DNA of 26,839 nt from an uncultured Blautia sp. (lineage in GTDB: Bacteria > Bacillota > Clostridia > Lachnospirales > Lachnospiraceae): positions 1 to 26,839 of the forward strand of contig CAKRTP010000011.1 in assembly GCA_934402155.1 (NCBI GenBank), read 5' to 3'. The translations under genes and the position numbers were made by a program. How positions within the stretch are numbered: the first letter of the stretch is position 1; each line of letters opens with the position of its first letter. Under the pieces are notes generated by a model. That model was not told the DNA's origin. It saw only the letters and a list, made by a program, of their open reading frames with translations, and did not search any database. This document shows positions 1 through 26,839 of the stretch, piece after piece.

Positions 1-7
1 TCATTTA

Positions 8-20
8 TGACTATCAGTCA
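8..20. promoter_or_regulatory. TetR-type operator 1
   Basis: This is a perfect inverted repeat of the form TGACT-N3-AGTCA. It is one of three copies upstream of the TetR gene. It lies about 20 bases downstream of the predicted leftward -10 (39-44), where a bound repressor would block transcription out of the window. That this is the local TetR protein's site is inferred from position and repetition. Confidence 0.6.
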
Positions 21-38
21 TTTTTTATTCCATACAGA

Positions 39-67
39 GTTATATACCAAAACTGACTCTTAGTCAA
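39..67 (-). promoter_or_regulatory. Leftward promoter for a gene outside the window
   Basis: Read on the minus strand, TTGACT (62-67) and TATAAC (39-44) are separated by exactly 17 bp. The -35 hexamer is embedded in operator 2 (54-66). No gene of this direction starts inside the window, so the controlled gene lies to the left. It would be the best guess for the regulator's main target, for example an efflux pump or transporter. Confidence 0.5.
54..66. promoter_or_regulatory. TetR-type operator 2
   Basis: Second copy of the perfect TGACT-N3-AGTCA inverted repeat. It overlaps the -35 hexamer of the predicted leftward promoter, a classical repression position. Confidence 0.6.
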
Positions 68-117
68 TATACGATTCGCCCAAAGTGTCCAAAAACTAAT
101 CTTCTTTTTTATTAATA

Positions 118-145
118 TTGACTTCCGGTCATTTTTGACTATAAT
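118..145 (+). promoter_or_regulatory. Promoter of the TetR gene, overlapped by operator 3
   Basis: TTGACT (118-123) and a consensus TATAAT (140-145) are separated by 16 bp, giving a start near 152 and a leader of about 37 bases before the ATG at 189. The third operator copy (119-131, TGACT-N3-GGTCA, one mismatch from perfect) covers the -35 hexamer, which predicts autorepression. Confidence 0.6.
119..131. promoter_or_regulatory. TetR-type operator 3
   Basis: Third copy of the 13-bp inverted repeat with one arm mismatch (GGTCA for AGTCA). It sits on the -35 of the TetR promoter. A weaker match here than at the leftward promoter would be typical of an autoregulated repressor that binds its own promoter less tightly; this is inference. 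Confidence 0.55.
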
Positions 146-188
146 AAATCACAGAACCCAAAATCAGCAATCCAGAAAGGAGATTCGT

Positions 189-815
189 ATGGGAAAACTG
201 GAAATGAAAAAGCAAAAAAAGAAAGATGCCCTATTCAATACAGCCTTTGAGCTTTTTACCACAAAAGGGACCAACCAGACGACAATCTCTGACATTGTAA
301 ATAAAGCAGGCGTTGCCAAGGGTACTTTTTATCTCTATTTCAAAGATAAATATGATATTCGCAACAAACTTGTCTCTCATAAGACTTCAGAACTTTTTTA
401 TCAGGCCTACCGTACGATCATCGAACAGGAAATCACAGGTTTCAGAAGACAGCTTCACTTTATGATTGATTTTATTCTGGATGCACTCCAGAAGGACTCT
501 TCTCTGCTGGTCTTTATTTCCCGTAATCTTTCCTGGGGTGTTTTTCAGACCGCACTGGAAGATCAGATTCCGAATGAAGAACGTATCTTTTACGAAGCCT
601 ATCTGGAACTGCTCGAAAAAGATGAATGCACCTATGACCATCCTGACATGCTACTGTTTTCGGTCATCGAACTTGCAAGTTCCACCTGCTACAGCTGCAT
701 CCTTTACCAACAGCCCGTTTCACTTGACGAATACCTTCCATATCTTCATCGCTCGATTGACGGAATTCTTGACAGTTATACACATAACAAAGGAGCTTCC
801 GCACCAAATAATTAG
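189..815 (+). CDS. TetR/AcrR-family transcriptional regulator
   Basis: A 208-residue one-domain repressor of the usual TetR length. The N-terminal basic stretch is followed by a canonical TetR helix-turn-helix (about residues 30-60), with TISDIVNKAGVAKGTFYLYF showing the family's A-G-V-x-K-G-T-x-Y-x-Y-F signature. The remaining 150 residues are helical and should form the ligand pocket and dimer interface; they give no ligand clue. I chose the ATG at 189 because AAAGGAG sits six bases upstream; an in-frame TTG at 135 lies upstream of the predicted transcription start. Three matching operators lie directly upstream, so autoregulation plus control of a divergent gene outside the window is likely. 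It converges on the riboswitch operon and shares no promoter with it, so it is probably not that operon's regulator. Confidence 0.9.
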   Translation: MGKLEMKKQKKKDALFNTAFELFTTKGTNQTTISDIVNKAGVAKGTFYLYFKDKYDIRNKLVSHKTSELFYQAYRTIIEQEITGFRRQLHFMIDFILDALQKDSSLLVFISRNLSWGVFQTALEDQIPNEERIFYEAYLELLEKDECTYDHPDMLLFSVIELASSTCYSCILYQQPVSLDEYLPYLHRSIDGILDSYTHNKGASAPNN

Positions 816-824
816 TGCGGAAGC
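795..824. terminator. Hairpin between convergent genes
   Basis: A perfect 10-bp stem (GCTTCCGCAC at 795-804 with its complement at 815-824) encloses a 10-base loop and overlaps the last codons of the TetR gene. On the plus strand the T-rich tract follows only about 14 bases later; on the minus strand TTTGTT follows. It probably serves both converging genes but is not a textbook terminator in either direction. Confidence 0.5.
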
Positions 825-832
825 CCCTTATC

Positions 833-1936
833 TCAATTTGTTTTTAATTTTTTCATCCGTTCGGCTTCTTCTTTAAGAAGCTGATTTTTTTTGTTGGCAG
901 TTCCAAATGTATCAAGACAGCAGATTACTTCTCTGCATTTTTTCATACGATCATATGCTTTCTGATAAGTCTCTTCCGAAATTTCTTCAAACGGCTTTTC
1001 CACGATCACCTCTGCTGCCAGATCCCCTGCCACCTGATAATCCACATCATTTTCATGAAGAACTCCTGCTGCAAACGGGATGCCGGCTCTCTGCAGTCTT
1101 CTGTAGGTTGGAATTCCGCTTCCGTTTCCACCGATCACAAAAACTTCCGGCTCACCTTTTGGTGCCCCCATCTCCAGACAGCCAAATGCCGCATTGTAAC
1201 TTCCTGTCGTGATCCCATAAAGGTGATGAATATATTCGGAAGTAAAAATTTCTTCCGGCGGCCCATATTTTTCAATCCTGTCACCATGTACACAGATCAC
1301 TTTATCCGAAATCTTCTGTGCAAGATCCAGCTCATGAAGAGACATCAAAACTGCCGTCTGATTTTCCAGTACCATCTGTTTGAGAATAGAAAGCAGTTCC
1401 AGTTTATGTCGGATATCAAGGAAAGATGTCGGCTCATCCAGAACGATCACTTCCGGCTCCTGGCAGATTGCCCTTGCCAGCAGGATCCTCTGTCTCTGAC
1501 CATCACTGATCGCCGTGAAATCCCTGTCTTTAAATTCCATCGCATGAACCATTTTCATTGCTCTGTGAACCTTTTTCCAGTCCTCCTCTGACAAAATCCC
1601 CAGGGTTCCTGTATACGGATAACGACCTGTTGCCACAATATCCTCGCAGGTCATAAGCTCCGGCTGTATTCTTTCTGTCATCACAACGGCAAGCTTCTTT
1701 GCCACTTCTTTACCGGACATCTTACTCATTATTTCCTGATTCATGTAGACTGTTCCGGCCACAAGCTTCAGCTGTCTTGTCATACTTTTGAGGATGGTGG
1801 ATTTTCCTGCTCCATTCGGTCCGATCAATGTGAGGATCTCTCCTCGTTTCATCTTAATCTCTACATCTTTGATCAGAGGTTTGCCATCATAGCCGACCAC
1901 CATCTGATCTGTATGGATAAAATATTCTCCCATCAT
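833..1936 (-). CDS. ABC transporter ATPase (FecE/BtuD-like) with extra C-terminal domain
   Basis: Cytoplasmic ATPase of an iron-complex/cobalamin type importer, 367 residues. The Walker A motif GPNGAGKST is near residue 38. The signature reads ISDGQRQR rather than LSGGQ, and Walker B is VIVLDEPTSFLD, followed by the H-loop in MSLHELDLA. Family members are usually about 255-270 residues. Here about 110 extra residues follow (from about 255), starting with a hydrophobic strand and FVIGGNGSGIP, which looks like a Rossmann-type glycine-rich turn; its role is unknown. The start overlaps the permease stop as ATGA, so the two are translationally coupled. A second ATG follows directly, and either could be used. 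It is the last gene of the riboswitch-led operon. Substrate cannot be read from the ATPase itself. Confidence 0.9.
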   Translation of the reverse strand: MMGEYFIHTDQMVVGYDGKPLIKDVEIKMKRGEILTLIGPNGAGKSTILKSMTRQLKLVAGTVYMNQEIMSKMSGKEVAKKLAVVMTERIQPELMTCEDIVATGRYPYTGTLGILSEEDWKKVHRAMKMVHAMEFKDRDFTAISDGQRQRILLARAICQEPEVIVLDEPTSFLDIRHKLELLSILKQMVLENQTAVLMSLHELDLAQKISDKVICVHGDRIEKYGPPEEIFTSEYIHHLYGITTGSYNAAFGCLEMGAPKGEPEVFVIGGNGSGIPTYRRLQRAGIPFAAGVLHENDVDYQVAGDLAAEVIVEKPFEEISEETYQKAYDRMKKCREVICCLDTFGTANKKNQLLKEEAERMKKLKTN

Positions 1937-2949
1937 GCCCTCTTCTTTCTGTGAATCATAATGTAAATGACAATCGGTGCTCCAAACACAGCTGTTACGG
2001 AACTGATACTGAGTTCCGTCGGTGCAAATACAGTTCTCGCGATCAGATCACAGAAAAGACAGAACACCGCACCGCCAAGAAAACATGCCGGGATCACCAG
2101 GATCGGCTTTGATGTTTTGAGCAGACTTTTGACCAGATGCGGTACTGCAATTCCGACAAAGGAAATCGGTCCTGCAAATGCTGTTACACAAGCTGAGAGA
2201 ATACTTGAAAGCAGGATCAGCGCAATTCTGAATGCCTTGATATTGACACCCATATTCTGGGCATAGCCCTCTCCAAGCTGATAAGCTCCTATTGGTTTTG
2301 ACATAAGAAAAGTGATAATAAGTGCTGTCATAACCACGATCGTCATTGTAGAGACATTTTCCCAGGTTGTTCCTGAAAAACTTCCAAGTGACCAGTTATG
2401 AAGATTTACAATGTTTGAATCATCTGCAAAAGTTACCACAAAATCAGTCACAGCTGAACAGATATATCCTATCATGATCCCACTGATGACCAGCATGGAC
2501 ATCTGATTTACTTTCTTTGCGATCAGAAGTACAAACCCCATAGATATCATTGAGCCCGTAAAAGCAGCAATGATCATCATACCTGAAGTTGCAACCATGG
2601 ATTTGCCAAGAAGAAAAATCATGGTCAGTGCCACAATCAGTTTTGCTCCGGAAGAAATTCCAAGAACAAAAGGACCTGCGATCGGATTGCCAAAAAAAGT
2701 CTGCAGCAAAAAGCCCGAAACAGACAAAGCCCCTCCGAGGATGACTGCTGCCAGAATTCTCGGAAGACGTATCTCCCAGATGATATTATAGGATGTCTCC
2801 GTCCCATCTTTCAGAAAAAGAATCCGAAACACATCCTGCAGTGAAATCGAAATGCTTCCTGAATTGATATTCCAGAAGACCAGCACTCCAAGAAGTATGA
2901 TCAGTATTATAAATGACAGCCAGTATCTGAAATGTAGTTTCTTACGCAT
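1933..2949 (-). CDS. ABC transporter permease, FecCD/BtuC family
   Basis: Integral membrane subunit of an importer for iron-siderophore, heme or corrinoid compounds; 338 residues, the normal length for the family. It has about ten hydrophobic helices, beginning with residues 10-27. The family's conserved stretch IRLPRILAAVILGGALSVSG is followed by LQTFFGNPIAGPFVLGISSGA, and the late motif GPISFVGIAVPHLVK marks the ATPase-coupling region. Start ATG at 2949 is preceded by AAGGGG. The gene begins 10 bases after the binding-protein stop and overlaps the ATPase start by 4 bp. Only one permease gene is present, so a homodimer is expected, as in BtuC2D2. Confidence 0.92.
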   Translation of the reverse strand: MRKKLHFRYWLSFIILIILLGVLVFWNINSGSISISLQDVFRILFLKDGTETSYNIIWEIRLPRILAAVILGGALSVSGFLLQTFFGNPIAGPFVLGISSGAKLIVALTMIFLLGKSMVATSGMMIIAAFTGSMISMGFVLLIAKKVNQMSMLVISGIMIGYICSAVTDFVVTFADDSNIVNLHNWSLGSFSGTTWENVSTMTIVVMTALIITFLMSKPIGAYQLGEGYAQNMGVNIKAFRIALILLSSILSACVTAFAGPISFVGIAVPHLVKSLLKTSKPILVIPACFLGGAVFCLFCDLIARTVFAPTELSISSVTAVFGAPIVIYIMIHRKKRA

Positions 2950-2959
2950 ATTTTTCCCC

Positions 2960-4162
2960 TTATTTCAGTTTTTTCATGTAAGTAAGAGAATCCAGTTTTG
3001 GATCATCCGAAGTCAGCATCGTATGGATATCCTCGATCATAGTTGCCAGTCCCATCGTTTCCTGGAAAAGATTCTGTCCCGTACACCATACATTTCCATC
3101 CTTCACTGCCTTGAAATCAGCCAAAAGTGAACTTTTTGAAAGAAGTTCATCGATGGAACCCAGTTCTCCGTCGATCGTGCTGTTGTAGATGATATAATCT
3201 GCATCTTTTGCCTTTGCATAGAATTCTTCCATCTGCATGTTCATGGTGGAAAGTGCATTGTCGTCTTCTGCCGGATCATGGAAAATATACTCGCCCCCGG
3301 CAAGTTCGATCATTTTTGATACATAATCGTTAGATTTCCGTACATTCGCCGCACCCATGGAATTAATATAGAAGAAAGCCACTGTTTTTCCTGTATTTTC
3401 GCTGTCCTCTACAGATTTCAGCTTGTCCACCTGCTCCTGGAAAAGCTTTTGTGCCAGATCCTCTTTGCCGAGAAGAACTCCGTAAAGTTTGATCCATTCC
3501 GTTCTTCCGAGTGGATGACTCTCATAGCTGGAATGTTCTACCAGAACCGGAATTCCAAACTGTTCCAGTTTCTCCTGAACTTCCGGCTGATGATAGATCA
3601 TTGTTGATTCGATTGCAAGATCACAGTTCTTTGACAGGATCAGTTCATAATCCGGTGCACTGTACTTTCCTGCAAATGCGATATTACCGTCTTCCATCGC
3701 CTTTTTGGCCTTGTCAATATACCAGCCATCTGCATTTGTGCCGGAAAGGCTGATACTGTCCAATCCGTCCAGGGCACAGAAAAGGTCCATCGCCGACGTT
3801 GCAACCAGATAAATATTCTGCACAGGTTTCTGTATTACAGAAATGTCTGCATCAAGCCCCTCAGGTGCTTCTTTGCCTTCCGGAACAAGAAGGAACTGTC
3901 CTCCATCTGTAATTGTGATCAGTACATAATCTCCCTCATAATAATCTACTGCAAACTGATCTGCATACTGCAGTTCCAGACTGTGATCATATTTCAGACC
4001 GGCAAGATTCTGCTGAATTTCCCTGTCCTCAGCATTTATTGTTTCTTCCTGTGAACTTTCCGTCTGAACTTCTCCGCCAGCTGCTCCGACAACTGCCGGT
4101 GCATTCACAAGAAAAACGGCAGCTGTCAGAATACCCAGTATTTTATATAATTTCTTTTTCAT
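2960..4162 (-). CDS. ABC transporter substrate-binding protein (FecB/BtuF-like), secreted
   Basis: A 400-residue class III (helical backbone) solute-binding protein, likely delivering the substrate to the adjacent FecCD permease. Residues 1-28 form a signal peptide ending near VVGAAGG, followed by an acidic low-complexity stretch. The body carries the family's features, including a region around DLAIESTMIYHQPEVQEKL, the interlobe helix, and a C-terminal lobe with DYIIYNSTIDGELGS. Gram-positive binding proteins are normally lipoproteins, but no lipobox cysteine is present in the signal peptide and no LPxTG anchor is seen. The gene starts only 2 bases after the upstream stop with no strong ribosome site, so translation is probably coupled. 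The riboswitch context suggests a corrinoid, cobalt complex or other tetrapyrrole; this is inferred. Confidence 0.85.
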   Translation of the reverse strand: MKKKLYKILGILTAAVFLVNAPAVVGAAGGEVQTESSQEETINAEDREIQQNLAGLKYDHSLELQYADQFAVDYYEGDYVLITITDGGQFLLVPEGKEAPEGLDADISVIQKPVQNIYLVATSAMDLFCALDGLDSISLSGTNADGWYIDKAKKAMEDGNIAFAGKYSAPDYELILSKNCDLAIESTMIYHQPEVQEKLEQFGIPVLVEHSSYESHPLGRTEWIKLYGVLLGKEDLAQKLFQEQVDKLKSVEDSENTGKTVAFFYINSMGAANVRKSNDYVSKMIELAGGEYIFHDPAEDDNALSTMNMQMEEFYAKAKDADYIIYNSTIDGELGSIDELLSKSSLLADFKAVKDGNVWCTGQNLFQETMGLATMIEDIHTMLTSDDPKLDSLTYMKKLK

Positions 4163-4164
4163 CT

Positions 4165-5079
4165 TTATTTTTCTGCCTTTGCAATGCTTGCAGAATCAAA
4201 CTGCAAGGTGTATTCAATCTCATGAGGAGTACTCATTGCCACGGTATCTGCTGTGACAGGCATTTTGTAGTCAAATGCATCCACCGGAATCTCAAATGTA
4301 GAGTTTCCATCCTTGTTGACCGGCTCATATTTCTCATCATTTACAATCATATAATCGTAATTTGGACTGCTCCATACGATTGTTGCTGTGATCTTGCCAT
4401 CTTTGATCTCAAGGGCTGCCGGAGAATCTACGCTTGCCTTGCCGCTTCCGCCTTCCATGGCAACATCAGCTGTATACTCTCCGTCTTCAAGCTTCAGATC
4501 CTCGACTGTTTTTTTGTCCTCAGATGCTCCGGCTGCTTCTCCATCGGCTTCTTTCTGCGGATTGGTCACTTTTACTTTATGGTCATACCATTTATTTTTC
4601 TTTCCGATCAGAGCAACATTAAATTCCTCATCGATTGCCGGAACCGGAATATCAAATCCATAAACTTCTTCACTCATGCCATCACTGTAGGTAACGGTAT
4701 CAGTCGTAGGCTCAAGAAGTTCTGCACCATCTTTTTTTGCATCTTCTGCTGTTCCCACAAACAGATTAACAATGCTCTTTGAAACAAGGCTTACATGAAT
4801 GGTCATCTTGCCATCTTTCACAGTAAGTGTTCCCTTGCCGTCATTTGCCTCATTTACATGGAACATATTGCTGTCTGTATCAAATTCTGCACTGTAGATT
4901 CCATCTTCCAGAGCAGTGCTTTCTGTATCAGAATCCTTCTTGGTTTCTTCTGTGCCGGCCTCCTCTTTTGTGTCGGCTGTCTCGGTCTTTTCTTTGTCGG
5001 CTGCCATAACCGGACTAACTGTAGTAAGTACCATGGCACTGCTTAATACACATGCCATTAAAGCTAATGAACGTTTCAT
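4165..5079 (-). CDS. Secreted protein with two tandem beta-rich domains, possibly NEAT-like
   Basis: A 304-residue exported protein. A signal peptide ends near SPVMA (residues 22-26), followed by a Glu/Thr/Lys-rich linker to about residue 56. Two related domains follow. Domain 1 (57-175) opens LEDGIYSAEFD and closes KKNKWYDHKVKV; domain 2 (about 196-300) opens LEDGEYTADV and closes HEIEYTLQF. The opening DGxY, central VKDGKMT/IKDGKIT and late Tyr-rich strand resemble NEAT heme-binding domains, but the canonical S-x3-x-Y...Y-x3-Y heme motif is not clear, so this is tentative. The ATG at 5079 is used because AGGAGG lies 8 bases upstream; an upstream in-frame TTG is only 2 bases from it. No membrane or wall anchor is visible. 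It sits between the chelatase and the binding protein, so a ligand-capture or relay role is plausible. Confidence 0.7.
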   Translation of the reverse strand: MKRSLALMACVLSSAMVLTTVSPVMAADKEKTETADTKEEAGTEETKKDSDTESTALEDGIYSAEFDTDSNMFHVNEANDGKGTLTVKDGKMTIHVSLVSKSIVNLFVGTAEDAKKDGAELLEPTTDTVTYSDGMSEEVYGFDIPVPAIDEEFNVALIGKKNKWYDHKVKVTNPQKEADGEAAGASEDKKTVEDLKLEDGEYTADVAMEGGSGKASVDSPAALEIKDGKITATIVWSSPNYDYMIVNDEKYEPVNKDGNSTFEIPVDAFDYKMPVTADTVAMSTPHEIEYTLQFDSASIAKAEK

Positions 5080-5133
5080 TGTCAATTCCTCCTGTTTTCT
5101 TTCACTTCGTTTTGATAAAATCTTATTTATCCC

Positions 5134-5170
5134 AAAAACTGCCCGGAAAAGTTATAAACTTTCCGGGCAG
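5134..5170 (-). terminator. Intra-operon terminator after the chelatase gene
   Basis: On the minus strand a GC-rich stem (CTGCCCGGAAA, 5139-5149 with 5160-5170, extended by three pairs after one bulge) is followed by TTTTT and then GGG. It lies between the chelatase stop and the next gene of the same direction. It could attenuate expression so that the chelatase mRNA exceeds the transporter mRNA. Confidence 0.65.
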
Positions 5171-5206
5171 CTATTTACCTGTACACAGTCTGCATGCAAA
5201 TCATTC

Positions 5207-5224
5207 GTTACTGTGAACAGTTAC
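5207..5224. repeat. Dispersed palindromic repeat, copy a
   Basis: An 18-bp near-palindrome GTTACTGTGAACAGTTAC (one mismatched arm pair) immediately downstream of the chelatase stop. It belongs to the GTWACTGTTCA family seen at six other intergenic places in the window. This copy has no clear match to the ATGSATTTTGACC box found at three of them. Confidence 0.55.
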
Positions 5225-5237
5225 AGTCATTTTGTTA

Positions 5238-6584
5238 TTATTCTGCTGCTTCCTCTGTTGCTGCATCATCTGTTGTCTCTGCGGAAGCATCATCAGCAGC
5301 TGCTGCATCATCTGTAGCTTCTGCATCGTCTGTTGCATCACCATCCATAGCTGCCTTTGTATGAGCTACATAGAGATCCTCTACTGCCGGGATTCTTCCC
5401 AGTCCTTCGATCTGGCAGTCAATGCTGTCAAATGCTCCGGATGCCTCAAACTGGCTCTTCCAGGAATCCTCATCATCACCAGCCATATCGTTGTTTGCAT
5501 GATCACCTGCAACAACCATCAGCGGACGAAGAACAACTTTCTTATAACCAGCCTCTTTAACCTTATCGATAACTGCCTCACATGCTGTATCTTCCGGCTT
5601 ACCCTCAACGGTTCCGATAAATACGTTCTTGTATCCAAGGTCTTCCATCTGAGTCTGCATCTGATCATAAGTTACATTTGCAGTATGAGAAGTACCATGT
5701 CCCATGAATACAAATGCTGTTCCGTCTTCTGCTGCTGCATCTATGCTGTCAAATCCTGCTTCTTTTACTGCTGCATCAACAAGTGCCTCTGCAACTGCTT
5801 TCTTGTCATCGTTGATCACTGTAGCATCTTCTCCGACTTCACCAAGCATTGGCTCTGCGATTGCAACGGATTCAAATTTATCTTTATACTGATCGATTGC
5901 TTCTACCATCTCATCATATTCTGCTCCATGCATAAGATGTGTCGGCTGTACAACCAGGTTCTTAACTCCGTTGTCAACTGCACGCTGGAGTGCCTGATCC
6001 ATATTGTCAATTGCTTCGTCATCTCTTGCCTGTACGTGGTTGATGATGATCTGTGCTGTGAAAGCTCTTCTTACAGCCCAGTCCGGATAAGCTTTTGCCA
6101 GAGCATCTTCGATTCCCTTGATATCCTCTGCGCGGCTGTCATTGAAAGAAGTACCAAAGCTTACTACAAGAATTTCATTCTCACCGATCTCATCCTGATT
6201 GCGCGGATCGTCTTTAGAAGCATCCCCTGTATCACGTCCAAAATATTCCGGGCTTGCTTCTTCACCTTCTACCAGTTCTTTCTGTGCATCTGTCAGTGCA
6301 TCCCATGCTTCTTTGGCTGCCTTACAGTCTTCATCTGTTGTATCAGTTCTTTCCTGTACATAGATTTTATCGATCAGTGCTGCAACATTGTCTGCAGCTG
6401 CCTGGTCTTCATCAGATGCATCTGTAGTTTCTTCTGTATCTGCAGCTTCTTCTGTATCTGCAGCTGCCTCTGTTGCAGTGTCCTCTGCAGTATTGTCAGA
6501 TGCCATAACCCCTGCTGTTCCCATCATAGATACAGTTGTTACCGCTAACAGTGTTGCAAGTGCTTTTACAGTTTTGTTTTTCAT
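5238..6584 (-). CDS. cbiK: Exported CbiK-type (class II) chelatase
   Basis: A 448-residue protein related to the anaerobic sirohydrochlorin cobaltochelatase CbiK, which inserts Co2+ into sirohydrochlorin in early B12 synthesis. The fold starts at NEILVVSFGTSF (about 136). Residues matching the CbiK metal site are visible: Glu222 in HGAEYDEM, His296 in GHGTSH and His362 in AGDHANND. Unlike cytoplasmic CbiK (about 260 residues), it has a signal peptide (1-28, ending AGVMA), an acidic linker (30-62), a short helical segment with AWDALTDAQKELV (93-105), and an acidic Ala/Asp/Thr tail (415-448). Start ATG 6584 is preceded by AGGAGG. An exported form is known as CbiKP in Desulfovibrio. A chelatase outside the cytoplasm has no evident substrate supply, so metal or tetrapyrrole binding and scavenging is an alternative to catalysis. 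First gene after the cobalamin riboswitch. Confidence 0.85.
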   Translation of the reverse strand: MKNKTVKALATLLAVTTVSMMGTAGVMASDNTAEDTATEAAADTEEAADTEETTDASDEDQAAADNVAALIDKIYVQERTDTTDEDCKAAKEAWDALTDAQKELVEGEEASPEYFGRDTGDASKDDPRNQDEIGENEILVVSFGTSFNDSRAEDIKGIEDALAKAYPDWAVRRAFTAQIIINHVQARDDEAIDNMDQALQRAVDNGVKNLVVQPTHLMHGAEYDEMVEAIDQYKDKFESVAIAEPMLGEVGEDATVINDDKKAVAEALVDAAVKEAGFDSIDAAAEDGTAFVFMGHGTSHTANVTYDQMQTQMEDLGYKNVFIGTVEGKPEDTACEAVIDKVKEAGYKKVVLRPLMVVAGDHANNDMAGDDEDSWKSQFEASGAFDSIDCQIEGLGRIPAVEDLYVAHTKAAMDGDATDDAEATDDAAAADDASAETTDDAATEEAAE

Positions 6585-6711
6585 TGTTTCGTCCTCCTTT
6601 GACATAAACATTCCCGGCGACATTTTCTTGTCGGAATCTGTCGTCCTGATGTAGCTTTATATAAAATTATTCATCAGCTGATTCATACAGTACGAAAACA
6701 ATTCCACTCAA

Positions 6712-6735
6712 TAAAAAAAGCCCTTGCTAAAGGGT
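6712..6735 (-). terminator. Riboswitch expression-platform terminator
   Basis: On the minus strand a short stem CCCTT-TAGC-AAGGG (6721-6734) is followed by C and seven T residues. It lies between the riboswitch aptamer and the chelatase gene with no coding sequence in between, the position expected for a transcription-attenuating expression platform. Cobalamin binding would be expected to favour it. Confidence 0.7.
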
Positions 6736-6789
6736 AAGAGGTCTGTCGTATAGAGAAAGCGGTACAACCAATTACTCGTGATCTGGAAT

Positions 6790-6990
6790 CTATGTTCCCG
6801 TACCAGACAACAGGCAGGTTTCCTGACTTGCCAATCAACATATGCTTCTATCTTCCCGGTCTCCCAGTGATCATGCTTACGCATACAGAACCATACTCCC
6901 TGCTTACAGTGACGAGATCGTACAGGTTTCGCACCTGTTTCCCTTTTAACTTCTGATAAACTCATCAGCACCTGTTATCTTCTTTATTCA
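6790..6990 (-). promoter_or_regulatory. Cobalamin (AdoCbl-type) riboswitch
   Basis: On the minus strand this leader shows the conserved blocks of the cobalamin riboswitch in order. First comes a purine-rich AAAAGGGAA block followed by GGTGCGAAACC (the GGGAAnnnGGTGnAAnnCC core). Next is a CACTGTAA segment matching the conserved ACTGTAA region. At the 3' end is the B12 box AAGTCAGGAAACCTGCC (about 6813-6829). The element lies directly upstream of the chelatase gene and is followed by an intrinsic terminator, so cobalamin should switch transcription off. It supports assigning the downstream chelatase, secreted protein and ABC importer to B12-related metabolism. Exact 5' and 3' limits are approximate. 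Confidence 0.92.
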
Positions 6991-6994
6991 ATTT

Positions 6995-7021
6995 TTTATA
7001 CAGTACCATATTTTTTGACAA
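6995..7021 (-). promoter_or_regulatory. Promoter of the riboswitch operon
   Basis: On the minus strand TTGTCA (7016-7021) and TATAAA (6995-7000) flank a 15-bp spacer; the -10 is preceded by a TG. Transcription would start just upstream of the aptamer. The spacer is short, so the assignment is moderate. Confidence 0.4.
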
Positions 7022-7038
7022 AATACAATACTTTCGCC

Positions 7039-7695
7039 TTATTTTTCACAAAATATATCTGTGAGTCTGCTCATTTCTGCTGCTTTGGCTGCCGGATCTT
7101 CTGCAGCAAAAATTCCGGAGATCACAGCAGCCCCATTAACCCCGCTTCCCTCAAGCCCGGAAACATTTTCACTGTTGATCCCGCCGATCGCCACGACCGG
7201 TATATTTACAGAAGCAACAATTTTCCTGAGATCTTCCATGGAAAGATTTTTTGCATCTTTTTTGGTCGTGCTCCCAAAAACTGCTCCTGTGCCAATGTAA
7301 TCTGCTCCCGCTTTTTCAGCCGCGATCGCCTGTTCTACTGTCTTTGCTGTCATCCCGAGGATTTTGTCCGGTCCCAGCATTGCCCGGATATCCCTGTCTT
7401 TAATATCAGACTGCCCGACATGTACACCATCTGCATCCATTTCCATTGCAATTTCCACACTGTCATTCACTACAAACGGGATTTTGAAGCGGCGACAGAG
7501 TTTCTGAAGTTCTATTGCTTCTTTTTGGACATCCTCTGCATTCATTTCTTTTTCTCGAAGCTGAAGAAAGGTTGCCCCGTTCTGAAGAATTTTTTCACAG
7601 ACAGAAAGAAGTGTTTCATCTTTTTTCAGCCAGCTTCTGTCTGTGATCACATAAAGTTTTAATGCCTTTGCTATCTCTTCTCTTGTAAATTTCAT
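7039..7695 (-). CDS. thiE: Thiamine-phosphate synthase
   Basis: A 218-residue TIM-barrel enzyme of normal length that joins 4-amino-2-methyl-5-hydroxymethylpyrimidine diphosphate to the thiazole phosphate, giving thiamine phosphate. Recognisable elements are LYVITDR at the first strand, FLQLREK (diphosphate-binding), VVNDSVEIA, DGVHVGQSD, the DYIGTGAVFGSTTKK loop and PVVAIGGIN near the C-terminus. It starts 9 bases after the Nudix stop, so the two are cotranscribed. No other thi gene and no TPP riboswitch are seen here. No terminator is visible between its stop and the riboswitch promoter, so readthrough into the riboswitch is possible. Confidence 0.93.
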   Translation of the reverse strand: MKFTREEIAKALKLYVITDRSWLKKDETLLSVCEKILQNGATFLQLREKEMNAEDVQKEAIELQKLCRRFKIPFVVNDSVEIAMEMDADGVHVGQSDIKDRDIRAMLGPDKILGMTAKTVEQAIAAEKAGADYIGTGAVFGSTTKKDAKNLSMEDLRKIVASVNIPVVAIGGINSENVSGLEGSGVNGAAVISGIFAAEDPAAKAAEMSRLTDIFCEK

Positions 7696-7704
7696 ACTTT
7701 TCTC

Positions 7705-8208
7705 CTACATTTTAAATGCTTTGCAGATGCTGTCGTAATGAAGGAATTTTCCTTCTTCGGCAAATTCCCTTATCTGCTGTGGCGTTGCAAACATATATCC
7801 GTCTGTTTCCTCTGTCTGCAGAGTCAGATCTTTTTCGTCAATATCCATAACAAAACGATATACATCTACAAAATAATTATCTCCCTCGCCCGGGTTTTCT
7901 CTCTTATAAGTAAACAGATAACCACCTTCTGCATTTCTGACATCCAGCCCTGTCTCTTCCTTTACTTCACGAAGTACCGCCTCATACGAAGCTTCCCCTG
8001 CCTGTGCAGCACCACCGGAAACCTCCCACCAGCCCGGAGCCCAAGCTTTTGTCATTACTCTTTTGGTGATCAGAAATGTGCCATCCGGACGGGCAACAAC
8101 CCCAAGCACTGTCAGATGATATTCTCCATCTTTCAGACACCAATCGTTTCTTTTCATTGTGCGTCCTGTCGGCTGTTTGTTTTCATCATAAATATCCCAG
8201 AATTCCAT
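7705..8208 (-). CDS. Nudix hydrolase
   Basis: A 167-residue Nudix-fold pyrophosphatase. The Nudix box G-x5-E-x7-REVKEETGLD (residues about 66-89) is intact, with the metal-binding REVKEE core. The N-terminus EFWDIYDENKQPTGRTMKR resembles the isopentenyl-diphosphate-isomerase-like and YfcD-like Nudix subgroup, whose members hydrolyse assorted nucleoside or prenyl diphosphates; the substrate cannot be read off. ATG 8208 is preceded by AGAGGAG. Its tight linkage to thiE suggests a housekeeping role in thiamine-related diphosphate clean-up, but that is guesswork. Confidence 0.88.
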   Translation of the reverse strand: MEFWDIYDENKQPTGRTMKRNDWCLKDGEYHLTVLGVVARPDGTFLITKRVMTKAWAPGWWEVSGGAAQAGEASYEAVLREVKEETGLDVRNAEGGYLFTYKRENPGEGDNYFVDVYRFVMDIDEKDLTLQTEETDGYMFATPQQIREFAEEGKFLHYDSICKAFKM

Positions 8209-8282
8209 TTGTTTTTCTCCTCTGTATGTTATTTATGTCATGTTTGTCTTTTTTAGGATTTCCTCGGCATTCCTGTTTTGAG

Positions 8283-8324
8283 ATGCATTTTGACCAAGTT
8301 ACTGTGAACGAAGTGAACAGTAAC
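8283..8324 (+). repeat. Composite dispersed repeat, copy b
   Basis: The box ATGCATTTTGACC (8283-8295) is followed by a perfect 8-bp inverted repeat, GTTACTGT (8298-8305) and ACAGTAAC (8317-8324). Copies g and f near 25.8 and 26.2 kb carry the same box on the minus strand. It lies between the Nudix gene and the cotJ promoter and overlaps the upper edge of the latter. Confidence 0.6.
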
Positions 8325-8350
8325 CCTTTCTTTTTTCCTTACATAGAATA
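8322..8350 (+). promoter_or_regulatory. Sporulation sigma-factor promoter (sigma-K or sigma-E like) for cotJ
   Basis: CATAGAATA at 8342-8350 fits the sigma-K -10 pattern CATANNNTA exactly. AACC at 8322-8325 fits the sigma-K -35 (mACm) with a 16-bp spacer. The -10 also fits sigma-E at seven of eight positions, but the sigma-E -35 is weak. In Bacillus subtilis cotJ is sigma-E dependent, so either mother-cell factor is possible. Confidence 0.45.
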
Positions 8351-8378
8351 TAGAGAACTCTCTTGAAAGGACTTGTTC

Positions 8379-8714
8379 ATGGAATTTTATCAAACATCCC
8401 GGCCCTGCGGCCGCCCATATAATGCAACCTGTGGCATGGCGCGAGAAATGTCCCAAAATCAGTCATTCTCCTGCCCTCCTTCTCCCAGAAATCAGGATCC
8501 ATCCGGTTCACAGTGTCCATCCTGTCATCTTCCCTCCGCTGCCTGCAAAGATTCAGCAATCTACACACACGCTGATCAGCTGCCGCCAACAATGGCCTAT
8601 GTACCCTGTCAGAAGTTTTCAACAACCTATGATCCTGACTATGCTTTAAAAGTCGGAACTGTTTTTCCTGAACTGTGCAAACCGTTCTGTGGAAAGCGAG
8701 GTGACAGACGATGA
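8379..8714 (+). CDS. cotJA: Spore coat associated protein CotJA, Cys-rich form
   Basis: A 111-residue protein whose C-terminal part is CotJA: MAYVPCQKF followed by YDPDYALKVGTVFPELCKPF. CotJA proteins are usually near 80 residues. Here about 70 residues precede that core, rich in Cys, Pro and Ser; nine cysteines occur in all. The extension may crosslink in the coat. The ATG at 8379 is chosen because AAAGG lies 8 bases upstream, whereas an in-frame TTG at 8373 is 2 bases from it. It overlaps cotJB by 4 bp. CotJA is needed for CotJC coat assembly in Bacillus. Confidence 0.88.
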   Translation: MEFYQTSRPCGRPYNATCGMAREMSQNQSFSCPPSPRNQDPSGSQCPSCHLPSAACKDSAIYTHADQLPPTMAYVPCQKFSTTYDPDYALKVGTVFPELCKPFCGKRGDRR

Positions 8715-8995
8715 TGTGTCAGAGTCCATCTGCTCCAAAAGCCAGACTGCTTCAGAAAATCAATGAAGTCAGCTTTGCTGTCGATGATATTCACCTTTAT
8801 CTCGATACTCATCCATGCTGTCAGGAGGCGCTTTCATTTTATCGGGAATATGCCCGTGAACGAAAAAAACTGATGCTGGAATATGCTCAGAATTACGGAC
8901 CACTGACAATAGATGATGCTCTGGAAAGTGACAGCAGCACCTGGAAATGGATGGAGCAGCCTTTCCCATGGGAGCAGGAAGGAGGGTGCAGATAA
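8711..8995 (+). CDS. cotJB: Spore coat protein CotJB
   Basis: A 94-residue CotJB. The conserved core is LLQKINEVSFAVDDIHLYLDTH, then EALSFYREYARERK and YGPLTIDD, with the usual C-terminal W-x-W-x-E-Q-P-F-P-W-E. It is the middle gene of the cotJABC operon, starting within the cotJA stop codon (ATGA). A second ATG three bases downstream is also possible. Its molecular role is not established; it is found with cotJA and cotJC across spore formers. Confidence 0.92.
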   Translation: MMCQSPSAPKARLLQKINEVSFAVDDIHLYLDTHPCCQEALSFYREYARERKKLMLEYAQNYGPLTIDDALESDSSTWKWMEQPFPWEQEGGCR

Positions 8996-8998
8996 TCT

Positions 8999-9625
8999 AT
9001 GTGGAATTATGAAAAAAGATTGCAGTATCCGGTAAATATTAAAACACCCAATGCCAAAATTGCTCAGTTCATTCTAAGCCAATACGGCGGTCCTGATGGC
9101 GAAATTGGTGCATCTCTCAGGTATCTGTCGCAAAGATTTACCATGCCGAACCGCATGGCAGCTGCCGTATTAAATGATATAGGAACGGAAGAACTTGCAC
9201 ACCTGGAAATGGTTTCCACTATTGTTCACCAGCTCACCCGAAATCTTTCCATGGAAGAAATTGAAAAAAGTGGTTTCGGACCATACTATATTGATCACAC
9301 AACAGGTGTCTGGCCGCAGGCGGCCGGCGGTATTCCGTTCAATGCCTGTGAATTTCAGAGCAAAGGTGATCCCATCACAGATTTGTTTGAAGACCTGGCT
9401 GCGGAACAGAAAGCCCGGGCAACTTACGACAACATTCTTCGAGTAGTCCGAGACATTCCTGAAATTGCAGATCCGATCAAATTTCTGCGTGCAAGGGAAA
9501 TTGTCCACTTCCAGCGATTCGGTGAAGCACTCCGCAGTATTCAGGAAGATCTGGATGCCAAAAACTTCTATGCATTCAACCCGGCTTTTGACAATCCATG
9601 CAAAGCCTCCTGCAAGAGTTCCTGA
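8999..9625 (+). CDS. cotJC: Spore coat protein CotJC, manganese-catalase family
   Basis: A 208-residue ferritin-like four-helix protein of the manganese catalase superfamily. Probable di-manganese ligands are visible: Glu35 in GPDGEIGAS, Glu65 and His68 in GTEELAHLE, Glu136 in AAEQKAR and His170 in REIVHFQRF. It begins 3 bases after the cotJB stop with GGAGGG upstream. In Clostridioides difficile the CotJC homologue (CotCB) is a spore-surface catalase; the same peroxide-removal role is likely. The C-terminus has a short Cys-containing tail (CKASCKSS). Confidence 0.93.
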   Translation: MWNYEKRLQYPVNIKTPNAKIAQFILSQYGGPDGEIGASLRYLSQRFTMPNRMAAAVLNDIGTEELAHLEMVSTIVHQLTRNLSMEEIEKSGFGPYYIDHTTGVWPQAAGGIPFNACEFQSKGDPITDLFEDLAAEQKARATYDNILRVVRDIPEIADPIKFLRAREIVHFQRFGEALRSIQEDLDAKNFYAFNPAFDNPCKASCKSS

Positions 9626-9634
9626 CAAACCATC

Positions 9635-9666
9635 ATCGACTCCCCTTTCTCATGAGGGGAGTCGAT
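9635..9666. terminator. Strong hairpin after cotJC lacking a T tract
   Basis: A perfect 12-bp stem (ATCGACTCCCCT, 9635-9646 with 9655-9666) and an 8-base loop lie between convergent cotJC and the flavoprotein gene. Neither strand has a run of T after the stem, so termination may be inefficient or the stem may stabilise the 3' end of the mRNA. Confidence 0.45.
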
Positions 9667-9677
9667 ATCTTGCGTTC

Positions 9678-10214
9678 TCAGTCAATTATATAGGCATTTA
9701 CGATCTCACCATAATATGCCACATGAGTATCTCTGTTGGATCCTGTAAATGTACTGTCTACATTCTGCGGATAAAATTTTTCTCTGTTTTCCTCCGTCAT
9801 TGCACTGATATCCTGTGTCTGCTTATAGATTACCTTACACTCCAGTGTCAGAGGAAGTTCCCTGATTCCCGGTACGGAAATTGTTTCCGGCTCCTCATAA
9901 GTGAGTCCAAGTTCCTTTGCTTTATCTACATCTCTTCCTGATTTCGAGCCACAGAAAGCAAGAATTTTCTTTGCGCTCTCATCAATCGGGATATTTACAG
10001 TAAATTCGCCATTTTTTTCGATGAGACTCCTTGTAAAACGACTTTCTCTGATAAAAGTTACAAATACAGGCTTTCCCCATTCAATACCAACCATCCCCCA
10101 GGATATTGTCATGGAGTTGATCTTATTCTCATCCTTACCTGTAACCAGAACTCCTGATTTCACACCTTTAAGAATCTCTCCCATGTGTTCATATACATCT
10201 ATTTTTTTCTTCAT
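9678..10214 (-). CDS. Flavin reductase-like FMN-binding protein
   Basis: A 178-residue split-barrel protein of the flavin reductase-like family. Characteristic elements are SGVLVTGKDENKINSMTISWGMVG (flavin-contacting N-terminal strand region, residues 20-43), PVFVTFIRESRFT, the FTVNIP strand, and FCGSKSGRDVDKA near residue 90. Such proteins bind FMN and reduce flavins or small electron acceptors. It is transcribed away from the MFS transporter. GGAGG is spaced 10 bases from the ATG. The physiological substrate is unknown. Confidence 0.85.
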   Translation of the reverse strand: MKKKIDVYEHMGEILKGVKSGVLVTGKDENKINSMTISWGMVGIEWGKPVFVTFIRESRFTRSLIEKNGEFTVNIPIDESAKKILAFCGSKSGRDVDKAKELGLTYEEPETISVPGIRELPLTLECKVIYKQTQDISAMTEENREKFYPQNVDSTFTGSNRDTHVAYYGEIVNAYIID

Positions 10215-10236
10215 TAATCTGAACCTCCACTTCTAC

Positions 10237-10260
10237 TAAGTTACTGTTCACAGTAACTTA
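10237..10260. repeat. Perfect palindrome in the flavoprotein leader, repeat copy c
   Basis: A 24-bp element of two perfectly complementary 11-bp arms (TAAGTTACTGT and ACAGTAACTTA) around a TC. It falls 14-37 bases downstream of the predicted flavoprotein transcription start and just upstream of its ribosome site. It could be an operator or an mRNA hairpin. Confidence 0.65.
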
Positions 10261-10280
10261 CTAACACTTTTCTATCATTT

Positions 10281-10309
10281 ATCATAAAATAATGACTGCC
10301 TTTTGGCAA
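10281..10309 (-). promoter_or_regulatory. Promoter of the flavoprotein gene
   Basis: On the minus strand TTGCCA (10304-10309) and TATGAT (10281-10286) are separated by exactly 17 bp. Transcription would start near 10274 and run through palindrome c. Confidence 0.5.
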
Positions 10310-10315
10310 GTATTT

Positions 10316-10324
10316 TGTTATAAT
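10316..10324 (+). promoter_or_regulatory. Extended -10 promoter of the MFS gene
   Basis: TG-T-TATAAT at 10316-10324 is a consensus extended -10. No good -35 lies at standard distance. Start would be near 10331, immediately before palindrome d. Its core is within 10 bases of the flavoprotein -35, so the two promoters are back to back. Confidence 0.5.
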
Positions 10325-10335
10325 AGAAATAATTC

Positions 10336-10363
10336 TGTAACTCTTCACATCTGAACAGTTACA
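10336..10363. repeat. Palindrome in the MFS leader, repeat copy d
   Basis: Two 12-bp arms, TGTAACTCTTCA (10336-10347) and TGAACAGTTACA (10352-10363), pair at 11 of 12 positions around a 4-base loop. It begins about 5 bases after the predicted MFS transcription start. It shares the GTAACTGTTCA word (minus strand) with copies a, b, c, e, f and g. Confidence 0.6.
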
Positions 10364-10393
10364 TACACTTTATACAAAGGAGCTATTATTATC

Positions 10394-11569
10394 ATGTCAT
10401 CTAAAGTAAAAAAACTCACAGGTGCTTATGCCTGTATCCAGGCACTTTACTGGATGTATTTCGCTGCTGTCATGAGTTTTTCCGGATTTTTCCTATTGAA
10501 CGGTGGATTTTCCAACACTCAGATCGGTATCATCGCAGCTGCTGCCGGTATTTTTTCCGCTCTTCTTCAGCCTGTACTTGCCAGTTATGCTGACCGTCCG
10601 GACAGTCCTTCTCTCAAAAAGCTCATTCAGATTTTTTATGTAATCCAGTTTCTCCTGGGGATAGGACTGTTTCTTTCCAGATCACTTATCCTCACAGGGC
10701 TTCTCTATGGTGTCAGCATTGCACTGCTCCAGCTCCTGACCCCTTTTATCAACGCACTTGGCATGGAAAGTATCAATCAGGGACATCAGCTTAACTTCGG
10801 ACTTGCACGCGGAATGGGCTCCGTTGCCTATGCAGGCATCTGCTATGTTCTCGGGATCATCACTGTAAAAACAGGTGCCGGTTCAATCCCTGTTTCCGTA
10901 ATGATCCTCACACTCATGACCCTCGGATGTCTTATCTTTTTTCCATTTAGAAAGGCACAGACTTCCTCCAAGACATCAGCGGACTCCAAAGAACATACAG
11001 ATCCTTTCCTTTTTTTCAGAAAATACAAACGCTTTTCTCTCGTACTCATCGGCTGTATTTTTATTTATCTCAGTCATGTTCTTCTGAATAATTTTAGTTT
11101 TCAGATCGTTCAGGGAAAAGGCGGCGGAAGTTCTGAAATGGGTACGGCAGCGGCAATTGCAGCAATGTGCGAACTTCCTACACTGTTTCTCTTTGGTTAC
11201 ATAATAAAAAAGATCCGCTGTGACATTCTGATTCGGATCGCAGGTATCTTCTTTGTCCTGAAATCCCTTGGAACCTTCCTTGCTCCTGGAATTTCTGTTT
11301 TTTATGGAGTTCAGGTCTTTCAGATGCTTGGCTGGGGACTCATGACTGCCGCTTCTGTCTACTATGTAAATGCCATCATGGATCCGGAAGATGCCATAAA
11401 AGGTCAGGCTTACTTCACTATGACCTATACTCTTGGAAGTGTGATCGGATCTTTTCTTGGAGGAGCTCTCATTGACTTCGCCGGAGTAAGTTCCATGCTT
11501 CTCTTTGCAACGGTCTCCGCTTTTGTCGGTGCCCTGATCGTTTTTCTTTGCACTGAACATACTTCGTAA
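10394..11569 (+). CDS. MFS transporter, 12-TM
   Basis: A 391-residue membrane transporter of the major facilitator superfamily. Twelve hydrophobic segments are visible in two halves, separated by a charged loop (about residues 185-215). The N-terminal half has ALYWMYFAAVMSFSGFFLL and the A-like motif ASYADRPDSPSLKK; the second half begins with RFSLVLIGCIFIYLSHVLL. The pattern is closest to the LacY/nucleoside-permease-like branch of sugar or nucleoside proton symporters. The substrate is not identifiable. AAAGGAG is 12 bases before the ATG at 10394. Monocistronic, ended by the terminator at 11615-11645. Confidence 0.85.
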   Translation: MSSKVKKLTGAYACIQALYWMYFAAVMSFSGFFLLNGGFSNTQIGIIAAAAGIFSALLQPVLASYADRPDSPSLKKLIQIFYVIQFLLGIGLFLSRSLILTGLLYGVSIALLQLLTPFINALGMESINQGHQLNFGLARGMGSVAYAGICYVLGIITVKTGAGSIPVSVMILTLMTLGCLIFFPFRKAQTSSKTSADSKEHTDPFLFFRKYKRFSLVLIGCIFIYLSHVLLNNFSFQIVQGKGGGSSEMGTAAAIAAMCELPTLFLFGYIIKKIRCDILIRIAGIFFVLKSLGTFLAPGISVFYGVQVFQMLGWGLMTAASVYYVNAIMDPEDAIKGQAYFTMTYTLGSVIGSFLGGALIDFAGVSSMLLFATVSAFVGALIVFLCTEHTS

Positions 11570-11614
11570 ACAAAATTCAGAAATGCTGCAGACAGTTGCG
11601 CACAGGAACTATAA

Positions 11615-11645
11615 AAAAAGGAATCGCACATGCGGTTCCTTTTTG
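11615..11645. terminator. Bidirectional intrinsic terminator
   Basis: Stem GGAATCGCA paired with TGCGGTTCC (one G-T pair), flanked by A-runs and T-runs on both sides. It gives TTTTT after the stem on the plus strand (for the MFS gene) and TTTTTTT on the minus strand (for the DUF1284 gene). Confidence 0.85.
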
Positions 11646-11652
11646 CTCTTTT

Positions 11653-12039
11653 TTATTTTTTCCATCTGCTTTCTTTGCGGCTGCAAATCTCATTCCACTG
11701 ACAGCCCCCACAGATTTCTTCTCTTTTTCCACTGTCAAGAATTTTTTCCTGGACACAGTCCACAAATTTTCTGAATGAAATCTGTTCTCCGGCTTTTAAT
11801 CCACATAGCTTAAGCACTTTGTTATCATAACTTTTTACCAGTTCTGCGCTTACACAGATACCGGCCTCAAGATTCGGACAGACACTGCAGATTTTGTCTC
11901 CTGCCACTGTCAGCTCGACCATTGCATCCTTTTCCAGAAATTCCAGCATTTTCTGCATGTTTTCTGTAAAATCATCACTATAGCCTTTTCCTTCAAAATA
12001 AGCAAGACACATTCCATGATGCGGACGTAAACATACCAT
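11653..12039 (-). CDS. DUF1284-family protein, likely Fe-S or metal binding
   Basis: A 128-residue protein beginning MVCLRPHHGMCLAYFEGKGY, the hallmark of the DUF1284 family, followed by FTENM. It has cysteine pairs CSVCP (about residues 57-61) and the C-terminal CGGCQWNEIC, suggesting a bound iron-sulfur cluster or zinc. I used the ATG at 12039, which has GGGAGA upstream. Extending it to 12156 would overlap bioY and add residues that do not fit the family. It follows bioY by 25 bases and is probably cotranscribed. Function is unknown. Confidence 0.82.
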   Translation of the reverse strand: MVCLRPHHGMCLAYFEGKGYSDDFTENMQKMLEFLEKDAMVELTVAGDKICSVCPNLEAGICVSAELVKSYDNKVLKLCGLKAGEQISFRKFVDCVQEKILDSGKREEICGGCQWNEICSRKESRWKK

Positions 12040-12064
12040 ACTTTTCTCCCTGCAGATTTTTATT

Positions 12065-12634
12065 TCAGTTACATGCCACCTCACATATGATATATTTCCT
12101 GAGTTTTCTGGAAAGTCCATATGCAAGTACGATCTTAATGATGTCCGGAATAACAAATGGAATCACACACCATCCAAGAGCAGTTGCAAGTCCTACCGGA
12201 CCCTCATTCCTGCCGTAAACGATCATAAACCATACCGTTCCAAATGCATAACACACGATCAGACCCACGATCATGGATACGATCTGCATTACTGATTTCC
12301 TGCCCGGAAGTTTTTCCATCGCCCACATGATCAGTGCAGAAAATAAAAATCCTATAATATATCCGCCTGTAGGTCCTGCCAGAACTCCGATGCCTCCTGA
12401 AAAATTGGCAAATACCGGAATGCCGACTGCCCCCAGAAGAATAAATACCAGCACTGATAAAGTTCCTCTCTTTCCGCCTAACACACCTACTGCTATAAAA
12501 ACACCAAATGTCTGCAGAGTAAACGGCACTGCTGCCGGAACAGAAATCCATGAACAGATTGCCATGATCACTGCAAACACTGCAATATAAACTATATCAT
12601 ATGTCTTGGTTCTTGAAGCTGCCACTGTACTCAT
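12065..12634 (-). CDS. bioY: Biotin transporter substrate-specific component BioY
   Basis: A 189-residue, six-helix S-component of an energy-coupling-factor importer for biotin. Family signatures are VPFTLQTFGVFIAVGVLGGKRGTLSV, the GIPVFANFSGGIGVLAGPTGGYIIGF stretch (about residues 70-96) and the VIPFVIPDIIKIVLA C-terminal helix. No EcfA/EcfT genes are nearby, so it probably uses a shared energising module (group II ECF). A promoter with an inverted repeat at the start site precedes it, so repression by a biotin-responsive factor is plausible. The DUF1284 gene follows. Confidence 0.93.
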   Translation of the reverse strand: MSTVAASRTKTYDIVYIAVFAVIMAICSWISVPAAVPFTLQTFGVFIAVGVLGGKRGTLSVLVFILLGAVGIPVFANFSGGIGVLAGPTGGYIIGFLFSALIMWAMEKLPGRKSVMQIVSMIVGLIVCYAFGTVWFMIVYGRNEGPVGLATALGWCVIPFVIPDIIKIVLAYGLSRKLRKYIICEVACN

Positions 12635-12690
12635 CTCTTCCTCCTTACGCTCACTGATCCATGACTGCTATGGACACAATGGCCTGTATA

Positions 12691-12706
12691 TTACAAATTT
12701 CTGTAA
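12691..12706. promoter_or_regulatory. Operator-like inverted repeat at the bioY start site
   Basis: A perfect TTACA-N6-TGTAA repeat covers the predicted bioY transcription start (about 12703). BirA operators in Firmicutes are generally longer palindromes with wide spacers containing GTTAAC/TTACA-like halves, so this may be a related or different site. Confidence 0.4.
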
Positions 12707-12709
12707 CTT

Positions 12710-12739
12710 AATCTATCACAGGAGAAAACAAATTGTCAA
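12710..12739 (-). promoter_or_regulatory. bioY: bioY promoter
   Basis: On the minus strand a consensus TTGACA (12734-12739) and TAGATT (12710-12715) are separated by 18 bp. The start near 12703 gives a leader of about 70 bases. Confidence 0.6.
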
Positions 12740-12791
12740 CCTTTAATTGTTTTATGGTTTACTTTTGTTTCTGGCAGGTTCAGAAGATCTC

Positions 12792-13715
12792 TTATTTTCT
12801 TGGATGTACATAGACCTCCAGCTGATTATACGGTATCGCAATTCTATTTGCATCAAATTCCTCTTTGATCCGCTGATTCAGTCTCCACTTTGTTGCCCAG
12901 TAAGCCTCTGTCGGTACCCATACCCGAAGTCCCATGATCACTGCACTTTCAGCCAGTTCATCCACAAAAACCACCATCTCTGCATTATCACTCTTCGTAT
13001 CCGGATCCGCTTCGAGAATGTCTTCAAGGATTTTTTTTGCTTTGCGTATATCTGCTTCATAGGAAATTCCTACCTTGATCTCCAGTTTACGGTTTTCCTT
13101 TGCTGTCACATTGATAATCGTACTGTTGGACAACGTGCCGTTGGGGACTACGATCTTTTTGTTATCAATACTCAGAAGTGTTGTATAACAAATTTCAATC
13201 TTGGCTACAGTTCCCTCACAGCCATTTGCCTTATCCTGAATGATATAATCTCCTACAACAAAGGGTTTAAACATCAAAAGCAGAACTCCTCCTGCCAGGT
13301 TTGCAAGGCCTCCCTGCAGGGCAAGACCAACTGTTACACCCGCAGTTCCAAGAAGTGCTGCCACAGAAGATTCCTTTACGCCAAGACTGATCGCAATATT
13401 AAAGATCAGCAGCATATACAGAACTGCCTTGCCCGCAGATGAGATAAACTGAACAACACCAGCATCTATGTTTGCTCTTTCCAGCGAGTGCCGCATGATA
13501 TTTACGATCCAGCGGATAATTTTACGTCCCACAAAAAATACTACAATAGACAAAACAACCTTGAGACAGAATCCTGTAATTGCCGGAAGCTGCCCTGTCA
13601 TATATTCCTTAAAATTCAAAATGTCTTTAAGACTCTGTTTTACAGAAGTTCCATCAATTCCCATATTCTGCAGGCTCTGATCTACTTTATCTGCGGTTTC
13701 ACTTAGTGTATCCAT
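12792..13715 (-). CDS. mscS: Small-conductance mechanosensitive channel, MscS family
   Basis: A 307-residue MscS-type channel that opens under membrane tension and releases solutes on hypo-osmotic shock. Three membrane helices lie at about residues 50-70, 90-120 and 128-160. The pore helix TM3 has the Gly/Ala pattern GTAGVTVGLALQGGLANLAGG. The beta domain follows, with VVGDYI, then the alpha/beta C-terminal domain ending AIPYNQLEVYVHP. The ATG at 13715 has AAAGGGTG upstream; the longer in-frame reading to 13769 runs through a leader hairpin. Monocistronic. Confidence 0.9.
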   Translation of the reverse strand: MDTLSETADKVDQSLQNMGIDGTSVKQSLKDILNFKEYMTGQLPAITGFCLKVVLSIVVFFVGRKIIRWIVNIMRHSLERANIDAGVVQFISSAGKAVLYMLLIFNIAISLGVKESSVAALLGTAGVTVGLALQGGLANLAGGVLLLMFKPFVVGDYIIQDKANGCEGTVAKIEICYTTLLSIDNKKIVVPNGTLSNSTIINVTAKENRKLEIKVGISYEADIRKAKKILEDILEADPDTKSDNAEMVVFVDELAESAVIMGLRVWVPTEAYWATKWRLNQRIKEEFDANRIAIPYNQLEVYVHPRK

Positions 13716-13745
13716 TTTTTTCACCCTTTCATTCCGTTTGTTGCC

Positions 13746-13762
13746 CCGCCACCTGCTGGCGG
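13746..13762 (-). other. Leader hairpin upstream of mscS
   Basis: A six-bp stem (CCGCCA with TGGCGG) and a 5-base loop 31-47 bases before the mscS start codon, without a T tract. Purpose is not evident. It could be an mRNA stability element or a binding site. Confidence 0.35.
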
Positions 13763-13828
13763 AACTCATCTGGCATCTAATATACCACTTTTCTTTTCTG
13801 TACTGTATATTTTATATTACCATGAAAT

Positions 13829-13871
13829 TTGTATTTTCTCTATTTAAAAACCTTATATAGAGTGATATAAT
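13829..13871 (+). promoter_or_regulatory. Probable trkA promoter region
   Basis: Very AT-rich. TTGTAT (13829-13834) precedes TTATAT (13853-13858) with an 18-bp spacer, and a consensus TATAAT lies at 13866-13871 without a good -35. Either could serve trkAH; the leader would be about 40 bases. Confidence 0.35.
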
Positions 13872-13912
13872 ATATTAGCTTATAATATTATTTTTTATTA
13901 CTGGAGGAAATC

Positions 13913-15268
13913 ATGCATATCATAATTATTGGGTGCGGCAAAGTTGGTCGTACTCTCGCAGAACAGCTTCAGGAAGAAGAAACTGATCTCACTCTGATTG
14001 ATATGAATGCCGATATTATCGATGATCTCACAGAAGATATTGATGCTATGGGAATTGTCGGAAACGGTGCAAGTATCAACACTCTTATGGAGGCCGGAGT
14101 ACAGACTGCTGACATCCTGATCGCTGTAACCGCTTCCGATGAACTGAATCTTCTCTGCTGTCTGATCGCGCAAAAAACAGGCCATTGCCAGACAATTGCC
14201 CGTGTAAGAAATCCCATTTACAGTAAGGAGATCGGCTTTATCAAGGAACGACTCGGGCTCTCAATGATCATAAATCCCGAACTGGCTGCTGCACGGGAAA
14301 TTTCCCGTCTTCTTCGTTTTCCGGCTGCGATCAAGATTGATCCTTTTTCCAAGGGCCGCGTAGAACTGCTCAAGTTTAAAGTCCTTCCGGAATTCAGTCT
14401 GGATGGTATGTCTGTTTCTCAGATCACAGACAAATACCGCTGCGATATACTTTTTGCTGCAATCGAAAGCAAGGACACTCTTGCGATCCCAGGTGGCGAT
14501 CATCTGGTTCATAACGGAGATTTTGTTTCTATCATTGCAACACCCAAAAACACAGCGCTTTTCTTCAAGAAAATTGGCCTTAAAACCCATCAGGTCAGAA
14601 ACACTCTGATCATTGGCGGAGGCACGATCTCATATTATCTTGCCAAAGCGCTTTCTGACCTTAAGATCAGTGTCAAAATTATTGAAAAAGACAAAAAACA
14701 TTGTGAAGAGCTGAGCGATATGCTCCCTGATGCAACAATCATCTGCGGAGACGGAACAGAACGATCTCTTCTCATGGAGGAGGGACTTGCAACAGTCGAA
14801 TCTTTTGTAACTCTCACCAATATGGATGAAGAAAATATCTTCCTGTCACTTTCTGCAAAAAAACTTACCGAGGCAAAACTTATAGCAAAGGTTAATCGAC
14901 TGCCATACAAGGATGTCATCGATGATCTGGATATTGGAAGTGTAATTTATCCTAAATATATTACTTCGGATTCCATTCTCCGTTATGTCCGTGCCATGCA
15001 GAATACGATTGGAAGTAATGTAGAAACTCTCTATCATATTCTGGATAATCAGGCTGAGGCTCTTGAGTTTGTTATCAGAGATAATTCGCCAGTTGTCGGC
15101 ATTCCTCTTGCTGAGCTGAACCTCAAGAGCAATCTTCTGGTCTGCTGTCTTACACGCAAGGGCACTGTTCGCATTCCAAGAGGTCAGGATACTATCCAGA
15201 TCGGTGATAATGTTGTCATTGTAACTACCAACAAAGGCCTTCGCGATATTCGCGATATTCTGGCATAA
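13913..15268 (+). CDS. trkA: Trk potassium uptake regulatory subunit TrkA
   Basis: A 451-residue cytoplasmic regulator with two RCK halves, the normal full TrkA length. Half 1 has a Rossmann turn IIIGCGKVGRTLA (4-16) and acidic LIDMNADI; its RCK-C domain covers about 140-225. Half 2 begins TLIIGGGTISYYLAKAL (about 227) with IIEKDKKHCEEL, and ends with a second RCK-C. TrkA binds NAD(H)/ATP and gates TrkH; RCK-C domains of this family can bind c-di-AMP. GGAGG is 5 bases before the ATG. trkH follows after 14 bases. Confidence 0.95.
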   Translation: MHIIIIGCGKVGRTLAEQLQEEETDLTLIDMNADIIDDLTEDIDAMGIVGNGASINTLMEAGVQTADILIAVTASDELNLLCCLIAQKTGHCQTIARVRNPIYSKEIGFIKERLGLSMIINPELAAAREISRLLRFPAAIKIDPFSKGRVELLKFKVLPEFSLDGMSVSQITDKYRCDILFAAIESKDTLAIPGGDHLVHNGDFVSIIATPKNTALFFKKIGLKTHQVRNTLIIGGGTISYYLAKALSDLKISVKIIEKDKKHCEELSDMLPDATIICGDGTERSLLMEEGLATVESFVTLTNMDEENIFLSLSAKKLTEAKLIAKVNRLPYKDVIDDLDIGSVIYPKYITSDSILRYVRAMQNTIGSNVETLYHILDNQAEALEFVIRDNSPVVGIPLAELNLKSNLLVCCLTRKGTVRIPRGQDTIQIGDNVVIVTTNKGLRDIRDILA

Positions 15269-15282
15269 AAGAGGGAAACGCT

Positions 15283-16722
15283 ATGAATTTTCGTATTATC
15301 GCTTATATTGTAGGATGGGTGTGTAATTTTCAGGCAATCTTTATGCTTCTGCCTTTTTTTACAGCACTTATTTACCAGGAACAGGAATTCAGTTCTTTTC
15401 TGGCAGCCATGGCAGTATGCCTTGTTATTGGAATTCCTCTTACCATAAAAAAGCCCAAAAACAAAGTATTTTATACAAAAGATGGCTGCGTTGCTGTCGC
15501 ACTGAGCTGGCTTGCCTTATGTATTTTCGGTGCAGTTCCATTTGTTGTCAGCGGATATATTCCACATCCGGTTGATGCACTTTTTGAGACTGTTTCCGGC
15601 TTTACGACTACGGGTTCCAGTATCCTTACTGATGTAGAGGTCCTTCCTCACTGCATACTCATCTGGAGAAGTTTTACCCACTGGATCGGTGGAATGGGAG
15701 TTCTTGTATTTCTGCTCTCCCTCCTTCCTCTTGCCGGCGGCTATCATATGAACCTTATGAAAGCTGAAAGTCCGGGACCATCCGTCAGTAAGCTTGTACC
15801 CAAAGTACAGTCCACTGCCAAGATTCTTTATACTATTTATTTTGGCATGACGATCATTCAGATCATACTTTTATTAATTGGAAAAGTTCCTCTTTTTGAT
15901 ACACTGTGTATCGCTTTTGGTACTGCCGGAACTGGTGGATTTGGTATCGTTAATGACAGTCTTGGAAGCTACAGCACCTACTGTCAGGTCATCACTACGA
16001 TTTTTATGATCCTGTTTGGAGTAAATTTTTCCGCATATTATCTGGTTCTGACCAAAAAATTCCGTCAGGCCTTCAAGTATGAAGAAGTTCGTTATTATTT
16101 TGGGATCATTGCTGTTTCCATCCTGATCATCACGCTTAACACAGCTCACCTGTTCCGCAATATCCAGACTGCATTCCAGCAGGCTGCATTTCAGGTTGGT
16201 TCCATTATCACCACAACAGGATTTTCAAGCACAGACTTCAATCAATGGCCTGCGCTGTCCAAAACTGTTCTGGTTCTTCTGATGTTTGTCGGAGCATGTG
16301 CCGGAAGTACCGGTGGCGGAATCAAAGTTTCCCGTATTCTGATTCTGTGTAAAGCAGCCAGAAAAGAATTTCAGCTTTATCTGCATCCAAACGCGGTCAA
16401 AAAGATAAAAATGGATAACAAAAACATTACACACGAAATTCTTCGATCTACTAATATTTATATCAGTGTGTATCTTCTGATTTTTGCTGCGTCTGTTTTG
16501 CTGATCGCAATTGACAATTTTGATCTGATCACCAACTTTACAGCCGTTGCCGCGACACTCAACAATATCGGTCCAGGATTTGAAATTGTTGGCCCAATGG
16601 GAAACTTCAGTTCTTTTTCTTACCTGTCCAAGAGTGTTCTGATCTTTGATATGCTTGCAGGAAGGCTGGAAATATTCCCTCTTCTGCTTCTCTTCTTCAA
16701 AGGCACCTGGAAACGCTTCTGA
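15283..16722 (+). CDS. trkH: Trk potassium uptake channel subunit TrkH
   Basis: A 479-residue membrane protein forming the potassium pore. The four pore-loop filter segments are visible: FTTTGSS (107-113), FGTAGTGGFGI (about 212), IITTTGFSSTDF (about 306) and TLNNIGPGFE (about 427). It is the partner of TrkA, cotranscribed from upstream, and its gene ends in a strong terminator. RBS GAGGG precedes the ATG at 15283. It is shared with neither mscS nor gdpP, but all three are part of osmotic and potassium balance. Confidence 0.95.
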   Translation: MNFRIIAYIVGWVCNFQAIFMLLPFFTALIYQEQEFSSFLAAMAVCLVIGIPLTIKKPKNKVFYTKDGCVAVALSWLALCIFGAVPFVVSGYIPHPVDALFETVSGFTTTGSSILTDVEVLPHCILIWRSFTHWIGGMGVLVFLLSLLPLAGGYHMNLMKAESPGPSVSKLVPKVQSTAKILYTIYFGMTIIQIILLLIGKVPLFDTLCIAFGTAGTGGFGIVNDSLGSYSTYCQVITTIFMILFGVNFSAYYLVLTKKFRQAFKYEEVRYYFGIIAVSILIITLNTAHLFRNIQTAFQQAAFQVGSIITTTGFSSTDFNQWPALSKTVLVLLMFVGACAGSTGGGIKVSRILILCKAARKEFQLYLHPNAVKKIKMDNKNITHEILRSTNIYISVYLLIFAASVLLIAIDNFDLITNFTAVAATLNNIGPGFEIVGPMGNFSSFSYLSKSVLIFDMLAGRLEIFPLLLLFFKGTWKRF

Positions 16723-16728
16723 TAACTA

Positions 16729-16774
16729 ATAACAAAATCTCTGATTTTTGATTAGAGATTTTGTTATTTTTTTT
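16729..16774 (+). terminator. Strong terminator after trkAH
   Basis: A 14-bp perfect stem (16729-16742 with 16754-16767), an 11-base loop and eight T residues immediately after. It lies 6 bases after the trkH stop. Confidence 0.92.
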
Positions 16775-16822
16775 GCAATATGAGCCGACAATTTCCCTGT
16801 TTCTGATAAATTTTAGGTTTTC

Positions 16823-16876
16823 TTCACATTTTCTTCAAAACCTCATCACAGTTTTTTCACATTTATCCGTTATAGT
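16823..16876 (+). promoter_or_regulatory. Pho-box-like promoter
   Basis: Four hexamers at exact 11-bp spacing: TTCACA (16823), TTCAAA (16834), ATCACA (16845), TTCACA (16856). This is the known arrangement of PhoP/PhoB binding sites (TTHACA repeats separated by 5 bp). A -10 hexamer TATAGT (16871-16876) follows 9 bp after the last repeat, with no recognisable -35, as expected of an activator-dependent promoter. Transcription would start near 16883, rightwards, into a region with no convincing gene. Confidence 0.6.
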
Positions 16877-16882
16877 AATATG

Positions 16883-17026
16883 CATAGAAGGCGATATGCT
16901 TTCTATAAAATATTTTTCTTTTTCATACGCGCCGGTACGAAAGTACCGGCCTCCTTCCATTTATAGAGTTTTTTTACTTTCTCATAACCAAAAACACACT
17001 TTGCATTTTGCAAAGTGTGTTTTTTA
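16883..17026 (+). ncRNA. Candidate phosphate-regulated small RNA
   Basis: The start is inferred from the -10 at 16871-16876. Hairpin 1 (16884-16892 with 16898-16906) has 9 bp including one G-U. After a U-rich single-stranded stretch, hairpin 2 is a perfect 8-bp stem GCCGGTAC with its complement (16931-16938 with 16943-16950), closed by a GAAA tetraloop. Then CTCCTTCC (16951-16958) is complementary to Shine-Dalgarno sequences. A T run at 16969-16975 or the strong terminator ending near 17025 would end it, giving about 90 or 143 bases. The one ORF across it reads through the terminator stem and is not credible. The family is not recognised. Confidence 0.5.
16990..17025. terminator. Bidirectional terminator before the GH18 gene end
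   Basis: A 12-bp perfect stem (ACACACTTTGCA, 16994-17005 with 17009-17020) extended by A-T pairs, with T runs on both strands. It ends the GH18 gene on the minus strand and the candidate small RNA on the plus strand. Confidence 0.88.
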
Positions 17027-17038
17027 TTGTTTGTCATC

Positions 17039-18718
17039 TTATGATGATGCCTGAAGATTCTCACTGATCGTACTCCAGATATCATTGCTCTCAAATCCCA
17101 GTCTCCACTGTGCAACTCCTGCAAGACTGTATTTCGGGATCAGTTTTACTTTCTCTGCAAGTGACTGTGCATCCTCGAGCCAGATCTGATAAGTAGTATT
17201 ATCCTTCTCAAATTCGGCATAATTCTGACCTACACTTCCATCCCACACAGCTTCAACATTATTCTCAGTCAATATCTTCTGTGCTTCACTCATGCCGATG
17301 GCTTCACTTGTAACCGCACCACCCGTTGTCTTCCACAGTCTGGTATAAAACGGAACTGCAAGTATCGTTCTCTGTGCCGGAACTTCCGCAAGTGTATCCT
17401 CTATGCCCTGTTCTACCCAGGGAAGAGATGCCACTGACCCTGCATCTGAACCAACATAATGTTCATCGTATCCCATAATAACTACATAATCTACTATCTG
17501 TCCCTGCTCCTGTCTGTCATAATGACTGGTAAAATCTTCCGGAACCGGATTGTCAACTGAAAGTACAAGATTATTCTTATGGCACTCAATAGAAAGTTCT
17601 CTCAAAAATTCCAGAAAATGTGGTCCGGCATCTTCACTGAGCGTCTCAAAATCAACATTAATTCCGTCCATTCCTATATTCACTGCCGTCTGTATCAGAT
17701 GCTGGATTATATTCTGTCTTGAAGAAAGCTGTGACAAAGTTTCTGTCGTACTTATATCAACAGTAAAGTTGTCTACCAGCCCCCATACCTTAAGTCCCAT
17801 CTGATGAGCCTGAGTTACATAGTCTGCTGAAGACAGATCCCCCAGATTTCCGGATGTATCCTGAATATAGAACCAGGTTGGAGAAATCACATTAAGTCCA
17901 CTGACATTTGCCGTCATATCTCCCAGATAAGCATTCGCATCTGTATTAGTAATCTGGTGCCAGGTCATATTCACCTTATTATCCATTGTCAGATATGTAT
18001 AATCTTCTTTTTCGAAGCTTCTCTCAAAATCCATGGTCTCCATATCTGAAAGGGCTTTTTTCTGTACATATCCAATATATCCATCCATTGTAGAAACCTG
18101 CACCCAATCTTCCAGTGCCTGCATATAAATCAGAGTATCACCTTTCTTTACCTCGGTAAGTACCGGTGCTTTGATTCCGCCACGATAACGAACACTGGTT
18201 TTTTTAGTAGCAGTTGCCACATTCACACCTGAGAATTCATGCTGAATCACTATCCTGGAAGGATTTTCATATTCATAAAAATCCAGATCTGTATATTTCT
18301 TTACAAGAGAAAGGCTCAGATATACCTTGCCATCTTTCAGCCATACATCTCCACCCTCAGATTCTGATGACGGAAATTTCTCAAGTGATGACGGAGTTGC
18401 ATATAATATCTGCTGGTTTTGATTGTCCCAGTAATATCTCTGGTTCAGATAGGCACTGACCATCTCCTGCGGAAGATAAACCTGCTCTTTGGATGTAAGA
18501 GCTCTCTCTTCCATAATATCCGTTCCCAGAACAACTACCATCTCGCCCTCTGCCGGCTGACCATAGTATTCAGTCAGATCCATACGTTCTTTGGATGGAA
18601 TATACTTACCGATAATATACTTTCCTGTACCTGCCACAGCAATCAAAAATACCAGCACAATAACGATCTTGATCGGAATGAGCTGTTTTCTCCTCTGCGC
18701 TTCATTCATTCTTTTCAT
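17039..18718 (-). CDS. Membrane-anchored GH18 glycosidase with SH3 domain
   Basis: A 559-residue cell-surface protein. One N-terminal membrane helix (residues 14-37) anchors it. It is followed by a copper-amine-oxidase-N-like segment (about 80-158, VYLPQEMVSAYL and VYLSLSLVKKYTDLDFYEY), a bacterial SH3 domain (173-224) and a GH18 barrel (238-550). The active-site motif reads DGINVDFE (351-358): the canonical DxxDxDxE has Asn for the middle Asp, as in the spore-cortex N-acetylglucosaminidase (SleL/YaaH) group. The general acid Glu358 is kept. The ATG at 18718 is used because GGGAGG is just upstream and the predicted -10 (18757-18762) leaves only about 32 bases of leader. Peptidoglycan hydrolysis or binding during spore or envelope growth is likely. 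It is a single gene. Confidence 0.85.
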   Translation of the reverse strand: MKRMNEAQRRKQLIPIKIVIVLVFLIAVAGTGKYIIGKYIPSKERMDLTEYYGQPAEGEMVVVLGTDIMEERALTSKEQVYLPQEMVSAYLNQRYYWDNQNQQILYATPSSLEKFPSSESEGGDVWLKDGKVYLSLSLVKKYTDLDFYEYENPSRIVIQHEFSGVNVATATKKTSVRYRGGIKAPVLTEVKKGDTLIYMQALEDWVQVSTMDGYIGYVQKKALSDMETMDFERSFEKEDYTYLTMDNKVNMTWHQITNTDANAYLGDMTANVSGLNVISPTWFYIQDTSGNLGDLSSADYVTQAHQMGLKVWGLVDNFTVDISTTETLSQLSSRQNIIQHLIQTAVNIGMDGINVDFETLSEDAGPHFLEFLRELSIECHKNNLVLSVDNPVPEDFTSHYDRQEQGQIVDYVVIMGYDEHYVGSDAGSVASLPWVEQGIEDTLAEVPAQRTILAVPFYTRLWKTTGGAVTSEAIGMSEAQKILTENNVEAVWDGSVGQNYAEFEKDNTTYQIWLEDAQSLAEKVKLIPKYSLAGVAQWRLGFESNDIWSTISENLQASS

Positions 18719-18756
18719 TTGTTCCTCCCTTTTCGGTTCAGAGCATGTTTTCATTT

Positions 18757-18762
18757 ATTATA
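18757..18762 (-). promoter_or_regulatory. -10 element upstream of the GH18 gene
   Basis: A TATAAT hexamer on the minus strand. No clear -35 at 17 bp. Start near 18750 supports translation from 18718, not from the longer reading. Confidence 0.4.
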
Positions 18763-18829
18763 TCACGTTTTATTATGAATGTATTATTTATTTATGTTTT
18801 TTAAGTCTTTTTACATTTTTTTCATATTT

Positions 18830-18882
18830 GGGATTTTCCAGTCTGGTCAGGTATAAGGAGGAAACCTTTTTTGGAAAATCCC
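18830..18882. other. Long stem-loop between GH18 and the small gene
   Basis: A perfect 11-bp inverted repeat (GGGATTTTCCA, 18830-18840 with 18872-18882). The 31-base loop contains AAGGAGG on the plus strand and can form a small AAGG/CCTT stem. No T run follows on either strand. It may be a processing or terminator-like hairpin for the small gene at 18940-19161, or a free-standing element. Confidence 0.4.
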
Positions 18883-18939
18883 TTATTCTTCTGTATTTGC
18901 TTCAAACTCTCCTGATATCCGTTCGCGTTTTCCCAGGAA

Positions 18940-19161
18940 TTATCTGATTAGGTCAAAATCAACTCTTGCGATCCTGCCTGTCTCATCTTCAGTGTAGTCT
19001 CTCATGTAACCTCCGCCCTCTGCGATCAAACAGGCTTTCGCAATATCCTTCGGAGTACTGGGTTCTCCATTCATAAAAAGCCGAATCCCGCTCTTTTTAT
19101 ATGTCTCCAGCTCTTTTTTCAGAGGTTTCATGGATTTTTTACTGCACTTTTCGTGTGACAT
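18940..19161 (-). CDS. Small conserved-looking hypothetical protein
   Basis: A 73-residue basic protein, MSHEKCSKKSMKPLKKELE at the start and GRIARVDFDLIR at the end, with no signal peptide or membrane segment. The codon pattern and the ordered sequence (KDIAKACLIAEGGGYMRDYTEDETG) look real. AAAGGAGG lies about 16 bases before the ATG, too far for a standard ribosome site. An internal ATG (19131) has none either, so the start is uncertain. No family is recognised. Confidence 0.55.
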   Translation of the reverse strand: MSHEKCSKKSMKPLKKELETYKKSGIRLFMNGEPSTPKDIAKACLIAEGGGYMRDYTEDETGRIARVDFDLIR

Positions 19162-19341
19162 ATTTTTGCAGATTTTTCCTCCTTTCTCTCAAAATAAGAT
19201 TTTAGAAAACACCTGACTTGTCAGGAAAAAATACCCCTCTGCAATTGAATTTAATCTTATGGAAATTGCATCTGCCACAGCCGGAACGCTGCATGACATG
19301 TAAATGATGGCAATGACTTGTTTGTAGAAATAAGAATTGCA

Positions 19342-19368
19342 GTAACTGTTCGATACCTCAACAGTCAC
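19342..19368. repeat. Dispersed palindromic repeat, copy e (degenerate)
   Basis: GTAACTGTT at the left and AACAGTCAC at the right form an imperfect inverted repeat with a 9-base loop. It matches the family word GTAACTGTTC. No ATGSATTTTGACC box adjoins it. Confidence 0.4.
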
Positions 19369-19547
19369 AGATTGTAATGTTATTATGTAAGTTAGTTCAG
19401 CTTCTTTCGTTGTTCAATCACAAGAATCATATTTTTCCTTAAGATTCATTATACAGATTTCTTCTGTAGTTGCAAGGATTTTTCTTGATTTGTAAAAAAA
19501 TTCCCATTTTATTTCCAAATATTTTAGAAATAGGTAAATCTAATTTC

Positions 19548-19577
19548 TTTACATCCACTATAGTTGTGGTATATAAT
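19548..19577 (+). promoter_or_regulatory. mecA: mecA promoter
   Basis: TTTACA (19548-19553) and TATAAT (19572-19577) with an 18-bp spacer, which contains a CCAC-N7-GTGG inverted repeat. The leader to the mecA ATG would be about 128 bases. Confidence 0.5.
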
Positions 19578-19711
19578 ATGTGATATAAGTCATGGACTAT
19601 ATCCTGATTTTGATATTATATTCCTGATTTTTTATAATTATAAGTTATAATGCATATGAAGGACAGTTACCATATAATAATAACAGGATCCAAAGAATAG
19701 GATGTGATGAA

Positions 19712-20455
19712 ATGAAACTAGAAAAAATCAACGATAATCAAATTCGTTGTACCTTAACACGAGAAGATCTTGAAATGCATCAGGTAAATTTACGAGAACT
19801 GGCTTATGGCTCAGAGAAAGCCAAAAAGCTTTTCCGTGATATGATGCAGCAGGCTCAGATAGAATTTGGATTTGAAGCAGATAATATTCCGCTGATGATC
19901 GAGGCGATCCCTGTGAATCTTGACAGCGTCATCCTCATCATTACCAAGGTAGAAGATCCCGAAGAATTAGATACCCGTTTTTCCAAGTTCTCTCCATACA
20001 AAGAAAGTACTCAGACAGAACCACTTCAGCTTGATGGAGCTGACAGTATCATTGATATTTTCCAGAAAATCTGTGAGTCCAAGCTCAAAAGCAAATCTTC
20101 CAAATCCGCAGAAACCGGAGAATCAGATGAATCTTCTTCCGATTCCGGAGAAACACCGGCAGTCAATCTGATTCGTCAATATACATTTGCTCACCTGGAT
20201 GATGTAATAGCAGCATCTCACGGACTCAATGGCTTTTTCTCCGGTGAGAATACCTTATACAAGAATTCCGGTAATGGAAGCTATCAGCTTATCATTCACC
20301 AGTCTTCTCACTCCCCGCAGGAATTCAATAAAGTCTGCAATATTCTTTCTGAATATGGTAAGGGTCGTGCCTGTACACCTGCCGGTGAGGCATATTTGAT
20401 TGAGCATGGGGAACTGATTTCTATCAATGCTCTGCAACAGTTAATACAGCTTTAA
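19712..20455 (+). CDS. mecA: Adaptor protein MecA
   Basis: A 247-residue MecA-type adaptor that in Bacilli targets substrates such as ComK and Spx to the ClpC-ClpP protease. N-terminal domain MKLEKINDNQIRCTLTREDL is typical, followed by KAKKLFRDMMQQAQIEFGF. A low-complexity Ser/Glu/Lys linker (about 125-150) separates it from the C-terminal ClpC-binding domain (TFAHLDDVIAASHGL onward), ending with the conserved EYG-KG and YLIEHG. Ribosome site AGGATGTGATGA is weak. A long AT-rich leader precedes it. Terminates at 20480-20517. Confidence 0.9.
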   Translation: MKLEKINDNQIRCTLTREDLEMHQVNLRELAYGSEKAKKLFRDMMQQAQIEFGFEADNIPLMIEAIPVNLDSVILIITKVEDPEELDTRFSKFSPYKESTQTEPLQLDGADSIIDIFQKICESKLKSKSSKSAETGESDESSSDSGETPAVNLIRQYTFAHLDDVIAASHGLNGFFSGENTLYKNSGNGSYQLIIHQSSHSPQEFNKVCNILSEYGKGRACTPAGEAYLIEHGELISINALQQLIQL

Positions 20456-20479
20456 CCATGACTTATATGCAGCTGATAT

Positions 20480-20517
20480 ATTATAAAAGACTGGCATCTC
20501 TGCCAGTCTTTTATAAT
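20480..20517. terminator. Bidirectional terminator
   Basis: A 17-bp perfect stem (20480-20496 with 20501-20517) with a TCTC loop. T-rich on both sides; it overlaps the stop codon of the DUF1858 gene and ends mecA. Confidence 0.85.
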
Positions 20518-20720
20518 TAGTTATTCTCCAGAAAATCGTTGATCTGCTGAACCAGAACATCAACATCCATTCCATGAACCATAGCTGCTTCTTCCAGGGA
20601 TTCCATCTGTGAAGACGGGCATCCAAGGCAGTGCATTCCTGCTCTCATAAGAATCGGTGCAATATTCGGATCTAAAGTAATCAACTGGCCGATCAGCATA
20701 TCTTTTGTAACCTTTGCCAT
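20517..20720 (-). CDS. DUF1858 redox-disulfide-type small protein
   Basis: A 67-residue DUF1858 domain protein (the ScdA N-terminal / hybrid-cluster-associated redox-disulfide type). The conserved core is [38 protein letters not shown]. The CLGC pair (about 31-34) is the likely metal, cluster or disulfide site. AGGAGG precedes the ATG. It is divergent from the ferredoxin gene, and the two may share a redox theme. Exact function is unknown. Confidence 0.85.
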
Positions 20721-20843
20721 TGTATTTTCCTCCTTTTCTCAGGGTTAGAAAATAAATCTCTAAATCCCAGTGATAGTCTTCATTATAATATAAAACTATG
20801 CAGTACGCAACGTCTCATATCAAAAAACTGTGTAAATTTATAC

Positions 20844-20872
20844 TTGTATTCTTCCCTGATATATATTAGAAT
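20844..20872 (+). promoter_or_regulatory. Ferredoxin promoter
   Basis: TTGTAT (20844-20849) and TAGAAT (20867-20872) with a 17-bp spacer. Leader of about 45 bases. Confidence 0.45.
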
Positions 20873-20924
20873 AGCTTTATGGATACCTGAAAAGGTACTA
20901 AAGATATAAAGGAGGATATCAATT

Positions 20925-21098
20925 ATGGCATACGTAATTTCTGACGATTGTGTAAGCTGCGGAACATGTGCAGCAGAATGCCCAGCAGAGGCTATTTCTG
21001 AAGGTGCAGAGCATTTCGAGATCGATGCTGATGCATGTCTTGACTGCGGAACATGTGCAGATGCATGTCCAACAGAGGCTATTCACCCAGCTGAATAA
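20925..21098 (+). CDS. 2[4Fe-4S] ferredoxin
   Basis: A 57-residue clostridial-type ferredoxin, low-potential electron carrier for pyruvate:ferredoxin oxidoreductase, hydrogenase and similar enzymes. Two complete C-x2-C-x2-C-x3-C-P motifs are visible (CVSCGTCAAECP and CLDCGTCADACP), each followed by the typical AEAI/TEAI. The protein is acidic. AAAGGAGG is 9 bases before the ATG. It is followed by a strong terminator, so it is monocistronic. Small size and high expression signals fit a housekeeping role. Confidence 0.96.
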   Translation: MAYVISDDCVSCGTCAAECPAEAISEGAEHFEIDADACLDCGTCADACPTEAIHPAE

Positions 21099-21115
21099 TC
21101 TATCTGAGACCAAAC

Positions 21116-21150
21116 AAAAGAAGCTGTAGTTTTTCTACAGCTTCTTTTTT
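21116..21150. terminator. Terminator after ferredoxin, also serving merR
   Basis: A 14-bp stem (AAAAGAAGCTGTAG, 21116-21129 with 21135-21148) with a 5-T loop and T tract on the plus strand. It overlaps the stop codon of the MerR gene on the minus strand. Confidence 0.88.
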
Positions 21151-21659
21151 GATCTTTTTTCAACAGTTGCCGCTGCTTCTTTTCTTGCCAGCTGCTGTCT
21201 TCGAATAGCAAGATCCAGAGAACGGCATCTCTCTTCATCTTCATTTTCATTCTGGAATTTAAGTTCCTGTGCGATCAGCCGTTCCAGAATTGTCTCAAAT
21301 TCCAGAATTTTTTTATTATTTACTTTCCCGACTTCTTCCAAAACTTCTTCTTCCGCAATCTCATCTGATACTTCCTGCTCCAAATCCTCACCTTCCAGCA
21401 GTTTTATCCGGTTTTCGGCGGTACCTGGTACTGTCCTGGCCAGTTTTGGAATCAGCTCACGTATTGCCTGAAGCCTGAGTCCTCGTTTCTTAAGTTCTTT
21501 TATATTCAAAAAGAGCTGAATATCATATCCGGTGTAATATCGATGACCAAGTTCATTTCTGTGGATTCTCAGTTCCAGTTCTTCCTCCCAGTACCGCAGG
21601 ACATAAGATTTCACTCCGGTCATTTCTACTGCCTGTCTGACGGTATACCTTGTCTCCAT
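21135..21659 (-). CDS. MerR-family regulator
   Basis: A 174-residue protein with an N-terminal MerR winged helix-turn-helix (METRYTVRQAVEMTGVKSYVLRYWEEE, then RYYTGYDIQLFLNIKELKKRGLRL). A Glu-rich linker and a long predicted coiled coil (about 110-170) follow, instead of a metal-binding or drug-binding domain. No cysteine ligand cluster is visible. ATG 21659 has AGGAGGTGG just upstream; the longer in-frame reading is not supported. The inducer and targets are unknown; the location before dnaB is not informative. Confidence 0.85.
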   Translation of the reverse strand: METRYTVRQAVEMTGVKSYVLRYWEEELELRIHRNELGHRYYTGYDIQLFLNIKELKKRGLRLQAIRELIPKLARTVPGTAENRIKLLEGEDLEQEVSDEIAEEEVLEEVGKVNNKKILEFETILERLIAQELKFQNENEDEERCRSLDLAIRRQQLARKEAAATVEKRSKKKL

Positions 21660-21754
21660 GGTCCACCTCCTATGAAATTCATCACCTATAATTATAATGA
21701 AAAACCCTCTCAAATTCAATAAAAACTGTCCGACAGAATTCTCCTGCAACCTGC

Positions 21755-21807
21755 AAAAAAACAGACACAAAGAAAAATTTCCTGTAGTTTTTCCTTTATG
21801 TCTGTTC
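21755..21807 (-). terminator. dnaB operon terminator
   Basis: On the minus strand an imperfect hairpin (ACAGACA at 21800-21806 pairing with TGTCTGT at 21761-21767, plus inner A/T pairs) is followed by seven T residues. It lies 15 bases after the dnaB stop. Confidence 0.65.
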
Positions 21808-21821
21808 TCAAACCATAATAT

Positions 21822-23150
21822 TTATTTCTTCATATTCACAAACTGAGTATAACGCGGCAGCCACACCAGTTCAATTGTTCCAATTGGACCATTTCTCTGT
21901 TTTGCGATGATGACTTCAGCAATATCTTTCTTTTCTGTATCTTTGTGATAATAATCATCTCGATATAAAAACATTACCACATCGGCATCCTGCTCAATGG
22001 CACCTGACTCTCGAAGATCAGAAAGCATAGGTCTGTGATCCGGACGCTGCTCAACTGCACGGCTCAGCTGCGACAATGCAATAACTGGTACATTCAGTTC
22101 TCTTGCCAGAGCTTTGAGCGAACGGGAAATATCAGAAATTTCCTGCTGCCTTGAATCACTCTTACCACTTCCACTCATCAGCTGCAGATAGTCAATCATA
22201 ATAATCCCAAGATTATGCTCCAGTTTGTATTTTCTGCATTTCGAACGCATTTCAGCAATACTGATTCCCGGTGTATCATCAATGATCAGATTTGAACGAC
22301 CGATGATATCTGCACCTTCTACCAGCTTTGTCCAGTCCTCATCTTTGAGATTACCTGTACGCATATTCTGGGAATCCACATGAGATTCCATTGCCAGAAG
22401 ACGGTTTACAAGCTGTTCCTTTGACATTTCAAGGCTGAATATCGCAACTGTAACATCCTTTCGAAAAGCCATATACTGTGCGATATTAAGTACAAATGCA
22501 GTCTTTCCCATAGACGGACGCGCTGCTATCAGTACCAGATCTGACGGATGCATTCCGGATGTCTTATAATCCAGATCAATAAAGCCTGTCGGAATTCCGG
22601 TTACACTTCCTTTAAGTTTGGATGCTTTTTCGATATTATTGATCGCATTCAGGACAACCTGCTGGATTGGAACATAATCTCCGCCCACTGTTCGCTGAAG
22701 AATATTGAATAATTTCTTTTCAGCTTCCTCCATGATCGTTTCTGTGCTGTCTTTCTCCAGATAGCAGGAATTCTCTACTTCCTCTGTCGCACGGATCAAT
22801 TTGCGGAGCTGTGCTTTATCACTTACGATATTGGCATAGTATTTGACATTAGCAGATGTTGGTACTGCCTCAAGCAGTTCTCTGACATACTCCATGCTGC
22901 TGATATCCGGAGGTACATCTTTTTCTTTCAGACGATTCTGAAGAGTGATCGTATCAACTGGTTTTCCTTCATTACAAAGTTCAACCATCGCATCAAAAAT
23001 GATCCCATACTGATTCTGATAAAAATCATCACTTGTAAGAATCTCTGATGCTATCAGAATTGCATCTCTGTCGAGAAGCATGGAACCGATCACCGATTGC
23101 TCTGCCTCAATACTATGAGGCAGAATACGCTTTATCAGTGCTTCTTCCAT
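21822..23150 (-). CDS. dnaB: Replicative DNA helicase DnaB
   Basis: A 442-residue hexameric 5'-3' helicase of the replication fork, normal length. N-terminal domain begins ALIKRILPHSIEAEQSVIGSMLLD. The RecA-like motor has Walker A ARPSMGKTAFVLN, IFSLEMSKEQLVNRLL, and Walker B LGIIMIDYLQLM. The conserved ALSQLSRAVEQR and DLRESGAIEQDADVV are intact. No intein is present. It begins 17 bases after rplI in the same operon as gdpP-rplI. GGAG precedes the ATG. Confidence 0.97.
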   Translation of the reverse strand: MEEALIKRILPHSIEAEQSVIGSMLLDRDAILIASEILTSDDFYQNQYGIIFDAMVELCNEGKPVDTITLQNRLKEKDVPPDISSMEYVRELLEAVPTSANVKYYANIVSDKAQLRKLIRATEEVENSCYLEKDSTETIMEEAEKKLFNILQRTVGGDYVPIQQVVLNAINNIEKASKLKGSVTGIPTGFIDLDYKTSGMHPSDLVLIAARPSMGKTAFVLNIAQYMAFRKDVTVAIFSLEMSKEQLVNRLLAMESHVDSQNMRTGNLKDEDWTKLVEGADIIGRSNLIIDDTPGISIAEMRSKCRKYKLEHNLGIIMIDYLQLMSGSGKSDSRQQEISDISRSLKALARELNVPVIALSQLSRAVEQRPDHRPMLSDLRESGAIEQDADVVMFLYRDDYYHKDTEKKDIAEVIIAKQRNGPIGTIELVWLPRYTQFVNMKK

Positions 23151-23167
23151 TTAGTTTCTCCTGTCGT

Positions 23168-23614
23168 TTATGCCTCTTTGATCCATACTTTCAAGCTTCC
23201 GGTTACCTTCGGATGAAGTTTGACCGGAACCTGTGTAACACCTAAGTTTCTGATCGGACTTGGAAGCTGAAGTTTCTTCTTATCGATTTCCAGGCCAAGC
23301 TGTGCTTTTGCAGCCTCGGAGATTTCTTTTGTTGATACAGATCCGAAGGTTCTTCCACCCTCTCCGACTTTGAGAGTAAGAATGATTTCTTTTGTTTCAA
23401 GTTCTTTTGCAAATGCCTGTGCTGCCTCCAGATTCTCCTGTGCAATTTTTGCTTCATTTGCTTTCTGAAGTTTCAGATCATTGAGATTCTTTGGTGTAGC
23501 TTCCAGACCAAGTTTCTTCGGAATGATCATATTTCTTGCGTATCCGTCGCTGACATTTACAATTTCTCCCTTTTTTCCAAGAGATTTGACATCTTCTAAT
23601 AAAATTACTTTCAT
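23168..23614 (-). CDS. rplI: 50S ribosomal protein L9
   Basis: A 148-residue L9. N-terminal [35 protein letters not shown] is diagnostic, then the long linker helix and the C-terminal domain with [12 protein letters not shown] and [12 protein letters not shown]. It overlaps the gdpP stop by 4 bp. This gdpP-rplI-dnaB order is the standard clostridial/bacillar arrangement. Confidence 0.97.
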
Positions 23615-25677
23615 GTATTTTTTTCCTCCTGATATAACTCATCAATGATTTCTTTTAACATATCTTCGACTTTATCAATCGATTGTTTTACCTGAGCACC
23701 GGCAATATTAATATGACCGCCGCCGCCAAGTTTTTCCATCATGACCTGTACATTAACTTCATCAATTGCTCTGGCACTGACATAAACTTCTTTGTTATAG
23801 GTTGTCAGCACAAAAGAAGCCTTGACTCCTGCAATATTCAGAAGTTCATTTGCAGCCTGTGCTCCGACAACAGTCGGACTCTCAAGTCCCTTACTTGGAC
23901 ATTTTGCAATGGCAAAACATCCTCTGTAGATTTCAGCTGTACGCACTGCTTCTGCTCTGGCTTTGTAAGAATCTATATTATCACGAAGCATCTTTCGCAC
24001 TCTGGTCATATCCGCACCTGAGCGTCTCAGGAAAGCCGCCGCCTCAAAAGTACGCACTCCTGCTCTTGTGATAAAATTATTCGTATCGATCATAATTCCG
24101 GCATAGATACAGTCTGCCTCAATGTTTCTGAGTCGCAGATCATCCGAGAAATACTGAAGAATCTCAGCTACCATCTCGCATGTGGATGAAGCATACGGCT
24201 CTACATAGGATAAAACCGCATTCTGAATGACCTCATTTCCTCTTCTATGATGATCCAGAACAACAATCGTCTTTGTCATATACAGAAGGTCCTCACATTC
24301 TGTATAGCTTGGCTTATTTGTGTCCACAACAACCACTACCGTATTATCATCGACAAGTTCCATTGCCTGATTCCTGTCGATAAACATTGACGGTTCATAG
24401 TCTGGATTATTCATATATCCTGCCATCAAAGGACGGATAGAAGTCGACGGATCATTAACGACAATATGAACCGGCTTCCCAAGCGTCTTGCCGGCACGGT
24501 AGATACCGATTGCTGCTCCAAGAGCATCAACATCTGTTATCTTGTGCCCCATGACCACAACACGTTCCTTGGTACTCATGAATTCTTTCAATGCCTGAGC
24601 TTTGACACGTGCTTTGACTCGGGTAGTTTTTTCCATTTGCTGTGCTTTACCACCATAATAGGTAATATTATCACCATTTTTGATTACGACCTGATCACCG
24701 CCACGTCCAAGTGCCATCTCTATCGCAATCCGCGAATATTCATAATCCTGAAGATAAGTAGCTGCATTCAGTCCGATACCGATACTTAAAGTGACATTCA
24801 TCTCATTACCGATATTTACAGTTTTGACTTCCTCAAGAATGTGGAATTTCTGTTCTTTCAGTGCTTCCAGAGAACTCTGACGCATGATCAGGAAATATTT
24901 ATCTTTCTCCAGTTTGCGGACCAGACCATCATAAGTTGAAAAATACTTTGTGATCTTTCTGTCGATCAGGGCTATCAGAAGAGAACGGCGTACATCCTCT
25001 ACACTCTCCAGTGCTTCCTCATAATTGTCCAGATATGCCAGTGCAACTACCAGTTTGTTATCCTCATTTGCCTGAATATATTCCTTAAGTTCTGTCTCAT
25101 CATAAAGATACATTGCTATCAGACTGGTAGTATCTGATATCTCCATCAAAAGCCTGGATGGTGCTACAGACTCTCCAAGGAGAACCTTCTGCATAGATAC
25201 ACGGTAAATACGATTTCCAAACTGTGTGCTGATTTCTGTAATTTCTCTGCCCGGTTCTGTCGGAAGCTTATCTGCTGTAATATCCGGAAAAATCGTATTG
25301 ACATTTTTGCGGTAAAACTGATCTTTACCGGTAATCTCTGAAAATACTTTGTTTGACCAGATCATTCTTCCCTGCATGTCCATTACTGCATATGGAAGAG
25401 CAAGCTCCTCCAGAACTCTTTTTTCCAGAAATTCATACTGACTGGCAAAAGCAATCAAATCATTGAACATCAGCGGCCGATGATAAAAGAGCAGACCAAT
25501 TGCTGCACCCAGGTACAGAATAATCCCCATACTGACCACTACTCCGGCTTTTATGTCGATCACATAAACCAGAAAGTTCAATGCTATCAGCAGAATAGAC
25601 AAATACAGAGGCCAGCGGGCAAGATGCTTCAGATGACCTTTTAGTTTTAATTTTCCACTCATAACATTCTTTACCAT
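23611..25677 (-). CDS. gdpP: c-di-AMP phosphodiesterase GdpP (DHH family)
   Basis: A 688-residue membrane enzyme that hydrolyses cyclic di-AMP. Two N-terminal membrane helices (about 22-40, 46-66), a PAS-like domain (about 80-180), a degenerate GGDEF domain (about 185-340), and a catalytic DHH/DHHA1 module (from 370). Metal-site motifs are [13 protein letters not shown] (377-389), VVDTNKP (450-456) and LDHHRRG (474-480). The late [12 protein letters not shown] is the DHHA1 signature. The start is uncertain: ATG 25677 and ATG 25662 both lack a strong ribosome site. Loss of GdpP raises c-di-AMP and represses potassium uptake in Bacilli. Confidence 0.94.
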
Positions 25678-25712
25678 TCTTTTTATAATTTGTTTTTACG
25701 ATGCTATCTGTT

Positions 25713-25721
25713 ATTATAGCA
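25713..25721 (-). promoter_or_regulatory. Extended -10 upstream of gdpP
   Basis: TGC-TATAAT on the minus strand, an extended -10 with no strong -35. The start would lie about 30 bases before the gdpP ATG. Confidence 0.4.
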
Positions 25722-25767
25722 GATTTACAGACATATTACCATATGAATGTCAATAATCATTATGCTC

Positions 25768-25818
25768 CTTACTGTTCACTCCATTCACAGCAGCCTGGTC
25801 AAAATCCATTCCACATCA
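25768..25818 (-). repeat. Composite dispersed repeat, copy g
   Basis: Minus-strand copy of the ATGSATTTTGACC box (25797-25809) with the degenerate 27-bp palindrome at 25768-25794. The spacing and length match copy b. The flank CATTCCACATCA continues the similarity with copy f. It lies upstream of gdpP. Confidence 0.55.
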
Positions 25819-25860
25819 CAAAGCCCTATAAAGGAACAACACGGAGTAACTTTCTATAAA

Positions 25861-25924
25861 GTAAAAAAGCTGCCATTCCTCCGCGGAACACACATAAATG
25901 TTTGTCCTACAGATTTATGGCAGC
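25861..25924 (-). terminator. Terminator after rpsR
   Basis: On the minus strand GCTGCCAT (25917-25924) and ATGGCAGC (25869-25876) pair around a 40-base loop that can fold further, then TTTTTT follows. It lies about 20 bases after the rpsR stop. Confidence 0.65.
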
Positions 25925-25942
25925 CTGATGTTCAACTAAAAA

Positions 25943-26206
25943 TTAGTCCTGAACGTATGGCATCAGGGAAAGGTGACGTGCTCTCTTAACAGCAACAGTC
26001 AGAGCTCTCTGATGTTTTGCACAGTTTCCTGTGATTCTTCTCGGAAGGATTTTACCTCTCTCAGAAACGTATTTTCTGAGTTTTGCTACATCCTTGTAAT
26101 CGATCTCATTGTTTTCTTTACCGCAGAATACACAAACTTTTTTTCTTCTGCGTCCGCCTCTTCTTTTCATAGGAGAGTCCGGTCTTTCGCCTCTATTGTA
26201 AGCCAT
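25943..26206 (-). CDS. rpsR: 30S ribosomal protein S18
   Basis: An 87-residue S18. [40 protein letters not shown] is diagnostic, with the CxxC pair of zinc-type S18. AAGGAGG precedes the ATG. It follows ssb in the usual rpsF-ssb-rpsR order, separated by a 144-base gap that contains repeat copy f. Confidence 0.97.
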
Positions 26207-26230
26207 GATGGTTTCCTCCTTATAATTTTC

Positions 26231-26281
26231 TGTAACTGTTCAGTATCTTTAAAATTACAGGTCAAAATGCATTCCATATCA
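26231..26281 (-). repeat. Composite dispersed repeat, copy f
   Basis: Minus-strand box ATGCATTTTGACC (26260-26272) followed by a degraded palindrome that keeps TGAACAGTTACA (26231-26242). It lies in the ssb-rpsR gap, about 25 bases upstream of the rpsR start codon. Confidence 0.55.
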
Positions 26282-26350
26282 TCTCTGGCAACAGCATTCT
26301 GCCTCATATGTTCTGAGATACTACCTGATAGTTACACTTTCCTTCAGTTT

Positions 26351-26809
26351 TTAATTAAATGGAAGTTCTTCGTCAATTCCGTCAGGAATATTCATAAATC
26401 CGTCAGCAGATGCTGAAACCGGATTCGGCATAGATGGTGCAGACGGTACACTCTGCTGCGGATGTGATGCAGCATAACTGTCACTGGAAGATTTGCTCTC
26501 GGCAAATTCCTGTTCCTCAACAACAACTTCTGTTGTATAAACCTTCTGACCTTCTCTGTTGGTGTAGCTTCCGGTCTGGATACGACCACTTACTACAATC
26601 CTGATTCCCTGATGGAAGTACTTCTCTGCAAATTCCGCGCCACGTCCGAATACCACACAACTGATAAAATCAGCGGTTGCTTCTCCGTCACGCCGAAATC
26701 TTCTGTCTACTGCCAATGTATATCTTGCAATTGCCAGTGCGTTTTCTCCTGCGGAATATCTCACCTCAGGATCCCTTGTTAAGCGTCCCATTAAAATTAC
26801 TTTGTTCAT
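26351..26809 (-). CDS. ssb: Single-stranded DNA-binding protein
   Basis: A 152-residue SSB with an N-terminal OB fold (MNKVILMGRLTRDPEVRY, then DFISCVVFGRGAEFAEKYF and GRIQTGSYTNREG). A Ser/Pro/Ala linker leads to the acidic tail EELPFN, which recruits replication partners. AAGAGGT precedes the ATG. The upstream rpsF would lie beyond the window end; its stop is not confirmable here. Confidence 0.95.
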   Translation of the reverse strand: MNKVILMGRLTRDPEVRYSAGENALAIARYTLAVDRRFRRDGEATADFISCVVFGRGAEFAEKYFHQGIRIVVSGRIQTGSYTNREGQKVYTTEVVVEEQEFAESKSSSDSYAASHPQQSVPSAPSMPNPVSASADGFMNIPDGIDEELPFN

Positions 26810-26839
26810 TATAATACCTCTTTCTTCTTAGTGAGTGAA

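What the first reader, a model, noticed from the sequence alone, without database searches (positions are those of the whole stretch)
833..7021. Cobalamin-riboswitch operon with an exported chelatase, a two-domain secreted protein and an ABC importer
One B12-responsive leader controls a secreted CbiK-like protein, a secreted protein with two repeated beta-rich domains and a FecBCD/BtuFCD-like importer. CbiK normally works in the cytoplasm; here it carries a signal peptide and retains the metal-site residues (Glu222, His296, His362). Placed beside a possible hemophore-like protein, it suggests an extracellular capture or metal-exchange relay for corrinoid, cobalt or tetrapyrrole substrates. I know of no described pathway with exactly this set.
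Basis: partly seen in the sequence, partly recalled or inferred. Interest (0 to 1): 0.75.

Follow-up and report, generated by a model that had tools for sequence, protein, structure and literature searches.

The report
Outside-the-cell cobalt loader for B12
A vitamin-B12-controlled gene set found in many gut bacteria appears to put cobalt into a B12 building block outside the cell and then import it, which may explain how bacteria that cannot make that building block still assemble B12.

Summary
On the minus strand a cobalamin riboswitch (102 bits) precedes an exported CbiK-type chelatase, a secreted two-domain protein whose second domain has the NEAT fold, and a FecBCD/BtuFCD-type importer. 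The metal-site Glu is E327, not E222. Precedents exist (Desulfovibrio, Porphyromonas), but relatives sharpen the function.

Of 180 sampled genomes (family of a Lachnospiraceae bacterium) 48 carry an exported CbiK. In 41 newly fetched loci 38 have the riboswitch and 27 a nearby binding protein. Fusions follow the order CbiK, domain 1, domain 2, binding protein (CbiK with domain 1 in 17, domain 2 with binding protein in 10), with two exceptions.

Where the only CbiK is exported, CbiD is present in 40 of 40 genomes but HemC in 9 of 40, against 66 of 70 tested genomes with a cytosolic CbiK. Ten of 14 examined in depth lack HemC, 9 of them also CobA, yet keep post-cobalt genes. Best reading: cobalt enters a sirohydrochlorin-level tetrapyrrole outside the cell, which is imported for cobamide synthesis: a candidate uptake route for tetrapyrrole-precursor salvagers. 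No biochemistry was done; 6 of those 10 lack CbiL and 14 of 41 loci lack a nearby binding protein, both unexplained.

The parts
6796..6990 (-). Cobalamin riboswitch aptamer RF00174
   Evidence: 102.1 bits, E 8.7e-25, full model 1-189
6713..6734 (-). terminator-like hairpin with T run after the aptamer (putative expression platform)
   Evidence: sequence, fold; function inferred
5238..6584 (-). exported CbiK-type class II chelatase, 448 aa: signal-peptide-like N-terminus, spacer, CbiK domain, acidic low-complexity tail
   Evidence: PF06180 251 bits; PDB sequence matches FetB 9b86, CbiK 1qgo, 2xvx; H296/E327/H362 invariant in 75 of 75 exported domains
5134..5170 (-). strong hairpin with T run between chelatase and two-domain gene (possible attenuator)
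   Evidence: sequence, fold
4165..5079 (-). secreted two-domain protein, 304 aa; in the numbering of the 298-aa query that starts at 5061: domain 1 about 54-170 (beta sandwich), domain 2 about 190-294 (NEAT fold)
2960..4162 (-). class III substrate-binding protein, 400 aa, no lipobox Cys in this lineage
   Evidence: PF01497 118.7 bits; AlphaFold2 pLDDT 85; Foldseek to heme, B12 and siderophore binding proteins alike
1933..2949 (-). FecCD/BtuC-type permease, 338 aa
   Evidence: PF01032 267.7 bits; best NCBIfam model BtuC, below its cut-off
833..1936 (-). ABC ATPase, 367 aa, with about 120-residue C-terminal extension
   Evidence: PF00005 104.5 bits; best NCBIfam model is a corrinoid ATPase over residues 6-360, below its cut-off
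786..832 (-). terminator-like hairpin after the ATPase gene
   Evidence: fold

Best explanation
The operon encodes an outside-in cobalt-loading and uptake system for a corrin precursor. When cobamide is low the riboswitch lets the operon be read. The exported CbiK inserts Co2+ into a metal-free tetrapyrrole at the sirohydrochlorin (factor II) level outside the membrane. Domain 1 of the two-domain protein takes the product from CbiK, domain 2 (NEAT fold) passes it to the substrate-binding protein, and the FecCD-type permease with its ATPase imports it for the remaining corrin enzymes. In about three quarters of the tested relatives that have only an exported CbiK (31 of 40) HemC is missing, so the macrocycle must come from other organisms; relatives with HemC may load their own exported molecule or add to their own synthesis. 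Shown: gene content, order, fusions, riboswitch, export-type N-termini, conserved chelatase site, absence of upstream genes by profile search. Inferred: substrate, metal, direction of the relay, and that the window's own organism uses it in the same way.
For: (1) Conserved unit: 80 of 80 named loci carry a riboswitch upstream (69 by motif pattern; 11 by Rfam), with domain 1 near CbiK in 80, SBP in 64, permease in 63, ATPase in 65. In a 41-locus sample: riboswitch 38, domain 1 in 39, lipobox-like pattern in 40. (2) Fusions, by locus: CbiK with domain 1 in 17 of 41 and 14 of 80; domain 2 with SBP in 10 of 41 and 18 of 80; CbiK with SBP in none. (3) Pathway: exported-only genomes have CbiD in 40 of 40 and HemC in 9 of 40; exported plus cytosolic: CbiD 32 of 32, HemC 32 of 32; cytosolic only: CbiD 20 of 20, HemC 34 of 38 tested; no CbiK: CbiD 2 of 19, HemC 3 of 19 tested. 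Fisher p 4e-15 for 9 of 40 against 66 of 70 (no correction for kinship). (4) Of 14 exported-only genomes studied, none has a CbiX match outside CbiK; 10 lack HemC, and 9 of these also lack CobA by elimination among methylases. (5) In 12 of 14 the exported CbiK, importer and corrin genes lie in one run on one strand; in 11 of 14 its riboswitch is the only one found. (6) Metal triad invariant in 75 of 75 exported domains. [quoted passage not shown] 180 tetrapyrrole-precursor salvager species are described (PMC6461909).
Against: Six of the 10 HemC-negative genomes examined also lack CbiL at E 1e-20, so Co-sirohydrochlorin alone would not serve them; they would need factor III or an unknown enzyme. 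In 14 of 41 sampled loci no SBP gene lies nearby although more than 10 kb remained downstream; 7 of these are exported-only genomes, and I did not look for the importer elsewhere in them. Domain 1 is not matched by Pfam NEAT and resembles domain 2 only weakly. The SBP fold does not separate heme, B12 and siderophore binders. NCBIfam's CbiK equivalog cut-off is not reached (200.7 of 400 bits; a cytosolic CbiK in L021 also fails at 245). Nine of 40 exported-only genomes do have HemC. No genome is held for the window; near Blautia relatives mostly have HemC and a cytosolic CbiK as well, so there the system would be supplementary. Genomes are not independent samples, and the CbiK tree is too weakly resolved to correct for kinship (2 supported pairs, p 0.5).
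Confidence: 0.5

Rival explanations
1. A corrinoid (cobalamin, cobinamide or cobyrinate) importer of the BtuFCD kind, with the exported CbiK and NEAT-type protein serving as extracellular corrinoid-binding helpers that no longer chelate metal.
For: Cobalamin riboswitch; permease and ATPase closest to corrinoid models; BtuF among SBP fold matches.
Against: Metal triad invariant in 75 of 75 exported domains. HemC-negative exported-only genomes keep CbiD in 31 of 31 and, in the operons read, CbiC, F, G, H, J/ET and A, which an importer of finished corrinoids would make useless.
Confidence: 0.21
2. A heme or iron acquisition system: the exported CbiK binds heme or removes its iron, as discussed for P. 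gingivalis FetB/IhtB, and the NEAT-type protein is a hemophore.
For: Best PDB sequence match of the CbiK is heme-binding protein FetB; NEAT fold; the SBP profile hits only Lmo2184 in the PDB (recalled to be a heme-uptake protein) and fold matches include many heme binders.
Against: Cobalamin riboswitch control and position at the head of corrin operons; residue 224 is Asp where the D. vulgaris heme ligand His96 lies (alignment; ligand recalled); neither domain shows the YxxxY heme motif (motif recalled).
Confidence: 0.13
3. A cobalt scavenger: the exported CbiK holds Co2+ and hands it as a metal ion or small complex to the importer; no tetrapyrrole crosses the membrane.
For: Strong CbiM matches in short frames (257-290 aa) were found only in 3 of 31 genomes, all with a cytosolic CbiK; exported-only G014 and G022 have only weak short ones (25-31 bits).
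Against: FecCD/BtuC importers carry large chelates (established knowledge); does not explain the NEAT fold or the loss of HemC and CobA.
Confidence: 0.07
4. Corrin synthesis in exported-only genomes uses an unrecognised cytosolic chelatase and front end, and the exported CbiK is incidental.
For: Absence rests on profile searches; Met8/CysG-type enzymes can insert metals (established knowledge) and a strong PF13241 match is present in 6 of the 14 exported-only genomes.
Against: HemC and CobA are absent also in the one-contig chromosome G014, and I know of no common substitutes; the exported CbiK sits in the corrin operon itself.
Confidence: 0.09

Closest known systems
Desulfovibrio cbiK-cbiL/btuCDF B12-element operon and periplasmic CbiK(P)
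   Same: One B12 element over cbiK-cbiL and a BtuCDF importer (PMC545781, passages); a CbiK-fold chelatase outside the cytoplasm (2xvx matched; that it is the periplasmic D. vulgaris enzyme is recalled).
   Different: Heme ligand His96 (recalled) not conserved here; the delta-proteobacteria studied have nearly complete de novo gene sets (PMC545781). I know of no NEAT-type partner there, but did not search.
Porphyromonas gingivalis FetB/IhtB
   Same: Best PDB sequence match, 9b86; discussed as chelatase or reverse ferrochelatase (PMC13402209 and PMC13227078, passages); P. gingivalis also lacks the steps to precorrin-2 (PMC6461909, passage).
   Different: Discussed for heme and Mn-protoporphyrin in the passages seen, not cobamide; Gram-negative with an outer-membrane receptor (recalled).
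Isd-type NEAT hemophore relays
   Same: NEAT fold of domain 2; proposed stepwise hand-over to a FecBCD-type importer.
   Different: Control by cobalamin; no sequence match of the two-domain protein to solved NEAT chains; canonical YxxxY absent.
Tetrapyrrole-precursor salvagers (Shelton et al. 2018)
   Same: Upstream genes missing, corrin ring genes kept (PMC6461909, section 13 read).
   Different: In the passages and section read, no uptake system is named for them; here a specific one is proposed.

Membership tests
CbiK class II cobaltochelatase | CbiK profile over full length | tested here: met
   PF06180 251.4 bits, positions 3-261 of 262
CbiK class II cobaltochelatase | catalytic His145/His207 and metal Glu175 (Salmonella) | tested here: met
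   H296, H362, E327 by alignment; 75 of 75 exported domains
CbiK class II cobaltochelatase | NCBIfam equivalog NF047852 cut-off | tested here: not met
   200.7 of 400 bits; a cytosolic CbiK (L021) also fails, 245 bits
CbiK class II cobaltochelatase | cytoplasmic location | tested here: not met
   signal-peptide-like N-terminus by eye; lipobox-like pattern in 56 of 80 and 40 of 41 relatives; location itself not measured
CbiK class II cobaltochelatase | inserts Co2+ into sirohydrochlorin | not testable with these tools
   needs enzyme assay
NEAT domain (domain 2) | Pfam PF05031 gathering score | tested here: inconclusive
   32.0 against 32.8 bits; most of the 120 listed homologues carry precomputed PF05031 (capped list)
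NEAT domain (domain 2) | NEAT beta-sandwich fold | tested here: met
NEAT domain (domain 2) | YxxxY heme-ligand motif (recalled) | tested here: not met
   HxxxY (H280, Y284 of the 298-aa query), invariant in the 17-sequence alignment
NEAT domain (domain 1) | Pfam match or fold | tested here: inconclusive
   no PF05031 match over domain 1 in the CbiK fusions scanned; Foldseek aligns both domains to IsdH N2N3 with low TM-score; weak hhalign match to domain 2
BtuFCD/FecBCD importer | PF01497 + PF01032 + PF00005 | tested here: met
BtuFCD/FecBCD importer | BtuC and corrinoid-ATPase equivalog cut-offs | tested here: not met
   210 of 334 and 224 of 537 bits
BtuFCD/FecBCD importer | imports cobalamin or cobinamide | not testable with these tools
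   needs uptake assay
Cobalamin riboswitch | RF00174 gathering score | tested here: met
   102.1 against 31.5 bits
Tetrapyrrole-precursor salvager | upstream genes absent, corrin ring genes present | tested here: inconclusive
   met in relatives: HemC absent in 31 of 40 exported-only genomes, CbiD in 40 of 40; not testable for the window's own genome

The most novel reading that the evidence does not exclude
Sirohydrochlorin as a cobaltophore and shared currency: tetrapyrrole makers export the metal-free macrocycle, an exported CbiK charges it with cobalt outside the cell, and both makers and non-makers import Co-sirohydrochlorin, so that one step of corrin synthesis is extracellular. Support: four genomes (G012, G016, G025, G027; loci titled Pseudobutyrivibrio and Dorea) have HemC, CbiL and CbiD but only the exported CbiK and no separate CbiX. 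In G027 an ABC-2 transporter pair lies between CbiL and HemC, CobA/HemD, riboswitch and exported CbiK. This ABC-2 permease was seen in 8 genomes, all HemC-positive (7 of 32 with both CbiK forms, 1 of 9 exported-only with HemC), and in none of the 31 HemC-negative ones, within the stretches fetched.
Probability: 0.22. Interest if true: 0.92.

Novelty: new variant of a known kind. Interest (0 to 1): 0.8.

Why it matters
Many gut bacteria keep the corrin-ring enzymes of vitamin B12 synthesis but lack the genes for the tetrapyrrole that these enzymes need; [quoted passage not shown] This operon is a concrete, widespread and testable candidate. If right, cobalt insertion, treated as a cytosolic step, happens outside the cell in part of the Lachnospiraceae, B12-precursor exchange in the gut has a molecular carrier, and genome-based B12 predictions that accept any CbiK need revision. 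It also suggests a second look at P. gingivalis FetB/IhtB.

Tried and rejected
Own genome: none held, so nothing is claimed about the window organism's pathway. A reading as a heme system was weighed and lowered (see rivals). CbiM as a marker of conventional cobalt uptake was not clean: 12 of 31 genomes match PF01891 with 14 matches, of which 8 are strong in frames of 333-356 aa that look NikMN-like (my judgement), 3 are strong and short (257-290 aa) and 3 are weak (24-31 bits), so no statistic is built on it. PF13241 was used as a marker of precorrin-2 dehydrogenase; weak matches (under 40 bits) were set aside, leaving strong ones in 6 of 14; in G018 the match lies in one 456-aa frame with a methylase, i.e. 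CysG-like. Methylases were named by operon position and frame length, not by a model for each. Structure of the SBP did not discriminate ligands. The CbiK tree (quick method, with long-branch warnings) separates exported and cytosolic forms by one branch with SH-aLRT 100 but is too weak inside for a kinship-corrected test. PDB sequence searches with the two-domain protein or its alignment found nothing relevant. Literature searches for CbiK with cobalamin riboswitch and signal peptide, for NEAT domain with Lachnospiraceae and for 'cobaltophore' returned 0 papers; in the wider searches no listed title or start of abstract describes this system; only openly licensed PMC papers are covered. One paper asked for is not held.

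Class definition: exported = PF06180 match of about 820 nt or more in a frame of about 400 aa or more; G072 (852 nt, 293 aa) was put with cytosolic-only and not tested further. Sample of 180: 30 exported-only, 18 both, 60 cytosolic-only, 72 without CbiK. HemC was tested in 38 of the 60 and 19 of the 72, CbiD in 20 of the 60 and 19 of the 72. The 40 exported-only genomes are 26 from the sample plus 14 from 31 genomes I chose out of 80 named loci (4 of those 14 are also in the sample). The 41 sampled loci are the 48 exported-CbiK genomes less 7 already held. In the first HemC call G132 was left out by oversight and added.


Full report
WHAT IS THERE. The finding is real and lies on the minus strand. 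A full-length cobalamin riboswitch aptamer (6990-6796, 102.1 bits) is followed by a terminator-like hairpin (about 6734-6713) and then by five genes: exported CbiK (6584-5238, 448 aa), a two-domain secreted protein (5079-4165, 304 aa), a substrate-binding protein (SBP, 4162-2960), a FecCD permease (2949-1933) and an ABC ATPase with a C-terminal extension (1936-833). The permease and ATPase are closest to corrinoid-transport models but below their equivalog cut-offs. The two-domain gene to the ATPase gene are nearly contiguous; a strong hairpin with a T run separates CbiK from them, and a terminator-like hairpin follows the ATPase gene.

THE CHELATASE. It matches PF06180 over full length. The three PDB sequence matches are heme-binding protein FetB (9b86), Salmonella CbiK (1qgo) and a putative chelatase (2xvx, recalled to be the periplasmic D. 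vulgaris CbiK). Salmonella His145, Glu175 and His207 correspond to H296, E327 and H362; these are invariant in 75 of 75 exported domains aligned. The two His are the catalytic ones (PMC7689651, passages). Glu222 is invariant too but is a different residue. Exported forms share features that cytosolic ones lack: H183 in 75 of 75, H219 in 70 of 75 exported domains (2 of 26 cytosolic ones have His at 219), and about 22 extra residues in several loops. In a quick tree of 101 domains one branch with SH-aLRT 100 separates exported from cytosolic forms; the program warned of long branches. Export is by a plain signal-peptide-like N-terminus in the Blautia type; a lipobox-like pattern is found in 56 of 80 named and 40 of 41 sampled loci (pattern only, no predictor).

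CONSERVATION. A scan of one genome per species found 285 relatives of the exported CbiK; the best 80 were kept, titled mostly as Lachnospiraceae, Blautia, Butyrivibrio, Pseudobutyrivibrio and unclassified Clostridia, with one Gemmiger formicilis. All 80 have a riboswitch upstream (69 by motif pattern; 11 by Rfam) and domain 1 in reach; SBP in 64, permease in 63, ATPase in 65. Of the 16 without an SBP nearby, 8 had under 8 kb of sequence left and 8 had over 9 kb. A less selected set came from 180 genomes that the tool drew from the family of G014, a Lachnospiraceae bacterium by title: 48 have an exported CbiK, and the 41 not already held were fetched. Of these, 38 have the riboswitch (L165 and L175 show none in the stretch, L172 starts at a contig end), 39 have domain 1, 27 SBP, 25 permease, 27 ATPase; all 14 without an SBP had more than 10 kb left downstream, so there the importer is not adjacent.

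FUSIONS. By locus, CbiK is fused to domain 1 in 17 of 41 and 14 of 80, domain 2 to SBP in 10 of 41 and 18 of 80, the two domains alone together in 11 of 41 and 44 of 80, and CbiK to SBP in none. Longer fusions keep the same order: CbiK-domain 1-domain 2 (L024, L065, L074, L140) and domain 1-domain 2-SBP (7 of 80; L157). Two loci break it: L141 (domain 1-SBP) and L171 (domain 1-CbiK). The simplest reading is a relay CbiK, domain 1, domain 2, SBP, permease.

LINK TO THE CORRIN PATHWAY. In 31 genomes reached through named loci, CbiD is present in 31 and each has a riboswitch upstream of the exported CbiK. Seventeen also have a cytosolic CbiK; 14 have only the exported one. No CbiX match lies outside CbiK genes in the 31. 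In 12 of these 14 the exported CbiK, importer and corrin and nucleotide-loop genes form one run on one strand (gene names for G014 by NCBIfam); in 11 of 14 no other cobalamin riboswitch was found (at most 58 candidates per genome were scored).

THE DECISIVE COMPARISON. HemC, needed to make the tetrapyrrole ring, is present in 9 of 40 exported-only genomes, in 32 of 32 with both forms and in 34 of 38 tested cytosolic-only genomes. CbiD is present in 40 of 40, 32 of 32 and 20 of 20 tested. Without any CbiK, CbiD is in 2 of 19 and HemC in 3 of 19 tested. So the exported-only genomes keep ring-contraction genes but mostly lack the means to make the substrate. Among the 14 studied in depth, 9 of the 10 HemC-negative ones also lack CobA (by elimination); the tenth, G018, has a CysG-like protein. 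Eight of the 10 lack a strong precorrin-2 dehydrogenase match. The pathway is thus cut around the step catalysed by CbiK: 4 of the 10 keep CbiL and would start from Co-sirohydrochlorin; 6 lack CbiL and would have to start from Co-factor III or use an unknown enzyme. One of the latter, G014, is a single-contig chromosome (Lachnospiraceae bacterium GAM79, L028), so fragmentary assembly does not explain the absences there.

MODEL. The exported CbiK loads cobalt outside the cell into a macrocycle released by other organisms; the NEAT-type protein and SBP carry it to the importer; the cytosolic enzymes complete the corrin. That metal-free factors II and III are released by cobalt-starved producers is recalled and not checked. 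In HemC-positive exported-only genomes the cell's own macrocycle would have to leave and return. An ABC-2 transporter pair beside CbiL, HemC, CobA/HemD and the exported CbiK in G027, seen in 8 HemC-positive genomes and in none of the 31 HemC-negative ones within the fetched stretches, is a candidate exporter. This is the boldest reading and is kept as the novel case.

LIMITS. Nothing here shows substrate or chemistry. The window's genome is not held; near Blautia relatives mostly have the cytosolic CbiK and HemC as well (Blautia glucerasea, L011/G031, is an exception), so in the window the system may only supplement synthesis. Absence is by profile search. Genomes share ancestry and the available tree cannot correct for it: on supported branches only 2 independent pairs exist, on average 1.8 in the expected direction, p 0.5. 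Classes rest on match length.

PRECEDENT AND NOVELTY. Desulfovibrio has a B12 element over cbiK-cbiL and btuCDF (PMC545781, passages). P. gingivalis FetB/IhtB is a relative discussed for heme and Mn-porphyrin, and P. gingivalis too lacks the steps to precorrin-2 (PMC6461909, passage). Tetrapyrrole-precursor salvagers were defined in 2018 (PMC6461909, section 13 read); a 2019 survey speaks of precorrin-2 auxotrophs and calls transport of B12 and its precursors an open problem (PMC6593275, passages). I found no paper that links an exported CbiK, a NEAT-type carrier and an importer to this salvage (searches; titles and starts of abstracts, open-licence PMC only). Hence: new variant of a known kind, built from known families, with a proposed role that would answer an open question.

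Noticed in passing
G009, G014, G018, G020, G021, G022: Six genomes with CbiD and other ring genes but no CbiL match at E 1e-20; either they import a C20-methylated precursor or use an unrecognised methylase.
   Followed up: partly
L101-L103 (G027 contig C2): One cluster holds an importer, most corrin genes, CbiL, an ABC-2 transporter pair, HemC, CobA/HemD and exported CbiK, with the riboswitch at C2:91791-91996.
   Followed up: partly
P0121, P0122, P0123; L174: Long CbiK proteins (752-761 aa; P0122 aligned as two CbiK units) and a 934-aa CbiK-domain 1-CbiK protein.
   Followed up: no
L016:3355-6375 and L005:14266-19053: Very large proteins (1006 and 1595 aa) inserted in the cassette with no Pfam match; profile matches to the two-domain protein or SBP.
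   Followed up: no
L155:2125-2252, L018:8611-8778: A Clostridiales-1 RNA (RF01699) lies between the cobalamin riboswitch and the first gene of the cassette.
   Followed up: no
window 5134-5170: Strong hairpin with a T run between the chelatase and the two-domain gene, a possible attenuator setting their ratio.
   Followed up: no
window 2960-4162: The substrate-binding protein of a presumed monoderm lacks a lipobox Cys; so do the Blautia-type homologues, while several other lineages have one. How it is held at the membrane is unclear.
   Followed up: partly
window 135-815: TetR-family regulator gene converging on the operon; a similar-looking gene follows the cassette in L001 (15676-16299).
   Followed up: no
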